64,000 nt of DNA from Sulfurospirillum multivorans DSM 12446 (GTDB taxonomy: Bacteria > Campylobacterota > Campylobacteria > Campylobacterales > Sulfurospirillaceae). Location: the NCBI RefSeq assembly GCF_000568815.1, contig NZ_CP007201.1, forward strand, positions 1,302,001 through 1,366,000, given 5' to 3'. A program made the position numbers and the translations under genes. The notes beneath the pieces are model-generated. The model saw nothing but the letters and a program-made list of their open reading frames with translations. It was not told where the DNA came from and ran no database searches. How positions within the stretch are numbered: the first letter of the stretch is position 1; the number at the start of each line of letters is the position of its first letter. Below, in pieces: positions 1 to 64,000 of the stretch.

Positions 1-26
1 AACCTTAAAACATGGATGCAAAAAAA

Positions 27-305
27 TTAATGCTGATCGTTATTCTGTGGGCTACAGGGCTTAAAAAACTCACAAATATCTACTTCTAAAACCGTTGCAA
101 TTTTATAAAGATGCTCAATGTTGTAATGCTTTCTTTCCAATCCTGCTTCAATTTTTGCAATGGTACTTACCGATTTGTGTCCAATTGTGAGCGCTAAATC
201 CAGTTGTGTGATTTTTTTTAGCTTTCGTATACGCTGGACATTGTATGCTATACGTCGGTAAAAAGCTTCAATTTCTGATTTAGAAAACTCTTTGTACAGT
301 AACAT
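27..305 (-). CDS. XRE-family helix-turn-helix regulator (copy 1)
   Basis: Small (92 residue) Cro/C1-type DNA-binding protein. The helix-turn-helix spans roughly residues 22-78 (VQRIRKLKKITQLDLALTIG, then SVSTIAKIEAG, then HLYKIATVLEV), with nothing else in the protein except an N-terminal FYRRIA segment. It is clearly paralogous to the 90-residue regulator at 5634-5906: both have a Y-x-x-I-A lead-in, an EHLYKIA block and a C-terminal EFF/EFFD. It is divergent from the GGDEF gene at 409, and two copies of a near-palindromic 14-mer lie in the gap. It probably represses itself and/or the GGDEF gene; that is inferred from arrangement only. The family and fold are clear, the target is not. Confidence 0.9.
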   Translation of the reverse strand: MLLYKEFSKSEIEAFYRRIAYNVQRIRKLKKITQLDLALTIGHKSVSTIAKIEAGLERKHYNIEHLYKIATVLEVDICEFFKPCSPQNNDQH

Positions 306-309
306 ATAT

Positions 310-376
310 TTCCCTATAGTGAAGTATGGTTTAAGTTTATACTGGTTAGAATCATTTTAAAATTCCCTATAGTGAA
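310..376. promoter_or_regulatory. Two identical 14-bp near-palindromes, candidate XRE operators
   Basis: TTCCCTATAGTGAA occurs at 310-323 and again, identical, at 363-376. Each copy is symmetric except at one base pair (TTC-N-CTATAG-N-GAA). The starts are 53 bp apart, about five helical turns, which would place two bound dimers on the same DNA face. They lie between the divergent XRE and GGDEF genes. Binding by the adjacent regulator is an inference. Confidence 0.6.
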
Positions 377-408
377 CATTCTAAAAATAAAACTCCTGGC
401 AAAATGTA

Positions 409-1014
409 ATGATGGATCAAGAGACACTTTATAAGCTTGTTATTGTAGTATTGATTATTGGCATACTTCTATTACTTTATTACTATCAAAAACGTTTATG
501 TGAATTAAAGTTACATAACGGTCAGCTAGAGTTGCTAAGTCAGTATGATGATTTGACGCAAATCTATAACAGACGTTATTTCCTCGAAATAGTGCAGTAT
601 CATTTTACAAAAATGTATCATCAAAAACCTTCTGCCATTATGATGATTGATATTGACCATTTTAAACAGATTAATGATACACATGGTCATATTTTAGGCG
701 ATGATGTTTTGCAATACGTTGTTAAATTAATCAGTGAACACTTGCGTGAAAGCGATATTTTTGCACGTTATGGTGGCGACGAGTTTATCGTATTTTTTCC
801 TGCTATTTCACAAAAAGATATTTACAATATTGCACTCAGAATTCAATCAAAACTTTTTGAAGATTCCTCGTATGCATCTCCAGTAACGCTAAGCATAGGA
901 ATATGCCTTTTTAGCACCTCTTTAGCACTTCAAAATGTTATTGAATATGCGGATAATGCTCTTTATTCAGCCAAGAGTAAAGGACGCAACCGAATCGAAT
1001 TTTATCCATCTTGA
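409..1014 (+). CDS. Membrane-anchored GGDEF diguanylate cyclase
   Basis: Predicted diguanylate cyclase that makes cyclic-di-GMP from two GTP. One membrane helix at about residues 10-26 is followed by a basic stretch and a GGDEF domain to the C-terminus. Visible motifs are DDLT (47-50), NRRYF (54-58), the metal site in MMIDIDHFK, and an intact GGDEF at 122-126. RESD at 113-116 sits exactly five residues before GGDEF, matching an RxxD inhibitory I-site, so product inhibition is expected. At 201 residues it has little sensory domain, which suggests control at the transcriptional level by the divergent XRE gene. The start may be either of two adjacent ATGs (409 or 412); no strong ribosome binding site is visible. 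Confidence 0.9.
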   Translation: MMDQETLYKLVIVVLIIGILLLLYYYQKRLCELKLHNGQLELLSQYDDLTQIYNRRYFLEIVQYHFTKMYHQKPSAIMMIDIDHFKQINDTHGHILGDDVLQYVVKLISEHLRESDIFARYGGDEFIVFFPAISQKDIYNIALRIQSKLFEDSSYASPVTLSIGICLFSTSLALQNVIEYADNALYSAKSKGRNRIEFYPS

Positions 1015-1039
1015 AAAAACCTGTAAATCAGAGTACAAT
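1011..1039 (+). promoter_or_regulatory. Sigma-70 type promoter of the thiamine operon
   Basis: TTGAAA at 1011-1016 and TACAAT at 1034-1039 are separated by 17 bp, a near-consensus promoter. The -35 box overlaps the stop codon of the upstream GGDEF gene. Transcription would begin just before the TPP riboswitch. Confidence 0.7.
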
Positions 1040-1051
1040 TGTCCTTAATAG

Positions 1052-1150
1052 TTCGTGCTAGGAGGGCTGGTAAACCAGCTGAGATAAAGAATGGTGATTC
1101 TTTGATCCTTGTGACCTGATCTGGGTAATGCCAGCGTAGGAAAGCTCAAT
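1052..1150 (+). ncRNA. TPP riboswitch (THI element)
   Basis: Leader RNA that senses thiamine pyrophosphate. The conserved aptamer landmarks are present: a GCTGG-TAAA-CCAGC hairpin (1066-1079), the CTGAGA motif right after it (1079-1084), and the ACCTGATCTGGGTAATGCCAGC block followed by GTAGGAAAGC. Downstream, AGCCCTCC at 1177-1184 is an exact complement of GGAGGGCT at 1061-1068 in the aptamer, so it is a good candidate for the alternative (aptamer-breaking) pairing of the expression platform. It controls thiD-cytX-thiM. Confidence 0.95.
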
Positions 1151-1200
1151 CAAACCAACACACATCCTCCTTTTTAAGCCCTCCCACGACCTTCATTATC

Positions 1201-1225
1201 TTTACATGTAAAGCTTACATGTAAA
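1201..1225. repeat. Tandem pair of the TTTACATGTAAA palindrome in the thiD leader
   Basis: Cores at 1202-1211 and 1215-1224 lie between the riboswitch and thiD, starting 56 bases before the start codon. The two copies can also pair with each other to form a longer stem. See the entry at 27487 for the whole repeat family. Confidence 0.85.
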
Positions 1226-1257
1226 CGCAATTCAACTCAATTTTACGAGGAAAACGT

Positions 1258-2061
1258 ATGAAACATTGTTTAACCATAGCAGGATCTGATAGCTGTGGCG
1301 GAGCGGGCATCCAAGCTGATCTAAAAGCCTTTAGTGCTAATGGAACCTATGGCATGAGCGTTATTACCGCGATTACAGCGCAAAATACCCAAGGCGTTTT
1401 TGACGTACAAGACATTAATCCTTCCGTGATACAACATCAAATCGAAGCGATTTTTGATGACATTCGCGTGGACGCTATTAAAATCGGTATGGTTTCGCGT
1501 CCTGAGACGATTGAAATCATCGCTGCAACGCTTAAAAAATACCCTTTACCACCTCTTGTCATCGACCCTGTGATGATCTCCAAAAGTGGGTATGACCTGT
1601 TGCAACCCGAAGCCAAAAAGGCACTCATCGAAATGCTTTTACCGATGGCAACGCTCATTACGCCCAATCTTCCGGAAGCTGAAGTGATCGTAGGCTATAA
1701 AATTGATACGATTGAATTGATGCAAAAAGCAGCGCTTGATCTGCATAAACTGGGGTGCAAATACGTACTGGTTAAAGGCGGGCATCTGGAAAATGATGCG
1801 ACCGATGTGCTGTACGATGGCGCACAGTTTCACCTTTTGCACTCCAAACGACTAGAGACGATAAACACGCATGGAACGGGCTGTACGCTCTCTTCCGCCA
1901 TTGCTGCCAACCTTGCTAAAGGGTTACATGTAAAGGCGGCAGTTGAGGAAGCCAAAGCGTATATCACCGAAGCGATTACACATGGATTTAAATTGGGGCA
2001 TGGCGTGGGGCCTGTGCACCATTTTTACGCACTTTACACCAAAGCAGGAATGGAATCATGA
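1258..2061 (+). CDS. thiD: Hydroxymethylpyrimidine/phosphomethylpyrimidine kinase
   Basis: Phosphorylates hydroxymethylpyrimidine (HMP) and HMP phosphate to give HMP pyrophosphate, the pyrimidine half of thiamine. The 267-residue length is standard. Typical blocks are the N-terminal IAGSDSCGGAGIQADLK, VIDPVMISKSG in the middle and NTHGTGCTLSSAIAANLA near residue 205, the anion-hole and catalytic region of the ribokinase-like fold. A ribosome site (ACGAGGAAAACGT) precedes the ATG. It is first gene of a riboswitch-controlled operon and overlaps cytX by 4 bases. One copy of the iterated palindrome at 1924-1933 encodes LHV inside it. Confidence 0.97.
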   Translation: MKHCLTIAGSDSCGGAGIQADLKAFSANGTYGMSVITAITAQNTQGVFDVQDINPSVIQHQIEAIFDDIRVDAIKIGMVSRPETIEIIAATLKKYPLPPLVIDPVMISKSGYDLLQPEAKKALIEMLLPMATLITPNLPEAEVIVGYKIDTIELMQKAALDLHKLGCKYVLVKGGHLENDATDVLYDGAQFHLLHSKRLETINTHGTGCTLSSAIAANLAKGLHVKAAVEEAKAYITEAITHGFKLGHGVGPVHHFYALYTKAGMES

Positions 2062-3269
2062 TGGGAGAAAAAACGAGTTTAAGTGGTTTTGGATTGTTTG
2101 CACTTTGGTTTGGTGCGGCAGTCTCGATGGCAGAGATTTTTACTGGCGGGCTTTTAGCGCCGCTTGGGTTTAGCGAAGGCTTAAAAGCGATTCTTTTAGG
2201 GCATCTGATCGGTGGGATTATTCTTATTTTGGGTGGCTACATTGGAGCGCACAGCAAGCTTCCTGCCATCATGTCGACACGCATCTCTTTTGGGCGTTAT
2301 GGATCGTATCTTTTTTCACTCTTAAATGTACTTCAACTCATTGGTTGGACAGCGGTGATGATCATATCTGGAGGGCGCGCCGCGAATGAGCTTGGCATCA
2401 ATCTTTTTGAGTTTGATAGCATCAACACGTGGGCGATTGCTATTGGTCTATTGATAGCGCTGTGGATTTGGCTTGGAAAAGCGGGCTTTCAAAAGCTCAA
2501 TCTCATCGCTGTAATCCTCCTTTTTATGCTTACCTTGGTATTGTGTGGCGTTGTGTTTCAAGAGGGAAGCATTTTACATGTAAAGCCTACAGGGGAGATG
2601 AGTTTTGGATCAGCTTTAGAGCTTAGCATCATCATGCCGCTTTCGTGGTTGCCGTTGATTTCGGATTATACCCGTTTTGCGAAGAGTAAAAAAGGCGGGC
2701 TCATCGGCAGTTTTACGGGCTATTTTATCGGTAGTTCGCTCATGTATGCCATTGGTCTTGCCATCGCACTTTATGCCAAAGATGCGAGTTTGGGAACGAT
2801 GATGATGGCACTGCATTTGGGCTTTGTCGCCCTTGGCATTGTGCTACTTTCCACTATCACAACGACTTTTTTAGATGCGTACTCCGCAGGTGTAACCTTT
2901 ACCAATATTTTTCCGCACATCAATGAGCGACAGATCGCGTTTGTGATGGCTGTTGTGGGTCTTCTTGTGGCACTCTTTACGCCCATCGAGGAGTACGAAA
3001 CCTTTTTATACGCGATCGGCTCGGTCTTTGGGCCACTTTTCGCGATTGTGCTGAGTGATTATTTCATCTTTAAAAAAGAGCAGATTGAACCCACTTTGGC
3101 TTTACATGTAGGCTCACTTATTGTCTGGGCAATTGGTGTTGCGCTTTATTATCAGTTCATTACGCTCGATCTTCCTTTGGGCTCAACGCTTCCGACGATG
3201 CTTGCAACAAGCATCCTTTTTATCATTTCAAAAAAGGCAATTTCATCATGGACATTCAAGAGCAACTAA
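2058..3269 (+). CDS. cytX: CytX-type hydroxymethylpyrimidine permease
   Basis: Integral membrane transporter of the nucleobase:cation symporter-1 (cytosine/purine permease) family, 403 residues, about 12 hydrophobic helices. The N-terminus (SGFGLFALWFGAAVSMAEIFTGG) fits the CytX branch, whose genes are commonly under TPP riboswitches. It probably imports hydroxymethylpyrimidine, feeding ThiD encoded just upstream. The start overlaps the thiD stop (ATGA) and the 3' end overlaps thiM by 22 bases, indicating translational coupling. The substrate is inferred from context and family. Confidence 0.9.
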   Translation: MMGEKTSLSGFGLFALWFGAAVSMAEIFTGGLLAPLGFSEGLKAILLGHLIGGIILILGGYIGAHSKLPAIMSTRISFGRYGSYLFSLLNVLQLIGWTAVMIISGGRAANELGINLFEFDSINTWAIAIGLLIALWIWLGKAGFQKLNLIAVILLFMLTLVLCGVVFQEGSILHVKPTGEMSFGSALELSIIMPLSWLPLISDYTRFAKSKKGGLIGSFTGYFIGSSLMYAIGLAIALYAKDASLGTMMMALHLGFVALGIVLLSTITTTFLDAYSAGVTFTNIFPHINERQIAFVMAVVGLLVALFTPIEEYETFLYAIGSVFGPLFAIVLSDYFIFKKEQIEPTLALHVGSLIVWAIGVALYYQFITLDLPLGSTLPTMLATSILFIISKKAISSWTFKSN

Positions 3270-4051
3270 ACGACGTATTTGAAGCTCTGCAAAACAAGCG
3301 CGCTTTAATTCATCACATCACCAATTATGTCACGGTCAATGACTGCGCCAATGTGGTTTTAGCCATGGGTGCCTCGCCGATTATGGCAGATGAACTCAGT
3401 GAAGTAGAGGAGATGGTCGGCATTTGCGATGCGCTGGTTTTAAACATAGGCACAGCTAACGAGCGCATCATCGGTTCCATGATCAAAGCGGGTAAAGCAG
3501 CAAACGCCAAAGGCATCCCCGTGGTGCTTGATCCTGTCGGCGTGGGTGCAACACCGTTTCGTCGCGAGAGTGTTGCAAAGCTCATGGACACGATCTCTTT
3601 TAGTGTGATTCGTGGCAATATGGCGGAAATCAAAACCATTGCAGGGCTTGAAGCCAAAAGCACAGGCGTTGACTCGTTGGAAGAGGAGAGTGATGGCGCT
3701 AAAATCGCTTTAAATCTCGCAAAAAAGCTGGGTTGTGTGATTGCGATTACGGGCAAAATTGACATTGTGTCAGATGGCTCGAGTACGTATGCACTTGATA
3801 ATGGCGATAGTGCTTTGACCAAACTAACAGGAACAGGGTGTATGAGCACCTCACTCATTGGCAGTTTTTTAGGCGCATCCAACAAGGCACTTGCAAGTGC
3901 AATAGCTGGTATTTTAACCATGTCTATTGCAGGCGAAGTAGCGGGTAAAAGCCAAGGAATGGGAACTTTTCACACATCACTCATCGATGCAATAAGCCAA
4001 ATGGATGCACAAAGTATGACCAAGAGAGCCAAGATAGACTTCATTAAATAA
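3248..4051 (+). CDS. thiM: Hydroxyethylthiazole kinase
   Basis: Salvages the thiazole half of thiamine by phosphorylating hydroxyethylthiazole. It has 267 residues with the family blocks RALIHHITNYVTVNDCANVVLA near the N-terminus, VVLDPVGVGATPFR in the middle, and the KLTGTGCMSTSLIGSFLG catalytic loop near residue 190. It is the last gene of the riboswitch operon, which therefore encodes pyrimidine uptake and phosphorylation plus thiazole phosphorylation: a salvage pathway. The joining enzyme ThiE is encoded 47 kb away (51252). Confidence 0.97.
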   Translation: MDIQEQLNDVFEALQNKRALIHHITNYVTVNDCANVVLAMGASPIMADELSEVEEMVGICDALVLNIGTANERIIGSMIKAGKAANAKGIPVVLDPVGVGATPFRRESVAKLMDTISFSVIRGNMAEIKTIAGLEAKSTGVDSLEEESDGAKIALNLAKKLGCVIAITGKIDIVSDGSSTYALDNGDSALTKLTGTGCMSTSLIGSFLGASNKALASAIAGILTMSIAGEVAGKSQGMGTFHTSLIDAISQMDAQSMTKRAKIDFIK

Positions 4052-4068
4052 TAAAAATTATTATTTAA
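4044..4068 (+). terminator. AT-only inverted repeat at the thiM 3' end
   Basis: Perfect 11-bp arms TTAAATAATAA (4044-4054) and TTATTATTTAA (4058-4068) around a 3-base loop; the repeat includes the thiM stop codon. It has no GC pairs, so it would be weak as a terminator. Confidence 0.35.
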
Positions 4069-4084
4069 GATTGGCTTTAGTTTT

Positions 4085-4122
4085 GATGGAGTAAGATTAC
4101 TCCATCACCATACAAGGAGTAA
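4085..4122 (+). promoter_or_regulatory. Hairpin with alternative pairing to the ferritin-like gene RBS
   Basis: GATGGAGTAA (4085-4094) and TTACTCC-ATC (4097-4106) form a perfect 10-bp hairpin with a 2-base loop. The ribosome binding site of the next gene is GGAGTAA at 4116-4122, the same heptamer found in the left arm (4088-4094). TTACTCC (4097-4103) can therefore pair either upstream, leaving the RBS free, or with the RBS, hiding it. Whether this is a regulated switch is inference. Confidence 0.4.
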
Positions 4123-4125
4123 ATC

Positions 4126-4641
4126 ATGGCAAGAGTTGGAAATTCTATTATTAAAGGTATCGAAGTTCAAGAAATTATTACTACACTCAATCGTGCATAT
4201 GCTGATGAGTGGTTAGCGTACTATCAATATTTTATTGAAGCAAAAGTGGTTAAAGGGTTGATGAAAGATGCTGCCATTGCGGAGCTGGTACAACATGCCG
4301 CGGATGAATTGCGCCATGCAACCATGGTTGCTGATCGTATTATTCAGCTTGGAGGTGCCCCTTTGTTGCACCCAGCGGATTGGCTTAAACAAACCAACTG
4401 TGGTTACGACGCACCCAATGATTTTGATGTGGTTGCGGTCTTAAACGATGCGATTAAAGGCGAACAGTGTGCGATTGCGACGTATTCAAGCATTGTTGAT
4501 CTCACACGCAATAAAGATATTGTGACCTATGACATGGTCTCTCAAATCTTAGCCGATGAAGTTATGCACGAAGAGGACCTTCAAAACTTACACGATGACA
4601 TTACTGAATTTATCAGTGATCTTAAAAAATCAATGAAGTAA
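4126..4641 (+). CDS. Ferritin-like (bacterioferritin/DPS-like) protein
   Basis: A 171-residue four-helix ferritin-like protein with carboxylate/histidine iron-binding motifs: ADEWLAYYQY near residue 28, AADELRHA near residue 60 (ExxH), GEQCAIATY near residue 110 and ADEVMHEEDL near residue 145 (a second ExxH). These make the di-iron site of the bacterioferritin-like family. Likely roles are iron storage or peroxide detoxification in the cytoplasm. It precedes the metal transporter zupT by 13 bases, so the pair may form a small metal-handling unit. The start is fixed by AAGGAGTAAATC before the ATG. Confidence 0.85.
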   Translation: MARVGNSIIKGIEVQEIITTLNRAYADEWLAYYQYFIEAKVVKGLMKDAAIAELVQHAADELRHATMVADRIIQLGGAPLLHPADWLKQTNCGYDAPNDFDVVAVLNDAIKGEQCAIATYSSIVDLTRNKDIVTYDMVSQILADEVMHEEDLQNLHDDITEFISDLKKSMK

Positions 4642-4654
4642 CAAGGCTGTAGGT

Positions 4655-5500
4655 ATGATCGATGTCACGTTAGAGCAGTTCATACCTGCTTTTCTTCTCA
4701 CCCTGTTTGCAGGGCTTAGCACAGGATTTGGCGCACTCATCGCCTTTTTTTCCAAAAATAAAAGTCATACTTTTTTATCCATTGGGTTAGGATTTTCAGC
4801 AGGTGTGATGGTTTATGTCTCCTTTGTTGAGATTCTTTATAAGTCCAAAATGGCGTTTACTACGATCTATGACAGCCCCATTATTGGGGAGTCTTTGGCG
4901 TTAGTCTGTTTCTTTGGAGGCATTGGCATGAGTGCCATCATTGATCGGTTGATTCCTGATGATGTCAACCCGCATGAACCAAAATCCAACAAAGAACTCA
5001 GTGTCCTTAAAGAGGGCAACCAACACTCGGTGCTGAAAGATTCAGCGCTCAAACGTACTGGTATTTTTACGGCTCTTGCAATTGGGATTCACAATTTTCC
5101 AGAAGGCTTTGCTACCTTTATTGCCGCACTTGAAAATATTCATGTTGGCGTTACCATAGCACTTGCTATCGCGATTCACAATATTCCAGAAGGAATGGCT
5201 GTCTCTTTGCCTATCTACCACGCAACAGGAAATCGTAAAAGTGCCTTTTGGTATGCGTTTATCTCAGGTTTGGCAGAACCCGTTGGTGCTCTGGTGGGGT
5301 TTTTTCTTCTGCTTCCCATTATGGGAGAACTTACAATGGGGATTACCTTTGGCATGGTAGCAGGCATTATGGTGTACATCTCGTTTGACGAGCTTTTACC
5401 ATCAGCTAGGGTGTATGGGAATGCCCATACGACGATTTTAGGCATCGTACTTGGTATGATGGTGATGGCGGTGAGTTTGGTTGCTTTTAAATTGATCTAA
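4655..5500 (+). CDS. zupT: ZIP-family zinc (divalent metal) importer ZupT
   Basis: An 281-residue inner-membrane ZIP transporter. The two signature metal-binding helices are present: IGIHNFPEGFATF near residue 148 and IAIHNIPEGMAVS near residue 177, with further glutamates in GLAEPVGA. About eight hydrophobic helices are seen, plus a hydrophilic loop (residues ~100-135) between helices 3 and 4 as usual for the family. It imports zinc and probably ferrous iron. It lies immediately downstream of a ferritin-like gene. Confidence 0.93.
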   Translation: MIDVTLEQFIPAFLLTLFAGLSTGFGALIAFFSKNKSHTFLSIGLGFSAGVMVYVSFVEILYKSKMAFTTIYDSPIIGESLALVCFFGGIGMSAIIDRLIPDDVNPHEPKSNKELSVLKEGNQHSVLKDSALKRTGIFTALAIGIHNFPEGFATFIAALENIHVGVTIALAIAIHNIPEGMAVSLPIYHATGNRKSAFWYAFISGLAEPVGALVGFFLLLPIMGELTMGITFGMVAGIMVYISFDELLPSARVYGNAHTTILGIVLGMMVMAVSLVAFKLI

Positions 5501-5633
5501 TTTAAATTCTTGACACATTTTTCAAGCAAAGCTTTAAAAACTACGTTAACACTGTGTTCTCTTTGGCGCAGAGCCCACGCACCCTTGGTGCTTTTATGTG
5601 TTGTAACGTTGGTTTTAAAAAATTCTATTCAAA

Positions 5634-5906
5634 TTAGTCAAAAAACTCTTTAACCTCTACTTGCAATACTTTGGCAATTTTATAGAGGTGCTCTAACGAA
5701 AAGCGGATATTGCTGTACCCAGCTTCTGCACCTGCTACGAGCGATGTTGATTTGAAGCCTATGAGGTAGGAGAGTTCCAGTTGGCTCAACCCTCTTTTTT
5801 TTCGGATTTGCTGAACCTTTCGGGCGATCTTTTGATAGAAGAGTTTGGTCTCTTCAACGCTACACTCGACTGCTGAAATATTAATATCATTAAATTTTTT
5901 TCTCAT
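5634..5906 (-). CDS. XRE-family helix-turn-helix regulator (copy 2)
   Basis: A 90-residue Cro/C1-type regulator paralogous to the one at 27-305. The helix-turn-helix covers about residues 25-80 (VQQIRKKRGLSQLELSYLIG, STSLVAGAEAGY, EHLYKIAKVLQV). It is divergent from an HD-GYP gene at 6144, mirroring copy 1, which is divergent from a GGDEF gene. Three related inverted repeats in the gap are candidate operators. The recognition helices of the two copies differ, and so do the two operator types, consistent with separate specificities. Confidence 0.9.
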   Translation of the reverse strand: MRKKFNDINISAVECSVEETKLFYQKIARKVQQIRKKRGLSQLELSYLIGFKSTSLVAGAEAGYSNIRFSLEHLYKIAKVLQVEVKEFFD

Positions 5907-5914
5907 GGTGCTTA

Positions 5915-6060
5915 CTCTATTATGATAGATTTTTAAGAACGATGAAGTCTAGTATTCTTGAAACTTCATTACAATCTATTACCGTAGAGTAGATGTTTTT
6001 AAAACGTTTTATCGTATTTATGATAAAGATGTTACATCTTAAACGCTCTATTATAATAGA
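5915..6060. promoter_or_regulatory. Three related inverted repeats, candidate operators of XRE copy 2
   Basis: CTCTATTATGATAGAT at 5915-5930, CTCTATTATAATAGAT at 6045-6060, and the same motif inverted, ATCTATTACCGTAGAG, at 5974-5989. The common form is CTCTA-N6-TAGAT. The second contains the perfect 12-mer CTATTATAATAG. They occupy the AT-rich gap between the divergent XRE and HD-GYP genes and are unlike the operators near XRE copy 1. Regulator assignment is inferred from proximity. Confidence 0.55.
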
Positions 6061-6143
6061 TTATCTTTTTTTAATAGTTAATTATGTATTATTCATTTGA
6101 CACCGTTATTACGTCTGCTTAAAAAATAAAAAAAGAGTCTGAT

Positions 6144-7214
6144 GTGAATACTTTTTCGATCATTGAGCAAGAAATTGTGGAGATGTTCACAACCATTATT
6201 GAGGAAAAAGATGCCTATACTGCGGGCCATTCCAAACGGGTAGCCATGTATAGCACCAAAATTGCTGAAGCGATGGGTTGCAGTGACGATGAACAGAATA
6301 GGGTCTATCAAGCAGGATTGTTACATGATATTGGAAAACTTCTAACGCCTGAATCCATTTTACTTAAACCTCGAAAATTCAATCGTACTGAGTATGCTAT
6401 CATTAAAAACCATTCAACCGATGGTGAAAAAATGCTCAGTTTTATCTCTGCTTTTAAACCGTATATGCCTCTTGTGCGCCACCATCATGAGTATTTTGAC
6501 GGAACAGGGTATCCAGATGGGCTTAAAGGCGATTGTATACCGTTTCTCTCACGGATTATAGCAATTGCTGATGCTTTTGATGCAATGACAACGAACCGTA
6601 TTTATAAACCACGCAAAAGTATCGCTAGTGCTATTAAAGAGCTGCAAAAGTGCAGTGGAACACAATTTGATCCTTTGATTGTGGGCATTGCGACAAAAGT
6701 TTTTAGTACCTATCAAGAGCTTGTATTTATACATCAATTACCCGAATCTGGTGTTCAAGAAGAGCGATTTGCTTATTTTTATAAAGACACATTGACCTCT
6801 GCTTACAGCGGAGAGTATCTTAGCTATTTTTTACATAACAATCATACAAGTAAACGCTTTTTGTGTTGCTATTTTATTCAACTGCATCATGTTCACACCT
6901 ACAACCAAAATTTTGGCTGGAAACTAGGCGATAAACTGCTTAGCGAAGTTGCGCTGCGCTTAAAGATCCTCTTTCATACGCCGTTTATATTTCGAATTTT
7001 TGGCGATGACTTTGTAGTGCTCAATGCTTTACATGTAGAGATTGATGAAGCGCAAGTTAAGGAGAAAATTAGTGTTGGCTTTAATGGTATAGATGTCAGC
7101 ATTAAGCATTTTGCTTTAAAAGATTTTAGCTTAGATGCCTGGGAAAATTTTGAAAACTTTCTAACGCACTCCCAACCATGTTCTATTGAAGATCATCATA
7201 GTAAGCATAATTAA
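6144..7214 (+). CDS. HD-GYP phosphodiesterase with degenerate GGDEF-like tail
   Basis: Cytosolic, 356 residues. The N-terminal HD-GYP domain (about 5-190) should hydrolyse cyclic-di-GMP: GHSKRV around 28, HD at 61-62 in [19 protein letters not shown] at 103-114 and DAFDAMT. A second domain follows, with [22 protein letters not shown] then [11 protein letters not shown]: a GGDEF fold in which GGDEF has become FGDDF, so it is probably a non-catalytic nucleotide sensor. The start is a GTG; an ATG two bases earlier is out of frame. Its XRE neighbour and candidate operators suggest transcriptional control. The order HD-GYP then GGDEF is the reverse of the common GGDEF-EAL layout. Confidence 0.88.
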
Positions 7215-7261
7215 AAATATTTATAGATATACAAAAATCAAATGGGCAAAAGGAGTTAAAT

Positions 7262-8869
7262 ATGAGTTTATCCAAACAGTTAATGACGATGCTTGCCATT
7301 GCCATTTTAGGAATTATCGCCGTTTTTAGTATTGGTTTGAGTAAAATGGATCATGTCTATCAAAAGACCAATACCTGCAATGTCAACTCACTGCCAAGTA
7401 TTTTATTGCTTGGGACGTTACAACAAGCCATGTATAATATGAGAATAGTTGCCTTACAACATTTAGGTTCTGATGACTTAAAGGTAAAAAAAGATTTAGA
7501 AGAAAAATTCAAGGAGCATAGAAAAGATTTTGAAAACGCGAATGCGCGTTATGAGAGTTTTCTCTCCGATGAAAAAGACAAAGAGCTTTACGAAAAAGAA
7601 CAAGAGTATTTTAAAAAATATATCGGCGTTGTTGAAAAACTCTTTGTCTTTTCCAATGAAGGCAAAAAAGATGAAATTAAAAAGCTTATGGCAGAAACAG
7701 CCGATATTCCTAAAACATTAATGAAAACAACCGATGAGCATATGGATTACAATCAGCATCTTGCTGACATAGATGCTAAAGATGCCATAGCTGAGAAGAA
7801 TAGTGCTAGTACAATGATGATAGGTCTTTCAATCTTAATAGCTATCTCTGTGATTATCATTGGTATTATGATCCGCAACAACATTATGCAAGGCGTCTCA
7901 CTTATCCGTGATAGTATCTCAGGCTTTGTGCATCATAAAGAGCTCAAGTTTAGAATCCAATACGGTAAAAACAATGAGATTCAAGAGATCGTTAATAGCT
8001 TTAATAGCTTGGTAGATACGTTAGAGGTGATTATTGATGATGTGAAACGCTCTTCCAATGAAAATGCTTCCGTTTCTCACGAACTCAGTACGACAAGTAT
8101 GCAAATTGGGCGCAATGCAGAGAACAGTACGGTCATCGTTAATAACACGATTGAAGAGATCGTTTCCATTAAAAAGTTTGTTCAAGAAACTGCTATTCTC
8201 TCCGAAGAGATGAAAAAAAGTATTGCTTTAGCAGGCGATAAACTGGAATCGGCTAAAAAAGAGGTCATCATGCTAAAAGATGAAGTTGAACTGGCGAGTG
8301 AAGAAGAGACAGCACTTGCAGGACAATTAGAGCAGATGAGCAGAGATGCAGAGCAAGTCAAACAAATTCTAACGGTGATTTCCGATATTGCCGATCAAAC
8401 CAATTTACTCGCACTTAATGCTGCGATTGAAGCGGCGCGTGCAGGAGATCATGGACGTGGCTTTGCTGTGGTCGCCGATGAAGTACGCAAGCTTGCAGAA
8501 CGCACTCAAACCTCACTGACAGAGATTAATGCAACGATTAATATTATTGTCCAATCCATTGTCAACTCTTCGGATAAGATGACAAAGAATGCTCAAAATG
8601 TAAGACGACTCGCAAGCGTGTCAACGAATGTGGAAGAGAGCATTATCAGTACGACATCTATCATGGAAGAGAGTGTAAAATCTGTTACAATTAGTGCCAA
8701 TAATTCCAATAAGATCGCAAAAGATACCGATAAGATTGTGGACCTTGTGACCAACATTAATTCGATTACGAGTGAGAATGCGAGAAGTGTGGAAGAGATC
8801 GCAAGTGCGGCCGATCATCTTTCGAAGTTGGCGGAAAATCTCAATATTAAACTTGGGCAATTTCAGTAA
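7262..8869 (+). CDS. Transmembrane methyl-accepting chemotaxis protein
   Basis: Chemoreceptor of 535 residues. It has an N-terminal helix (about 8-28), a periplasmic four-helix-bundle type sensor (about 35-185, rich in K/E helices), a second membrane helix (about 190-210), a HAMP region and a cytoplasmic signalling coil. The signalling tip is canonical ([19 protein letters not shown], then [18 protein letters not shown]). The ligand cannot be read from sequence. A ribosome site (AAAGGAG) precedes the ATG. It follows an HD-GYP gene by 47 bases and precedes a second receptor. Confidence 0.93.
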
Positions 8870-8947
8870 AAAGTAACCTTTACATGTAAGTATTCTTAGG
8901 GATGGCTTACTGTAGAATTTAACCCTATTTATACAAAAAGGAATCGT

Positions 8948-10051
8948 ATGTTTGGACAAAATAAAGCCTTACTTCATGAAGAAAATGTAGGTTTACGCGC
9001 TGAAAATGAACGCTTAAAACACGAAGCAACGGCTTTACAGCTTCAGCTAGAAAAGCTCCAGCAATCCGATGCAAATACCCAAAGAACGCTCAGCGAAAAC
9101 CGCCTGAAAACCGAGCTTATCAACAGTATGTTGGGTGGTTGTGGTAGCAGTGTGAAAGAGATTCAACATGACATCGAACAAAATCTTGAAGCTTCTAAAG
9201 AGATCGTGCAGATTAGTGTTTCAACCGTAGAGAGCATCACAAATCTTAATACGATCTCTAACAACCTTTTAGGTTCACTGTCAAATATCTCACACTCCGC
9301 GGTTGAATCACGTCATATGGCGGAAAATCTTCACCATAGTGTCGATGAAATCGCTAGTGTGATCAATCTGATCAAAGATATTTCCGATCAAACGAACCTG
9401 CTGGCACTCAATGCCGCGATCGAAGCAGCACGTGCAGGGGAGCATGGGCGCGGTTTTGCTGTCGTAGCAGATGAAGTGCGCAAATTGGCGGAGCGAACGC
9501 AAAAAGCGACGGCAGAGGTGGAGATGAATATCAACGTGCTCAAACAAAATGCCAATTTAATGTTTAAACAAAACGAAGAGGTGGAAAGTGTTGCGGTGGA
9601 GTCTAACCAACACATTGAAAATTTTAAAGTTGAATTTGATGCGTTGCAACACAGTGCGACCACGATTAAAGATGACTCTCAAAATATCAGTTTTGAAGTC
9701 TTTACGGCTCTGGCTAAACTCGATCACGTTCTTTTTAAAGTTTCGGGATATGGCTCTGTATTTGATAAAGAGCATAAAGAGCTGAGTGATCATACCAATT
9801 GCCGTTTGGGCAAATGGTACGCAGGGGTTGGCAAAGAGAATTTTAGCGCGACATCTGCGTTTAAGGCGTTGGAAGAGCCGCATAAAATTGTCCATGGTGA
9901 GATCAATCAAGCGATCAAATGCGTCAAAGAGGGAACCTGTTTGAACGATATTAATGTCGTCATTAACCATTTTGTTAAAGCCGAAGAGGCATCAAAAACG
10001 CTTTTTGGTTTGCTTAACCAAATGTTAAACGAAAAACAAAAAAACGCGTAG
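8948..10051 (+). CDS. Soluble chemoreceptor with C-terminal zinc-binding CZB domain (TlpD-like)
   Basis: A 367-residue chemoreceptor without membrane helices. Residues 1-40 are a coiled coil, the signalling tip sits at about 145-185 ([19 protein letters not shown]), and the C-terminal ~115 residues match the CZB domain: [28 protein letters not shown], which supply the three-His/one-Cys zinc site. Helicobacter TlpD has this same layout and senses oxidative or energy stress in the cytoplasm; a similar role is likely here. The ATG at 8948 follows AAAAGGAATCGT. Confidence 0.92.
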
Positions 10052-10059
10052 GAAAGTCT

Positions 10060-10800
10060 TTGAAATTTGAATTTTTAGGAACCGCCGATACGGGTGGCAT
10101 TCCCCTGCATCAGTGTCATTGTGCCATTTGTGAAGAAGCGCGTGTGAAAGGGGTGAGCAATCGCTCGACGAGTGCTTATTTAACGCTAGACGATGGTAGT
10201 GTCATCCTCTTTGACGCGGGGTATGACCTTTTGTGTGAAATGTTCAATACGACGAAGATTCGCGCAGTTTTTCTGACCCATTTTCATGCCGATCACTGCT
10301 TGGGATTGCTTCGTTTACGAAAATCAGTGGATTCGATTACGTGCTATATTCCTAGCGACGAACACGGGTTTGGCGATCTTTTTCTGCATAAAGACTCCAT
10401 TGATTACCTTATGCTTGAACCCTTTTCGTCCATTGAGATTGAGGGTGTTAAAATCGTTGCGGTACCGCTCTTTCACTCAAAACAAACGCATGGTTACGTG
10501 ATCTTTACATGTAAAGGTGTTGTGGCATATTTGACCGATTGTGAGAGTATTCCTGAGGCATCGCTTGCGTATTTGAAAGCACAAAACATTGATCATCTCT
10601 TTATAGACGCGGCGTATACGCCGTGGTTTGAGTCGAAAAAGCATCTGAACTGGGAGAGTGCTGAGGCGTATATTGACGAGGTTTCCCCACAGAAGGGGTA
10701 TCTGATTCATGCGAGTTGTAAAACCTTACTTCCTTTACATGTAAAAAAAATAAAGCTGAAATACCCTTACATTGAAAAGGGATTTTGCCTCGAGGTGTGA
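10060..10800 (+). CDS. Metallo-beta-lactamase-fold hydrolase (PhnP-like)
   Basis: A 246-residue cytosolic MBL-fold enzyme. The metal motif THFHADHCLGLLRLR lies near residue 70, with a later FHSKQTHGY, LTDCES and LIDAAY series supplying the remaining ligands. The N-terminus FLGTADTGGIPLHQCHCAICEEA with paired Cys resembles PhnP/phosphodiesterase-type members. The substrate is unknown. The likely start is TTG at 10060, preceded by AGGAAAG eight bases upstream; no ATG fits. Two iterated-palindrome copies (10505, 10735) encode FTCK and LHVKK. Confidence 0.8.
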   Translation: MKFEFLGTADTGGIPLHQCHCAICEEARVKGVSNRSTSAYLTLDDGSVILFDAGYDLLCEMFNTTKIRAVFLTHFHADHCLGLLRLRKSVDSITCYIPSDEHGFGDLFLHKDSIDYLMLEPFSSIEIEGVKIVAVPLFHSKQTHGYVIFTCKGVVAYLTDCESIPEASLAYLKAQNIDHLFIDAAYTPWFESKKHLNWESAEAYIDEVSPQKGYLIHASCKTLLPLHVKKIKLKYPYIEKGFCLEV

Positions 10801-10803
10801 AGA

Positions 10804-11109
10804 TTACTCTTCATCCTCGTCATCTTCAAAAGCCTCTTCACCGTCTTCATCTTCAAAGTAGATGTTGTCTTCATTGCCATCGTAATTGTAGTCACTTTGA
10901 TAAATCGGATCGTCTTCCTCTTCATCAAAATCTTCATCGTCTTCGTCTTCTAGCTCTTCTTCATAGTCCTCTTCGTTCATTAAAATATCTTCAACTTTGT
11001 CAAGAAACGCATCGACATCTCCGGTAAAGAGATGCTCAAAACGCATCGCCTCGAGGATAAATTCGCTGGAGCAACCGCTCTCTAAAAGAAGTTCTTTCAA
11101 GTCACGCAT
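10804..11109 (-). CDS. Extremely acidic small protein
   Basis: A 101-residue protein I cannot assign to a family. Residues 1-45 look like a small helical domain (LKELLLESG, EAMRFEHLFTGDVDAFLDKVEDIL). From about residue 46 on it is a low-complexity tail made mostly of Asp and Glu, ending DDEDEE. It lies convergent with the hydrolase at 10060 and about 35 bases downstream of the ABC-F gene, probably in the same transcript. Acidic tails like this often mimic nucleic acid or bind basic proteins or metal, but no function is claimed. Confidence 0.75.
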   Translation of the reverse strand: MRDLKELLLESGCSSEFILEAMRFEHLFTGDVDAFLDKVEDILMNEEDYEEELEDEDDEDFDEEEDDPIYQSDYNYDGNEDNIYFEDEDGEEAFEDDEDEE

Positions 11110-11143
11110 ACTATTTCACCTTTGCTTTTTCTGCAATTCTACA

Positions 11144-12976
11144 CTAATTTTGAATGTTTTTCAATTGCGTTTCATACGCTTCAAAAAGCGCGTCATGGTT
11201 TACATGTAACGTTTCAAACTGCTCGTAAAGTTTTTCAAGCGATGCTTCATCGCTCTTGAGCTCTTTGGAGAGGCGTTGCAATTCATCGATCTCATTACCC
11301 GATGAACACGCGATGAGTGCTTCATTTTTGGTTTTCATTCCCTCTTCAAGCTTCATGATGGTTGCTTCACACTGCTCGATCTGTTTTTTAAGCGGTGAGA
11401 GTTTGGAGCTTCGTTCTTGAATGAGTTTGGCTCGAAGCTTTTTACTTTCATTGTAATCATTGGAAACCACTTTTTTAGGTGTCACATCGCTCTCTTCTTC
11501 CCAACCGATTTTCTCTAAAAATTCATCGTAATTACCATCAAAAAACTCGGCTTTGTCATGATGAAAGATGATAAGCGCATCGGCTAATTCTCGAAGCATC
11601 ATCTCTGAGTGCGTGACTAAAATGGTCGAGCCTTCAAAGCCTTTGATCGCGTCACACAAGGAGTCTATGGAGTACATATCGAGGTGGTTGGTTGGTTCAT
11701 CCAAAAAGAGGAGGTTCGCAGGTGTAGCGATGATCTTGCCCAGCATGACGCGACTGCGTTCCCCTCCTGAGAGAATGTTGATCTCTTTTTCTGCCATCTT
11801 GCCACTGAACATCATACCGCCACAAATGGCACGCACTTTGGTGATGCCTAGCAGTGGGTCAACCTCGTAAATTTCATCCATAACGTTATTTTTAAGATTG
11901 AGTCGTTGAATGTTCGTTTGTCCAAAGTGCGCAAAGGCAGTCTCAGGATGATAGTTCAAGCTTCCGTGTTGCAGGGGCAATTCGCCTGCTAAAACGTTGA
12001 GAAGGGTTGATTTTCCTTTGCCGTTTTTACCGATGATCGCAAGGCATTTGCCTTTTTCAAGTTTAAAGGAGAGGTTTTGAAACAGAGGCTTTTGGGGGTC
12101 ATACCCAAAGCGGACATCGTGCGCATCGAGGAGGATTTTGGCAGGTGTTTTTTTGTAGTTAAACGAAAAAGAGAGGTTGCTCTCCTCTTCAAGATCATCC
12201 ATTTCACCCATTTTTTCAAGCTGTTTGGCTTTGCTTTGCGCCATCACCGCTTTGGAAGCACGCGCTTTTTGGCGCGTCACAAAATCTTCGAGTTCCGCAC
12301 GCTTTTTATCCAAATTGGCTTTGGTTTTAAGGTAACGCTCATCATCCTCTTCGAGTTTGGCGTAGTACTTGTGACTGTTGCCCTCAATCATCATCAAACT
12401 TTTACGACGAAGTCCCATCGTGTGCGTGGTAACGGCGTCCATAAAGTCACGATCGTGGGTGATGAGAATGATCTCACCTTTAAACTCTCTCAAAAAGGTT
12501 TGAAGCCAGCGCATTGAGACGATGTCAAGGTAGTTGGTCGGCTCGTCGAGAAGAAGCAAGGAAGGGTTGGTCGCTAGCAGTTTGACAAGATTGAGACGAA
12601 TCTGATAGCCTCCCGAAAAACTCATCGGATCTTTGTCTAAATCATCTTGCAAAAAGCCCAAACCAAAAAGCATCTTTTCAATCTTATAGACATCAAAGAC
12701 TTCATCGCCTTGCAACGCAGAAGCACACTCAGCGCGTACGGTTTTATGGGTAAACTCGATATGCTGACGAAGAGCGCCTATGGTGTAATTTTTAGGGATG
12801 AGAATATCTCCAGAATCGGCTTCCTCTTCGCCTAAAAGGATTTTGAAAAGGGTGGATTTGCCAGAGCCATTGCGTCCGACAAAGCCTATTTTATTGCCTT
12901 TCGTGAGCATAAAGCTGATAGGTTCAAAAAGGGTTTGTGCCCCAAAGTGTTTGGAAAGATTAGTGACTTGAATCAT
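11144..12976 (-). CDS. ABC-F ATP-binding protein
   Basis: A 610-residue soluble protein with two ABC ATPase domains and no membrane part, the ABC-F (Uup/YheS/EttA-like) layout: translation factors that act on ribosomes. Walker A motifs are GRNGSGKST (near 36) and GKNGKGKST (near 318); signatures are FSGGYQIRLNLV and LSGGERSRVMLG; Walker B motifs are LLLLDEPTNYLD and LLFLDEPTNHLD. The linker between domains is charged, and a C-terminal coiled coil (about 540-605) is present, as in Uup-type members. The exact subfamily is not resolved by eye. Confidence 0.92.
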   Translation of the reverse strand: MIQVTNLSKHFGAQTLFEPISFMLTKGNKIGFVGRNGSGKSTLFKILLGEEEADSGDILIPKNYTIGALRQHIEFTHKTVRAECASALQGDEVFDVYKIEKMLFGLGFLQDDLDKDPMSFSGGYQIRLNLVKLLATNPSLLLLDEPTNYLDIVSMRWLQTFLREFKGEIILITHDRDFMDAVTTHTMGLRRKSLMMIEGNSHKYYAKLEEDDERYLKTKANLDKKRAELEDFVTRQKARASKAVMAQSKAKQLEKMGEMDDLEEESNLSFSFNYKKTPAKILLDAHDVRFGYDPQKPLFQNLSFKLEKGKCLAIIGKNGKGKSTLLNVLAGELPLQHGSLNYHPETAFAHFGQTNIQRLNLKNNVMDEIYEVDPLLGITKVRAICGGMMFSGKMAEKEINILSGGERSRVMLGKIIATPANLLFLDEPTNHLDMYSIDSLCDAIKGFEGSTILVTHSEMMLRELADALIIFHHDKAEFFDGNYDEFLEKIGWEEESDVTPKKVVSNDYNESKKLRAKLIQERSSKLSPLKKQIEQCEATIMKLEEGMKTKNEALIACSSGNEIDELQRLSKELKSDEASLEKLYEQFETLHVNHDALFEAYETQLKNIQN

Positions 12977-13071
12977 CGTGAAAGCTCATTACATGTAAAG
13001 ATTTTTGCCTTTAAAGAGGCGAGTGGTATTATAAAAAAAGTTTTGCAAGAACTTGATTAAACAAGATAAAT

Positions 13072-13096
13072 AGTTTACCTCAAAGGAGGTAAAACT
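13072..13096 (-). terminator. Hairpin at the end of motAB
   Basis: On the minus strand, AGTTTTACCTC pairs with GAGGTAAACT across a 4-base loop (one bulge). It overlaps the motB stop codon and is followed by a moderately T-rich stretch, consistent with a weak intrinsic terminator. Confidence 0.5.
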
Positions 13097-13895
13097 ACTC
13101 TATTTTTTTATTGATCGTATTGAGTGTGTCTAAGATAGACTCTTTTTTAGCCGAACCATCCGGTCCTGAGATGCGCATGGTAAATTCAACGCGTCCATTT
13201 TTTTCACGACCTTCTGCGGTGTCATTGCTCGCAAGCGGTTTGGTGTCACCATATCCTGCGGAGCTTAAGCGATCTTTGGCAATGCCATTGCGAACAAGCA
13301 CGCGAATGACTGCGTTTGCACGAGCCGTTGAAAGTTCTAGATTGTCTTGAAATTTAGAACCACTGGGAAGAGGCGTTGTGTCGGTGTAGCCTTTGACGAT
13401 CACTTCAACATTTTTAGGAAGCATCGCGATAATGTCGGAAACACGTTTTAAGAAAAGCATGGAATCGCTGTTGATAATGTCAGCCGAACCTTGTGCAAAA
13501 AGCATTTTGGTTGGAAGTTTGATGATGGCACCATCGATTTTTTGCTCCAAAGAGCCTTCGCCGATGTTCATCTTCTCAATCATTTGAGCCATTCGTGCAA
13601 TCTCTTCAAGTTGAGCAGAACTTCCCCCCGCATTGCCTTTGTCTTTATCTTGATCTTTGGAAGCTTCTCCTGATTTAACCGCCATATTCATAACAGGGGT
13701 TGCCTCTTCAGGTTTGGCGCTGTAGTCGTAGATTTTGACGAACTCTTCTTTGAGGGCTTTCATTTTTTCGGTATTGGTTGAGGCAATGGCGAAGAGGGCA
13801 ATGAAAAGTGCAAGTAAAAGGCTAAAAAAGTCAGCAAAGGGTACTGCCCATTTTTCACCAGCTTCACAGACTACTTTTTTACATTTTTTACCCAC
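13095..13895 (-). CDS. motB: Flagellar motor stator protein MotB
   Basis: A 266-residue stator protein that anchors the flagellar motor to peptidoglycan. One membrane helix at about residues 17-40 (PFADFFSLLLALFIALFAIAS) carries the conserved Asp used for proton flow. The C-terminal OmpA/MotB domain (about 130-245) contains GYTDTTPLPSG, LSTARANAVIRVLV and RVEFTM. It lies 11 bases downstream of motA in the same operon. Confidence 0.96.
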   Translation of the reverse strand: MGKKCKKVVCEAGEKWAVPFADFFSLLLALFIALFAIASTNTEKMKALKEEFVKIYDYSAKPEEATPVMNMAVKSGEASKDQDKDKGNAGGSSAQLEEIARMAQMIEKMNIGEGSLEQKIDGAIIKLPTKMLFAQGSADIINSDSMLFLKRVSDIIAMLPKNVEVIVKGYTDTTPLPSGSKFQDNLELSTARANAVIRVLVRNGIAKDRLSSAGYGDTKPLASNDTAEGREKNGRVEFTMRISGPDGSAKKESILDTLNTINKKIE

Positions 13896-13906
13896 GGTGT
13901 CGTTCC

Positions 13907-14683
13907 TTATGATTTATCAAATTGGCTTTTTTTCTCTTCAAGTGGAGAGAGATAATTGAGGAGTTTCATCTCAAGTGTACGAGGATTGTCACCATGTGAA
14001 ATGCCTAAAATTCCTGCTAAAATGACATGTTTTTCTTTAATAATATCTTTGGATTTTCCTTTGAGCTTATGCCCCCAAGGCCCTAGAAAGATGTAGGAAC
14101 CTGCAATACCAAAAACCGTTGCTGTAAACGCACCACCAATACCCATCGCCATTTCAGCAGGGTTGTCTAGTTTTTGAAGTGCCAAAATAAGACCCAAAAC
14201 CGCACCAATGAGTCCCATAACAGGACACGTCTCACCGGCGTGAATCCAATAATGCGCTGATCCATGGTAATACTCTTCGGTTTGTTCAATGAGAATTTCA
14301 AGTGTCTCTTCGATCTCATGGGCTTCGACACCATCTACCGCCATACTCAGTCCTTTTTTAAAGAACTCATCTTCCATGATGTTGGCATGTGATTCAAGTG
14401 CTAAAATGCCATCGCGTCTTGCGATAATGGCAAAATCAATAATTTGTTTGATACGTGCATGAAAATCAACAGGGGATTTTTTCATAATAACTTTAAACTC
14501 TTTGAAAGCACCCTTGACATACTCTTGAGGCGTTGCTGTCATGGCGGCTGCCATCGCAGTTGGAATAACAATAATAAAGGAAGTGATATGCAAAATATGA
14601 AGAGGATTTCCACCTTCCATAATATCGCCCACGGAAATGGTGGTAATGGCAATTACCATGCCCAAAATGACGGTTAAGTCCAT
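13907..14683 (-). CDS. motA: Flagellar motor stator protein MotA
   Basis: Membrane stator subunit, about 258 residues, four hydrophobic helices. The N-terminus MDLTVILGMVIAITTI is typical. I place the start at the ATG at 14683, preceded by TTGGAGCTGACTTT; an in-frame TTG nine codons earlier lacks a good ribosome site. The cytoplasmic loop and the PVMGLIGAVLGLILAL helix near residue 170 are family hallmarks. It forms the proton channel with MotB. A strong sigma-28 type promoter lies upstream. Confidence 0.95.
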   Translation of the reverse strand: MDLTVILGMVIAITTISVGDIMEGGNPLHILHITSFIIVIPTAMAAAMTATPQEYVKGAFKEFKVIMKKSPVDFHARIKQIIDFAIIARRDGILALESHANIMEDEFFKKGLSMAVDGVEAHEIEETLEILIEQTEEYYHGSAHYWIHAGETCPVMGLIGAVLGLILALQKLDNPAEMAMGIGGAFTATVFGIAGSYIFLGPWGHKLKGKSKDIIKEKHVILAGILGISHGDNPRTLEMKLLNYLSPLEEKKSQFDKS

Positions 14684-14723
14684 AAAGTCAGCTCCAAAAA
14701 TAGTATTCAAACACTTTCAAGCA

Positions 14724-14750
14724 TTATCGGTTAAAACCCGAAAAACTTTA
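14724..14750 (-). promoter_or_regulatory. Sigma-28 (FliA) promoter of motAB
   Basis: On the minus strand, TAAAGTTT (14750-14743), an 11-base spacer, then ACCGATAA (14731-14724). This differs from the classical flagellar consensus TAAAGTTT-N11-GCCGATAA by one base. The -35 element shares its TAAAG with a copy of the iterated palindrome (core 14748-14757). Confidence 0.8.
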
Positions 14751-14870
14751 CATGTAAACCAATGATATAACATTATTCCTTAGACAAGATGGTACTATTA
14801 GTTCTCTTTAAGCACAAAAATAGATTTAGTGTATAATTGCAAAAAATGATGGAAAAGGAGGAAAAACGTA

Positions 14871-15524
14871 ATGAATGATCAAAAATGTTGCATCAGTACT
14901 TTATTTGAACGATTAAGCGGAAAAGCAGAATCACGGTGTCAGAAAATTGTTGATGTTGCGTTTCGTCTTTTTTTGGATAATGGGTATGAGAAAGTCAGTA
15001 TGAATGATATTGTCAAAGAAGCTGGTGGTTCACTAGCAACCTTGTACAAACATTTTGGAAACAAAGAACAGCTGTTGATTTATATCCTTGAGGAAAAGTC
15101 AGAAGAGCTATTTGGCGAATGGGGACGACGTAGCCACTGCTATGAAGGACGACTTGAAGAGTTTTTAACAGAGATTGGAAAGCTCTTTTTTGATGTGATT
15201 CGTACGGAAGATGCGGTACTGTTTCACCGTTTAATTATCTCTATTGGGTATATTGATGAAACGAAGTTGCAGAAGGAGACGATTTTAAATCTTATGATGC
15301 GCCCTGTATTTATTATTGCAGAGTATTTGGAAAATGAGAAAAAAAGTGGACGTATTGATGTTGAGAATACAACCTTATGTGCGCAACAATTTTTAAATGC
15401 CCTCAAAGATTCGTTTATCTTTCCACGCATCTTAGGCGTTGAGATTGATATTTCAGAAGAGGCGTATTTAAAAGCGTCAAAACAAGTAGTTACAATTTTT
15501 TGCAAAGGGTTACTACTTAAGTAA
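14871..15524 (+). CDS. TetR-family repressor of the adjacent RND efflux operon
   Basis: A 217-residue TetR/AcrR regulator. The N-terminal helix-turn-helix (about 22-70) reads IVDVAFRLFLDNGYEKVSMNDIVKEAGGSLATLYKHFGNKEQLL; the rest is the helical ligand domain. A Cys pair at residues 6-7 (KCCIS) is unusual and might be redox-active. It lies directly upstream of and co-oriented with the RND operon, with a 9-3-9 palindrome and strong promoter between, so repression of that operon, relieved by an exported drug or metabolite, is expected. A TATAAT at 14832-14837 and GGAGG RBS precede it. Confidence 0.92.
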   Translation: MNDQKCCISTLFERLSGKAESRCQKIVDVAFRLFLDNGYEKVSMNDIVKEAGGSLATLYKHFGNKEQLLIYILEEKSEELFGEWGRRSHCYEGRLEEFLTEIGKLFFDVIRTEDAVLFHRLIISIGYIDETKLQKETILNLMMRPVFIIAEYLENEKKSGRIDVENTTLCAQQFLNALKDSFIFPRILGVEIDISEEAYLKASKQVVTIFCKGLLLK

Positions 15525-15540
15525 TAAGTGTTTCAAAAGC

Positions 15541-15602
15541 TTGACTTATTTACCTTTTGCGACTATAATTCGCCTACAAAATGTAATGTAATATACATTA
15601 CA
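15541..15602 (+). promoter_or_regulatory. RND operon promoter and TetR operator
   Basis: TTGACT (15541-15546), 17 bp, TATAAT (15564-15569): a near-consensus sigma-70 promoter. Right after it is a perfect inverted repeat TGTAATGTA (15582-15590), spacer ATA, TACATTACA (15594-15602), covering the expected start of transcription. A bound TetR dimer here would block the promoter. Confidence 0.8.
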
Positions 15603-15622
15603 CTAATTTATGGAGCTGGAAA

Positions 15623-16783
15623 ATGACTAAAAACAGAGGATACATGACGTATGCCACATACGCATTAGTAGCGACATTGGGGGCTTTTTTGGTCTCAGGA
15701 TGCTCAAATGAATCAGGTAATAAAGCAGCAGGAAGGCCTGCTATGCCACCTTTATCAGTTGCAACGTATAAAGTTGTCTCAAACGATGTGCCTGTCTCTT
15801 TGGAATACCCAGCAAAAGTGAAAAGTATGCAGCAAGTAGGCATCGTTGCACGTGTTAGCGGTGTTTTAGAGAAAAAACTCTTCACTGAAGGCAGTTTTGT
15901 CAAAGCGGGCGATATGCTGTATCAAATCGACTCGGATCGTTATGAAGCATTGATGCAAGAAGCCGTGGCAGATGTAGGTATTAAAGAAGCTACCCTCAAA
16001 CAAGCCACACGCGATTGGGATCGAACGAAAGTGTTGTTTGAACAAGATGCCGTTTCTCAAAAAGAGAGAGATTCAGCCCTTTCAGCGTATGAATCAGCAG
16101 GCGCTTCACTTAAAGCTTCACAGGCGGCTCTTAAAAAAGCGACGATTGATTTCAACTATACAAAAGTAAAAGCGACCATCTCCGGGATGACCAGCCTTAA
16201 TGCCCAAGATATTGGAAGTTATGTAGGATCAAGCAGTGACACGATGACACTTACGACCATTACTCAAACTGACCCCGTCTATGTTGAATTTTCTTTGTCC
16301 GACATTGAGCTTTTGAAAAAACGTTATCTGCTAGGCTCTGGAAATTGGAGCAATATTGCTCAAGCTAAACTACCTGTAGAGCTCAGCACTCCTGATGGTG
16401 TCAAATATGACAAAAAAGGAACGTTGGACTTTTTAGACAGTTATGTGGATAGTGAAACCTCTACGATTAAAGCACGTGCGACCTTTTCAAATCCAAGTAA
16501 CATTCTCATTCCAGGACTTTTTGTACGTGTAAATGTCGGAGGTCTTGTGTATAAAGATGCTATTACGATTCCTCAAAAAGCGCTTTTACAAGAAGCTATT
16601 GGCTCGTTTGTTTATGTAGCCAAAGAGGGTAAGGCTGAAAAAGTGCCTATCAAAGCAGGAACCGTGCATGATGATACCTATATCATTGAGAGTGGTTTAC
16701 ATGTAAACGATCTTGTCATCACAAACAATCTAACCAAACTACGTCCAGGGTCTGCCGTTGTTGTTGCAGAAGCAAAGGAATAA
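15623..16783 (+). CDS. RND efflux periplasmic adaptor (AcrA/MexA-like lipoprotein)
   Basis: Membrane fusion protein of 386 residues linking the inner-membrane RND pump to the outer-membrane channel. The N-terminal helix ends in a lipobox (LVSGC, about residues 24-28), so it is a lipoprotein. The two lipoyl half-motifs, alpha-hairpin (about 110-175, VAQKERDSALSAYESAG) and beta-barrel regions are in the expected order, with the hallmark LTTITQTDPVYVEFSLSD. It is the first gene of the operon behind the TetR operator. A palindrome copy at 16697 encodes GLHVND. Confidence 0.94.
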   Translation: MTKNRGYMTYATYALVATLGAFLVSGCSNESGNKAAGRPAMPPLSVATYKVVSNDVPVSLEYPAKVKSMQQVGIVARVSGVLEKKLFTEGSFVKAGDMLYQIDSDRYEALMQEAVADVGIKEATLKQATRDWDRTKVLFEQDAVSQKERDSALSAYESAGASLKASQAALKKATIDFNYTKVKATISGMTSLNAQDIGSYVGSSSDTMTLTTITQTDPVYVEFSLSDIELLKKRYLLGSGNWSNIAQAKLPVELSTPDGVKYDKKGTLDFLDSYVDSETSTIKARATFSNPSNILIPGLFVRVNVGGLVYKDAITIPQKALLQEAIGSFVYVAKEGKAEKVPIKAGTVHDDTYIIESGLHVNDLVITNNLTKLRPGSAVVVAEAKE

Positions 16784-16786
16784 AGT

Positions 16787-19700
16787 ATGTTTTCTAAATT
16801 TTTTATCAACAGACCTATTTTTGCAACCGTTCTTTCGATTGTTGTGATTATTGCGGGTTTGATGGGAATACGCGGCTTGCCGATTGAAGAGTACCCCGAA
16901 GTCACGCCTCCTCAAGTCAGTGTGGAAGCGAGCTATGCGGGTGCAAGTGCTGAAACCATCTCTAAAACAGTCGCTGCACCCCTAGAGCAACAGATCAACG
17001 GTGTTGAAGATATGATCTATATGTCTTCAACTGCATCTTCAACAGGAACTTTGACGATTAATGTCTATTTTAAAATTGGAACAGATCCTGATCAAGCGAC
17101 GATAAACGTCAACAACCGTGTTCAAGCCGTTCTCAATAAACTTCCAAGTGAAGTACAAACGCAAGGTGTCACGGTTACTAAACAGTCTTCAACGATTTTA
17201 CAAGTGGTTTCACTTATCTCTCCGAATAACAGCTATGATGAAATTTATATGGCGAACTATGCGCTGATTAATATTATCGATGAACTTAAACGTGTTGAAG
17301 GTGTGGGTAATGCCTCGTTGTTTGGCAATCAAGACTACTCGATGCGTGTTTGGATGAAGCCCGATCAGCTCGCAAAGTATAACTTGACTTCTTCCGATGT
17401 CATCAATGCCATTTCAGAAGAGAATTCACAGTTTGCAACGGGTCGTTTCAATCAATCGCCTACCAAAAACTCTCAAGCCTACACCTATACGGTCACAGCG
17501 CAAGGGCGGTTTGATAAAATCGAAGAGTTTGAAAACATCATCCTAAAATCGAACAAAGATGGCTCAACGTTACGTCTTAAAGATGTAGCGCGTTTGGAAC
17601 TAGGCGCTGAGTCGTATGATGTCACATCAACACTCAATGGGCAAACGATGGTTCCGATTGGTATTTATTTGCAATCAGGGGCTAATGCGCTTGATACCGC
17701 GAAGAAAGTTAAAGCAACCATGGATCGTGTGCAAAAGTCATTTCCTGAAAATATGGTCTATGGCATTCCTTACGATACCACAACGTTTATCCAAATCTCT
17801 GTCAATGAAGTGATCAAAACCTTTATTGAAGCATTGCTTTTGGTTATTGCGATTGTCTATCTTTTCTTGCAAAATATTCGTGCGACGATTATTCCTGTGC
17901 TTGCGATTCCTGTTTCCATCGTCGGAACGTTTGCAGGGATGTATGCCCTTGGGTATTCCATTAACCTTTTAACGCTTTTTGGACTTGTACTTGCCATTGG
18001 TATCGTTGTGGATGACGCCATTATCGTTATTGAAAACGTTGAACGTATCTTGCACTCTGATGAAGATATTTCGGTTAAAGATGCGACCATTAAAGCGATG
18101 CAAGAAGTAACAGGTCCTGTTGTTGCTATCGTGCTTGTACTCTGCGCGGTTTTTATTCCCGTTTCATTTATGGGTGGCTTTACCGGGCAGATGTACCAAC
18201 AGTTCGCGATTACCATCGTTATCTCCGTGATTATCTCGGGTATGGTGGCGTTAACGCTGACGCCTGCGCTGTGTGCGATTTTTCTCAGTAAAAAAGAGCC
18301 AAAACCGTTTTGGTTTGTGCGAAAATTTAATGAGTTTTTTGATGCCTCAACCAACTGGTTTACCAATGGTGTAAGCTTGGTAGTGCGTCATAGTATCATT
18401 AGTCTTATTGTTTTTGCAGCACTCATGGGCGTCACGTATGAGCTTTTCCAAAAAGTACCTACGGCACTTGTGCCTATGGAAGATAAAGGGTACTTGATCT
18501 CTGTAACAGCGTTACCACCTGCTGCTTCACTGAACCGTACGCAAGCCGTGAGTGCTGAGATCAGTAACATTACAAAAAACATGCCATCGATTGACTATAC
18601 ACTGGCGATTACGGGTTATGATCTTTTAAGCGGCGCTGCAAAAACCAATTCGGCAACAAACTTCTTAATCTTGAAAGATTGGAGTGATCGTAAAGCGCCA
18701 GATCAGCACTCCGAAGCACTCAGCGGTGCCTTAAACGGTGCTTTTTTTGGTATATCCGATGCAACGGCATTTGCACTCAGCCCTCCACCGATTATGGGGT
18801 TAAGTATCTCAGGTGGATTTGAGATGTATTTGCAAGATAGAACCGGTGGATCGCTTCAAGATCTAAGCAATATTGCCAATAAAATCGTGGAAAAAGCGAG
18901 TCAACGACCCGAATTAATGATGGTGCGAAACTCACTCAATATGAATATACCACAGTACAAAGTCACGTTGGATCGTGAAAAAGCGAAAGCGATGGGCGTT
19001 TCCGTTAGCGATGCGTTTAAAACATTGCAATCAACGTTTGGGTCTTATTATGTGAATGACTTCAACCTTTTCGGTCGTACCTATCAGGTCAATGTTCAAT
19101 CTGAAACCGACTTTAGAGAAAAACCTGAAGATATGAAAAATGTCTTTGTCAAATCAAGTAGTGGAAAACTCATTCCTCTGAGTTCATTAATCAGTTATGA
19201 ACGAAGTGTGGGGCCTGACGTTCTTGAGCGTTTTAACGTCTTTACCGCGGCGAAAATTGAGGGTGAACCAAAACCTGGTTATACTTCAGGAGATGCGCTT
19301 AGAGCCATCGAAGAAGTCGTCAAAGAGGTTGCTCCTGAGGGTTATGCCACAGGATGGGCAGGAACATCGTTCCAAGAAAAAGAGATGTCAGGTAGTGGCG
19401 CACAAGCCTTTATCTTTGGTATCGTCTTTATTTTCTTGATCTTGGCGGCTCAGTATGAGAGGTGGCTTATGCCACTTGCGGTTGTCACCGCGGTTCCTTT
19501 TGGAGTCTTTGGTGCGATTGTAGCGGTCTATTTACGAGGGCTTAGCAATGACATCTACTTCCAAATCGGTCTTTTGGTACTCATTGCCTTGTCGGCTAAA
19601 AACGCGATTTTGATCGTCGAATTTGCGATGCAAGCCCAAGAGAGAGGCAAATCGATCTTTGATGCAACGCTTGAAGCGGCACGTTTACGTTTCCGCCCGA

Positions 19701-19915
19701 TCGTTATGACCTCACTCGCCTTTACCATTGGTGTTATACCATTGGCTATAAGTTCAGGTGCGGGTGCAGGAAGTCGCCATGCCATTGGTACAGGTGTTAT
19801 CGGTGGAATGATCGCCGCAACGACGATTGCGATCTTTTTCATTCCACTCTTTTACAACTTACTGGCACAGCTCAATGCAAAATTTAGAAAAAAAGGAGAG
19901 CATCATGATGCGTAA
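16787..19915 (+). CDS. RND multidrug efflux transporter (AcrB/MexB-like)
   Basis: Inner-membrane proton-driven exporter of 1042 residues, the normal length for the hydrophobe/amphiphile exporter branch. The N-terminus FFINRPIFATVLSIVVIIAGLMG, the VDDAIIVIENVER motif with paired Asp in helix 4 (about residue 405), the second-half repeat with SAKNAILIVEFA (helix 10) and ALTPALCA are all intact. It follows the adaptor gene by 3 bases and overlaps the outer-membrane gene. Substrates cannot be read from sequence. Confidence 0.95.
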   Translation: MFSKFFINRPIFATVLSIVVIIAGLMGIRGLPIEEYPEVTPPQVSVEASYAGASAETISKTVAAPLEQQINGVEDMIYMSSTASSTGTLTINVYFKIGTDPDQATINVNNRVQAVLNKLPSEVQTQGVTVTKQSSTILQVVSLISPNNSYDEIYMANYALINIIDELKRVEGVGNASLFGNQDYSMRVWMKPDQLAKYNLTSSDVINAISEENSQFATGRFNQSPTKNSQAYTYTVTAQGRFDKIEEFENIILKSNKDGSTLRLKDVARLELGAESYDVTSTLNGQTMVPIGIYLQSGANALDTAKKVKATMDRVQKSFPENMVYGIPYDTTTFIQISVNEVIKTFIEALLLVIAIVYLFLQNIRATIIPVLAIPVSIVGTFAGMYALGYSINLLTLFGLVLAIGIVVDDAIIVIENVERILHSDEDISVKDATIKAMQEVTGPVVAIVLVLCAVFIPVSFMGGFTGQMYQQFAITIVISVIISGMVALTLTPALCAIFLSKKEPKPFWFVRKFNEFFDASTNWFTNGVSLVVRHSIISLIVFAALMGVTYELFQKVPTALVPMEDKGYLISVTALPPAASLNRTQAVSAEISNITKNMPSIDYTLAITGYDLLSGAAKTNSATNFLILKDWSDRKAPDQHSEALSGALNGAFFGISDATAFALSPPPIMGLSISGGFEMYLQDRTGGSLQDLSNIANKIVEKASQRPELMMVRNSLNMNIPQYKVTLDREKAKAMGVSVSDAFKTLQSTFGSYYVNDFNLFGRTYQVNVQSETDFREKPEDMKNVFVKSSSGKLIPLSSLISYERSVGPDVLERFNVFTAAKIEGEPKPGYTSGDALRAIEEVVKEVAPEGYATGWAGTSFQEKEMSGSGAQAFIFGIVFIFLILAAQYERWLMPLAVVTAVPFGVFGAIVAVYLRGLSNDIYFQIGLLVLIALSAKNAILIVEFAMQAQERGKSIFDATLEAARLRFRPIVMTSLAFTIGVIPLAISSGAGAGSRHAIGTGVIGGMIAATTIAIFFIPLFYNLLAQLNAKFRKKGEHHDA

Positions 19916-21329
19916 TCTCTATGCCCTCTCATTGGCAACGTTAATCTTTAGTGGATGTTCGCTCTCACCCGAGCTGAACGTCCCCACCACCCAGTTTCCA
20001 GAAGCCTACCGTGCCGATGTAAAAAATGAAACAACCTATGTGGACGCGGCTTGGTGGAGCAATTATCATGATGAAAAGCTGACCGCTTTGATTGAAGAGG
20101 CATTGGCAAATAATTATGATCTTCAAACAGCGATGGCAAATATTTCTTTGGCGCGTGCAACGCTTTCGAGTAGCACATCGGATCGTTACCCAAGCCTTGA
20201 TCTTCAAGGTTCAGGTCAGCGCATCAGAAGCAGTGCCGATACCTTTACCTCAAAAGCGCACAACACGTACAATGATTTTTCATTGAGCGCGGTACTCAGT
20301 TACGAGCTTGATCTCTGGGGAAAATACAAAGAGGCTGAAACCTCTTCACGCGCTTCGTTAGTTGCGACATACGCGGCAAAAGATACCGTGAAGATATCCC
20401 TTGCATCCAGTGTGGCGGACAGTTACTTTACGCTGATTAGCCTCTACGAGCAACTCGACATCACCAATGATACGATCAAAGCACGTGAAGAGGGGCTCAA
20501 ACGCAATGAGTTTAAGTACTCCGTTGGTGCCATTTCTAAAGGAACGCTTTTGTCTGAGCGTGCCGAGCTTAACAGTGTTCAAATCACCAAAGATGCGTTG
20601 GAGCAATCTATTTTAACGCAACAAAGTGCGTTAGCCGTTTTGGTGGGAAAATCACCCGAAGCGATTGCAAACTTTAGCAACGATGGATTGCCACGTGTGT
20701 TACCCGCTGACGTGAAAGTACCAGCGAATTTGCCATCTGAGCTTTTAACCAAACGTCCTGACATTAAACAAGCCGAAGAGAATCTTAAAGCGGCCAATAC
20801 GAACATTGGCGTAGCCAGAGCGGCGTATTTTCCCAGCATTAGTCTCTCGGGTGCCCTTGGGTTTGAGAGCACACAGCTTTCCAATCTGATGAAGTCCAAA
20901 TCAGCGATGAACAGTTTTGGTGGAAGCCTTGCCTCACCACTGTTCAACATGGGCAAAACAAGCTCAAATGTTGCAAGTGCAAGAGCGAACAAAGAGCTTG
21001 CAGAGATCGCTTACGCGCAAACCGTGCAACAAGCGTTTCAAGATGCCTATGACGCACTTAATAAACGTCATACGCTCACTCAAAAGCTTGAACATCAACT
21101 CGCTTACGAGAAAAACATTGAGCAAGTGTACCTTTTGGCTCAAAAACAGTACGAAAATGGCTATGGCGATTATCTAACGCTTTTAGATGCGAAGCGTAAT
21201 TTGCTCTCCGCCAAACTCGCAACGTCTCAAACGAAACAAGCCTTGATTAGTTCAGGCGTTTCGCTGTACAAATCCCTCGGCGGTGGCTGGGACAAAGAGG
21301 TCTTTGAACGCCACGCGGATACGCTCTAA
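19905..21329 (+). CDS. RND efflux outer-membrane channel lipoprotein (OprM/TolC-like)
   Basis: Outer-membrane factor of the tripartite pump, about 474 residues. I place the start at ATG 19905 (GGAGAGCATC before it), giving MMRNLYALSLATLIFSGCSL with a lipobox at FSGC; a longer frame upstream would bury the signal. Two repeated OEP domains follow, with family motifs AWWSNYHDEKLTALIEEALANNYDL, ELDLWGKY, LLTKRPDIKQAEENLKAANTNIGVARAAYFP and GYGDYLTLLDA. It overlaps the pump gene by 11 bases. With the adaptor and pump it completes a full efflux system under TetR control. Confidence 0.93.
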   Translation: MMRNLYALSLATLIFSGCSLSPELNVPTTQFPEAYRADVKNETTYVDAAWWSNYHDEKLTALIEEALANNYDLQTAMANISLARATLSSSTSDRYPSLDLQGSGQRIRSSADTFTSKAHNTYNDFSLSAVLSYELDLWGKYKEAETSSRASLVATYAAKDTVKISLASSVADSYFTLISLYEQLDITNDTIKAREEGLKRNEFKYSVGAISKGTLLSERAELNSVQITKDALEQSILTQQSALAVLVGKSPEAIANFSNDGLPRVLPADVKVPANLPSELLTKRPDIKQAEENLKAANTNIGVARAAYFPSISLSGALGFESTQLSNLMKSKSAMNSFGGSLASPLFNMGKTSSNVASARANKELAEIAYAQTVQQAFQDAYDALNKRHTLTQKLEHQLAYEKNIEQVYLLAQKQYENGYGDYLTLLDAKRNLLSAKLATSQTKQALISSGVSLYKSLGGGWDKEVFERHADTL

Positions 21330-21339
21330 GTCTTTACAT

Positions 21340-21373
21340 GTAAACGTCCAAAACTTTATCTTTGGGCGTTTAC
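21340..21373. terminator. Bidirectional hairpin between convergent genes
   Basis: GTAAACGTCCAAA (21340-21352) pairs with TTTGGGCGTTTAC (21361-21373), a 13-bp stem with one G-T pair and an 8-base loop. It is bracketed by two copies of the iterated palindrome (cores 21334 and 21381). It probably terminates the RND operon and the convergent gene, although the usual T-run is missing. Confidence 0.55.
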
Positions 21374-21397
21374 ACCTGCTTTACATGTAAGCTTTTT

Positions 21398-22132
21398 CTA
21401 CACTTGAAATTCACTCATATACGTACGATACAGCAGTGGAACCCAGCTTTGCTGAAGCTTTGGATTGTACCTACTCTCCACAGCTGCTGCTTTAAAAAAG
21501 CTCTTCCATAATACTTTAAAATTTTCCTCTTCATTTGAAAAGGTTGGGGCAACAAAGGAAGCGATTGAGCGAATTTCTCGAAGTGTATCGTTTTTCACAA
21601 ACGCAAGTGAGCGCTTAACATCGTGGATGATAAAAGGGATGTTCCCTAAACGTTTGCAAAAATGCTCGCCCAAAAAAGGGACAATGTTAAACTTCGTTTC
21701 AATCTTGACATAGAGCGTGCCATCTTCCAACTCCTCAAAGCGGGTAAAACCGTACATTTTATGTACCAAAGACAACAGTTCTTTTTCAAGATTTTGAATG
21801 TAAAAAAGATTGGTGTTGTTAATGTTGCGAAGCTCTTTTTTATTTTTAAATCCGATGCGAATGTACTCCAAAAGTGCCATTTCATACTCTCTTGTGTCGC
21901 ATAAAACCGTATGAAAAATGGTGCGTTGTTGCTCTTTGGTAAAGTGTTTGGTAATGGCTTCTAGCACTTTGCGTGCTTTGGCTTCATCGGTGAAAATTTC
22001 ATGAAACCTCTCAAACAAAAGCGTTTCTGGCATTTTTTTGACAATAGAGCTTACATGTAACTTTTCATAATAAACCTCATAGACCAAGCTCAAAAACCCT
22101 TCAAAACTGCCATCGTAGAGCAAAATCATCAC
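21398..22132 (-). CDS. Probable DNA metabolism protein, TIGR03915 type
   Basis: A 244-residue protein of the TIGR03915 (DUF4130-type) family: N-terminal MMILLYDGSFEGFLSLVYEVYYEK, central FTRFEELEDGTLYVKIETKFN, and a C-terminal VPLLYRTYMSEF. The family is known to pair with a radical SAM protein and in some species is fused to a uracil-DNA-glycosylase-like domain; here the glycosylase part is absent. Its gene overlaps the radical SAM gene by 4 bases, so the two are co-translated. A role in DNA repair or modification is family-based and unproven. Confidence 0.85.
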   Translation of the reverse strand: MMILLYDGSFEGFLSLVYEVYYEKLHVSSIVKKMPETLLFERFHEIFTDEAKARKVLEAITKHFTKEQQRTIFHTVLCDTREYEMALLEYIRIGFKNKKELRNINNTNLFYIQNLEKELLSLVHKMYGFTRFEELEDGTLYVKIETKFNIVPFLGEHFCKRLGNIPFIIHDVKRSLAFVKNDTLREIRSIASFVAPTFSNEEENFKVLWKSFFKAAAVESRYNPKLQQSWVPLLYRTYMSEFQV

Positions 22133-23361
22133 AACTCCCCTGTGTAGATGGAGGTGTCGAACAAGGTAGGCTGAATGATGTTGGAACCTTGATGAATGAG
22201 GGCGAGTTTTATTTTTTCGGTATACAAACTAGAACTTCTGTGAAAATCTTTGCCTGCGATGATAAAATAACGCGCTTTCTTGAGCGATATTTTAAGCTGA
22301 GCAAGGTCTTCAAAGCAGAGCTTCTTAAACCGTCTCGCTTGCAAGATTTTCAGCGCTCCACGGATGCCAATACCCGGAATGCGTACCAGAATCTCTTGGG
22401 GCGCATGGTTAACATCAATGGGAAAAAGATGAAGATTGGAGAGAGCCCAAAAGGTTTTGGGGTCAAACTGAATGTCTAGATTTTGGTTTTCACTCAAAAT
22501 CTCATCGTACGAAAAGCCGTAAAAACGCAATAACCAATCGGCTTGATAGAGCCTGTGTTCACGAAGCAAAGGTGGTTTGGAGAGCTCAGGAACAGGCAGA
22601 TATTTATGGTTATTGACCGCAATGTACGCGGAGTAATAGACTCGTTTTAGCAGCGCTTTATCATAGAGTGCTGAAGAGAGTTTGAGGATCTCAAAATCGC
22701 TTTCACTCGTTGCGCCGATAATCATCTGTGTGCTCATCGAAATAGGCTTAGCACTTCGTTGCAGGCTGATGCCACGTGCATGTTTGAGTGGTGAGAGAAG
22801 CTTCTCTTTGGTTTTATCGGGTGCGAGTAGGGCGAGGCTTTTAGAACTTGGAAGTTCGATGTTGGAGCTGACGCGATGCGCTAAAAGCGTGGCTTCTTCG
22901 ATGAGCTCTTTGGATGCCCCTGGGATGAGTTTGACATGAATATAGCCGTTAAAGCGGTACTCATGGCGCAAGATACGCAACGTTTGAAGCAGTAAACTCA
23001 TCGTATGGTCTTCGTTTTTGATGATGCCAGAGCTTAAAAAAAGCCCTTCGATGTAGTTTCGTTTGTAAAAATTGATCGTAAGATCGGCGAGTTCTCTGGG
23101 TGTAAACGCAGTACGAGGAGTGTCATTGCTTACGCGGTTGATGCAGTACGCACAGTCGTAAATGCAGACATTGGTAAGCAGAACTTTTAAAAGCGAAACA
23201 CATCGTCCATCGCTCGTAAAACTGTGGCAAATACCACTGTTATGCGCACAACCAAGCTCGCCTGTTTTGTAGTTGTTCTCACTGCCACTGGATGAGCATG
23301 AGACGTCGTACTTGGCACTGCCTGCTAAGAGAGAGAGTTTATCTTCGGTGGTTAGTTTCAT
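22129..23361 (-). CDS. Putative DNA modification/repair radical SAM protein, TIGR03916 type
   Basis: A 410-residue radical SAM enzyme. The iron-sulfur motif is CIYDCAYC near residue 66, preceded by other Cys (AHNSGICHSF). A helix-hairpin-helix DNA-binding element near residue 330 (QEILVRIPGIGIRGALKILQARRFKKL) suggests a DNA substrate. It matches the family described as putative DNA modification/repair radical SAM protein, always beside the TIGR03915 partner. The actual reaction is unknown in the literature as far as I know. Confidence 0.88.
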   Translation of the reverse strand: MKLTTEDKLSLLAGSAKYDVSCSSSGSENNYKTGELGCAHNSGICHSFTSDGRCVSLLKVLLTNVCIYDCAYCINRVSNDTPRTAFTPRELADLTINFYKRNYIEGLFLSSGIIKNEDHTMSLLLQTLRILRHEYRFNGYIHVKLIPGASKELIEEATLLAHRVSSNIELPSSKSLALLAPDKTKEKLLSPLKHARGISLQRSAKPISMSTQMIIGATSESDFEILKLSSALYDKALLKRVYYSAYIAVNNHKYLPVPELSKPPLLREHRLYQADWLLRFYGFSYDEILSENQNLDIQFDPKTFWALSNLHLFPIDVNHAPQEILVRIPGIGIRGALKILQARRFKKLCFEDLAQLKISLKKARYFIIAGKDFHRSSSLYTEKIKLALIHQGSNIIQPTLFDTSIYTGEL

Positions 23362-23456
23362 GCGAGCATGGTACGATTTTTTTACATGTAAAGGCTAAAA
23401 TATTTCAAAATGAAATGTGAAAGGGAAGAGCCTAATTTCTAGGCTCTGAAAGTGTC

Positions 23457-24086
23457 TTATTTGATAAACTCAACCGCTTCATTAAACGGTACACGAAGTT
23501 GTGTGGATTGTGGGTTGATACGGTAGCCAAAAGGAAGTACCATCGCCACTTGGTATTTGCTCGTATCCAATTCTAAAACCGCTTCAACTTTCTCTTTTTC
23601 AAATCCTTCAATTGGGCATGAATCAATACCAATATATGCCGCAGCGGTCATCATGTTGCCAGCCGCGATGTAGCATTGACGCGCTGTCCACGCATAAACA
23701 TTGGCATCTGAACTAAGCGTCTCTTTGAGGTGATTGGCATACAAATTGATATAAAAGTCTTTTTTCTCTTGGGGCATTTCACGTCGTGCAAAACGCTTCA
23801 TAGGTATGCCACTCTCGACTTTAACCGCGTCAATCGCCGCTAAAATGACCACAAGATGCGAACTAGTCGTTACTTGGGGCTGATCCCAACAGACGGGGCG
23901 AAGTTTGGCTTTAAGCGCTTCATTGGTAATGACCAAAAACTTCCACGGCTCCATGCCAAATGAAGAGGGCGATTTGTGACCGGCTTCTAGGATGAAGTGC
24001 ATTTGATCTTCGCTGATCTTTTTGGTTTCATCAAAAATCTTGCACGCGTGGCGAAAGTCCATCGCTTTGGTAAAGTCGTTTTGCAT
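23457..24086 (-). CDS. NAD(P)H nitroreductase (copy 1)
   Basis: FMN-dependent nitroreductase-family oxidoreductase, 209 residues. Typical blocks are FRHACKIFDE at the N-terminus, KSPSSFGMEPWKFLV near residue 35, and the dimer/FMN region IAAGNMMTAAAYIGIDSCPIEGFE near residue 145. It is a clear paralogue of the divergent gene at 24286; the two share these blocks almost word for word. Physiological substrates are uncertain (nitroaromatics, quinones or flavin). Confidence 0.92.
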   Translation of the reverse strand: MQNDFTKAMDFRHACKIFDETKKISEDQMHFILEAGHKSPSSFGMEPWKFLVITNEALKAKLRPVCWDQPQVTTSSHLVVILAAIDAVKVESGIPMKRFARREMPQEKKDFYINLYANHLKETLSSDANVYAWTARQCYIAAGNMMTAAAYIGIDSCPIEGFEKEKVEAVLELDTSKYQVAMVLPFGYRINPQSTQLRVPFNEAVEFIK

Positions 24087-24180
24087 TCGTAATCCTTTTG
24101 TTTTAAATCGTAAGACAATTATAGAAATAATTTACTTTAATTTCTCTTACAATACTTTTTGTACGTAATAGTGTTTTATT

Positions 24181-24212
24181 TCATTTTATTAAGAGATTTC
24201 TTAACAAAATGA
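24181..24212. promoter_or_regulatory. 32-bp inverted repeat between divergent nitroreductases
   Basis: TCATTTTATTAAGA (24181-24194), loop GATT, TCTTAACAAAATGA (24199-24212): 14-bp arms with one mismatch, centred in the gap between two divergent paralogous genes. This is the geometry of a shared operator. A TATAAT at 24254-24259 serves the rightward gene. Confidence 0.55.
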
Positions 24213-24285
24213 GTTTCATATTTAGCTTAACGCAAAGCGAGTTCGAGTTGTATTATAATCCTCCAAAATTACAAGGAGATTTCCG

Positions 24286-24909
24286 ATGGATAAAAAACAG
24301 CTTTTTTTAGAAGCAATGAACTTTCGTCACGCATGCAAGCTTTTCACTGAGAAAAAAATACCCGCAGAAGATTTGGAATTTATTTTAGAAGCAGGGCGTT
24401 TGAGTCCTAGTTCGTTTGGGGTTGAGCAGTGGAAATTTGTCGTCGTTCAAAATGAAGCGCTCAAAAAAGAGATCGAAAACGTCTCATGGAATCAAAAACA
24501 GATCTCAACGTGCAGCGATCTTCTCATCATCCTAGCGCGCAAAGATGTGCGAAGTAGCGATGCTTATACTATCAAACAGCTCAAACGTTGGGGTTTAGCT
24601 GAGAATGACTTTAAAGGATTTCTTGGTATTTACCACGGTTGGGTTGATGGCAGAGATGACCATACGATTGAGATGTGGAGCGAAAAACAGTGCTACATCG
24701 CGGCAGGAAACATGATGACGGCTGCTGCGAGCATCGGTATTGATTCATGTCCGATTGAAGGGTTTGAGTACCAAAAAGTCGATGCACTTTTGGGCATTGA
24801 TACTTCTGTGTACCAAAGTGCTTTAGTGATTCCTTTTGGGTACCGTGCGGCAGAGCAAAGAGGCAAACATCGCTTGAGTTTTGACGAAGTTGTAGAGTTT
24901 AAAAAATAA
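24286..24909 (+). CDS. NAD(P)H nitroreductase (copy 2)
   Basis: A 207-residue paralogue of the gene at 23457, with FRHACKLFTEKK, SPSSFGVEQWKFVV and IAAGNMMTAAASIGIDSCPIEGFE. The middle (about 85-130) differs most between the copies, the region that usually shapes the active-site entrance, so the two may have different substrates. A strong AAGGAG ribosome site precedes the ATG. Its stop overlaps the 3' end of the convergent UbiB-family gene by 11 bases. Confidence 0.92.
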   Translation: MDKKQLFLEAMNFRHACKLFTEKKIPAEDLEFILEAGRLSPSSFGVEQWKFVVVQNEALKKEIENVSWNQKQISTCSDLLIILARKDVRSSDAYTIKQLKRWGLAENDFKGFLGIYHGWVDGRDDHTIEMWSEKQCYIAAGNMMTAAASIGIDSCPIEGFEYQKVDALLGIDTSVYQSALVIPFGYRAAEQRGKHRLSFDEVVEFKK

Positions 24910-26365
24910 TTCGCGCTAATCCTAGTGTGAATAAAACCAGTGCGACCTCTTTGAGTGCGGGGTCGTACATCAGCGTAAACAGCGCGCTGAGTAGCAGTAT
25001 GATTCCCAACATAAAGGGTTTTAGGTACTGTTTTAACTCTTTTTTGAGCCACTCTAACTGTGAAAGAGAGAGTTCAACCTTAAACTCGCCATCGCTGATC
25101 TGTTTAATAGACGATTTGAGATGGTGAAGTGTCAGTGGAAGTGACTTAAACTCTTTAATCAAGCTCTCCAAAATCCCCCCATCCATGCCGAGCGCTTTGG
25201 GAATATTCTCTTGCAAAATGGGCAAAATATCTTTAATGCCGTTAAAATTTTCAATGTACGTTGTCCCCAATCCTTCAATAATCGCACTTACACGTAAAAT
25301 ATAAATGGCTTCTTGTGGCAATTTAAACGGCAGGTCACGGGTGGAACCTAGTACATCTAAGGCAAGTTTTTGCATACTCTCAGAGCTTAGATTTTCATTG
25401 CCAAAGATCTCAAACATGCGCTCACTTAAAAGTGCCAATTCACTCACAGGCGCTTCATACGCAACGGTTCCAAGGCGCTTACTCGCACTAATGTACAGTT
25501 CATAATCTTTCTCATTAGCGGCTTTTAGAAGCTCAATAATGGCGATACGGGTCTGATTCGGGATGGATTTCACCATACCAAAATCAAGTAAAACAAGCTC
25601 TCCCTTGGGCGTAATGAGCAGATTGCCAGGGTGTGGATCAGCATGGAAATAGCCACGAAGGAGCATTTGCTCGGTGTAAAAAGAGATAAGTTTGCCAATA
25701 ATCGCTCTAAAATCAATATTTTCTTTTTTCAAACGCTCTTTATCGTCAAAGCGAAAACCCTCTTCGTAACTCATGACCAGCGCATCTTCACTGCAATACT
25801 CCACAAAAGGTGTTGGAAATAAAATGCCTGAAGATGCGTACACGGAAGAGAATTTTTGAAGGTTGTGAAGCTCGGTGGTCATATTGACCTCTTGCAGAAT
25901 CATCTTTGAAAACTCACCAATCACCGCTTCAATAGAATTTTTCGTGTAGTGTGAAAATAGAGGTCTAAAGAGTCGGTTGAAAAACGAGATAATCACAATA
26001 TCGGCACGGACGCGTTTTTCAATGTCCAAACGCCGAATCTTCACAGCAACTTTTACGCCGTCTATCCACGCTTCATGCACTTGACCAATGGACGCAGAAG
26101 CAAGAGGAATAGAGTCAAAATGCTCAAAAGGCATGGGCGTAAACGCACGAGAGAGTACTACATTTAACTGCGCCTCAGACATGGGTGGAAGTTGGTCATG
26201 CAGTGATTTGAGTTCATCCAAATACTCCGTGCTAAAAAAATCCGCCCGAGTGGCTAGCACTTGCGCTAGCTTAATAAAACTAGCACCCAAATTGACAATA
26301 GTACGGTGTAAGTTGACAGGAGAGAGCGGTTTTAAAAAGAGAAATCGCTCCTTTTTTTTGAGCAA
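24899..26365 (-). CDS. UbiB/ABC1-family atypical kinase-like protein
   Basis: A 488-residue member of the ABC1/ADCK/UbiB family, membrane-associated proteins tied to isoprenoid quinone biosynthesis. Visible are the KxGQ-like ASFIKLAQVLATR segment near residue 33, an ATP-binding ASASIGQVHEAWIDGVKVAVKI, the HADPHPGNLLI catalytic loop, LLDFGMVK and two C-terminal membrane helices. The first canonical start is a TTG at 26365, but the frame stays open for 28 codons upstream to a TAA at 26450-26452 and reads as family-like basic/hydrophobic sequence (NPKRVYDVFYFLLSVYLLL). The real start is therefore uncertain. Confidence 0.88.
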   Translation of the reverse strand: MLKKKERFLFLKPLSPVNLHRTIVNLGASFIKLAQVLATRADFFSTEYLDELKSLHDQLPPMSEAQLNVVLSRAFTPMPFEHFDSIPLASASIGQVHEAWIDGVKVAVKIRRLDIEKRVRADIVIISFFNRLFRPLFSHYTKNSIEAVIGEFSKMILQEVNMTTELHNLQKFSSVYASSGILFPTPFVEYCSEDALVMSYEEGFRFDDKERLKKENIDFRAIIGKLISFYTEQMLLRGYFHADPHPGNLLITPKGELVLLDFGMVKSIPNQTRIAIIELLKAANEKDYELYISASKRLGTVAYEAPVSELALLSERMFEIFGNENLSSESMQKLALDVLGSTRDLPFKLPQEAIYILRVSAIIEGLGTTYIENFNGIKDILPILQENIPKALGMDGGILESLIKEFKSLPLTLHHLKSSIKQISDGEFKVELSLSQLEWLKKELKQYLKPFMLGIILLLSALFTLMYDPALKEVALVLFTLGLARIIF

Positions 26366-26433
26366 TAAATAAACGCTCAGTAAAAAATAAAAAACATCAT
26401 AAACCCTTTTGGGGTTGAAAAGACGCCAATAAA

Positions 26434-26697
26434 CTAAGAGAGTTTTGATTTAAGCTCCTCGATGTCGCTTTTGGTAGCAAGCCCTAACTCACCCACCACC
26501 TCTTTGATCATCTCTTTGATTTTCGCTTTAACGCGCTCATCTTCATCTTTGCCTCTTTGGCTAATAGACTCGATGAAACTCTTCGCATCGCTCGTGCTGA
26601 TTTTGCCTTTTTCTTCAAGCACCTTGAGCTCTTCTTCGATCTTTTCTTTCAGTACAACCATTCCGCCTAAGCTTACATGTAAAAATTCTTTTAACAT
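26434..26697 (-). CDS. Phasin-like small coiled-coil protein
   Basis: An 87-residue helical protein. The start is the ATG at 26697, placed by AAAGGAGTATCTT just upstream; a longer frame without a ribosome site exists. Sequence FLHVSLGGMVVLKEKIEEELKVLEEKGKIS followed by a charged coiled coil resembles the PhaF-type polyhydroxyalkanoate regulator/phasin family. In many bacteria this small protein precedes a UbiB/ABC1 gene, as it does here. Function beyond family resemblance is not known. A palindrome copy at 26673 encodes LHV. Confidence 0.8.
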   Translation of the reverse strand: MLKEFLHVSLGGMVVLKEKIEEELKVLEEKGKISTSDAKSFIESISQRGKDEDERVKAKIKEMIKEVVGELGLATKSDIEELKSKLS

Positions 26698-26759
26698 AAG
26701 ATACTCCTTTTGTTTTGAGTATAGTCTAACACGATTTGAGTAATGCTTAGTAAACACAT

Positions 26760-28118
26760 TTAATGGGTGCGCGAAAACTCACTTAAAAACCGTTTTCGCG
26801 CACTTTCATGCCCAATGAGAGGCTTTGGATAGCCTGTGATGTCATGGCTCATCAAGTACGTCTCTTTGTGCAGACACGAAGCTGGAATATCGTGAAGTTG
26901 TGGCAAAAAGCGCTTGATGTAGTCAGCTTCTCGATCAAACTTTAACGACTGAGCATAAGGATTAAAGATACGAAAATAGGGCTGTGGATCGATGCCAGTG
27001 CCTGCGCACCATTGCCAAGAAAGGATGTTTGCCGACGCGTCATAATCCAAAAGATATTTCGCAAAAAATGCCTCTCCTTTTTGCCATGGCAACATTAAAT
27101 GCTTCGTAAAAAATGACCCCACCACCATGCGAGCACGGTTGTGCATCAACCCTGTTGTCAGCAGTTCAGTAACCGCCGCATCGATGAGTGGATAGCCCGT
27201 TTGCGCCGATATAAATCGTGTATAGGCATCTTCATCATTGGAAATGGGAGGAGCGTATTTGTAATTTTCCCATGCGAGTTTGGGGAAATGAAAGAGCAAA
27301 TAAGCATAAAATTCACGAAAAATTAGCTGTCTAAAAAAGGGCTCTGTTGCGTGTCCTTGTTGTTTGAGATACACTAAAAAGCGTACGACTTCACGAATCG
27401 AAATCGTTCCAAACCGCAGATGAACGCTCAAATGTGACGTAGCATCTTCGTCTAAAAAATCACGTTTTTCTGCATACGCATCCACTTTACATGTAAAGAT
27501 TTCGAGCGCCTTTTCGGGACTTAAAATGTTTACATGTAAAGACGCAAACCCTATGCTTTCTAGCTTTACATGTAAAGCTGTTTTTACGCCATCTTGAATG
27601 CACCAAAGCGCGTTGCAGTCAAAGTTTACAAGGCTTTGTTCGGCTTTATTGTATTCTAATGCGTAAAATTTTGTGTAAAGCGCTTGACAAGCACGATAAT
27701 AGGGGGTGAAAACAAGGTAAGGTGAGCCGTCTTTTTTAAGGACTTCGTTTGGCTCAAAAAGGTAGCAATCATTAAGAGAGTGAAAGCTTAGCATCTCAGC
27801 GATTTTAGCATCACGCTCTTTGGCATAGCTGTCATAATCCACACTGGCATAAACCTCACTAACCCCTAATGTTTTGAGGCAGGTAAAAACTTCCAAAGGC
27901 GTTCCGTAAAAGAGCGCAAGGTCAAGCCCCAGTGCTTTAAGATCGGTTTTGAGTTTAAGCACCTGCTCAAAAATAAAAGAGACTCTTTTGTCATTCTTCT
28001 CAAGAGCATTTAAAATGTTCGTATCGAAAATAAAAATGGGTAAAACCTCACCCTCTATCGCTAAAAGCATCGAGTCATGAACACGCAGATCGCGTCTAAA
28101 CCAGAGGACTTTTTTCAT
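26760..28118 (-). CDS. phrB: Deoxyribodipyrimidine photo-lyase
   Basis: Light-dependent repair of cyclobutane pyrimidine dimers. It has 452 residues with the N-terminal antenna domain (LWFRRDLRVHDSMLLAI) and the C-terminal FAD domain (FFRQLIFREFYAYLL, LMHNRARMVVGSFFTKHLMLPWQKGEAFFAKYLLDYDASANILSWQW). It lies 2 bases downstream of the DUF523/DUF1722 gene, a pairing also known from the E. coli ybgA-phr operon. Three palindrome copies (27487, 27530, 27566) fall in its poorly conserved interdomain linker. Confidence 0.96.
   Translation of the reverse strand: MKKVLWFRRDLRVHDSMLLAIEGEVLPIFIFDTNILNALEKNDKRVSFIFEQVLKLKTDLKALGLDLALFYGTPLEVFTCLKTLGVSEVYASVDYDSYAKERDAKIAEMLSFHSLNDCYLFEPNEVLKKDGSPYLVFTPYYRACQALYTKFYALEYNKAEQSLVNFDCNALWCIQDGVKTALHVKLESIGFASLHVNILSPEKALEIFTCKVDAYAEKRDFLDEDATSHLSVHLRFGTISIREVVRFLVYLKQQGHATEPFFRQLIFREFYAYLLFHFPKLAWENYKYAPPISNDEDAYTRFISAQTGYPLIDAAVTELLTTGLMHNRARMVVGSFFTKHLMLPWQKGEAFFAKYLLDYDASANILSWQWCAGTGIDPQPYFRIFNPYAQSLKFDREADYIKRFLPQLHDIPASCLHKETYLMSHDITGYPKPLIGHESARKRFLSEFSRTH
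27487..27575. repeat. Cluster of the iterated palindrome TTACATGTAA (family entry)
   Basis: Three copies within 90 bp. Hand-located core starts for the whole window: 1202, 1215, 1924, 2574, 8880, 10505, 10735, 11200, 12989, 14748, 16697, 21334, 21381, 22051, 23383, 26673, 27487, 27530, 27566, 28674, 31499, 31521, 32849, 34678, 37104, 42572, 42789, 44475, 48857, 51324, 51516, 53335, 56970, 58414, 60303, 61275, 61968, 63601, 63751, 63985. The extended form is CTTTACATGTAAAG. Roughly 12 of the 40 are intergenic; the rest encode LHV, TCK/TCN or a terminal YM-stop. Longest copy-free stretches are 2.6-8.9, 16.7-21.3 and 37.1-42.6 kb. Confidence 0.95.
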
Positions 28119-28120
28119 GC

Positions 28121-29068
28121 TTATGTGCCTTCTTGTATCATAGAACGAAGTGAGAGGTCTTTAGGGTAGGGGTTCAAAAACTTCTGTCCCAAAAGGTAGG
28201 TTGTGTTGTACTTTTTAGCCAAAAACTCGATGGTGCTCATCACCGCAATAAGCGGAATGATCTCATCGCGAAACTCTTCGATTTGCATGTGTAATTCTGC
28301 TTTTTCACTGCTGGTCAGCTCTTTTTTGAAAAAGCCAACCATGTGTTGAAGCACATTCACCGTTTTACCAATCGAGTCTTTGTACGCAATCGTTTTTTTA
28401 AACAGCGCAAGGTACATTTGTGTAATCTCTTGCAAACTATTTTTTTCATGATTGGCAACGATTTTGCCCAAAAGGCGGTAGTTTCCTTCGTGTTTGCTTT
28501 GCAGTAAAAACTTATACGCTGTATGAAAACTCACAAGCTCTTGCATCGTTTGGATGTTCTTTTGAAGTTGCACGGCATCTTCGTAAGCAAAGAGCTGCAT
28601 CACAAAGTTTTCTCTCAGCCAAGGGTCAATCAAACGCGCCTCTTCCTCAATGGGGAAATCCACAAAGTGTTCTTTACATGTAAGCGCAAAAAGCCCATCT
28701 TTTTTCCCTTCACTCATCGCACCGTTGTAATACTTGGTACTCCCAAGCCCACAACTCGGTGACTTTGACTTTAAGATGATGCCGCAAATCTCTTCGTTTT
28801 GAATCTTATGCAGTTCATGCTCCACCGCCTCATTCATCGCCTCTGTGACATCGTTTTTGGAAAAGACGGTGATGACCTTTTTGCGCTCATTTTCAAGCAC
28901 AATCCGTATGGTCTCACGCGGCGTTCCAAACGCCAAATGCTCAGGACAAAAAGGCACAAACGAAGCGTATTTGCCAAGCTTGTCGGTGATAAAACGATCG
29001 CGTTGACCTGTTTTATCATAACGAATAGGCTCACCGAGTAAACAGGCAGAAACGGCGATTTTGAGCAT
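28121..29068 (-). CDS. DUF523-DUF1722 two-domain protein (YbgA-like)
   Basis: A 315-residue protein with an N-terminal DUF523 domain (about 1-150: ISACLLGE-type start VSACLLGEPIRYDKTGQ, PFCPEHLAFGTPRE, SPSCGLGSTKYYNG with conserved Cys) and a C-terminal DUF1722 domain (about 190-305). Both domains recur together next to photolyase genes; the function is unknown. The Cys pattern suggests a metal or iron-sulfur site. It is probably cotranscribed with the downstream photolyase. Confidence 0.88.
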   Translation of the reverse strand: MLKIAVSACLLGEPIRYDKTGQRDRFITDKLGKYASFVPFCPEHLAFGTPRETIRIVLENERKKVITVFSKNDVTEAMNEAVEHELHKIQNEEICGIILKSKSPSCGLGSTKYYNGAMSEGKKDGLFALTCKEHFVDFPIEEEARLIDPWLRENFVMQLFAYEDAVQLQKNIQTMQELVSFHTAYKFLLQSKHEGNYRLLGKIVANHEKNSLQEITQMYLALFKKTIAYKDSIGKTVNVLQHMVGFFKKELTSSEKAELHMQIEEFRDEIIPLIAVMSTIEFLAKKYNTTYLLGQKFLNPYPKDLSLRSMIQEGT

Positions 29069-29198
29069 GAAAGTCCTTTGAAAAGCTTCTGTCTATTATA
29101 GCTTGTACTTTTGATAAAAGGCTTATTGGGAATGTGTTAAACTATGCGAATTTATCCAATGTAGGATTTTAATTGAGTGAGAAAGAGATCATGAAAAT

Positions 29199-29777
29199 AT
29201 GAGTTTGCATAATAAATGGGAAAATCTACTTGACAAAATTAATAAATCTAAAGAGAATATATGTATTGTTCCTGAAAATAGCGAATTATTACGATTACTA
29301 ATTGCGGGGGAAGACCATCGATTTAAATTTCATAGTGGAGTAGATGTTATTGCATTATTGAGAGCTTCTTGGAAAACACTAATCTTAAATAAAAGAGAAG
29401 GTGGTTCAACTATCGCTATGCAACTTGTTCGAGTAGTAACTGGTAAGTATGATAAAACATTGCATCGAAAATTGGAAGAAATATTTTTAGCATATAAACT
29501 GACTAAACATATTTCCAAACAAGAAATTTTGTCTTTATACTTATCTATTGCATATTTTGGATGGAATATGCATGGACTTAAGCAAGCATGTAAATCATTG
29601 AAATTAAATTTAAATAATTTAACATTGGAAGAATCTGCTGGTTTAATTGCTCGTTTAAAGTATCCTGAACCAAAAAATATTTCCAAAAATAGAAATATTC
29701 AAATTGAACATAGAGCTAAATATATATTAAAACGATACGATACACTTAATATCAAGGATAGATATGATTCCATTTAA
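29199..29777 (+). CDS. Small cytosolic GT51-type transglycosylase domain protein
   Basis: A 192-residue protein with the core of a peptidoglycan glycosyltransferase (GT51) domain: AGEDHRFKFHSGVD near residue 31 (catalytic Glu and motif 1), EGGSTIAMQLVR near residue 67 (motif 2), and KLEEIFLAYKLTKHISKQEILSLYLS near residue 88 (the KxxE and EIL motifs). Unlike normal monofunctional transglycosylases (about 230-250 residues) it has no membrane anchor or signal peptide, so it should be cytosolic. The gene is much more AT-rich than its neighbours and overlaps the next gene by 14 bases. The role is unknown; acting on lipid-linked peptidoglycan precursors is only a guess from the fold. Confidence 0.8.
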   Translation: MSLHNKWENLLDKINKSKENICIVPENSELLRLLIAGEDHRFKFHSGVDVIALLRASWKTLILNKREGGSTIAMQLVRVVTGKYDKTLHRKLEEIFLAYKLTKHISKQEILSLYLSIAYFGWNMHGLKQACKSLKLNLNNLTLEESAGLIARLKYPEPKNISKNRNIQIEHRAKYILKRYDTLNIKDRYDSI

Positions 29778-30423
29778 AGTACCATCGATATTTCAAGATT
29801 TTTCTGAACAATATCCAGAAGCACATAAGATTCAAGCTATTGTAAAAAATGGAGGCAATACGGCGAGAAATTCAATAGCTAGATTATGGCTTTCAGAAGG
29901 TATTCCATATGCATTTAAAGAATCCCCTATATTATATGATGAAATTCGTTCATGGCTTTCTGTAAAATTAGATGTTGATCCAAAAGAAATAAGCATGACA
30001 GGAAGTGGTCGTATTGGGCAATCTCTCGCACCTTCAAAACTTGGAACAAATTTTAATGAAAAGTCAGATTTAGATCTTTTTATTATTTCGGAAAATTTAC
30101 TTGAAAGATTGAGACAAGATTTTAATGCTTGGTCTTTTAATTTTGAATCTGCTCGTATTCAACCAAGAAATGAAAGAGAAGAAGGATTTTGGAAAGATAA
30201 TTTATTAAGAGGACACTCTTATTTTTCTAAAGGATTTTTTGATGCAAAATTAATCCCAAATCATAAAGATTATCCATGTGCTTCAACTATAGCAAATACG
30301 ATGTGGATGTTAAAAGCTAAGTTAGATGTAACTCCAAATGCACCAAAAGTTTCAGAGGCTAGTGTTCGTTGTTATAAAACATGGGCAGATTTTGTGAGAC
30401 AAGTATCACTCAATCTTGCATAA
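29764..30423 (+). CDS. Nucleotidyltransferase-like protein, partner of the GT51 gene
   Basis: A 219-residue protein with a polymerase-beta-type nucleotidyltransferase signature: TGSGRIGQSLAP near residue 80 and SDLDLFII near residue 103, giving the G-S and D-x-D pattern, with about 20 residues between them. That spacing is longer than in minimal nucleotidyltransferases. The N-terminal IARLWLSEGIPYAFKESP and C-terminal helices are not familiar to me. It overlaps the transglycosylase gene, so the two are probably made together. AT-rich codon use marks both as acquired. It could be a toxin, a signal-nucleotide synthase or a modifying enzyme; the sequence does not decide. Confidence 0.7.
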   Translation: MIPFKVPSIFQDFSEQYPEAHKIQAIVKNGGNTARNSIARLWLSEGIPYAFKESPILYDEIRSWLSVKLDVDPKEISMTGSGRIGQSLAPSKLGTNFNEKSDLDLFIISENLLERLRQDFNAWSFNFESARIQPRNEREEGFWKDNLLRGHSYFSKGFFDAKLIPNHKDYPCASTIANTMWMLKAKLDVTPNAPKVSEASVRCYKTWADFVRQVSLNLA

Positions 30424-30454
30424 ATTAATAGAGAAAAATAGGGCAGGCAATAAA

Positions 30455-31483
30455 ATGACCAACACCACACCAACCTCCAATATCCTTATTTACCAAAGCG
30501 AAGATGGCAAAACAAAGATAGAAACAAGGCTTGAAAATGAGACGGTTTGGCTCAACATTGAGCAAATGGCGGAGCTATTTCAAAGAGATAGAACAGTTAT
30601 ATCCAAACACATCAAAAATATTTTTCAAGAGGGAGAACTTGATGAGACAGTGGTATGTGCACATTGTGCACATACCACTAAGCATGGTGCGATAGAAAAC
30701 AAAACACAGATTTCTTATACAAAATATTTTAATCTTGATGTCATTATCTCCGTAGGCTATCGTGTGAAGTCGTTGCAAGGTACGAAGTTTCGCCAATGGG
30801 CAACGGCGAGGCTCAAAGAGTACATCGTCAAAGGCTTTACGATGAATGATGAGCTCCTCAAGCTTGCAGGTGGTGGAAACTACTTTGAAGAGCTTTTAGC
30901 GCGCATCCGCGATATACGAAGCAGTGAGAAGATTTTTTGGCGCAAGGTGCTTGATATTTATGCTACGAGCATAGACTATGACCCAAAAGCTGAGCAAAGC
31001 ATCCTCTTTTTTCAAACGGTACAAAATAAAATGCACTGGGCAGTTCACGGCAATACGGCGGCTGAACTTGTCTATGAAAGGGCAGATAGCACCAAGCCAC
31101 ATATGGGGCTTACTCATTTCAAAGGCACACATCCAACAAGGCAAGAAATCAGTGTCGCCAAGAATTATCTTAACGAAGATGAACTCAACCTTTTAAACCG
31201 TATGGTAACGGCTTACATCGAACTTGCCGAAATCCAAGCGATGGGTAAAAGCCCCATGTACATGAGCGATTGGATAGAAAGGTTAAATGATTTTTTGAAA
31301 ATGACAGGTAAAGATATACTTAAGAATGCAGGAAAAATCAGTCACGACAAAGCCATTCAAAAAGCATGCGATGAATATGAAAAATATAAAGAAAAAACCA
31401 ACAATGAACTTTCACGCGTTGAAAAAGACTTTATAGAATATATTGATACGACGGTGAAGATGCTTAAAAAAGCCAAGTCATAA
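30455..31483 (+). CDS. RhuM-family protein
   Basis: A 342-residue protein of the RhuM family (named from a Salmonella pathogenicity island gene; function unknown). The N-terminal helix-turn-helix-like part (VWLNIEQMAELFQRDRTVISKHIKNIF) is followed by FNLDVIISVGYRVKSLQGTKFRQWAT and a C-terminal domain with HWAVHGNTAAELVYERA. I place the start at ATG 30455 (AGG eight bases upstream), not an upstream TTG. Such genes are common in accessory islands and near defence systems. It has normal base composition, so it may be a separate acquisition from the AT-rich pair before it. Confidence 0.88.
   Translation: MTNTTPTSNILIYQSEDGKTKIETRLENETVWLNIEQMAELFQRDRTVISKHIKNIFQEGELDETVVCAHCAHTTKHGAIENKTQISYTKYFNLDVIISVGYRVKSLQGTKFRQWATARLKEYIVKGFTMNDELLKLAGGGNYFEELLARIRDIRSSEKIFWRKVLDIYATSIDYDPKAEQSILFFQTVQNKMHWAVHGNTAAELVYERADSTKPHMGLTHFKGTHPTRQEISVAKNYLNEDELNLLNRMVTAYIELAEIQAMGKSPMYMSDWIERLNDFLKMTGKDILKNAGKISHDKAIQKACDEYEKYKEKTNNELSRVEKDFIEYIDTTVKMLKKAKS
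30649..30679. repeat. 31-bp palindrome inside the RhuM gene
   Basis: AGTGGTATGTGCACA, one central T, TGTGCACATACCACT: perfect 15-bp arms. It lies within the RhuM coding sequence and encodes the linker VVCAHCAHTT between the HTH-like part and the conserved NLDVIISVGYRV block. Confidence 0.85.
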
Positions 31484-31495
31484 TGCACTAAAAAC

Positions 31496-31532
31496 GTTTT
31501 ACATGTAAAGCCAAAGGACTTTACATGTAAAC
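31496..31532. terminator. Paired palindromes forming a hairpin between convergent genes
   Basis: Two iterated-palindrome copies (cores 31499-31508 and 31521-31530) are separated by 12 bases. Together they can fold into a stem of about 14 bp between the RhuM and phenylacetate-CoA ligase genes. A bidirectional terminator role is plausible. Confidence 0.5.
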
Positions 31533-31534
31533 GA

Positions 31535-32833
31535 TTATTTCGCTCGTTTATCCACCACGCGTGTAGCTTTTCCCTCGCTTCTTTGAAGCGATTTGGGTGC
31601 GACGAGTTTGACTTCGACGTTGATGTAGAGATTGTTTAAAAGGGCGTGTTGAAGCTCTTTTTTGAGGTTCCCGAGGTAGCTCACATCATCGCTGATTAAG
31701 TGCTCGTCGAGTTCTACATCGATCTCGAGTTTATCGAGGTAGCCTTTTTTATCGGCGATGATTTGGTAGTTGAGCGTGATGCCTTCTTGTTTGGAGAGGA
31801 CGTGTTCGATTTGCGATGGGAAGACGTTGACGCCGTTGATGAGAAGCATATCGTCACTGCGTCCTACGATGCTCTCGATTCTGCCGATGGTTCTGCCACA
31901 ACGACACGGAATGCGTGTTAAGGACGTAATGTCGCCCGTTCGGTAGCGAATGATCGGCAAGCCTTGTTTGGTCAGCGTTGTGATGACCAGCTCACCGCGT
32001 GTGCCCTCAGGCAAGACTTCGCCCGTTTTGGGGTCGATGATTTCAGGGTAGAAGTGATCTTCGTGAATGTGCAGTAGGTTTGAGTGCTTGCAGTTACACG
32101 CGACACCCGGTCCGATGATCTCAGATAGACCGTAAATCTCGTGGTAATCAATGCCCCAAATATGGGCGATCTCATTTTTAAGCCCTTCACTGGTTGGCTC
32201 CGCTCCGAAAAATCCTACTCTAAGTTTGAAATCTTTTTGGATGTCATAACCCTCAGCCTTTGCCACTTCTGCCATGTGTAAAGCAAACGAAGGTGTGGCA
32301 GTCAGAACCGTTGCGCCAAAGTCTTTTAGAAGTAAAAGTTGACGAGAGGTAAAGCCTGTGGAGCTTGGAATGACGGCGATTTTCATGCGTTCTGCGGCGT
32401 TATGAAAGCCAAGACCGCCTGTGAAAAGTCCGTATCCGTGGGAGTTTTGCATGATGTCTTGGCACGTGACACCACCCATCGTAAAAGCGCGTCCCATCAC
32501 TTCCGCCCAGATGTCCATATCGTGCTCTGTGTAGCCTACAACGGTGGGTTTGCCTGTGGTTCCACTGGAGCTGTGAATACGCACGATTTGATCCATATCG
32601 ACCGAGAACATGCCAAAAGGGTAGTTGTCGCGTAGGTCGTGTTTTTTGGTAAAAGGAAGTTTGGCGATGTCATCAAGGGTTTTAATGTCTTGCGGCAAAA
32701 CGCCATGTTCATCAAACTTTTTTTTGTAAAACGGCACGAGATGATAGACGCGAAGCAAGGTCTCTTTGAGGTGTTTGAGCTGCCACGCTTGAAGTTCGTC
32801 TTTACACAAACTTTCGTTTTTACTGAATGTCAT
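31535..32833 (-). CDS. paaK: Phenylacetate-CoA ligase (copy 1)
   Basis: Adenylate-forming ligase of 432 residues that activates an aryl acetate with CoA. The P-loop-like [15 protein letters not shown] near residue 90, [15 protein letters not shown] near residue 235 and [24 protein letters not shown] near residue 300 are diagnostic of PaaK. It is the last gene of an operon with iorA, iorB, a second ligase and an ACT protein. In that context it probably works on the acyl-CoA products of aromatic 2-oxo-acid oxidation, possibly in the ATP-forming direction; this direction is inference. Confidence 0.92.
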   Translation of the reverse strand: MTFSKNESLCKDELQAWQLKHLKETLLRVYHLVPFYKKKFDEHGVLPQDIKTLDDIAKLPFTKKHDLRDNYPFGMFSVDMDQIVRIHSSSGTTGKPTVVGYTEHDMDIWAEVMGRAFTMGGVTCQDIMQNSHGYGLFTGGLGFHNAAERMKIAVIPSSTGFTSRQLLLLKDFGATVLTATPSFALHMAEVAKAEGYDIQKDFKLRVGFFGAEPTSEGLKNEIAHIWGIDYHEIYGLSEIIGPGVACNCKHSNLLHIHEDHFYPEIIDPKTGEVLPEGTRGELVITTLTKQGLPIIRYRTGDITSLTRIPCRCGRTIGRIESIVGRSDDMLLINGVNVFPSQIEHVLSKQEGITLNYQIIADKKGYLDKLEIDVELDEHLISDDVSYLGNLKKELQHALLNNLYINVEVKLVAPKSLQRSEGKATRVVDKRAK

Positions 32834-32848
32834 TGCACTGTCTCACTT

Positions 32849-33283
32849 TTACATGTAAAAATGTTTGGCTTGAACAATCTCAATATTTTGAGCTTGAAGT
32901 GCGGCAATCGCGTCGTCAAATCGCTCTTTATCGACACTGAAAATAAAAATGCCTGTGCTTGCTTCGTAAAAACTGTAGGTATAGAGAATGTTAATGCCTG
33001 CACGTGAAAGCGCGCTGACGGCTTTGTCAAAACTTCCCACGACATCTTCGATTTTTACACCAAAGACGTCGGTGAAACGCACGCTAAAGCCTTCATCTTC
33101 AAGTACGGCTTTGGCTTTTTCAGGATTGTCCACGATGGTGCGAACCAAACCAAAATCGGTCGAATCCGCGAGTAAAATCGACTTGATCGAGATGCCATTT
33201 TTGGAAAGCACGTTGGTCAGCACCGAGAGTTCGCCTGCCTTATTTTCTAGAAAAATCGTTAATTGTTTAATGTTGCATTTCAT
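32849..33283 (-). CDS. ACT-domain protein
   Basis: A 144-residue protein made of two ACT domains (ISIKSILLADSTDFGLVRTIV and a second copy GINILYTYSFYEASTGIFIFSV), the fold that binds amino acids. Sitting between two aryl-CoA ligase genes in an indolepyruvate oxidoreductase operon, it likely senses an aromatic amino acid. The C-terminus KHFYM-stop is written by a palindrome copy (32849-32858) that supplies TAC ATG TAA. Confidence 0.88.
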   Translation of the reverse strand: MKCNIKQLTIFLENKAGELSVLTNVLSKNGISIKSILLADSTDFGLVRTIVDNPEKAKAVLEDEGFSVRFTDVFGVKIEDVVGSFDKAVSALSRAGINILYTYSFYEASTGIFIFSVDKERFDDAIAALQAQNIEIVQAKHFYM

Positions 33284-34581
33284 TACAGACTCCTTTTGTC
33301 GATGACGCGGACGGCTTTGCCGACACTGCGCTCTATAGTTCGAGGCTCAACGAGTTTGATCTCGGCGTTAATGTAGAGGTTATTGAGCAGTTCATGTTGG
33401 ATTTTCTTTTTCAAGGCTTCGAGTTGTCCGATGCTATCCAGTGGCATATCTTCGGTGACTTCAACCATGATTTCCAGTTTATCGAGGTAGCCTTTTTTAT
33501 CGGCGATGATTTGGTAATTGAGTGTGATGCCTTCGATGTTGGAGAGCACGTGCTCGACTTGCGATGGGAAGACATTGACACCGTTGACGATCAGCATATC
33601 ATCGACACGTCCCATTACGCTTTTCATGCGCACATGCGTTCTGCCGCACTTGCACGGCGTGCGATCCAAAGAGGTGATGTCACCCGTTCGGTAGCGAATG
33701 ATCGGAAAGGCTTGTTTGGTAAGGCTGGTGATAACCAATTCACCTTTTTCGCCGTACGGCAGGACTTCCAAGGTTTTAGGGTCGATGATCTCAGGGTAGA
33801 AATGATCTTCAAAAACGTGCAGGTCTTTGCTTTCAAAACAGTTAGAGGAAACGCCCGGTCCGATGATCTCGGAGAGCCCATAAATCTCGCAGTAGTGAAT
33901 GCCCCAAACGCGTGCAACTTCTTCTTTGAGCCCCAAACTGGTCGGTTCGGCTCCAAAGATGCCGCATTTGAGTTTGAAATCTTTTTGGATGTCGTATCCT
34001 TCTGCCACCGCGGCTTCTGCCATATGCAAAGCGAAGGAGGGTGTAGAGGTCAATACGGTTGCTTCAAAGTCTTTCATCAGCATCAGTTGGCGTGAGGTAA
34101 AACCTCCACTGCTTGGTACAACGGTCGCACCGACGGTTTCAGCGCCGTAGTGAAGCCCAAGACCGCCTGTGAAAAGCCCGTAGCCATACGCATTGTGCGA
34201 GGTGTCTTCACTCGTGACGCCTGCCATTGTAAAGACGCGTGCCATCACTTCATTCCATGTATCCAAATCGGCTTTGGTGTACCCGACAACGGTGGGTTTG
34301 CCCGTCGTTCCGCTACTGCTGTGAATGCGCACGACCGCATCTTTTTTGACCGCGAAAAGCCCAAAAGGGTAGTTGTCTCGGAGGTCTTGTTTTTTGGTGA
34401 ACGGCAATTTTGCAATGTCATCAATGGAGGTAATATCAGCAGGCGTGATGCCAAGTTCTTCAAACTCTTTTTGGTAAAAAGGCACATGCGCATAGACGCG
34501 CGCAACGGTGTCTTGAAGCCTTACGGTTTGAAGTTCGGTCAGTTTATGGCGTGGAAAAGTCTCCTCTTTTGACCAGATCAT
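33283..34581 (-). CDS. paaK: Phenylacetate-CoA ligase (copy 2)
   Basis: A 432-residue PaaK paralogue with [30 protein letters not shown] and [20 protein letters not shown]. The two copies are similar throughout, differing mainly near the N-terminus and around residues 140-160, where the aryl group is likely held. It overlaps iorB at its start (ATGA) and the ACT gene at its end by one base, so all are tightly coupled. Having two ligases suggests two aryl acids, for example phenylacetate and indoleacetate. Confidence 0.92.
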
Positions 34582-35114
34582 TTCACAGCCTTTGCGTCGT
34601 TCATGCCCTGATGAAGCACAGCGATATTTTTCTCTGCCACTTTCGCGTTCATCGCAGTGATCGCCTCTTCGATCTCTTTACATGTAAAGGGAAAATGCGT
34701 ATCTAAAGCGAGCGTAACACCGAGCATGTAGACGTTAAGAGCATCGATGGGAAATTCTTTGGCTTTCGCTTTTTTAAATGCGTCGATGCTGTGGGTTTCA
34801 AAGTCGACTTTGGGGAAATTTTTCGGCGCATTCATGACAATGACACCTCTGTCTTTGCTCAAATATTGGATGTTGCGAAGCGCTTCATTGCCCTCAAGTG
34901 CGATGAGCAGATCGGCTTGTCCCTCGTCAATCGCAGGGGCATAAAAGTCGCCGATTTTGACGTAACACGAAACCGAACCGCCACGTTGGCTCATACCGTG
35001 ATTTTCCGTTCCTAAACATTTTTGATTGGCAAGCGCTGAGGCAATGCTGAGCACTTTGACCAAAAAGACCGCACCTTGTCCGCCGATACCTGCGATCACG
35101 ATTTGATACTTCAT
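34578..35114 (-). CDS. iorB: Indolepyruvate:ferredoxin oxidoreductase, beta subunit
   Basis: A 178-residue gamma-type domain of 2-oxoacid:ferredoxin oxidoreductases: [20 protein letters not shown] at the N-terminus and [16 protein letters not shown] near residue 43. With IorA it oxidatively decarboxylates arylpyruvates to aryl-CoA and reduces ferredoxin. It follows iorA after a 95-base gap, unusual among the otherwise overlapping genes of this operon. A palindrome copy at 34678 encodes FTCKE. Confidence 0.93.
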
Positions 35115-35209
35115 CTTGCTACTACTCCATTTTTAATACGATGCGAAAGCAAAGCTCCCGCATCTACGTTAGCCACTGTGGCACTAAAGCTTGCCCTATC
35201 GGGCAGAAA
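35115..35209 (-). other. iorA-iorB spacer with small hairpins
   Basis: The only sizeable gap inside the operon. It holds TGCCC-TATC-GGGCA (35192-35205) and GCCAC-T-GTGGC (35172-35182). These could stabilise or partly terminate the message after iorA; no T-run follows. Confidence 0.3.
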
Positions 35210-37012
35210 TTATTTTTTCACAAACGCATCGGTTGGGCAGATGACATCAAGGCATGAGCCACAACCCGCACATAAAAACGGATCGATCTCCATTTTGCCA
35301 GCATCGTTATAGTGCATTGGAGGGCATTTGTAGTTGGTGATACACGAATCACAGGCGACACATTTGTCTTCATCGACTTCGACCACGACATTTCCAAGGC
35401 GACCAACGGCATTCTCTTTATCGAGCACACAAAATTCGCGCACGACGGCAACAACGGGAGCTGTGGCGGTTTTATATGCCTCTTGGAGCGATTTCATAAA
35501 GTCAACGGTTTTGTTCAAATCTTGCTCGTAAACGTATTCGTGACATGCAACACCACAGCCTTCGATGATACGTTTGATGTCGATTTGGTTCGGATTCGTA
35601 CGCTCAGGCGTGGTTTGGCGACCCGTCATCGCGGTGGTGGAGTTATCTAAAATGATCAGCACAAATTTATGGTTTTGATACACGGCGTTAATGAGTGGTG
35701 CAACACCTGAGTGCATAAACGTACTATCACCAATCGTCGCCACAACGGTTTTATCGGGATCGGAGATGCTAAAACCACTTGCCATCGAGATGCTGGCACC
35801 CATACACAAAATGGTATCAATCGCGGCTTGATTGAGTCCAAGCGTATAGCAGCCAATGTCTGACGTGTAGATGGACTTTTTCTTTTTAAAGGTTTTAGTG
35901 ATGGCATAATGCACATCGCGGTGCGGACAGCCTGGGCACATATTGGGTGGGCGTTTGGGGAGTTCTTTATTGTATTTTTCACTTTGGTACGCATGGTTTG
36001 GTTCAATCACACCTGCTTTGGCAAAGGCTGAGAGCACTTTGTCTTTGGAAAATTCATCGATGAGATGCACGTGTTTGGTCAGTTTGCCGTAGAGTTTTGG
36101 AGAGCTTAACTGCTCTTCGATACAGGGAAAACTCTCTTCAAAGACGATCACTTTGTCATACTTCACAAAAAGCGCTTCGAGGTTTTCTTTGGGAAGTGGG
36201 TAGGGCATATCGAGTTTTAAAATGTCTGCGTCGATGCCAAGCTCACTGACCGCTTCTTTGACATAGCCATCGCCCGTTCCACTCGTGAGGCACAGCACGC
36301 GTGAGCCTTTTAAGAGGTGTGTTTTAGGCTCGATAAGATGTTCCCAGTTCCACAGCTTGATCGCTTCCAATCGGTCGATCTGCTCTAAGCCTTGGCGAAA
36401 TCTTCCCGCAGGTGGCACAGCACCCCAACGAGGAATATTGCGCTCAAAATTACCTTGATTTGCCTTTACATATAAACTATCATCGACCTCGCAAATCTCT
36501 CTGGCATGGCTGACGCGCATGACAGGGCGAAGCATGACAATCGATTCAAATTGATGGGAGAATTCAATGCCCAGTTTGACCATGTCGTACGCTTCTTGCG
36601 GCGTTGAAGGATCAAGCACAGGAATACGCGCGAATTTGGCGAAACTGCGGCTGTCTTGCTCCGTTTGAGAGGAGTAAAACCCCGGATCATCACAGGAGAT
36701 GAGCAGCATCGCACCTTTAAGCCCGATGTACGAGGCGCTCATCAACGGATCACTTGCCACATTAAGCCCCACTTGCTTCATCGTCGCACACGTTCGTTTG
36801 CCTGAAATGGCACCTGCGTAAGCGACTTCAAAGCCCACTTTTTCATTGGTCGCCCACTGCGCGTAGGCTTCTAATTTAAATTTATCGCGAAATTTTTGAA
36901 AATTCCCCAAAATCTCACTCGAAGGTGTACCTGGATAGCCTGAGAGCATATCCACACCCGAATGAATCAGCCCCAAGGCAATCGCTTCATTCCCCATCAA
37001 AATCTGTTTCAT
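35210..37012 (-). CDS. iorA: Indolepyruvate:ferredoxin oxidoreductase, alpha subunit
   Basis: About 600 residues. It contains the pyruvate:ferredoxin-type pyrimidine-binding half (YPGTPSSEIL near the start), the TPP-binding half (GDSTFMHSGVAPLINAVY near residue 425) and a C-terminal two-cluster ferredoxin domain (CVACDSCITNYKC and CAGCGSCLDVIC). It oxidises arylpyruvates made from Trp, Phe and Tyr. I favour ATG 37012, which has GGAG nine bases upstream; an ATG five codons earlier (37027) is possible. First gene of the aryl-acid operon. Confidence 0.95.
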   Translation of the reverse strand: MKQILMGNEAIALGLIHSGVDMLSGYPGTPSSEILGNFQKFRDKFKLEAYAQWATNEKVGFEVAYAGAISGKRTCATMKQVGLNVASDPLMSASYIGLKGAMLLISCDDPGFYSSQTEQDSRSFAKFARIPVLDPSTPQEAYDMVKLGIEFSHQFESIVMLRPVMRVSHAREICEVDDSLYVKANQGNFERNIPRWGAVPPAGRFRQGLEQIDRLEAIKLWNWEHLIEPKTHLLKGSRVLCLTSGTGDGYVKEAVSELGIDADILKLDMPYPLPKENLEALFVKYDKVIVFEESFPCIEEQLSSPKLYGKLTKHVHLIDEFSKDKVLSAFAKAGVIEPNHAYQSEKYNKELPKRPPNMCPGCPHRDVHYAITKTFKKKKSIYTSDIGCYTLGLNQAAIDTILCMGASISMASGFSISDPDKTVVATIGDSTFMHSGVAPLINAVYQNHKFVLIILDNSTTAMTGRQTTPERTNPNQIDIKRIIEGCGVACHEYVYEQDLNKTVDFMKSLQEAYKTATAPVVAVVREFCVLDKENAVGRLGNVVVEVDEDKCVACDSCITNYKCPPMHYNDAGKMEIDPFLCAGCGSCLDVICPTDAFVKK

Positions 37013-37027
37013 ATCGTTGTGCTCCAT

Positions 37028-37225
37028 CGCTTCTGCATTGTAATTTAAAGGGTATTGAAACTAAGATTATAAATTACTTATCTAAGATACTTTGGCAAAA
37101 TCCTTACATGTAAAGTGAGCAAATTTGAAACTAAATGATTTTTTTAGGATGAATTAAGAATAAAACTAACGTTTCGTTAAACTGTTTTATATTACTTTGA
37201 GAAACATTTAAAAGGAGACGTGGGC
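37028..37225. other. Divergent promoter region, iorA / symporter
   Basis: An AT-rich 198-base gap between divergent operons. It carries a palindrome copy (37104-37113) and a TATATT-like box near 37189, about 35 bases before the accessory gene. No convincing -35 box or operator was identified. Confidence 0.35.
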
Positions 37226-37393
37226 ATGGGAACATTTGATTTGGGCGTTGGATCGGCATTTTGGTTGATGAATGCGAGTGCACTTTTATGCGTGGTTTAC
37301 GGTGTGATTAACTGGAATAAAGACAAAGAGGAGAAGGTCTTAAACACGAAATCTTGGGAAAAAGATGAAGCGCGAATTAATAAGGATTTATGA
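37226..37393 (+). CDS. Small symporter accessory membrane protein
   Basis: A 55-residue open frame with AAAGGAG upstream. It has one membrane helix (about residues 9-30, SAFWLMNASALLCVVYGVINW) and a charged cytosolic tail. Its stop overlaps the symporter start as ATGA. Short proteins of this kind directly precede sodium:solute symporter genes in various bacteria and are annotated as symporter small accessory proteins. It is too short for most gene callers. Confidence 0.8.
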   Translation: MGTFDLGVGSAFWLMNASALLCVVYGVINWNKDKEEKVLNTKSWEKDEARINKDL

Positions 37394-39033
37394 TGAATAT
37401 GCTTGAAAACATCATCATCATTATTTACCTTGCGGTATTGGGCTATCTCGGTTTTGTGGGCTATAAACAGACAAAAAGCTCCGCAGATTACCTCATCGCA
37501 GGTGGCAATACTCATCCGTTTGTGATGGCACTGAGCTATGGCGCTACCTTTATCTCCACAGCGGCGATTGTTGGATTTGGCGGTGTGGCGGCGTGGCTTG
37601 GAAATTCGCTTCTTTGGCTTACATTTTGTAACATCTTCATCGGTGTCTTTATCGCCTTTGTCTTTTTGGGCAATCCTACCCGCAAAATGGGCATTCGCCT
37701 TAATGCACACACCTTTCCTGAATTACTAGGACGACGTTTTAATTCTAAGTTTATTCAAATTTTTGGTGGTGTTTTGATCGCATTTTTTATGCCATTGTAT
37801 GCTTCGGCCGTTTTGATTGGTGGTACGGAGTTCATTGTGGCGTATTTTAAAGTGGATTATCATATGGCGCTTTTAGTCTTTTCAATCATCATCACAGGTT
37901 ATGTTTTAGCCGGTGGATTAAAAGGGGTGATGCTAACCGATGCCTTGCAAGGTGTCATCATGTTTGTGGCGATGATGATTCTTTTGGTGATGGTTTTTGA
38001 TGCTGTGGGTGGCGTTGATGCAGGATTTTCGAAACTGGAAACAGTCTGGAATGAAACGGTAGCATCGCTTGGAAATGCTAACCTCAAAGATCTTAAAGCA
38101 GGAAGCCCTGATTTTATGATGAAACTCTCTATGAATTGGGGATTTCAAGGTTGGAATAAGATGCCTATTTTCCTCTCAGAGGGATGGCTATTTGTGATCA
38201 CGACCATTACGATGGGCGTTGGCATTGGTGTTTTAGCCCAACCTCAACTGGTGGTGCGTTTTATGACGGTTAAGAGTAAAAATGAGCTCAACCGTGCCGT
38301 TTTGATCGGCGGTGTTTTTATTATTGCGATGACAGGAATTGTTTTTATCGTGGGTTCGCTTTCAAATGTTTGGTATTATGAGTTTAATGAAGGCAAAAAT
38401 GCGCTTCAAAGTGCAGGTGGTGTGAGCAAAGTGATTCCGCATTTCATCAATGCTGCGATGCCAAAATGGTTTTCATTTATCTTTTTGTTTGCGTTGATTT
38501 CTGCGGCTATGAGTACACTCTCAAGCCAATTTCATGCAATGGGGACGGCGATTGGTCGCGATGTCTTTGAGCAGCTTGCTGGAAAACACACATCCAATTC
38601 ACTGCTGATCACCCGCACGGGCATTGTTGTCATGATCGTGATCTCTGTCTCATTGGCGTATCTGTTTGATAAGCAACCCGCGATCATTGCACGAAGTACT
38701 GCAATATTTTTTGCTCTGTGTGCGAGCATCTTTTTACCGACCTATTTTGGTGGGCTTTTTTGGAAGCGTATGACACAAAAAGGAGCGATTGCGTCAATGG
38801 TCGTGGGCACAGTTATTACAACATTTTGGCTTTTGTTTGTTCATTTTCAAGAAGCAAAAGAGTTGGGTCTGTGCAAAATGATTTTTGGGGTGAATTCGCT
38901 TTTAAGTGGAAAGATCATTTTTGTCGATGCGATGATAGTCGCATTGCCACTCTCCGCTTTAACCGCTGTAGTTGTTTCCTTACTGACAAAGCCAGAAAGT
39001 TCAACGCTACTGAAAAAATGTTTTGAGGATTGA
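37390..39033 (+). CDS. Sodium:solute symporter family transporter
   Basis: A 547-residue inner-membrane SSS transporter with about 13 hydrophobic helices. Family features are SADYLIAGG near residue 32, the SYGATFISTAAIVGFGGVAAWLG sodium-site helix near residue 49, the long TGYVLAGGLKGVMLTDALQGVIMF signature near residue 170 and ISAAMSTLSSQFHAMGTAIGRD near residue 365. The substrate is unknown. Its position divergent from iorA hints at an aromatic or organic acid, but that is only context. Confidence 0.92.
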   Translation: MMNMLENIIIIIYLAVLGYLGFVGYKQTKSSADYLIAGGNTHPFVMALSYGATFISTAAIVGFGGVAAWLGNSLLWLTFCNIFIGVFIAFVFLGNPTRKMGIRLNAHTFPELLGRRFNSKFIQIFGGVLIAFFMPLYASAVLIGGTEFIVAYFKVDYHMALLVFSIIITGYVLAGGLKGVMLTDALQGVIMFVAMMILLVMVFDAVGGVDAGFSKLETVWNETVASLGNANLKDLKAGSPDFMMKLSMNWGFQGWNKMPIFLSEGWLFVITTITMGVGIGVLAQPQLVVRFMTVKSKNELNRAVLIGGVFIIAMTGIVFIVGSLSNVWYYEFNEGKNALQSAGGVSKVIPHFINAAMPKWFSFIFLFALISAAMSTLSSQFHAMGTAIGRDVFEQLAGKHTSNSLLITRTGIVVMIVISVSLAYLFDKQPAIIARSTAIFFALCASIFLPTYFGGLFWKRMTQKGAIASMVVGTVITTFWLLFVHFQEAKELGLCKMIFGVNSLLSGKIIFVDAMIVALPLSALTAVVVSLLTKPESSTLLKKCFED

Positions 39034-39049
39034 AAAGAGGAGGGTAGAT

Positions 39050-39307
39050 TTACCCTCTGTACTCTCGCTTAGGGGAAGATCCTAAATTTGCAGACATTAA
39101 AAAAGCACGTGTTTTTTTATTTTTTTCCATAGAATCACGTGTTTTTACCTGTTCTTCTTTCATAATTTTGAGTGCTTCTTGAATTAAAGATTGGGCTTGC
39201 TTAGCCTCTTGAATATCGGTGATGACGGGCATTTCTTGAATAAGTTTGCCCATCTTTTCTGGATTTTTTTCAATGATAGCAATGGTGAACGCTTTATTCC
39301 AACTCAT
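39050..39307 (-). CDS. FliT-like flagellar protein
   Basis: An 85-residue helical protein immediately downstream of fliS, which it overlaps by 14 bases. The start at ATG 39307 lies inside the fliS 3' end with GGAAGGA upstream. Sequence is mostly helix (MSWNKAFTIAIIEKNPEKMGKLIQEMP and a KIMKEEQVKTRDSME coil). By position and shape it resembles the FliT export chaperone for FliD, but sequence alone does not prove it. Confidence 0.65.
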   Translation of the reverse strand: MSWNKAFTIAIIEKNPEKMGKLIQEMPVITDIQEAKQAQSLIQEALKIMKEEQVKTRDSMEKNKKTRAFLMSANLGSSPKREYRG

Positions 39308-39671
39308 TTTCAGTCTCATCCTTCCACGCTTCTAAAAGTCCGCGCGCAACGTTAATGACTTCATCAAGTTTTGCCGTATCGTTTTTTAAATTAGCTTCGG
39401 AGAGCAATTTAAGTTGGTAACTGTAAAGACCCCGTAGGTAGTACGCCACTTGTCCTCCATCGTAATTGAGTGAGTGAATCAGCTCTGCAAAAATAGCAGA
39501 AGTGCGATTGATCCAGTAGGTTCTTTTTTCAATATTTTTATCCTCAATTGCTTTTTTAGCCTGAGATGCAAAACGTAAAATTCCCTCATAAAGCATTTTA
39601 ATCAACTTTTCAGGCGATTCTATAGCAATATTGTTTTGTGAATAGGTTGAATAGGCTAAATTGGTGTACAT
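39294..39671 (-). CDS. fliS: Flagellin export chaperone FliS
   Basis: A 125-residue four-helix chaperone that binds flagellin in the cytosol before export. The N-terminal YTNLAYSTYSQNNIAIESPEKLIKMLYEGILRFA and LRGLYSYQLKLLSEANLKND are typical. It follows fliD by 17 bases in the flaG-fliD-fliS-fliT order known across Campylobacterota. Confidence 0.94.
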   Translation of the reverse strand: MYTNLAYSTYSQNNIAIESPEKLIKMLYEGILRFASQAKKAIEDKNIEKRTYWINRTSAIFAELIHSLNYDGGQVAYYLRGLYSYQLKLLSEANLKNDTAKLDEVINVARGLLEAWKDETENELE

Positions 39672-39688
39672 ACGAAAATCCTTTAAAA

Positions 39689-41389
39689 TTAATTGTTACT
39701 TTCTTCCTCAATAAGCATTGAAAGTGAGTTAAATGCTGTGGTCATGGAACTAATAATACTGTCATACGCAGCAAACTTTGTTGCCATAATTTCATATTTT
39801 GTATCTAAAGAGGTAACGGTTTTTTCTCTGTTTTCGGTTAATGTTTCCTCTTGCGTATCAAGGTATTCGGCATAGATTGCAAGAATGCCTGTACTGTCGT
39901 CAGAATAATTTTCTATCATTTCATTAAAATCGGTAAAAAACCCATTTTGGACGGTACTGTGACCGTAAATCGTTGCTGCTTTTAGTCCAAGGGTAGAGAG
40001 CACGCTGGATTCACCTGTAATGGTAATATCTTCTCCTGTTGTACTTTTTAAGATGATATTGCCATCAGATCCTACAGCTGCTGTAACACCCTCCACACCT
40101 GCTTTGTTAATTGCTTGTTGCAATGCCAAAGCATTTTCTTCCGCGGTTGAGCCCGCATCCGTGGTAAAGCGAATACTGGTTTCGTTGATATACAGACCCT
40201 TATATGTAATATCCAAAGCGCCTGAAGCAACACTACTGCCTGTGTAGGTGGTTGTATCATGCGTTGTTGAACCCATAAAAAAGTCTTGCACATCGGTTGC
40301 ATCGTCTTCAACCTTTTCATCAAACGTATCTTCATCAAACGAAAGAGTACTATTTTCAAAGGTAAGACCGTAATCGATAAGGCTACGTCCATCACCATCA
40401 ATGGATAAGATAGATCGTTTCATATCGGAAAGAAATCCAGTCAGTTGGCTAACCCCTTGAAAGACACCTGCCGTCTCTTCTTCATGATTATAACTGGTTG
40501 CTGAATCAAGATTGGAAAGAAGGCTATTAAATGCTGTGACAAAAGAGTTAATTTGTGTTTTGATATCTGTCCAATCTTGCTCAATGGAAACGGAAGTTAT
40601 ATCTCCCGTATCCTGAACTTCGTTGAGGGTAATTGTTGCACCTGTAACGAGGTCATCGATGGTATTGGAGGAGCGGGTGATGCTAATGCCATTATAGGTA
40701 AACTCTGCATCCTTGGCTGTTTGAATATGGTTGTCGGTGTCATCCCAGCCTAAGCTACTAAGAATATTGGTTGAAGCGGGATCGCTCTCATAATTAGCGG
40801 ATGTAAGGGTCATGGCATAATCTGCACCGGTGTTATCTGATTTTAAAATAAGTTTATACGGTGTAGTTCCACCTGTGTTTAAAATAGATGCAGTAATGCT
40901 GCCATCAAACTTATCATTGATCATACTGGCAAGGTCACTCAATGTTGTGGAAGAAGAGACAGCTAAAGCGTATGACGTGCCATTTACTTCAATCGTTAAC
41001 GTATCCGATGCTGTGGTAACAGCACTCGTTTCAGAGCTAAAGCCGGTACTTTGATAAATATCTTGTTGTGCGAGTTGATCTACATGTAATGTAAAATCTT
41101 GAACGTTGGTACCACCATCGACTGCTACTGTTACAGCATCATTCGAAACGGTTGTTGTTCGTTGCAAATAATAGGTATCATCCGATAAAGCATCTGCGGA
41201 TGTTGCGAGTGCTGACGCGAGTGTTGTCAGCGTTTCTAAATCGGTTTGTTGTGTTGCATTGGTTTCTAATTTTGCATCAATTGGGTCTAACTGTCCCTCT
41301 TCATCAACGGCACGCAAACTATCAATAAGATCGTAACTTAAAACACTATCACTTCCCAGTCCAAGTGAACTCAAAGAAGATGTTGCCAT
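39689..41389 (-). CDS. fliD: Flagellar filament cap protein FliD
   Basis: A 566-residue hook-associated protein 2 that caps the filament and aids flagellin folding. It has the N-terminal LGLGSDSVLSYDLIDSLRAVDEE segment, an Ala/Ser/Thr-rich central region and a C-terminal coiled coil (YLDTQEETLTENREKTVTSLDTKYEIMATKFAAYD). It contains no exact copy of the iterated palindrome, only a one-base variant near 41081. Confidence 0.95.
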   Translation of the reverse strand: MATSSLSSLGLGSDSVLSYDLIDSLRAVDEEGQLDPIDAKLETNATQQTDLETLTTLASALATSADALSDDTYYLQRTTTVSNDAVTVAVDGGTNVQDFTLHVDQLAQQDIYQSTGFSSETSAVTTASDTLTIEVNGTSYALAVSSSTTLSDLASMINDKFDGSITASILNTGGTTPYKLILKSDNTGADYAMTLTSANYESDPASTNILSSLGWDDTDNHIQTAKDAEFTYNGISITRSSNTIDDLVTGATITLNEVQDTGDITSVSIEQDWTDIKTQINSFVTAFNSLLSNLDSATSYNHEEETAGVFQGVSQLTGFLSDMKRSILSIDGDGRSLIDYGLTFENSTLSFDEDTFDEKVEDDATDVQDFFMGSTTHDTTTYTGSSVASGALDITYKGLYINETSIRFTTDAGSTAEENALALQQAINKAGVEGVTAAVGSDGNIILKSTTGEDITITGESSVLSTLGLKAATIYGHSTVQNGFFTDFNEMIENYSDDSTGILAIYAEYLDTQEETLTENREKTVTSLDTKYEIMATKFAAYDSIISSMTTAFNSLSMLIEEESNN

Positions 41390-41392
41390 GGC

Positions 41393-41749
41393 TTATCCTT
41401 TTTTATCAAATATCATTCCCACAATTTCTTTCATTTTAGCAGAAAGTTGCATTGCTTCCTCCGTTGGGATTTTACGGATGGTTTCTCCGGAGCTTTTCTC
41501 CATAACATTAACATACATAAGATTGATTTCATCGTTAAAACCAAAAGAGATATTGGTATCTAAAAGCTCCATTTGTGCATTAAGCTCTTTAACCGTTTGG
41601 CTCAGTGTTTTCGCTGTTTCATCAAATGTCTCTTGGTTCTGCGTTTCTATTTTATTCGATTCTTCAACGGGTCGGGTCTGTGCTACAGTTGATACCGTAG
41701 GAGTGGTTGTCGTTTCTACTTGCTTACTTGTTGTGCTAAAAATGTCCAT
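41393..41749 (-). CDS. flaG: FlaG-family flagellar protein
   Basis: A 118-residue protein. The start is ATG 41749, after a purine run AAGGGGGGCAATT; the frame extends 13 codons further to a GTG but without support. The C-terminal domain (FGFNDEINLMYVNVMEKSSGETIRKIPTEEAMQLSAKMKEIVGMIFDKKG) is the conserved FlaG fold, which affects filament length. First gene of the flaG-fliD-fliS operon. Confidence 0.9.
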   Translation of the reverse strand: MDIFSTTSKQVETTTTPTVSTVAQTRPVEESNKIETQNQETFDETAKTLSQTVKELNAQMELLDTNISFGFNDEINLMYVNVMEKSSGETIRKIPTEEAMQLSAKMKEIVGMIFDKKG

Positions 41750-41778
41750 AATTGCCCCCCTTGTTTTTCTTTTAAACA

Positions 41779-41805
41779 AGATCGACACATCTTTTTTTTT
41801 GTTTA
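41779..41805 (-). promoter_or_regulatory. Candidate sigma-28 promoter of flaG-fliD-fliS
   Basis: On the minus strand TAAACAAA (41805-41798), 11 bases, GTCGATCT (41786-41779). The spacing matches the flagellar sigma-28 consensus exactly; the -35 keeps TAAA and the -10 keeps CGAT. Confidence 0.5.
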
Positions 41806-41867
41806 ATTGACCCAGTGAATTAAGATTGAGTGTGTTACTATTTCATGATTACAAGAAGAGGAATAAG

Positions 41868-42233
41868 ATGAAAATAGCGTTAGTGTGTCAATCGTTGCTG
41901 TTAAGTCGTGCACTCAAGAGTTTTTTAGGCGAGAGCGTTGTGGCTTATAAACAGTGCGACTTTGTGATTAGCGATAAAAAAATTGAACTGGATAAACCTA
42001 TTTTTTACATCTCTTCCCATGAGGGTAATTTGATGATTCCTTTTTCCAAATCTTCACTTCTACTAGAATTAGATAAATTTTTTCAACACCTTCTTTTACT
42101 CCAAGGCATAGTAGAGGATGAAGGGGTGGTCGCTTCTAAAAGCACCCATCTTCTTGAAGAAAAGATCACCGCACTGACTGAAAAATTTAGGGCAGAACTG
42201 ATTCAGACGATCCGAGGCTATTATGGCAATTAA
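41868..42233 (+). CDS. Conserved hypothetical protein upstream of rsmD
   Basis: A 121-residue soluble protein I do not recognise. The start at ATG 41868 is supported by AAGAGGAATAAG. Predicted content is an alpha/beta N-terminal half (MKIALVCQSLLLSRALKSFL, CDFVISDKKI, PIFYISSHEGNLMIPFS), vaguely like a receiver fold without the phospho-acceptor pocket, then a helical tail. It overlaps rsmD by 11 bases. Confidence 0.75.
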   Translation: MKIALVCQSLLLSRALKSFLGESVVAYKQCDFVISDKKIELDKPIFYISSHEGNLMIPFSKSSLLLELDKFFQHLLLLQGIVEDEGVVASKSTHLLEEKITALTEKFRAELIQTIRGYYGN

Positions 42234-42798
42234 GTCCCTTTCTTCAACCATTAGTGCAGGTAAATACAAAGGAAAAAAGATTCTTCTTCCCTCTTTGGAG
42301 AGCACACGAAGCACCAAAGCCATTTTAAAAGGCTCACTTTTTGACAGTCTTCAATACGACATCATTGATGAGCTTTTTGTTGAAGTGTTTGGCGGCAGTG
42401 GTTCGATGGGGCTTGAAGCACTCAGTCGTGGCGCTAAACACGCCTATTTTATAGAAAAAGATAGAGCAGCGTTTCAAACACTGAAAAGTAACTGTAAAGC
42501 AATCGATGAAGAACACACAACGCCTCTTGAAGGTGATAGTTTTATCCTTTTCCCGACACTGCTAGGAAAGCTTACATGTAAAGCTTATTTCTATTTTGAT
42601 CCTCCTTTTTCCATTCGTGAGGGGATGGAAGATGTGTATGAAAAAGTGATGGGTTTAATCGCCTCAATTCCCACGGATAAGGCACATTGGATCGTGATTG
42701 AACATATGAGCACCCTTGTTCTTCCAGAAGCCATTGGTTCATATACGTTAACAAAGCGTAAAAAATTTGGAAAGAGTTCGCTCTCCTTTTACATGTAA
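42223..42798 (+). CDS. rsmD: 16S rRNA (guanine-N2)-methyltransferase RsmD
   Basis: A 191-residue SAM-dependent enzyme that methylates G966 of 16S rRNA. It has ISAGKYKGKKILLP at the N-terminus, the FVEVFGGSGSMGLEALSRGA SAM motif near residue 50 and the catalytic YFDPPFS near residue 124. The last codons, TAC ATG TAA, are part of a palindrome copy (42789-42798), and another copy at 42572 encodes LTCKAY. It ends 58 bases before flgI. Confidence 0.92.
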   Translation: MAIKSLSSTISAGKYKGKKILLPSLESTRSTKAILKGSLFDSLQYDIIDELFVEVFGGSGSMGLEALSRGAKHAYFIEKDRAAFQTLKSNCKAIDEEHTTPLEGDSFILFPTLLGKLTCKAYFYFDPPFSIREGMEDVYEKVMGLIASIPTDKAHWIVIEHMSTLVLPEAIGSYTLTKRKKFGKSSLSFYM

Positions 42799-42803
42799 GA
42801 ACA

Positions 42804-42820
42804 TGGAACATTAATTGCTT
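42804..42820 (+). promoter_or_regulatory. Sigma-54 promoter of flgI
   Basis: TGGAACATTAATTGCTT: GG and GC separated by 10 bases, an excellent RpoN -24/-12 element. It lies 36 bases before the flgI ATG and right after the rsmD stop, so flgI-flgJ belongs to the RpoN-dependent flagellar class. Confidence 0.85.
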
Positions 42821-42855
42821 CAAATTGGCAAGAACGCTAAATTTAAAGGGAATTG

Positions 42856-43908
42856 ATGAAGATTGTTACACTCTCTTTCGTACTGATTTCAGCACTCAGC
42901 ACACTGTATGCTCAGAGACTTGGTGATATTGCCAATGTCATTGGTGTGAGGGAAAACCAACTCATCGGTTATGGTCTTGTCGTTGGACTTAACGGCACGG
43001 GAGATGGTTCATCGTCTGAATTTACACTACGATCACTCTCGAATCTTTTGCAAACAGTTAACGTTAAAATTGACCCTGCAGATATTAAATCTAAAAATAT
43101 CGCCGCCGTTGTGGTGACTGCCAAACTTCCAGCCTTTGCCAGGCAGGGTGACCAAGTTGATGTCTCAGTCTCTTCCATTGGGGATGCGAAGTCTTTACAA
43201 GGTGGAAATTTGCTGTTAACACCGCTCAAAGGTGTGGATGGAAAAATTTACTCTTTAGCGCAAGGCTCACTCAGCATTGGCGGTATGAACGGTAAAGAAA
43301 AAGGGCAATTCAATCACCCCGCGTCCGCGAACATCTTTAATGGTGCTTTGGTCGAGCGCGAAATTGAAAATAATCTCCATGACCAAGAATTTGTAGATCT
43401 CTCTTTAAAAGAAGCCAATTTCAATACAGCCGTATCCGTACAAAATGAACTTAACGGCAAATTTGGTCGAAAAATTGCCGTCGCAACCGATTCAAGAACC
43501 ATTCGTTTGATGAAACCCGAAGGGCACTCGACCGTTGAGTTTCTAGCGAAAACATTAGATGTCGATGTTTACTACGAAAAAGAAGAAAAAATTGTTATTG
43601 ATGAGCGTACGGGGACAATTGTCGCAGGTGTTAATGTTAGGGTTGATCCTGTTGTGGTCACCCATGGAGACATTACGATCAAGATTGAAGCCGAAGATGT
43701 ATTAGCGGATGATCGAAATATAGATATTGGTGGTAATGTTAAGATCGCTGGAGCGGAAAATCGCATTAAAATCAAACAAGAGAGTATGACGGTTGCCAAC
43801 ATTGCACGTGCACTCAATAAATTGGGAGCTAAGCCTAAAGATATTATCTCCATTTTAGAAAATATCAAGCGTGCAGGCGCCATTACCGCTCCATTGGAGA
43901 TCATCTAA
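42856..43908 (+). CDS. flgI: Flagellar P-ring protein FlgI
   Basis: About 350 residues, exported: signal peptide [19 protein letters not shown]. Family blocks [62 protein letters not shown] and [31 protein letters not shown] are intact. It forms the P-ring around the rod in the peptidoglycan layer. ATG 42856 follows AAAGGG; a TTG one codon earlier is less likely. A sigma-54 promoter precedes it. Confidence 0.96.
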
Positions 43909-44207
43909 TGCAAACTGATAGCAGTATTGCTCTTTTAAATGCAAATTATAATACGACACCAACACCCGTAGACAATACAGAGCAAAATGATGCATTGCTA
44001 AAAGAGCAAACCGATAAATTTGAAGCATTTTTCTTAAAACAGATCCTTGATATTGCGCTTAGCAGTGACGAAGAGGGTGGGCTTTATGAGAAAGATGCGG
44101 GTGATAAAATTTATAAATCGATGTATAACGATACGATGAGTAATGCTTTAAGTGGTAATTTGGGTTTAAGCGAAATGTTATTTAGCTATTTAAAAGAGGG
44201 TCGTTAA
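43908..44207 (+). CDS. flgJ: Rod-binding protein (FlgJ N-terminal domain)
   Basis: A 99-residue rod cap protein with only the N-terminal FlgJ domain ([45 protein letters not shown]). The peptidoglycan-hydrolase half of enterobacterial FlgJ is missing, as usual in Campylobacterota. Its start overlaps the flgI stop by one base. Confidence 0.9.
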
Positions 44208-44230
44208 AGTTTTATCATTTTAGACGATAT
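44205..44230 (+). promoter_or_regulatory. Sigma-28 promoter of flgM
   Basis: TAAAGTTT (44205-44212), 10 bases, then GACGATAT (44223-44230). The -10 matches the CGATAT type described for Campylobacter sigma-28 promoters. The -35 begins in the flgJ stop codon. It gives FliA control of its own inhibitor FlgM and of the flgN-flgK genes behind it. Confidence 0.75.
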
Positions 44231-44269
44231 AGTTGCAAGCGATATTAATTTAACTGTAAAGGTTCTAAA

Positions 44270-44470
44270 ATGATTTCAACGGTTCAATCGTCCAATGTGG
44301 CGTACGTACAACAAAACAGTCTTAAAGAGGATGCCTCAAAAGGTGTCTCAAAAACAGAAAAAAGTGAAGGGGTAGACAAAGTCTCCGCGCTTAAAGCTGG
44401 AATCGAAAACGGAACGTATAAATTCGATCTAGCAAAAACTGCTCAAGCAGTCGCGGAAGAGTTGCTCTAA
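44270..44470 (+). CDS. flgM: Anti-sigma-28 factor FlgM
   Basis: A 66-residue protein that binds and inhibits FliA until the hook is complete. The C-terminal half (KVSALKAGIENGTYKFDLAKTAQAVAEELL) is the conserved sigma-binding helix region. A sigma-28 promoter lies directly upstream, forming the usual feedback loop. Confidence 0.92.
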   Translation: MISTVQSSNVAYVQQNSLKEDASKGVSKTEKSEGVDKVSALKAGIENGTYKFDLAKTAQAVAEELL

Positions 44471-44496
44471 ATCCTTACATGTAAAAGGATCATACG

Positions 44497-44925
44497 ATGT
44501 TAACACACTATTTGCAAAATGCAATTAAAGATATTGATAGCCTTATAGAGCAGACTGAAAAAGATATTGTTGCTATCAAAGCTGCACAGCACGGAGATGT
44601 CGCTGAACGATCGAAAATTAAAGAAGATCTTATTCACTCTTTTGAGACTAAAAAGTCTCTTTTGGACAATGAACTTTCCAAAATGCTTAAAGAGAGCGGT
44701 AAAAAATCACTGGAAGAGTTATTAAACGCTACTCAAAAAGAGCTTTTAGCTCAAATGAAAACAAAGCTTACAGAACTCAAAGTCTGCAATAAACAGTATG
44801 CAAAATATGTGGTTTCCATCAGTCAATTTTACAATGTGTTACTCGATAATATCTTTCCAAGAGAGATGGATGGCTATAAAACAGCCAATCATAAGCCAGC
44901 TTCGTTACTCAAAATTGAGGCATAA
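44497..44925 (+). CDS. flgN: FlgN-like chaperone
   Basis: A 142-residue, almost entirely helical protein between flgM and flgK, the usual place of FlgN, export chaperone of the hook-filament junction proteins. It shows long charged coils (LIEQTEKDIVAIKAAQHGD, KKSLLDNELSKMLKES). Sequence conservation in this family is low, so the assignment rests mainly on position and shape. A palindrome copy lies just upstream at 44475. Confidence 0.78.
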   Translation: MLTHYLQNAIKDIDSLIEQTEKDIVAIKAAQHGDVAERSKIKEDLIHSFETKKSLLDNELSKMLKESGKKSLEELLNATQKELLAQMKTKLTELKVCNKQYAKYVVSISQFYNVLLDNIFPREMDGYKTANHKPASLLKIEA

Positions 44926-44927
44926 TC

Positions 44928-46775
44928 ATGGGACTTTTTAGCACACTCAACACCGGAACATCGGCTCTAAATGCGGCACAAGTTGCCGTCGCCACTACCA
45001 GCCAAAATATTGCTAATCAAGATAATGCTTCTTATACCAGACAGCGCGTTAATTTTGCGGCAAGTTCGGCAGTAAGTTCGGGTGGCATTAGTGTTGGTTC
45101 TGGTGTGACAATTACTTCTGTTACACGAGTACACGATGAATACAGCTATGTTAAGATGAGAAATGCTGCCACAGCTGTTGCTTATGATGCGTATAAAACA
45201 CAAGTATTGGAAGAAGCGTCTAATTATTTTCCAGATTTGGATGAATCGGGTATTGCTGTTGATCTTGAAGAGTATTTTTCTGCTTGGAATGATTTGGCTT
45301 CCAATGCAACCGAAGGATCTCAAAAAATCGCTCTGGTACAATCAGCTTTAACGATGACAAGTGATATCCAATCCGCCAGAGATTCGTTACGCGATCTTCA
45401 AGATTCTGTAAATTCACAGCTTGGAACAGCGGTTGATGAAATCAATAGTATTGCAGAACAAATTTCAGATATTAATAAACAGATTAACGTTATAGAAGCA
45501 GAAGAAGGCAACTATGCGAATGACTTAAGGGATCAGCGTGATGAGCTTGAACTTACGTTGTCTAACTTAGTTGATATTTCTGTTTACAAAGGAAATACAA
45601 GCAGCTACACCTCTTCCGTTTCATCAGACCTAAGTACTTCTGAGACAACCAGTACAGAGTACAGCCTTAATATTGCTGGCTATACGATTATTGATGGTTC
45701 GACCTATCATCCTTTGGTTGCGAGCAATACCTCAAACACAAGTGGCTATTACTCTGTTTATTATGAAACACAAGATGGTAAGCAGTATGACTTAACGGGG
45801 AAAATTTCAGGTGGTGAAGTAGGTTCCATGCTCGACCTTCGCGGTCGCGTTCTAAATGGAGAGAATGGGTATCCTACCGATGGAAAAATTCAAGATTATA
45901 TTGATGAATTAGACACATTTGCCCAAACGCTCATTACCGCAACCAATAATATCTATGCACAAAGTGCACAATCAAGTATGCAATCTCCTATTTTGGATAT
46001 CAAGGGAGACGACGCTTTAAAAAATGCCTATGATAATATTGAATCAGGTACTTTTGACGTGATTATCTATGATAAGAGTGGCGTTGAAGTTGCTCGTAAA
46101 ACGGTTGCTGTTGGTAGCACAACCACTCTGAGTGATGATACTTTTTCGGATAGCATTGTGAGTCAAATTAATGCCAGTACGGATGATAACAGTGATAATA
46201 ATTCGCTAAACGATGTCGATGACTACTTTACAGCTATTTATATGGAAGATGGTACGTTCTCACTCTCTCCTACGACAAATAACAGTGGTTATACCATTGC
46301 AATAGAAGATAATGGTACGAATTTTCCAGGAGCCATTGGTATTAGCCAGTTTTTAACGGGAAGTAATGCCTCCGACATTAGCGTCGCAACACAATATCAA
46401 AAAGATCCTTCTTCTATGGAAGGGTTTGCTGCGCCCATCTCAGGAGATAATACGGTTGCAAACGCCATGGTGCAATTGCAATACGATTCATTAAGTTTTT
46501 ACAATAGTGGCATTGTCAGCAAGGGAACATTGGATGGGTATTACACAAGCTTAACGACACACATTGCTTCAGAGGCAAGTGCCGCTGCTTCGAGTCTTTC
46601 AACCAATCAGACGCTTTACAACACAGCTTATACCGAATTCCAATCGACGAGCGGTGTGAATGAAGATGAAGAGCTTGCGAATTTGATAATGTATCAAGCC
46701 TCTTATACGGCTGCTGCTAAAATTATTACAACAATCGATGAGATGTTAGATACCCTTTTAGGCATGAAATCCTAG
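44928..46775 (+). CDS. flgK: Flagellar hook-associated protein FlgK
   Basis: A 615-residue junction protein between hook and filament. The N-terminus STLNTGTSALNAAQVAVATTSQNIANQDNASYTRQRV and C-terminus EELANLIMYQASYTAAAKIITTIDEMLDTLLG form the paired coiled-coil core of the axial protein family. It shares one base with the next gene. Confidence 0.96.
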   Translation: MGLFSTLNTGTSALNAAQVAVATTSQNIANQDNASYTRQRVNFAASSAVSSGGISVGSGVTITSVTRVHDEYSYVKMRNAATAVAYDAYKTQVLEEASNYFPDLDESGIAVDLEEYFSAWNDLASNATEGSQKIALVQSALTMTSDIQSARDSLRDLQDSVNSQLGTAVDEINSIAEQISDINKQINVIEAEEGNYANDLRDQRDELELTLSNLVDISVYKGNTSSYTSSVSSDLSTSETTSTEYSLNIAGYTIIDGSTYHPLVASNTSNTSGYYSVYYETQDGKQYDLTGKISGGEVGSMLDLRGRVLNGENGYPTDGKIQDYIDELDTFAQTLITATNNIYAQSAQSSMQSPILDIKGDDALKNAYDNIESGTFDVIIYDKSGVEVARKTVAVGSTTTLSDDTFSDSIVSQINASTDDNSDNNSLNDVDDYFTAIYMEDGTFSLSPTTNNSGYTIAIEDNGTNFPGAIGISQFLTGSNASDISVATQYQKDPSSMEGFAAPISGDNTVANAMVQLQYDSLSFYNSGIVSKGTLDGYYTSLTTHIASEASAAASSLSTNQTLYNTAYTEFQSTSGVNEDEELANLIMYQASYTAAAKIITTIDEMLDTLLGMKS

Positions 46776-47587
46776 TGAAACGATTTCCGTTTTTGAGCAC
46801 CACTCTTTTGGTGCTCATCTTCTTTTTTTGCTTTGCTTTACCCTCTTTTTATACAGGTTCTGCGTATGAACTAAGCCCCAACGCTATTTTATTACCTCCC
46901 AGTTTTGAGCATCTTTTAGGAACCGATAGGCTAGGGCGGGATCTTTTGGCGCGTTTGATGGTTGGGGGTCAAGTCTCCTTAATGATCGGCATTTTAAGCG
47001 CACTGATTTCGAGTATTGTAGGGCTTATGATTGGTATTAGCGCAGGATTTTTTCAAAAGAGCGTTGATAAGCTTATTATCGTTGTGATCGATCTTTTCTT
47101 AACCTTTCCGACTTTTTTTCTTCTTTTAGCGTTAATTAGTTATATGAATGCTTCGGTGTGGGTGCTTGTTTTTATTATTTCCATTACAGGGTGGATGGGA
47201 ATGGCGAGAATGATACGAAGTGAGAGCTTCGCCATCTCTAATGCTCCCTTTATTAAAATTCTTAAACTCTCCAATGTCAATACTTTCAAAATCATCTTTA
47301 AATACTTTGCTCCCTTGCTTGCTCCTATCTTTTTTATTAGCTTTACATTTGGGGTGAGTGGAGCGATTTTGGCAGAGAGTGGGCTGAGCTTTTTAGGCAT
47401 TGGGATTACGCCTCCACAGATGAGTTGGGGTGTGATTATCAGTGAAGGTAAAGAAGTAATTGATATTGCATGGTGGCTGAGCTTTTTCCCAGGTTTTCTT
47501 ATCTTTCTCGTCACCTTTTCCTTGATTAATCTCTCTGATTATCTTCAATCCAAGAGTAACGAAAAAGATGTCTTAAATGACGTTTGA
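46775..47587 (+). CDS. Orphan DppC/OppC-type ABC transporter permease
   Basis: A 270-residue inner-membrane permease with five to six helices. It has the dipeptide/oligopeptide permease C features LLGTDRLGRDLLARLMVGGQVSLMIG near residue 45 and the EAA loop SNVNTFKIIFKYFAPLLAPI, then LAESGLSFLGIGITPPQMSWGVIISEG. No partner permease, ATPase or binding protein lies nearby, so partners must be elsewhere. Start is GTG, sharing a base with the flgK stop. Confidence 0.88.
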   Translation: MKRFPFLSTTLLVLIFFFCFALPSFYTGSAYELSPNAILLPPSFEHLLGTDRLGRDLLARLMVGGQVSLMIGILSALISSIVGLMIGISAGFFQKSVDKLIIVVIDLFLTFPTFFLLLALISYMNASVWVLVFIISITGWMGMARMIRSESFAISNAPFIKILKLSNVNTFKIIFKYFAPLLAPIFFISFTFGVSGAILAESGLSFLGIGITPPQMSWGVIISEGKEVIDIAWWLSFFPGFLIFLVTFSLINLSDYLQSKSNEKDVLNDV

Positions 47588-48332
47588 AGCTATTGCAAAA
47601 CTTTTAAATGAAGAGGCAACTAAACGCAATCATGCAGATGAGATCAGTTTAAATCGTCCTGATCCTTTACTGATTGCTTCACGGCATAACGATGAATTTA
47701 TCGCCCTTATTTGTGCTCTGTTTGCGTATGGGAATGTTCCTGCCATCATTCAGTTTTTAGAGAGCTTGGATTTTTCGCTCTTGGATGCGGATGAAAGCAT
47801 GATTGAGCAGGCATTAGCGCATCATTATTACCGTTTTCAAAATGCCAAAGACATTCAAGCGCTTTTTACAACGCTTGGGCGTGTTAAACACGACATTGGC
47901 TCATTCGAGTCAGTTTTTCTCCCTGCGTATCAAAAAAAATCAAATGTGATGGATGGTTTACGCGCACTGATTGCGTTGTTGTACGATATTAATCCTTATC
48001 GCTCACGCGGCTATCAGTTTTTATTGGGTACAATACCTCCCATAACCCCAGTATCGCCTTATAAACGATGGCACATGTATCTTAGATGGATGGTGCGTAA
48101 AGATCATCTTGATCTTGGACTTTGGAGCGGTGTTGATACCAAAGATCTGCTCGTACCACTGGATACACACACCTTTGCATTGGGAAAAAAATTGGGCTTG
48201 ATTCAGCGAAAATCGTATGATTTTAAAGCTGTGTTAGAGTTGAGTCGCGCACTCCAAAAGATTGATCCAAGTGATCCTGTCAAATATGATTTTGCACTCT
48301 ATCGCTTAGGACAAGAGAAAATTCTTCTTTAA
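47577..48332 (+). CDS. TIGR02757 family protein
   Basis: A 251-residue protein matching the TIGR02757 family of unknown function (DEISLNRPDPLLIASRHNDEFIALICALFAYGNVPAIIQFLESLD; RSRGYQFLLG; PYKRWHMYLRWMVRKDHLDLGLW; LLVPLDTHTFALGKKLGL). The C-terminal part recalls helix-hairpin-helix DNA glycosylase folds, which fits its occasional neighbours, but no activity is established. It overlaps the permease gene by 11 bases. Confidence 0.85.
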   Translation: MTFEAIAKLLNEEATKRNHADEISLNRPDPLLIASRHNDEFIALICALFAYGNVPAIIQFLESLDFSLLDADESMIEQALAHHYYRFQNAKDIQALFTTLGRVKHDIGSFESVFLPAYQKKSNVMDGLRALIALLYDINPYRSRGYQFLLGTIPPITPVSPYKRWHMYLRWMVRKDHLDLGLWSGVDTKDLLVPLDTHTFALGKKLGLIQRKSYDFKAVLELSRALQKIDPSDPVKYDFALYRLGQEKILL

Positions 48333-48340
48333 GGTTCACA

Positions 48341-50035
48341 ATGAATGTGAAGTATTGGCTCCCTAGGAGCTTTATGATTTTGAGGGAGGGCTACTCTGTT
48401 ACAAAACTATCGTCCGATATTGTAGCAGGCTCTACGGTTGCGATTATCGCCTTACCTTTAGCAATGGCATTTGCCATAGCCAGTGGTGTTAGTCCTGAAA
48501 AAGGGCTCTTTACAGCGGTTGTCGCTGGGTTAATTATCTCTCTCTTTGGTGGGAGTAGGTATCAGATTGGAGGTCCTACGGGGGCTTTTGTTGTGGTACT
48601 CTATGCGGTTATTTTAAAACACGGATACGATGGCTTAGTGATTGCCACATTTTTAGCAGGCATTATGCTCTTTTTTATGGGTGTTTTTAAGCTTGGTAAC
48701 ATTATCAAGTACATTCCTTATCCCGTTACGGTGGGTTTTACAACCGGTATCGCCCTCATTATCTTCTCCTCACAGATCAAAGATTTTTTTGGGCTTCCTA
48801 TTGCCAAAATGCCCGCAGAGTTTGTCGATCAGTGGAAACTTTACTCGACAGAGCTTTTACATGTAAACTATTATGCGATGGCTATTGGCGTGGTGAGCAT
48901 GGCACTTTTACTTAAATTGCGCCACCGTTTTCCGCATATTCCTGCACCCATTATTGTCATTATTCTCTCAGCCCTTGCGGTTTATCTTTTTAAATTGCCT
49001 GTGGAAACGATTGGTTCAAAATTTGGTGCACTCCCTTCTACGTTGCCATATCCTTCCATGCCTGCATTTTCATTGGAAAAAGTACGGGCGGTGTTTCCTG
49101 ATGCGATGACGATTGCCCTTTTGGGAGCGATCGAATCCTTGCTTTCGTGTGTTGTAGCCGATGGTATGACGGGAGATCGTCACCACTCGAATAAAGAGCT
49201 TATGGCGCAAGGTGTTGCCAATGTCGCTTCCGTTCTTTTTGGAGGCACTGCCGCTACAGGTGCCATTGCACGAACGGCTACGAACATTAAAGCGGGTGCA
49301 TACAGTCCTGTTTCGGGTGTCATTCATGCCCTCATGTTGCTTGTGTTTATGTTTTTATTTTCAAAACTCATTGTGCTGATTCCCTTAGCGACGCTGGCGG
49401 CTATCTTGATCGTTGTAGCATGGAATATGAGTGAGTTTCACCACTTTAAAGCCATTGCTCTTAAGTCCGAGCGTAACGATATGGTTGTGCTTTTAATGAC
49501 GTTTTTCTTAACTGTTTTAATCGATCTCAACACGGGTGTTCAAACAGGCATTATGCTTGCAGGTCTTCTGTTTATCAAACGTATGATTGATGTGACAGGC
49601 ATTGTCGATACGAAAAATACGATTGGTATGCCTTTAGATGAAGACGATGAGCCCATTGAAATGGATGATGCAAATGCTATTTCTAAGAAAATTGTGCCAA
49701 AAGATGTCGAAGTGTATGAGATTGATGGACCATTCTTTTTTGGCGTTGCCGATCGCCTTAAAAATGTCCTTGGGGAAGTGAGCAATCCTCCCAAAGTCTT
49801 TATACTGCGTATGCGTCATGTACCAATGATCGATGCAACAGGGCTTCATGCCTTAGAGGAGTTTTTTGATCTTTGCCAAAGCAACGGAACGATTCTTGTA
49901 CTTTCAGGGGTCAATGAGCACATCAAGCTTAAAATTCGCCGTCTTGGTTTTGAGAAAAAAATAGGGTTAGAAAACATTACCGACAATATCGATATGGCAC
50001 TTTCGCGTGCTCATCGACTTTTAATGAAGGAGTAA
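48341..50035 (+). CDS. SulP-family anion transporter with STAS domain
   Basis: A 564-residue transporter. Its membrane part has the SulP signature (VAGSTVAIIALPLAMAFAIASGVSPEKGLFTAVVAGLIISLFGGSRYQIGGPTGAFVVVL), and a C-terminal STAS domain (about 450-560, RMRHVPMIDATGLHALEEFFDLC) regulates transport. Sulfate, bicarbonate or a dicarboxylate could be the substrate. Confidence 0.92.
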   Translation: MNVKYWLPRSFMILREGYSVTKLSSDIVAGSTVAIIALPLAMAFAIASGVSPEKGLFTAVVAGLIISLFGGSRYQIGGPTGAFVVVLYAVILKHGYDGLVIATFLAGIMLFFMGVFKLGNIIKYIPYPVTVGFTTGIALIIFSSQIKDFFGLPIAKMPAEFVDQWKLYSTELLHVNYYAMAIGVVSMALLLKLRHRFPHIPAPIIVIILSALAVYLFKLPVETIGSKFGALPSTLPYPSMPAFSLEKVRAVFPDAMTIALLGAIESLLSCVVADGMTGDRHHSNKELMAQGVANVASVLFGGTAATGAIARTATNIKAGAYSPVSGVIHALMLLVFMFLFSKLIVLIPLATLAAILIVVAWNMSEFHHFKAIALKSERNDMVVLLMTFFLTVLIDLNTGVQTGIMLAGLLFIKRMIDVTGIVDTKNTIGMPLDEDDEPIEMDDANAISKKIVPKDVEVYEIDGPFFFGVADRLKNVLGEVSNPPKVFILRMRHVPMIDATGLHALEEFFDLCQSNGTILVLSGVNEHIKLKIRRLGFEKKIGLENITDNIDMALSRAHRLLMKE

Positions 50036-50037
50036 AG

Positions 50038-50244
50038 ATGCCTTATGTCACTATCAAAATCACCAAAGAAGGTGCAACAAAAGAGCAAAAAGCTGAGCTT
50101 ATTGAGGGTGTAACAAACCTCTTAGTGAGCGTTTTGGGTAAAAATCCAGCCACAACGGTTGTTACGATCGACGAAGTGGATATGGATAATTGGGGTATAG
50201 GTGGGCAACAGGTCAGCGAACTTCGCAAAAAGCCGAAGCCTTAA
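50038..50244 (+). CDS. 4-oxalocrotonate tautomerase-family protein
   Basis: A 68-residue tautomerase. Pro immediately follows the initiator Met (MPYVTIKITKEGATKEQKAEL), the catalytic N-terminal proline of the family; the NWGIGGQQV end also fits. It probably forms a small oligomer. Two bases after the SulP gene, so likely cotranscribed; its natural substrate is unknown. Confidence 0.88.
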   Translation: MPYVTIKITKEGATKEQKAELIEGVTNLLVSVLGKNPATTVVTIDEVDMDNWGIGGQQVSELRKKPKP

Positions 50245-50303
50245 ACTACTATTAAATGATTTATAGATACAATCACGCAAATTATTAACGAAGGAAATGT
50301 GTA

Positions 50304-50981
50304 ATGGGCGAAATGTTTACATTTTTAGGTCTTATTAACCACTCCCATGACTTCATCTTTGTATCACACATTGTTTTAGTCGGTGTTATCAGTTTTGTCT
50401 TAGCAAAACTTGCAACGTCTAAAATGCAATTGGTACCAAGTGGTGTTCAAAATGTCATGGAAGCGTATCTTGAGAGTGTCGTCTCAATGGGTAAAGATGT
50501 CATTGGTGAAGAGTTGGCACGTAAATATCTACCACTGGTTGCAACCCTTGGTTTGATGGTGTTTATTGCAAACGTTATCGGTATTATTCCTGGGTTTGAA
50601 GCTCCTTCAAGCAACCTAAACATGACATTGGCACTGGCATTGATGGTGTTTGTCTATTATAACTTTGAAGGTATCCGTGTCAACGGTGTTGTGCACTATT
50701 TTGCGCACTTTATGGGACCATTGAAAGTTTTAGCACCTCTTATGTTCCCTATCGAGATCGTTTCACATCTTTCTCGTATCGTCTCTTTGTCTTTCCGACT
50801 TTTCGGTAACATCAAAGGTGATGATCTGTTCTTAGCCGTTGTCTTGATGTTGGCTCCTTGGGTAGCACCACTTCCTGCGTATGCGCTTTTAACATTCTCT
50901 GCATGTTTGCAGACGTTTATTTTTATGATCCTAACATACGTTTATCTTGCAGGTGCTGTTTTAATTAGCGAAGAGCACTAA
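50304..50981 (+). CDS. atpB: ATP synthase F0 subunit a
   Basis: A 225-residue membrane subunit that forms the proton half-channels. The conserved Arg helix reads [21 protein letters not shown], and the last helix is [22 protein letters not shown]. It stands apart from the other ATP synthase genes, a known feature of Campylobacterota. GAAGGAAATGTGTA precedes the ATG. Confidence 0.95.
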
Positions 50982-50992
50982 AAAGTACTCCC

Positions 50993-51277
50993 TTGTTGCA
51001 ACACCAACAAACGCGTTTTGAAAAACTCCTCAGCTTTTTGCACGGTGCCTCTTGGGCACTTGCATTGGCTGGTGGCGGTTATACCTTCTTACTTTTTCTT
51101 CCTTTTGGCACTATCATCGCTTCTCTCATTGCGCTTTTCTTCTTTCTGAGTGGCTGTTTTTTTGTTATTATCTTTTCAATGGCACAACTGCAACTGGATA
51201 AATTTGAAGAGCTTAAAAAGCAGACGCAACTCTTAGAAAAACTTAGTCACGATGATCAAACGCTATCTCATCACTGA
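50993..51277 (+). CDS. Small two-helix membrane protein downstream of atpB
   Basis: A 94-residue protein with two membrane helices (about 17-37 and 39-60) and a hydrophilic C-terminal helix. A small integral membrane protein also follows atpB in C. jejuni, so the neighbourhood is conserved. The start is probably a TTG at 50993 or 50996; no ATG or clear ribosome site is seen. It overlaps thiE by 26 bases. Function unknown. Confidence 0.65.
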   Translation: MLQHQQTRFEKLLSFLHGASWALALAGGGYTFLLFLPFGTIIASLIALFFFLSGCFFVIIFSMAQLQLDKFEELKKQTQLLEKLSHDDQTLSHH

Positions 51278-51809
51278 TCCCTCCTTTTATACTTCCAATC
51301 CAGCAGAAGTCGTTCAAAAACTTTTACATGTAAAGGCTAAATATCAGCCTGACTACATCTGTTTACGCGATAAACAGACTTCAGCTTATACTTCGCTCGC
51401 CAAGATGGTCGCCAAGGCTTCCCTTCAAGATGAACGAACCAAACTCTATCTGCATACCGATTTTAAACTGGCGTACGATCTTGGCTGTGATGGTGTGCAT
51501 CTGCCTTCCAATGCTTTACATGTAATAGAAAATGCCAAAGCGTTAGGTTTGGAAGTCATCGTAAGCACACATGCCCTCAAAGAGATAGAAGAGGCTGAAA
51601 AAAGAGGCGCAGATGCGATCACCTTTAGTCCCATTTTTGCAACGCCCAACAAGGGCGAACCGCTTGGTTTAGAGAAGTTAAAAGAAATAAATGATAGAAT
51701 CCGCGTTAAATGTTTCGCGCTTGGTGGCATCATCAACGCTGATCAGGTGAAAGCTTGTGAAGAGGTTGGTGTGTACGGTTTTGCCTCAATTCGCTTTTTT
51801 TTAGATTAA
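51252..51809 (+). CDS. thiE: Thiamine phosphate synthase
   Basis: A 185-residue TIM-barrel enzyme that joins HMP pyrophosphate and thiazole phosphate. Motifs are LRDKQTSAY (phosphate), HTDFKLAYDLGCDGVHLPSNAL, STHALKEIEEAEKRGADAITFSPIFATPNKGEPLG and FALGGI. It is somewhat shorter than typical ThiE (about 205), so a TenI-like role is possible. No TPP riboswitch precedes it here, unlike thiD-cytX-thiM. Two palindrome copies encode LLHVK and ALHVI. Confidence 0.88.
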   Translation: MIKRYLITDPSFYTSNPAEVVQKLLHVKAKYQPDYICLRDKQTSAYTSLAKMVAKASLQDERTKLYLHTDFKLAYDLGCDGVHLPSNALHVIENAKALGLEVIVSTHALKEIEEAEKRGADAITFSPIFATPNKGEPLGLEKLKEINDRIRVKCFALGGIINADQVKACEEVGVYGFASIRFFLD

Positions 51810-51824
51810 TCCAAAGGCTATTTA

Positions 51825-53255
51825 ATGGAATTTGAAGTTGTTATTGGACTTGAGGTTCATGCTCAGTTAAACACAAAAACCAAGATTTTTTGCAGTTGCC
51901 CAACCAGCTTTGGCGACGAACCCAATACCAATGTCTGTGAAGTTTGCCTAGGACTTCCTGGCGCACTCCCTGTTCTAAACAAAGAAGTGGTTAAAAAAGC
52001 CATTGCTTTAGGTACCGCTATCCATGCAACGATCAATCAAAAATCTATTTTTAACCGTAAAAACTACTTCTATCCTGATCTTCCAAAAGGGTATCAGACC
52101 AGCCAGTTTGAGATACCTATCGTTGAAGCGGGTGAGATTTACATTGACTTTGAAGATGGCACAACGAAGCGTATTGGAGTGACACGTGCGCACCTTGAAG
52201 AAGATGCGGGTAAAAACATTCACCATGGCAATGTCTCGCATGTGGACTTAAACCGTGCAGGAACACCGCTTCTTGAGATCGTGAGTGAGCCGGATATGCG
52301 AAGCAGTGAAGAGGCGATTTTATACCTTAAAAAACTGCATGCCATTTTGCGCTACCTTGACATCAGTGACGCGAATATGCAAGAGGGAAGTTTCCGTTGT
52401 GATGCGAACGTCTCGATTCGCCCAAAAGGTGAGACTAAACTTTATACCAGAGCGGAGATTAAAAACCTAAACTCATTTAAATTTATCCAAAAAGCGATTG
52501 AGTACGAAGTAGAGCGTCAAAGTAATGCGTGGGAAGATGGCGTGTATGAGAGAGAAGTGGTTCAAGAAACCAGACTTTATGACACTGAAAAAAATGAAAC
52601 ACGAAGCATGAGAGGTAAAGAAGATAGTGCTGAGTATCGCTATTTCCCCGATCCTGACTTATTGCCCGTGCTTATTCCTGATGATATGCTCGCAGAGTGT
52701 ATCCAAATTCCAGAACTCCCCGATCAAAAACGTGATCGCTTCCTCAAAGAGTACGGCATTAAAGAGTACGATGCCAATGTGATTACCTCCAGCGTTGAGA
52801 TGGCTCAATTTTATGAGACGATGATAAGCGAGGGTGCAGGGGCAAAAAATGCTGTGACATGGCTCACCGTTGAGCTTCTCGCACGCTTAAGCCATGGTAT
52901 GACCCTTATAACTTCGCCAGTGGACGCGGTTAAATTGGCATCGATCGTCAAGCGCATTGAAGATGGAACCATCAGTGGTAAAGCGGCGAAAGAAGTACTT
53001 GATTATTTGATGGAAAACTGTGCAAGTGTAGATGAAGCCATTGAAAAACTAGGTCTTAAACAAGTCAGCGATGATGGCGCTATTTTAGCGATTATCGATG
53101 CAATCATCAGTGCGAATGCTGATAAAGTCGCAGAGTATCGAGGCGGTAAAGATAAACTCTTTGGTTTCTTTGTGGGGCAAACGATGAAAGAGAGCAAAGG
53201 TGCTGCCAATCCTTCTAAAGTCAATGAACTTTTAAAATCCAGACTGGATGCGTAA
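51825..53255 (+). CDS. gatB: Asp-tRNA(Asn)/Glu-tRNA(Gln) amidotransferase subunit B
   Basis: A 476-residue subunit that, with GatA and GatC, converts Glu-tRNA(Gln) and Asp-tRNA(Asn) to their amides. N-terminus [23 protein letters not shown] with zinc-site cysteines, central [18 protein letters not shown] and [11 protein letters not shown], and a C-terminal YqeY-like domain with [24 protein letters not shown]. The gatB-gpsA-pyrC2 order is as in C. jejuni. Confidence 0.97.
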
Positions 53256-54155
53256 GTGAGCAAAAGCGTGAGTATAGCTGTCATTGGAGCGGGGAAATGG
53301 GGGCAAGCACTTCAGTTTGCGCTCTCTTTCACGCTTACATGTAAGATCACCTCACGTCACATAAAACCTATTGAAAATTTTGTCAGCCTTGAAGAGGCAT
53401 TGAAATGCGAATACCTTATCTTCGCTCTTCCTGCTCAAGTGGTTCGTGGTTGGCTTGAGGCGCATTTTACGTTTAGTGGGCAAAAAATTCTGGTTGCTGC
53501 CAAAGGCATCGAACAGGGCAGTGGTTCTTTTTTAAATGAGATTTTTGCACACTATGTTCCAGAAGATCATCTCAGTTTTTTATCGGGTCCTTCGTTTGCC
53601 TCAGAGGTGATGAAAGGACTTCCTACCGCAGTTGTGATTAACTCCAGCAATGAAACACTTTCCAAAGAGTTCGCCGCTTTTTTCCCTTCGTTTATTAAAA
53701 CCTATACGTCAAAAGATGTCATTGGTGCGGAGGTGTGTGGCGCTTATAAAAACGTACTCGCCATTGCCAGTGGGATTTGTGATGGACTCAAACTTGGCAA
53801 CAACGCACGTGCGAGTTTGATTGCACGTGGATTGGTTGAAATGCGCCGTTTTGGAAAATATTTTGGTGCGCACGATGAGACGTTTTTAGGTCTCAGTGGA
53901 GCGGGAGATCTTTTTTTAACAGCTTCAAGTACGCTCTCACGAAATTATCGTGTCGGGCTTTTCTTGGCTGAGGGTAAAAAACTTGAAACTATTTTAGAGG
54001 AACTTGGCGAAGTGGCGGAAGGCGTTTTTACTTCTGCAGCGATTTTTGAACTCTCTACAAAACATACGATCTACACACCCATTGCTCATGAGATAGCACT
54101 GATTTTAAAGGGAAAAGAGCCGCGCATCAGCGTGAAAGACCTCTTGTCGGATTGA
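53256..54155 (+). CDS. gpsA: Glycerol-3-phosphate dehydrogenase [NAD(P)+]
   Basis: A 299-residue enzyme making sn-glycerol 3-phosphate for phospholipids. The nucleotide-binding loop IGAGKWGQALQFAL lies at the N-terminus, FLSGPSFASEVMKGLPTAVV near residue 110, the catalytic KNVLAIASGICDGLKLGNNARASLIARGL near residue 165, and GLSGAGDLFLTASSTLSRNYRVG. Start is GTG, immediately after the gatB stop. Confidence 0.96.
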   Translation: MSKSVSIAVIGAGKWGQALQFALSFTLTCKITSRHIKPIENFVSLEEALKCEYLIFALPAQVVRGWLEAHFTFSGQKILVAAKGIEQGSGSFLNEIFAHYVPEDHLSFLSGPSFASEVMKGLPTAVVINSSNETLSKEFAAFFPSFIKTYTSKDVIGAEVCGAYKNVLAIASGICDGLKLGNNARASLIARGLVEMRRFGKYFGAHDETFLGLSGAGDLFLTASSTLSRNYRVGLFLAEGKKLETILEELGEVAEGVFTSAAIFELSTKHTIYTPIAHEIALILKGKEPRISVKDLLSD

Positions 54156-55249
54156 TGATGCTGAAATTTTTCTTCTCCTTCTTACTGCTTTCTTCGCTTT
54201 TGCACGCTAAAACACCTCCTTTGGAAGATATGATCGCACAGATGATTATCATCGGCTTTGATGGAACCAAAGAGGGCGATAAATGGGTTGAACAGATTGC
54301 TAAAGACATTAAACGTGAAAAAATTGGTGGGGTTTTTATCACCGAAAAAAATGTTCAAAACTCAGTACAGCTTAGAAAACTCAATGATTACCTCAAGTCA
54401 CAAGCACCCGAAGCGCTTCCGTTGATCGTGGCAGTTGAACATGAGGGTGGAAACAGTCTGTTTGAGGCTAAAAAAGGTTTTAGCGACGTTCCCTCTGCAC
54501 ATGAACTTTTTCAAAACAAAGATATTGCGGAAAGTGAAGCACTGTATCAAAAACTCAGCTCAGATCTTTCTCAAAGTGGTGTTAATGTCAATCTTGCGCC
54601 CGTTCTTGACCTTCAACCTAAATTTGATGTGCTTGATAGCTCCAAACTGCAACGTAGTTACGCCGCGTATGAAGAGATTGTCACGACCTATGCGATGCTA
54701 TTTATCAATGCGCTTAAAGCCGAAGGCGTGATGCCCGTTGTGAAGTATTTTCCCACCTCGGGTACCAATCTTTGGAATAACTTCTCTAGCGAAGAAGAGA
54801 TCACCAAAACATGGCGTTTTGAGCAGTTAAAACCCTATTATGATCTCATCGCTTTTGGTAAAATGGACGCCGTTTTGATTTCCCATGTCATGCACCAAGA
54901 GCTCGATCCCAAAAATCCAACGCTCTTTTCAAAATTGGTCATTCAGGGCTTACTACGAGATAAAATGCACTTTGAAGGCGTCGTTTTTGCTGATAATTTG
55001 CGCACCAATTCGATTGCGAGTAGTGTTGATTTTAAACACCGTGTGATTCGTAGCATCGACGCTGGAGCTGATATTTTGGTCTTTACGAACTATTTTGCCG
55101 AGAGTGCGAGTATGACCTTTACCGTTAATAAAATTATTAAAGAAGCGATTCAAAGTGGGGAGCTGAGCTCTGAGCGTATTGCCCTCTCCTATGAGCGCAT
55201 CGTGCGTTTTAAACAAAAATTATCCAAAAGAGGAAGCCATGTTAATTAA
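54155..55249 (+). CDS. Divergent exported GH3-family (NagZ-like) protein
   Basis: About 364 residues with a signal peptide (MLKFFFSFLLLSSLLHA), so probably periplasmic. The fold follows glycoside hydrolase family 3 / NagZ (MIIIGFDGT, IKREKIGGVFI, VEHEGGNSLFE, VNLAPVLDL, VVKYFPTSG, FEGVVFADNLRTNSI). The catalytic loop normally reading KHFPGHG is KYFPTSG here, losing the His of the Asp-His dyad, and the sugar-binding Arg after EGG is Asn; the Asp of the SDDL-type nucleophile motif may survive in ADNL. Activity is doubtful. ATG 54155 or 54158 is the start, next to the gpsA stop. Confidence 0.82.
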   Translation: MMLKFFFSFLLLSSLLHAKTPPLEDMIAQMIIIGFDGTKEGDKWVEQIAKDIKREKIGGVFITEKNVQNSVQLRKLNDYLKSQAPEALPLIVAVEHEGGNSLFEAKKGFSDVPSAHELFQNKDIAESEALYQKLSSDLSQSGVNVNLAPVLDLQPKFDVLDSSKLQRSYAAYEEIVTTYAMLFINALKAEGVMPVVKYFPTSGTNLWNNFSSEEEITKTWRFEQLKPYYDLIAFGKMDAVLISHVMHQELDPKNPTLFSKLVIQGLLRDKMHFEGVVFADNLRTNSIASSVDFKHRVIRSIDAGADILVFTNYFAESASMTFTVNKIIKEAIQSGELSSERIALSYERIVRFKQKLSKRGSHVN

Positions 55250-56468
55250 GAATGCTTTGGTGTCAACACAAGAGGGAGTTCTCAGACACGATGTACGGAT
55301 CAAAGAGGGTAAGATCGTTGCCGTTGGCAAAGCGCTTGATGCAGCAGCGAATGATGACGTGATCGATGCTGATGGGCTTTATTTGCTTCCTGGTCTCATT
55401 GATCTTAACGTGCGCTTTTCCAACAGCTGTCTCAATCAAGAATACATCGATAAACTCTCCAACAGTTGTCTCAAAGGCGGCGTTACAACCGCTGTGGTGA
55501 TGTCGGATTTTAGCCCACGCCTTGAGAGTGCAACCCTTTTGGAGTTGGTGAAATTTAAGATCGATCAAGCCAAAATCAATCTACATATGAGCGCTCCTTT
55601 GGCGGATGAAAAAGAAGATCAGCTCCATAATATTGCGACCTTGTTAAACAATGGTGCCGCAGCCATTTTGGCGGATTCTCATCGCAATGCCAACCTTCTA
55701 AGACGTGGTATGCAGTACGCAACGATGAAAAAAAGACCGCTTTTTGTGCAGTGTTATGAGCCAAATTTGGATGATAATGGGCTGATGAACGATGGTGTGA
55801 TTGCTTCCAACTTAGGACTCTCTGGCATCTCTAAGATCTCTGAGACGGCGGAAGTCGCCAAAGTGGCTGAGATGGCACATTTTTACGGTGCAAAAGTCAT
55901 TTTGAAATCGCTCTCGACCAAACGCTCTTTAGACATCGCCAAATCGCATAAAGCCCTTAAATCAGACCTTTACACAGAAGTTTCGATTCATCATCTCTCC
56001 AAAAATGACACCAGTTGTGATGGCTTTAATACCTATGCAAAATTGATGCCACCGCTTCGAGAAGAAGAGGAGCGCAAGGCATTAATTGGTGCACTGAAAG
56101 AGGGCTTGGTTGATATTCTCACCTCCGCACACTCTCCTAAATCGATTTTATACAAAGATGTGGCGTTTGAAGATGCTGCGTTTGGTATTGGTTCCATTGA
56201 AGAATTCTTAACGCTCGCCCATACATTTTTAATCAAAAATGGCGTGATTGATTTTGGGGAACTTATTCGCATCTGTTGCGTGAATCCTGCGCATATTTTG
56301 GGGCTCTCTTCCAAAGGGGCTATCGAAGTGGGGTACGATGCTGATTTGGTCTTATTTGACCCTACAGAGAGCTATGAAGTGAGCAATAAACACTCGCTCT
56401 ATTACGGCGAGACGTTGCATGGTAAAGTCAAAAAAGTGGTTGTGGGTGGAAAGCTACTTTTGAATTAA
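55239..56468 (+). CDS. pyrC2: Dihydroorotase-like protein (PyrC2), probably inactive
   Basis: A 409-residue amidohydrolase-fold protein similar to dihydroorotases. ATG 55239 follows AGAGGAAGCC; it overlaps the GH3 gene by 11 bases. All expected metal ligands are altered: HxH is NVR (LIDLNVRFSN), the middle His is Gln (FVQCYEP), ILKSLST lacks the second His, and TDHAP is SAHSP. It is therefore likely a pseudo-dihydroorotase, which in other bacteria serves as a structural partner of aspartate transcarbamoylase. The same gene follows gpsA in C. jejuni. Confidence 0.88.
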   Translation: MLIKNALVSTQEGVLRHDVRIKEGKIVAVGKALDAAANDDVIDADGLYLLPGLIDLNVRFSNSCLNQEYIDKLSNSCLKGGVTTAVVMSDFSPRLESATLLELVKFKIDQAKINLHMSAPLADEKEDQLHNIATLLNNGAAAILADSHRNANLLRRGMQYATMKKRPLFVQCYEPNLDDNGLMNDGVIASNLGLSGISKISETAEVAKVAEMAHFYGAKVILKSLSTKRSLDIAKSHKALKSDLYTEVSIHHLSKNDTSCDGFNTYAKLMPPLREEEERKALIGALKEGLVDILTSAHSPKSILYKDVAFEDAAFGIGSIEEFLTLAHTFLIKNGVIDFGELIRICCVNPAHILGLSSKGAIEVGYDADLVLFDPTESYEVSNKHSLYYGETLHGKVKKVVVGGKLLLN

Positions 56469-56473
56469 GAACG

Positions 56474-56632
56474 AATGTTACGCACTTCTTCAAAAGAGCG
56501 TAACATCTTACCTTTTATTTCTCATAAAACTTGTTTTATGAAGCTTTAGGAGGTGTCGGGGATGTATCCCTGACCTTAAACAATGGGTTTTACTCATTGT
56601 TTAAGATACCGTTACGCAAACTGCGTAACATT
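56474..56632. mobile_element. 159-bp inverted-repeat-bounded element (MITE/REP-like) between convergent genes
   Basis: The ends are a perfect 11-bp inverted repeat, AATGTTACGCA (56474-56484) and TGCGTAACATT (56622-56632). Inside are TGTTACGC/GCGTAACA (56476-56505), TCATAAAAC-TT-GTTTTATGA (56522-56541), a stem at 56556-56573, CTTAAACAATG/CATTGTTTAAG (56575-56605) and GTTACGCA-AAC-TGCGTAAC (56611-56629). It fills the gap between pyrC2 and truA. No open reading frame and no clear target duplication. It could be a small non-autonomous element or an unusually elaborate bidirectional terminator. Confidence 0.5.
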
Positions 56633-56634
56633 AG

Positions 56635-57369
56635 TTAGTAAAAGACCCTCGAAAGATAAAGTCCGCACGCTGGAATCAGTGTTGTGGACACTTTCATTTT
56701 ACGATCGCGTTGTGCGATAAGATCATTGTACTCAAGCACGCCATCGCACGCTTTGAGTAAACTTCCGCACATCATCCGTATCTGAGAGCGCAAAAAAGCA
56801 TCGCCTAAAAAGTAGATAACAATCAGATGTTTGTAGCGATACGCTCCTGCTTTAAAGATGGTGCGCTCATCTTTGGTCTTTCCCCCACCCAATTTTTTAA
56901 AATACTCAAAGTTATGAAATCCGACAAAAACCTGTGCATATTCGTTCAATTTTATAACATCAAGTGGCTTTACATGTAACGCATAATGGGATAAAAACGG
57001 CTGATACGCTCCATCGTAAAGCACATAGCGGTAGAGCCTCTTTTTCGCATCAAAACGTGCATGAAACGAGTCATCAACAGGCGTCATGCGCTGAATGAAA
57101 ATATGCGGCGCTAAAAAAACATTAAGCTGGGCTTGAAGTTTTGCAAGGTCACTCCAAAAGGGTGGAAGGTCTACATGTAAAACTTGATGGGTTGCATGCA
57201 CACCCGTATCGGTGCGTCCACTGCCCACAACGGTGGTCTCAATGTTGATATGACGCAAAGCCCTTGTAAGCGCACCAGCGACACTTTGGCAGGTTTTGGT
57301 TTCATTTTTTTGAATTTGGAAGCCAATGAAAGCGCTTCCATCGTAACTTAGAGTGATTTTAACGCGCAT
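56635..57369 (-). CDS. truA: tRNA pseudouridine(38-40) synthase TruA
   Basis: A 244-residue enzyme modifying the tRNA anticodon arm. It has ITLSYDGSAFIGFQIQ at the N-terminus, the catalytic VGSGRTDTGVHATHQV near residue 48 and a C-terminal FLRSQIRMMCGSLL. The gene lies 6 bases after lptF. A palindrome copy at 56970 encodes ALHVKPL. Confidence 0.95.
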   Translation of the reverse strand: MRVKITLSYDGSAFIGFQIQKNETKTCQSVAGALTRALRHINIETTVVGSGRTDTGVHATHQVLHVDLPPFWSDLAKLQAQLNVFLAPHIFIQRMTPVDDSFHARFDAKKRLYRYVLYDGAYQPFLSHYALHVKPLDVIKLNEYAQVFVGFHNFEYFKKLGGGKTKDERTIFKAGAYRYKHLIVIYFLGDAFLRSQIRMMCGSLLKACDGVLEYNDLIAQRDRKMKVSTTLIPACGLYLSRVFY

Positions 57370-57375
57370 GCGTAT

Positions 57376-58401
57376 TTAGAACATAGCGCGAATGCGTTTT
57401 TGGTAAATTTTATAGGCACTCAAAAACATAATCAAAAATACAACAAGGGGTGCGCTTTGTGGATGCCATGTGGATAAAAGCGTTGCAAGGACAAGGTAAA
57501 ATGAGATTACTACGAACATCTCAACATAGATGCCGCCTTTATTGTAGCGGTAGGTGACAATCCCAATACTTAGTGCTGCCAATGTTGTGGCAAGTGGGAA
57601 AAGGGAGATGAGCAGTAAAAAAGAGAGGTCGTAAGCGCGTTTATGATCGGTAAAAACACCGTTCCAATACTCAATAATACTCTGTAATTTTCCCACAATC
57701 GTTTTAGGCTGAGAGTTGATGTGCATGCGTTCAAAGTCAACTTGCTGAATGCCCTCTTTGGTAAATTCAAAAATTTTGCCTTGATCAAGATTGAGCCTGA
57801 GAACACCTTTTTCATTGTCGATGATCGCATTGGTTGCCACAATGAGTTTTTCATCCTCTTTTTGTGTGGCAGCTTGATAGAGCGTTACGCCTTTGTAGCG
57901 TCTGTCATTATCGCTATGCTCTATGTAGACGAGCCAATCGGAGAATCGTTGACCAAACTCATTGGCTTTGATGTTAAATTTGGCTTCAGCTTTTTTGTAC
58001 TCTATAAAGTTTGAGTTGAGTTGTTTTGAGATCGGAATAAGCAATAAAACATCTAAAATCAAGATAAAAGAGAGCAGGGCGGAGAGTCCTAAAAAGAGCT
58101 GTGCGATTTTCTTAGGATTGTATCCGAGTGTGAAAAGTACAATGGTTTCGTTCTCTTTGGAGAGGTTAAAGAGTGTGATACACAAAGCCACAAAAAAGGT
58201 AATGGGCAGGGTATAAACAAGCGTTTTGGGCAGAAGATAGATGTAGAGCGTTCCTAATTCCCAAAAGTTCATCTTAATAATAGCGGTCAGTGCCGTTATC
58301 TTAATAAAAAATACCACGGATGTGATAAAAAAGAGAATAAAAAAGAGCGAACTAAAGAGCTCACTGAAATGTTTTAAAAGATAACGACTGACTCTATTCA
58401 T
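57376..58401 (-). CDS. lptF: LptF/LptG-family lipopolysaccharide export permease
   Basis: A 341-residue inner-membrane protein of the YjgP/YjgQ family, moving lipopolysaccharide with LptB. It has three N-terminal helices, a large periplasmic domain (about 125-255) and three C-terminal helices; the start NRVSRYLLKHFSELFSSLF and YLLPKTLVYTLPITFFVALCITLFNLSKENE are characteristic. It overlaps the prepilin peptidase gene by 8 bases. Confidence 0.9.
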   Translation of the reverse strand: MNRVSRYLLKHFSELFSSLFFILFFITSVVFFIKITALTAIIKMNFWELGTLYIYLLPKTLVYTLPITFFVALCITLFNLSKENETIVLFTLGYNPKKIAQLFLGLSALLSFILILDVLLLIPISKQLNSNFIEYKKAEAKFNIKANEFGQRFSDWLVYIEHSDNDRRYKGVTLYQAATQKEDEKLIVATNAIIDNEKGVLRLNLDQGKIFEFTKEGIQQVDFERMHINSQPKTIVGKLQSIIEYWNGVFTDHKRAYDLSFLLLISLFPLATTLAALSIGIVTYRYNKGGIYVEMFVVISFYLVLATLLSTWHPQSAPLVVFLIMFLSAYKIYQKRIRAMF

Positions 58402-59128
58402 ACATAAATTCCATTACATGTAAAATTGGTAGATCAAAAAACCACGTGAGCAAAAGCCCTAAGGCGAGAAACGGGATAAAGGGAAGTTCATACCCCTTTT
58501 TGCGTACGATCATAAACGCAACCAACGCAATCAGCGCGCTGATATAAATCGCTACAAGCCCCAGTTTGATGCCAAGTACCGCACCGATAATACCCGCAAT
58601 AATAATATCTGCTTCGCCCATCACCTCTTTTTTAGCCAGCGCTGAGATACCAAAGCGTAAAAACGTAAACGCTCCCATCAGTAAAAGCCCGTTTTGAAGC
58701 GATTGTAGAGGCTCTTGCGTGCAAAAAGCGAGGATGAGTGCGGGTAAACTGAGCGCATCTGGAACAGCTTTATACCGCAAATCAATCATGCTCAGAGCAA
58801 GCAAAAGCGCAAAGATTGTGCCTATCAAAAGCGCTTGTGTAAGACTCTGCAAACGCAAAAAACAAAGACCATAAAGCAGAGCAGAACCGAGCTCAACAAG
58901 TGGGTATTGCACCGAAATGCGATCGTTGCAAAACGCGCATTTCCCTCTTAGAAAGAGCCATGAAAAAAGAGGAATATTATGGTGCCATCTCAAAGGATGC
59001 AGGCATGTCGGACAGTGCGATGCGGGTAGATTGATGCTTTGATGACGAGGCATGCGCACAATCGCAACGTTTAAAAACGATCCTATGCACAGACCAAAAA
59101 GCAGGATGAAAACAGCTTCAAACACCAT
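58394..59128 (-). CDS. pilD: Prepilin peptidase (PilD-type)
   Basis: A 244-residue membrane aspartyl protease that cleaves and methylates type IV pilin or pseudopilin precursors. The N-terminal domain has CPTC and CAFC pairs (zinc site), the catalytic Asp residues lie in SMIDLRYKAVPD and MGEADIIIAG, and about seven helices are present. Type IV pilus-like machinery is a hallmark of DNA uptake as well as secretion and twitching. No pilin gene is nearby. Confidence 0.93.
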   Translation of the reverse strand: MVFEAVFILLFGLCIGSFLNVAIVRMPRHQSINLPASHCPTCLHPLRWHHNIPLFSWLFLRGKCAFCNDRISVQYPLVELGSALLYGLCFLRLQSLTQALLIGTIFALLLALSMIDLRYKAVPDALSLPALILAFCTQEPLQSLQNGLLLMGAFTFLRFGISALAKKEVMGEADIIIAGIIGAVLGIKLGLVAIYISALIALVAFMIVRKKGYELPFIPFLALGLLLTWFFDLPILHVMEFMYE

Positions 59129-59131
59129 CGC

Positions 59132-59851
59132 CTAACCCTTCACATCTAATGCCACATCGCCCAGATCAAAAAGAGGTTTGAGCTCTTTTTGCAGGCTAAG
59201 GTGTGTAATCATACCCAATTTAGGGCTCTCTTTTTGTAAATAGTACACACTTTTCTCATACATCGCCGCAATTTCAACGCTTGAATCTTGAATGATTCCA
59301 TACATTGGTCCTAAATGCTCATAAGCAATGTAAAACAGGAGCGATCCATCTTCTCTTTTTTGAAACTGCACCATCACTTTTTTACCTTCGTGAATTAAGG
59401 GAAGATGAATGATGGCTTTGGAGAGGGCTAAGAGCATATACGCATAAAGGGTGAAGAGCTCTTTAGGAATCTCACTGCTCAGCTGTTTCACTAAAAAAGC
59501 CCTAAATTCGTTATAGCTAAAGCTGTTAGAATCCAGTATTTGCTCCAAGCCCATGGGCAAAAAGTAAGCGTCATTTTCAAAGAGTTTGGGTTGTCGGTAG
59601 AGGTTTGAAATGGTTAAAAGTCCTCCTTTGCCCTCAGAAAAATTTGCCCAGTATTTTTCACCTACTTTGAGATTTTTACTGCTTTTGGTAGTGAGCTCTT
59701 TGCGTCCCACTTTGAGGCAGTAGCGTCCTCCATCAATTTGGCGTATGACTTCAATGCTCACGGGTAAATTGGCATTAAAATTGATACTTGAACTGCTGGT
59801 GCGTCCAATGTCTGAGCCAATGCCTGCTAACTTTTGAAGGGTTGAAATCAT
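59132..59851 (-). CDS. Conserved hypothetical protein between coaBC and pilD
   Basis: A 239-residue soluble protein I cannot place. ATG 59851 overlaps the coaBC stop as ATGA, preferred over a GTG four codons earlier. An N-terminal part (NLPVSIEVIRQIDGGRYCLKVGRKELTTKS, KVGEKYWANFSEGKGGLL) looks like a small beta domain, reminiscent of flagellar hook-length-control-type proteins, followed by a helical middle and an alpha/beta C-terminus. No signal peptide. Confidence 0.75.
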   Translation of the reverse strand: MISTLQKLAGIGSDIGRTSSSSINFNANLPVSIEVIRQIDGGRYCLKVGRKELTTKSSKNLKVGEKYWANFSEGKGGLLTISNLYRQPKLFENDAYFLPMGLEQILDSNSFSYNEFRAFLVKQLSSEIPKELFTLYAYMLLALSKAIIHLPLIHEGKKVMVQFQKREDGSLLFYIAYEHLGPMYGIIQDSSVEIAAMYEKSVYYLQKESPKLGMITHLSLQKELKPLFDLGDVALDVKG

Positions 59852-61059
59852 AGGTGTGAACACTGCTCCACAATATGTTCTGCAATTTCAAATTTACCTG
59901 CAAGAGCAAATTTTTGAACATGCGATGCGGTGATAAAATGAACCTCATTTTTGGTACTTCCAAAGCTATTTTGCTCTTTGAGTACATTGAGGCATACGGC
60001 GTCTAACCCTTTTTTCTCTAGCATTTTTCCTGCATTGGCAAGTGCTTTACTCTCATCTATCTCCGCTTTAAAACCCACCATTTTAAAGCCTCGTTTGGGA
60101 AGTGATGTGAGCACATCGACGTTGCGTTTGAGCTCTAGGGTGTACGTCTCTCCAAGCTCCTCTTTTTTGAGTTTGCCTTCGTGGGTTTTGATGGGCACAT
60201 AATCGCTCACCGCCGCTGCCATCAAAAGATAGGGCGTTTTCTCGTTTTTGGTGACATACTGCATCTGCGAAAGAAGGGCGGCTTGAAGCTCTGCCGTACT
60301 CTTTACATGTAAAATATTGATGGCGTTGATCTGAGGGGTTTCGCCACTGCTGATCAGCGTTACATTGGCACCTCTGAGGTAAAACGCAAGCGCAAGCGCA
60401 GAGGCCTGTTTTCCACTGGAAAAGTTGGTCAAACATCTGACATCATCGATCTTTTCCATCGTTCCACCACCGGTGATAACGACTTCGCGCTCACTCCAAA
60501 AAGCTTCTTTAAGCAGCAACCGTGCGCAGTGGTAGAAAATCTGCTCAACATCTGCAAGCGCACCCACACCTTCGTCATTGCACGCGAGCAGTTTGGATTG
60601 GGGTGCGATGATCTCGTAGCCGAGCGTTTCAAGCTTTAAAAGGCTCTCTTGGGTGATGGCATTGAGCATCATATTGGTATTGGCCGAAGGGGCAATCACA
60701 ATCGTTTTGGTAAAAGCAATCGCCGTTTGCGTCATAAGATTGTCCGCAATGCCATGGCTGAGTTTATTGATCGTATTGACCGAAGCTGGGGCAATCACAA
60801 ACAGGTCTGCCCATTTGCCCGTGTGAATGTGACTCAGCCCTTCGCTCCAGCTTTCCGTGTCACTATGTAAAACCTTGTTTTGGCTGATCGCCTCAAAGGT
60901 GAGCGGTGTTATAAAGCGCTTCGCATCTTCGCTCATCAGCACTTTGACTTCTGCACCCGCTTTGATGAAAAGGCGAATGAGCTCCAAGGCTTTGTAAATC
61001 GCAATGCTACCGGTGACCCCTAAAAGGATTTTTTTCCCTGCAAGTTGATTATTTCGCAT
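59848..61059 (-). CDS. coaBC: Bifunctional phosphopantothenoylcysteine decarboxylase/synthase
   Basis: A 403-residue two-domain enzyme of coenzyme A synthesis. The N-terminal flavin decarboxylase has LLGVTGSIAIYKALELIRL and PSANTNMMLNAITQ (the PASANT loop); the C-terminal CoaB half has ITGGGTMEKIDDVRCLTNFSSGKQASALA and LKRNVDVLTSLPKRG. It overlaps glmU by 11 bases. A palindrome copy at 60303 encodes ILHVKST. Confidence 0.95.
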   Translation of the reverse strand: MRNNQLAGKKILLGVTGSIAIYKALELIRLFIKAGAEVKVLMSEDAKRFITPLTFEAISQNKVLHSDTESWSEGLSHIHTGKWADLFVIAPASVNTINKLSHGIADNLMTQTAIAFTKTIVIAPSANTNMMLNAITQESLLKLETLGYEIIAPQSKLLACNDEGVGALADVEQIFYHCARLLLKEAFWSEREVVITGGGTMEKIDDVRCLTNFSSGKQASALALAFYLRGANVTLISSGETPQINAINILHVKSTAELQAALLSQMQYVTKNEKTPYLLMAAAVSDYVPIKTHEGKLKKEELGETYTLELKRNVDVLTSLPKRGFKMVGFKAEIDESKALANAGKMLEKKGLDAVCLNVLKEQNSFGSTKNEVHFITASHVQKFALAGKFEIAEHIVEQCSHL

Positions 61060-62353
61060 CTTTTTTCCCGAAGAATTTGTAGAAGAAGCCCTCTATGATT
61101 TTAAGGGGTTCTCTGTTGATCGCTAGGGCTCCTTTTGGGATGTTCTTGGTAACCGTTGTTCCTGAAGCAATCAAAACATCATCGCCAATACTCACGGGTG
61201 CGATCAGTTGTGAGTCACTGCCCACAAAGACATTTTTGCCGATGATCGTTTGGTATTTGGCTTTGCCATCGTAATTACATGTAATCGTTCCACAGCCGAT
61301 GTTTGTTCCCTCATCAATGGTTGCGTCCCCTAGGTAACTGAGGTGGCCTGCTTTAACACCTTTAAGCGTTGATTTTTTGATCTCAACAAAGTTCCCGATG
61401 TGGGTATCTTCGATGATTGAGTCAGGTCGAACACGCGCCATCGGTCCAATGTCAGAGTTTTTAATCACACTTTTTTCAATGACCGAATGCGCTTTGATAT
61501 GTGCATTTTCAAGCACCGTGCCTTTAAGCAGCGAAACACCGTTTTCAAGCTTGCATTCGCCGCTCATCTGGACATCGGCTTCAATGTAGATCGTTTGAGG
61601 CAGGCGCATACTCACCCCTTGTTCCATAAAACGACGTTTGATGCGCTCTTGCATCAATTCTTCAGCTTGCGAGAGATGGTATTTAGAATTGACACCCATA
61701 AACGTCGCTTCATCGACAAAAAGCGCTTTCACGCTTTTATTCTCTGCATTGGCTAAAGCGATCAAATCGGTGATGTAGTACTCTTTTTGGCTATTGTGAT
61801 TGGAAAGTTTGGAAAGATTCTCGTTTAAAAAGTCGGTTTTAAAGAGGTAAACGCCTGCATTCACCGCCGTTACTCTCTTCTCTTCCGCGCTCGCATCTTT
61901 CTCTTCAACGATTCTTTGCACGTTTAAAGAAGCATCCATGATGACGCGACCATAGCCAAAAGGCTCTTTACATGTAAAGGCACTCATCACAACGTCAGCG
62001 TCCAAATGTGTAAAATTTTGCATAGTTTCCGCTTCAAGCAGAGGCATATCGCCATTGAGCACGAGTAATCGCTCATACTTTGGTGTAACCCCACGGATCG
62101 CTCCGCCCGTTCCTGGGAAGTTTTGATGATCTTGGATAATGTAATTAATGTTGGAAAAGTAGCGGTTCATACGCTCTTGCACAAGGTCTGCTTGGTGGTA
62201 TAAAATGACGTGAATGTCGTCGCTGATCTTTTGAGATTCTTTGATGATGTGGTAGAGCATTTCAAAACCGCTGATCTCGTGAAGAACTTTGGGAAGGGTT
62301 GATTTCATGCGCGTGCCTAAGCCCGCCGCCATAATTGCAATCGAAATATTCAT
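61049..62353 (-). CDS. glmU: Bifunctional UDP-GlcNAc pyrophosphorylase/GlcN-1-P acetyltransferase
   Basis: About 434 residues, making UDP-GlcNAc for peptidoglycan and lipopolysaccharide. ATG 62353 (AGGA upstream) gives MNISIAIMAAGLGTRMKSTLPKVLH. The uridylyltransferase domain is followed by the left-handed beta-helix acetyltransferase domain (KKSTLKGVKAGHLSYLGDATIDEGTNIGCGTITCNYDG). The palindrome at 61275 falls on the conserved ITCNYDG codons. Confidence 0.96.
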   Translation of the reverse strand: MNISIAIMAAGLGTRMKSTLPKVLHEISGFEMLYHIIKESQKISDDIHVILYHQADLVQERMNRYFSNINYIIQDHQNFPGTGGAIRGVTPKYERLLVLNGDMPLLEAETMQNFTHLDADVVMSAFTCKEPFGYGRVIMDASLNVQRIVEEKDASAEEKRVTAVNAGVYLFKTDFLNENLSKLSNHNSQKEYYITDLIALANAENKSVKALFVDEATFMGVNSKYHLSQAEELMQERIKRRFMEQGVSMRLPQTIYIEADVQMSGECKLENGVSLLKGTVLENAHIKAHSVIEKSVIKNSDIGPMARVRPDSIIEDTHIGNFVEIKKSTLKGVKAGHLSYLGDATIDEGTNIGCGTITCNYDGKAKYQTIIGKNVFVGSDSQLIAPVSIGDDVLIASGTTVTKNIPKGALAINREPLKIIEGFFYKFFGKKDAK

Positions 62354-62468
62354 AAAGTGTGTTCCTAACAATCAGATGAAATCTATTTTAACGAAAAGTT
62401 GTTTAAAGATTAAATGGTTTTTAACGCAAAACCAACTAAAATCCTACAATACATTCAAAGGAATCGGG

Positions 62469-63212
62469 TTGAGAAAAATTATAAAGGTGCTCTTTTTATT
62501 GATGGTGTTTATGTCACCGCTCGCGTTTGGTGCCGACACGATCCCTACCGTTAACCTCTCTTTAAGTGCGCCCGATACACCCCAACAGCTCGTGACCAGC
62601 CTAAACCTTGTTCTTGTTTTAACGATTTTGACCCTCGCACCTTCATTGGTGTTTATGATGACCAGTTTTTTACGTCTTCTCATCGTTTTTTCATTCCTGC
62701 GACAAGCACTTGGAACGCAACAGATGCCACCGTCTCAAGTCATGGTCTCTTTGGCGATGATCTTGACCTTTTTCATTATGGAACCCGTGATGAAAGAGTC
62801 GTACGACGTGGCGGTCAAACCTTATTTAGAAGAAAAAATGGGCTATCAAGAGGCGTTTGAGAAAGGTGCTGCGCCGTTTAAAGCCTTTATGATTCGCAAT
62901 ACCCGTGAGAAAGATTTAGCGCTTTTCTTTCGGATTCGTAACCTTGAAAATCCTAAAAATATCGAAGATGTACCTTTAACCGTAGCGATGCCTGCGTTTA
63001 TGATCAGCGAGCTTAAGACCGCTTTTGAGATCGGCTTTTTGCTCTATCTGCCTTTTTTGGTTATCGACATGGTGGTGAGTTCTGTTTTGATGGCGATGGG
63101 TATGATGATGTTGCCGCCGGTTATGATCTCCTTGCCGTTTAAACTGCTCATTTTTGTATTGGTCGATGGGTGGAATTTGCTGGTGCAACGACTTGTGGAG
63201 AGTTTCCATTAA
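62469..63212 (+). CDS. fliP: Flagellar type III export protein FliP
   Basis: About 247 residues, core of the flagellar export gate. I start it at TTG 62469, preceded by AAAGGAATCGG, giving a signal-like leader RKIIKVLFLLMVFMSPLAFGA; an open frame extends upstream into the antisense of glmU but is not supported. Signatures are MMTSFLRLLIVFSFLRQALGTQQMPPSQVMVSLAMILTFFIMEPV and LPFLVIDMVVSSVLMAMGMMMLPPVMISLPFKLLIFVLVDGW. Confidence 0.95.
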   Translation: MRKIIKVLFLLMVFMSPLAFGADTIPTVNLSLSAPDTPQQLVTSLNLVLVLTILTLAPSLVFMMTSFLRLLIVFSFLRQALGTQQMPPSQVMVSLAMILTFFIMEPVMKESYDVAVKPYLEEKMGYQEAFEKGAAPFKAFMIRNTREKDLALFFRIRNLENPKNIEDVPLTVAMPAFMISELKTAFEIGFLLYLPFLVIDMVVSSVLMAMGMMMLPPVMISLPFKLLIFVLVDGWNLLVQRLVESFH

Positions 63213-64000
63213 CGCGCAATACCTTATCTCAAACGATCTTTTCTTTGAGATTCACCATCCGCTTTTTGATGCGATCCTCCTTAAACAAGGTGCGCAACTC
63301 ATTCACTTTCAACCCAAAGGTGGTGAGCCATTTTTTTGGAGTGCTAAGCGTTCAACGTTTCAAAAAGGCAAAGCATTTCGGGGTGGCATTCCTCTGTGTT
63401 GGCCTTGGTTTGGCAAAATAGGCACGCCTGCACATGGATTTGCGCGCATTGTGGAGTGGGAAATGGCGCAGTATGTTGAAAATGAAGAGGGCGTTCAGCT
63501 GATTTTTGAGTTACGAGATAATGCGTTTACGAGGTCGTTGTGGGATTATGCGTTTAATGCACGGCTTGAGATGAACTTGGGACATGATGTTGAATTGTGT
63601 TTACATGTAAACGCTGAAAAAGAGAGTACGGCGGCACTTCATACGTACCTTACATGTCAAAACATTCATGATGTAACGGTGATGGGGTTGGGTAGCGCCT
63701 ACAACGATGCTTTGCAAGGTGGTGTGGCGTGTGAAACTAAAGAGCCTGTTTTACATGTAACCCATTCCATCGATAGAGTCTACACCATGCCCGAAGCGAC
63801 TACGTTACTTTGCGAAAAGGATCGAATCTTGAGTATCACGCATAAAAATCACAGCGATGTGGTGGTGTGGAATCCTTGGCGTGAGGGCGAAAGCAGTTTT
63901 GCTGATATGAATGAGAATGATTACACACAAATGCTCTGCATCGAGAGTGCTCGCATTTCCAAGCCTTTGGCGTGTGAAGATCGTTTACATGTAAAGATTG
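63193..64000 (+). CDS. D-hexose-6-phosphate mutarotase (partial, runs off the window)
   Basis: The open frame continues past 64000. It matches the aldose-1-epimerase-like hexose-6-phosphate mutarotase (YeaD) family: GGEPFFWSAKRSTFQKGKAFRGGIPLCWPWFG, AHGFARIVEWEM, TVMGLGSAYND, VVVWNPWREG. The first canonical start is TTG 63193, overlapping fliP by 20 bases; an ATT at 63208 after TGGAGAG is an alternative. Four palindrome-like sites lie in its 800 bases, three exact (63601, 63751, 63985). Confidence 0.88.
   Translation, partial: MWRVSINAQYLISNDLFFEIHHPLFDAILLKQGAQLIHFQPKGGEPFFWSAKRSTFQKGKAFRGGIPLCWPWFGKIGTPAHGFARIVEWEMAQYVENEEGVQLIFELRDNAFTRSLWDYAFNARLEMNLGHDVELCLHVNAEKESTAALHTYLTCQNIHDVTVMGLGSAYNDALQGGVACETKEPVLHVTHSIDRVYTMPEATTLLCEKDRILSITHKNHSDVVVWNPWREGESSFADMNENDYTQMLCIESARISKPLACEDRLHVKI

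Follow-up and report, generated by a model that had tools for sequence, protein, structure and literature searches.

What occupies the gap between the convergent genes pyrC2 and truA of Sulfurospirillum multivorans DSM 12446? In the window (the whole 64,000-nucleotide stretch of chromosome that was analysed), the amidohydrolase-family gene pyrC2 ends at position 56468 and truA at 56635, and an earlier note had placed between these convergent neighbours a palindrome-rich feature of 159 bp (56474-56632), likening it to a miniature element or a structured RNA. The neighbours are as described and the feature is real, but its ends had been drawn 2 bp too short on each side, the empty sites and target-site duplications of relatives setting the true span at 56472-56634 (163 bp, plus strand). 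This span is a complete MITE-like element with full-length homologues that are 91-100% identical and with empty sites, and we consider a non-autonomous DNA transposon (MITE) to be its best explanation, with a probability of about 0.85.

The element is delimited by the terminal inverted repeats CGAATGTTACGCAC on the left (56472-56485, plus strand; family consensus CTGAYSTTACGCAC) and, in the minus-strand reading, CTAATGTTACGCAG on the right (56621-56634); the perfect 11-bp repeat AATGTTACGCA reported previously is present at 56474-56484 and 56622-56632. Where at least four further stems had been claimed, five hairpins were found, all given here on the plus strand. Hairpin 1 (56475-56506) and hairpin 5 (56611-56629) are the left and right ends folded on themselves, each as GTTACGC...GCGTAAC; hairpin 1 is missing from relatives of 116-118 bp and hairpin 5 is extra with respect to other genera. 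The interior comprises the hairpin 2 region (56510-56554), whose covarying stem is the inner part at 56522-56541, following TTCTC, the conserved motif AGCTTTAGGAGG at 56542-56553 (AGCTTYAGGRGG across genera), hairpin 3 at 56555-56574 (GTCGGGGAT..ATCCCTGAC) and hairpin 4 at 56575-56605 (CTTAAACAATGGGTTTTACTCATTGTTTAAG), which covaries in relatives. The reuse of GTTACGC observed earlier involves hairpins 1 and 5 and the terminal repeat (inverted repeats I1, I3, I7 and I8), so that alternative pairings are possible. The RNA-energy fold of the element reaches -63 kcal/mol compared to -28.6 +/- 3.4 for shuffled sequences (z = -10.1), none of the 200 shuffles folding as stably. No promoter-like site was detected within the 163 bp.

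The sequence is not confined to this locus. The S. multivorans genome (G000; 3.18 Mb, one contig) carries it at six places, two of them full length: the window copy, a second full-length copy (95%), three copies devoid of the left part and one remnant. Four genomes of the same genus (G004, G006, G012 and G019) contain similar sets of copies at partly different positions. Comparison of the pyrC2-truA gap in the genus, where truA was found in 24 genomes, revealed that the element fills the gap in G000, G004, G006 and G019, that the gap is empty in G011 and G012, in which the two genes lie end to end (...AATCAATAAAAGACG...), and that most of the genus lacks the element there. In the window, the element is flanked on the left by TTAAGAA (56465-56471), a decayed 7-bp target-site duplication that includes the TAA stop of pyrC2 (56466-56468), and on the right by TTAGTAA (56635-56641), which includes the stop of truA (56635-56637, minus strand). 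The duplication is intact in the sister genome G006 (L018), with the element between TTAATAA and TTAATAA, and in G004 (L017, opposite strand), where it reads TTATTAA. This insertion probably occurred once, before the divergence of the four species with a filled gap, which are grouped as one clade from truA identity (91-100%) rather than from a tree. The full-length copy at G000:121780 has its empty site in G019, G004 and G006 and a TAAATAA duplication, and the full-length copy at G019:2894479 has its empty site in G000, G004, G006 and G012, so that empty sites are documented at three independent loci, pyrC2-truA among them. The further copies and empty sites that the earlier note had proposed as a check are thus at hand (six places and three loci, respectively) and, together with the terminal repeats and the 7-bp duplication, bear out its miniature-element reading; the sequence is neither single-copy nor kept in relatives as a terminator, the combination named there as speaking against it.

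The duplication was examined in 75 full-length elements, which come from many genera and include a few that are orthologous or of the same family, so that the number of events is somewhat lower than the counts. Exact 7-bp direct repeats were present at the ends of 26 of these elements, compared to 0.57 expected from mismatched flanks, and 41 had repeats with at most one mismatch (5.35 expected). No comparable peak was observed at 4, 5, 6 or 9-11 bp, and 8 bp were exactly repeated in four elements. The exact duplications give the consensus T-T-A-A/T-T-A-A, near TTANTAA, and the target is AT-rich. All 75 elements have in common the terminal repeat CTGAYSTTACGCAC. The family consensus 13-mer CTGAYSTTACGCA was found 89, 54, 53 and 49 times in G081, G119, G024 and G070, respectively, its reversed pattern, used as a control, giving no occurrence. 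Many Campylobacterales genomes contain the 14-bp terminal repeat at the ends of copies that differ in length, and also at those of several distinct families of non-coding elements.

TTANTAA is also the sequence of two facing stop codons. At pyrC2-truA, the stop of pyrC2 lies within the left duplication and that of truA within the right one, leaving one stop codon for each gene; insertion between convergent genes would duplicate their common stop region and so keep both genes intact. Among 53 full-length elements with enough flanking sequence, the stop of an open frame of at least 80 aa was located in the left duplication in 15 cases, in the right one in 11, in both in 7 and in either in 19, compared to 1.1% per side in control windows further out. 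T[TA]ANTAA sites that lie outside long frames provide a fairer control: such a stop is present at 14.5% of them compared to 36% of the elements, or about 32% once the four pyrC2-truA copies count as one; this control level indicates that target preference and loss of harmful insertions explain much of the excess. With a simple frame caller, 27 of the 107 placed copies fell in convergent gaps (15.2 expected) and only 3 of 126 inside a called frame, copies being found in all three gene arrangements (convergent, co-directional and divergent). Since TTANTAA amounts to two facing stop codons, insertion between tightly packed convergent genes would be tolerated, and this likely target suggests a simple way of living in compact genomes.

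How might such an element move? An IS4-type (ISPepr1-like) DDE transposase supplied in trans would recognise CTGAYSTTACGCAC, excise the element and reinsert it with a 7-bp stagger, duplicating 7 bp of an AT-rich target near TTANTAA; at the present locus, the pyrC2 stop would have been kept in the left target copy and the truA stop in the right one. Such a helper was sought by examining PF01609 genes of MITE-bearing genomes for element-type ends, and none of the 13 matches of S. multivorans had them. Two loci considered as autonomous elements (L065 and L195) proved to be separate MITEs around ordinary genes. In G024, a genome that also has 53 MITE-type terminal repeats, a decayed transposase is bounded by CTGAACTTTCGCAC and CGCAACTTTCGCAC. 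Relatives of this transposase occur in 38 of the 399 genomes of the order; none was found in G000, so the window copy is probably immobile. The candidate helper IS, of the IS4 family, measures 1.48-1.57 kb and has CTYAACTTTCGCAC ends and 7-bp duplications, which are exact in the copies with CTTAACTTTCGCAC ends (TAAATAA in L405, TAAACTC in L407) and in that with CTCAACTTTCGCAC ends (TAATTTA in L417). The two intact transposases tested, those of L405 and L417, pass the curated NCBIfam threshold for IS4_4. The best IS ends agree with the MITE terminal repeat at 11-12 of 14 positions, and no IS bounded by the exact MITE repeat was found among the IS4_4 elements examined. No subterminal sequence is shared, hence the element did not arise from a known IS by simple deletion. 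An IS4_4 transposase is the probable mover of these MITEs. G015, G307 and G097 (L403, L407 and L408) each contain seven matches to the IS4_4 transposase that has relatives with CTYAACTTTCGCAC-type ends, apparently a recent expansion.

The ISPepr1 subgroup of IS4 has been described as 1500-1600 bp long, with YT-AA-YTT---A ends, a 7-8 bp duplication and AT-rich targets (De Palmenaer et al. 2008, PMC2266710). The candidate helper IS fits this description in its length and terminal sequences, in duplicating 7 bp and in its AT-rich target, and copies L405, L407 and L417 conform to its end consensus. The element resembles this subgroup in its 7-bp duplication, AT-rich target and 5'-CT ends, and its repeat matches the consensus at positions 1, 2, 4, 7, 8 and 13; by contrast, the repeat has C/T at position 5, where the consensus has A, and A at position 9 in place of T, and so falls outside the consensus. 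It further differs in having no transposase gene, a length of 116-163 bp compared to about 1.5 kb, and no common subterminal sequence. Several observations weigh against the proposed mechanism: no IS with the exact MITE repeat was found, S. multivorans itself lacks the transposase, the mechanism does not need the covarying inner hairpins, many copies (55 of 130) show no recognisable left repeat, and at least one of these left-truncated copies has a 15-bp repeat.

The location and the folding of the element call to mind two other kinds of sequence. REP/BIME-type repeats spread by RAYT, a Y1 single-strand transposase, are likewise imperfect palindromes between genes, and S. multivorans combines hairpin-rich intergenic repeats with one Y1_Tnp gene. 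That gene, the only Y1/RAYT-type locus of the genome (L096 1390-2245; G000:C1, around 378549), is however flanked by another inverted repeat, GGGGTCAGGGCTAAA...TTTAGCCCTGACCCC, and none of the 30 other Y1 loci examined in genomes with MITEs contains the terminal-repeat pair. Y1 transposition leaves no target duplication and is contradicted by the 7 bp duplicated here, so that, with true terminal repeats, a target duplication and no tie to a Y1 gene, the element differs from REP/BIME and an origin by RAYT is scarcely credible. A conserved terminator of the ordinary kind, intrinsic or bidirectional, between the convergent genes would account for the gene arrangement and for the stable hairpins. 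It is made highly improbable by the lack of any T-tract (G+C stem followed by a T-run), which the earlier note had pointed out, and of any terminator-like match in the element, by the fact that most of the genus has no such sequence in this gap, and by copies between co-directional and divergent genes. The element had no match in phages and plasmids, and its core motif none in viral contigs; two terminal-repeat matches in viral contigs were attributed to chance, being one-sided and in phage-like coding DNA.

A structured RNA deserves closer attention. Hairpin 2 exists in several lineage variants, all paired: GAAAAAC/GTTTTTC, GAAATC/GATTTC, CATAAAAC/GTTTTATG, CCCGCAT/ATGCGGG and CACAAAG/CTTTGTG. 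Because hairpin 2 varies in length and is misplaced in the MAFFT alignment, covariation was assessed by exchanging arms among the copies. In 59 copies, hairpin 2 forms on average 6.59 of 7 pairs with its own arms compared to 4.78 with swapped arms, and hairpin 4 forms 7.94 of 9 compared to 6.36, these values being raw counts uncorrected for the relatedness of the copies; hairpin 3 is nearly invariant. To judge from these sequences, hairpins 2 and 4 are kept paired by compensatory changes across genera, which a plain MITE would not require. The covariance check proposed in the earlier note thus gave a positive result for both hairpins, and its structured-RNA reading is in part supported; the importance of the RNA form itself found no support here. 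Either selection at the RNA or single-strand level or repair between the arms could maintain the pairing. A cis-regulatory or small RNA that was spread by transposition but owes its retention to a role as RNA, for example in stabilising or processing mRNA 3' ends, would agree with pairing preserved through changes on both arms, with a motif AGCTTYAGGRGG nearly fixed across genera and with a fold far more stable than that of shuffles. We regard it as unlikely, given that the covariance models of Rfam 15 gave no match at any threshold used, that the copies occupy all three gene arrangements, that sister species lack a copy while having both flanking genes in place, and that intra-element repair or template switching could equally keep palindromes matched. 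Similarly doubtful is a reading in which selection acts on the interior (hairpin 2, AGCTTYAGGRGG, hairpins 3 and 4) as a structured RNA module that rides IS4-type transposition across Campylobacterota; if true, the family would be a mobile set of regulatory or processing sites instead of a plain parasite. Of the whole element, it is the covarying interior that merits further attention; its hairpins permit a direct test of selection on MITE structure.

Returning to the MITE reading, the element is similar to Correia/NEMIS, ERIC, QMITE and MITEAba12 (reviewed in PMC10969869) in being short, non-coding and intergenic, with terminal repeats, strong structure and many copies, and differs from them by its hosts, its 7-bp duplication and its inner hairpins that covary between genera; at the sequence level, the comparison with these families extends only to the absence of an Rfam match. 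That review of prokaryotic MITEs is silent on Campylobacter, Arcobacter and Epsilonproteobacteria (PMC10969869), and no description of the family was found in the MITE literature on the relevant genera, a search that missed most subscription journals. The element family is a previously unnamed MITE family of a known kind, in sulfur-cycling relatives of Campylobacter. Campylobacterota thereby gain a MITE family whose precise ends, target and duplication length are defined and for which there is a candidate helper; the literature searched contains none of these particulars.

Matches to the conserved motif plus the hairpin upstream of it were obtained in 46 of 299 Campylobacterales genomes, some of these matches being probably due to chance, with up to 25 motif matches per genome elsewhere. 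Scanning of the named genomes yielded at least 120 stretches, and Sulfurimonas, Sulfuricurvum, Sulfurovum, Sulfurospirillum, Arcobacter and other Campylobacterales are among the matches listed. Seven motif matches (L066-L071 and L076), in which similarity stops short of the element, were set aside as probably fortuitous. Copies fall into size classes of 116-118 bp (without hairpin 1), 142-143 bp and 163 bp, the last being that of the S. multivorans genus, in which both ends also self-fold (hairpins 1 and 5). Further non-coding elements, 150-178 bp or 257-269 bp long, have the same ends, so that several MITE families use one recognition sequence. The distinct 257-269 bp elements (L355-L358 and L362, in G145, G070 and G081) have the terminal repeat CTGACCTTACGCAC or CTGATGTTACGCA, inner palindromes and, in several cases, 7-bp duplications; the 150-178 bp family (L360, L365, L354, L367 and L373) is richer in G+C and has CTGACCTTACGCAAAAT ends and many copies in G081.

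It should be noted that, of 130 copies whose right end is recognisable, 55 have no recognisable left repeat, and many of these 55 begin at TTCTC; the search was anchored on the core, and this count thus does not prove a left/right asymmetry. One left-truncated copy, in G019 (L049, about 1001-1116), has its empty site in the window at 24898-24912: the 15-bp target TTTAAAAAATAATTC is duplicated around that copy, so that the direct repeat is 15 bp long in place of the usual 7 bp, and the left junction lies at a TTC common to target and element. This copy possibly arose by one-ended transposition. Finally, five copies from different records (L112, L135, L192, L206 and L223) contain an extra hairpin (CTAAAGAAACATTTTCGC..GCGAAAA..CTTG) inside hairpin 2, which looks like the addition of a nested module.
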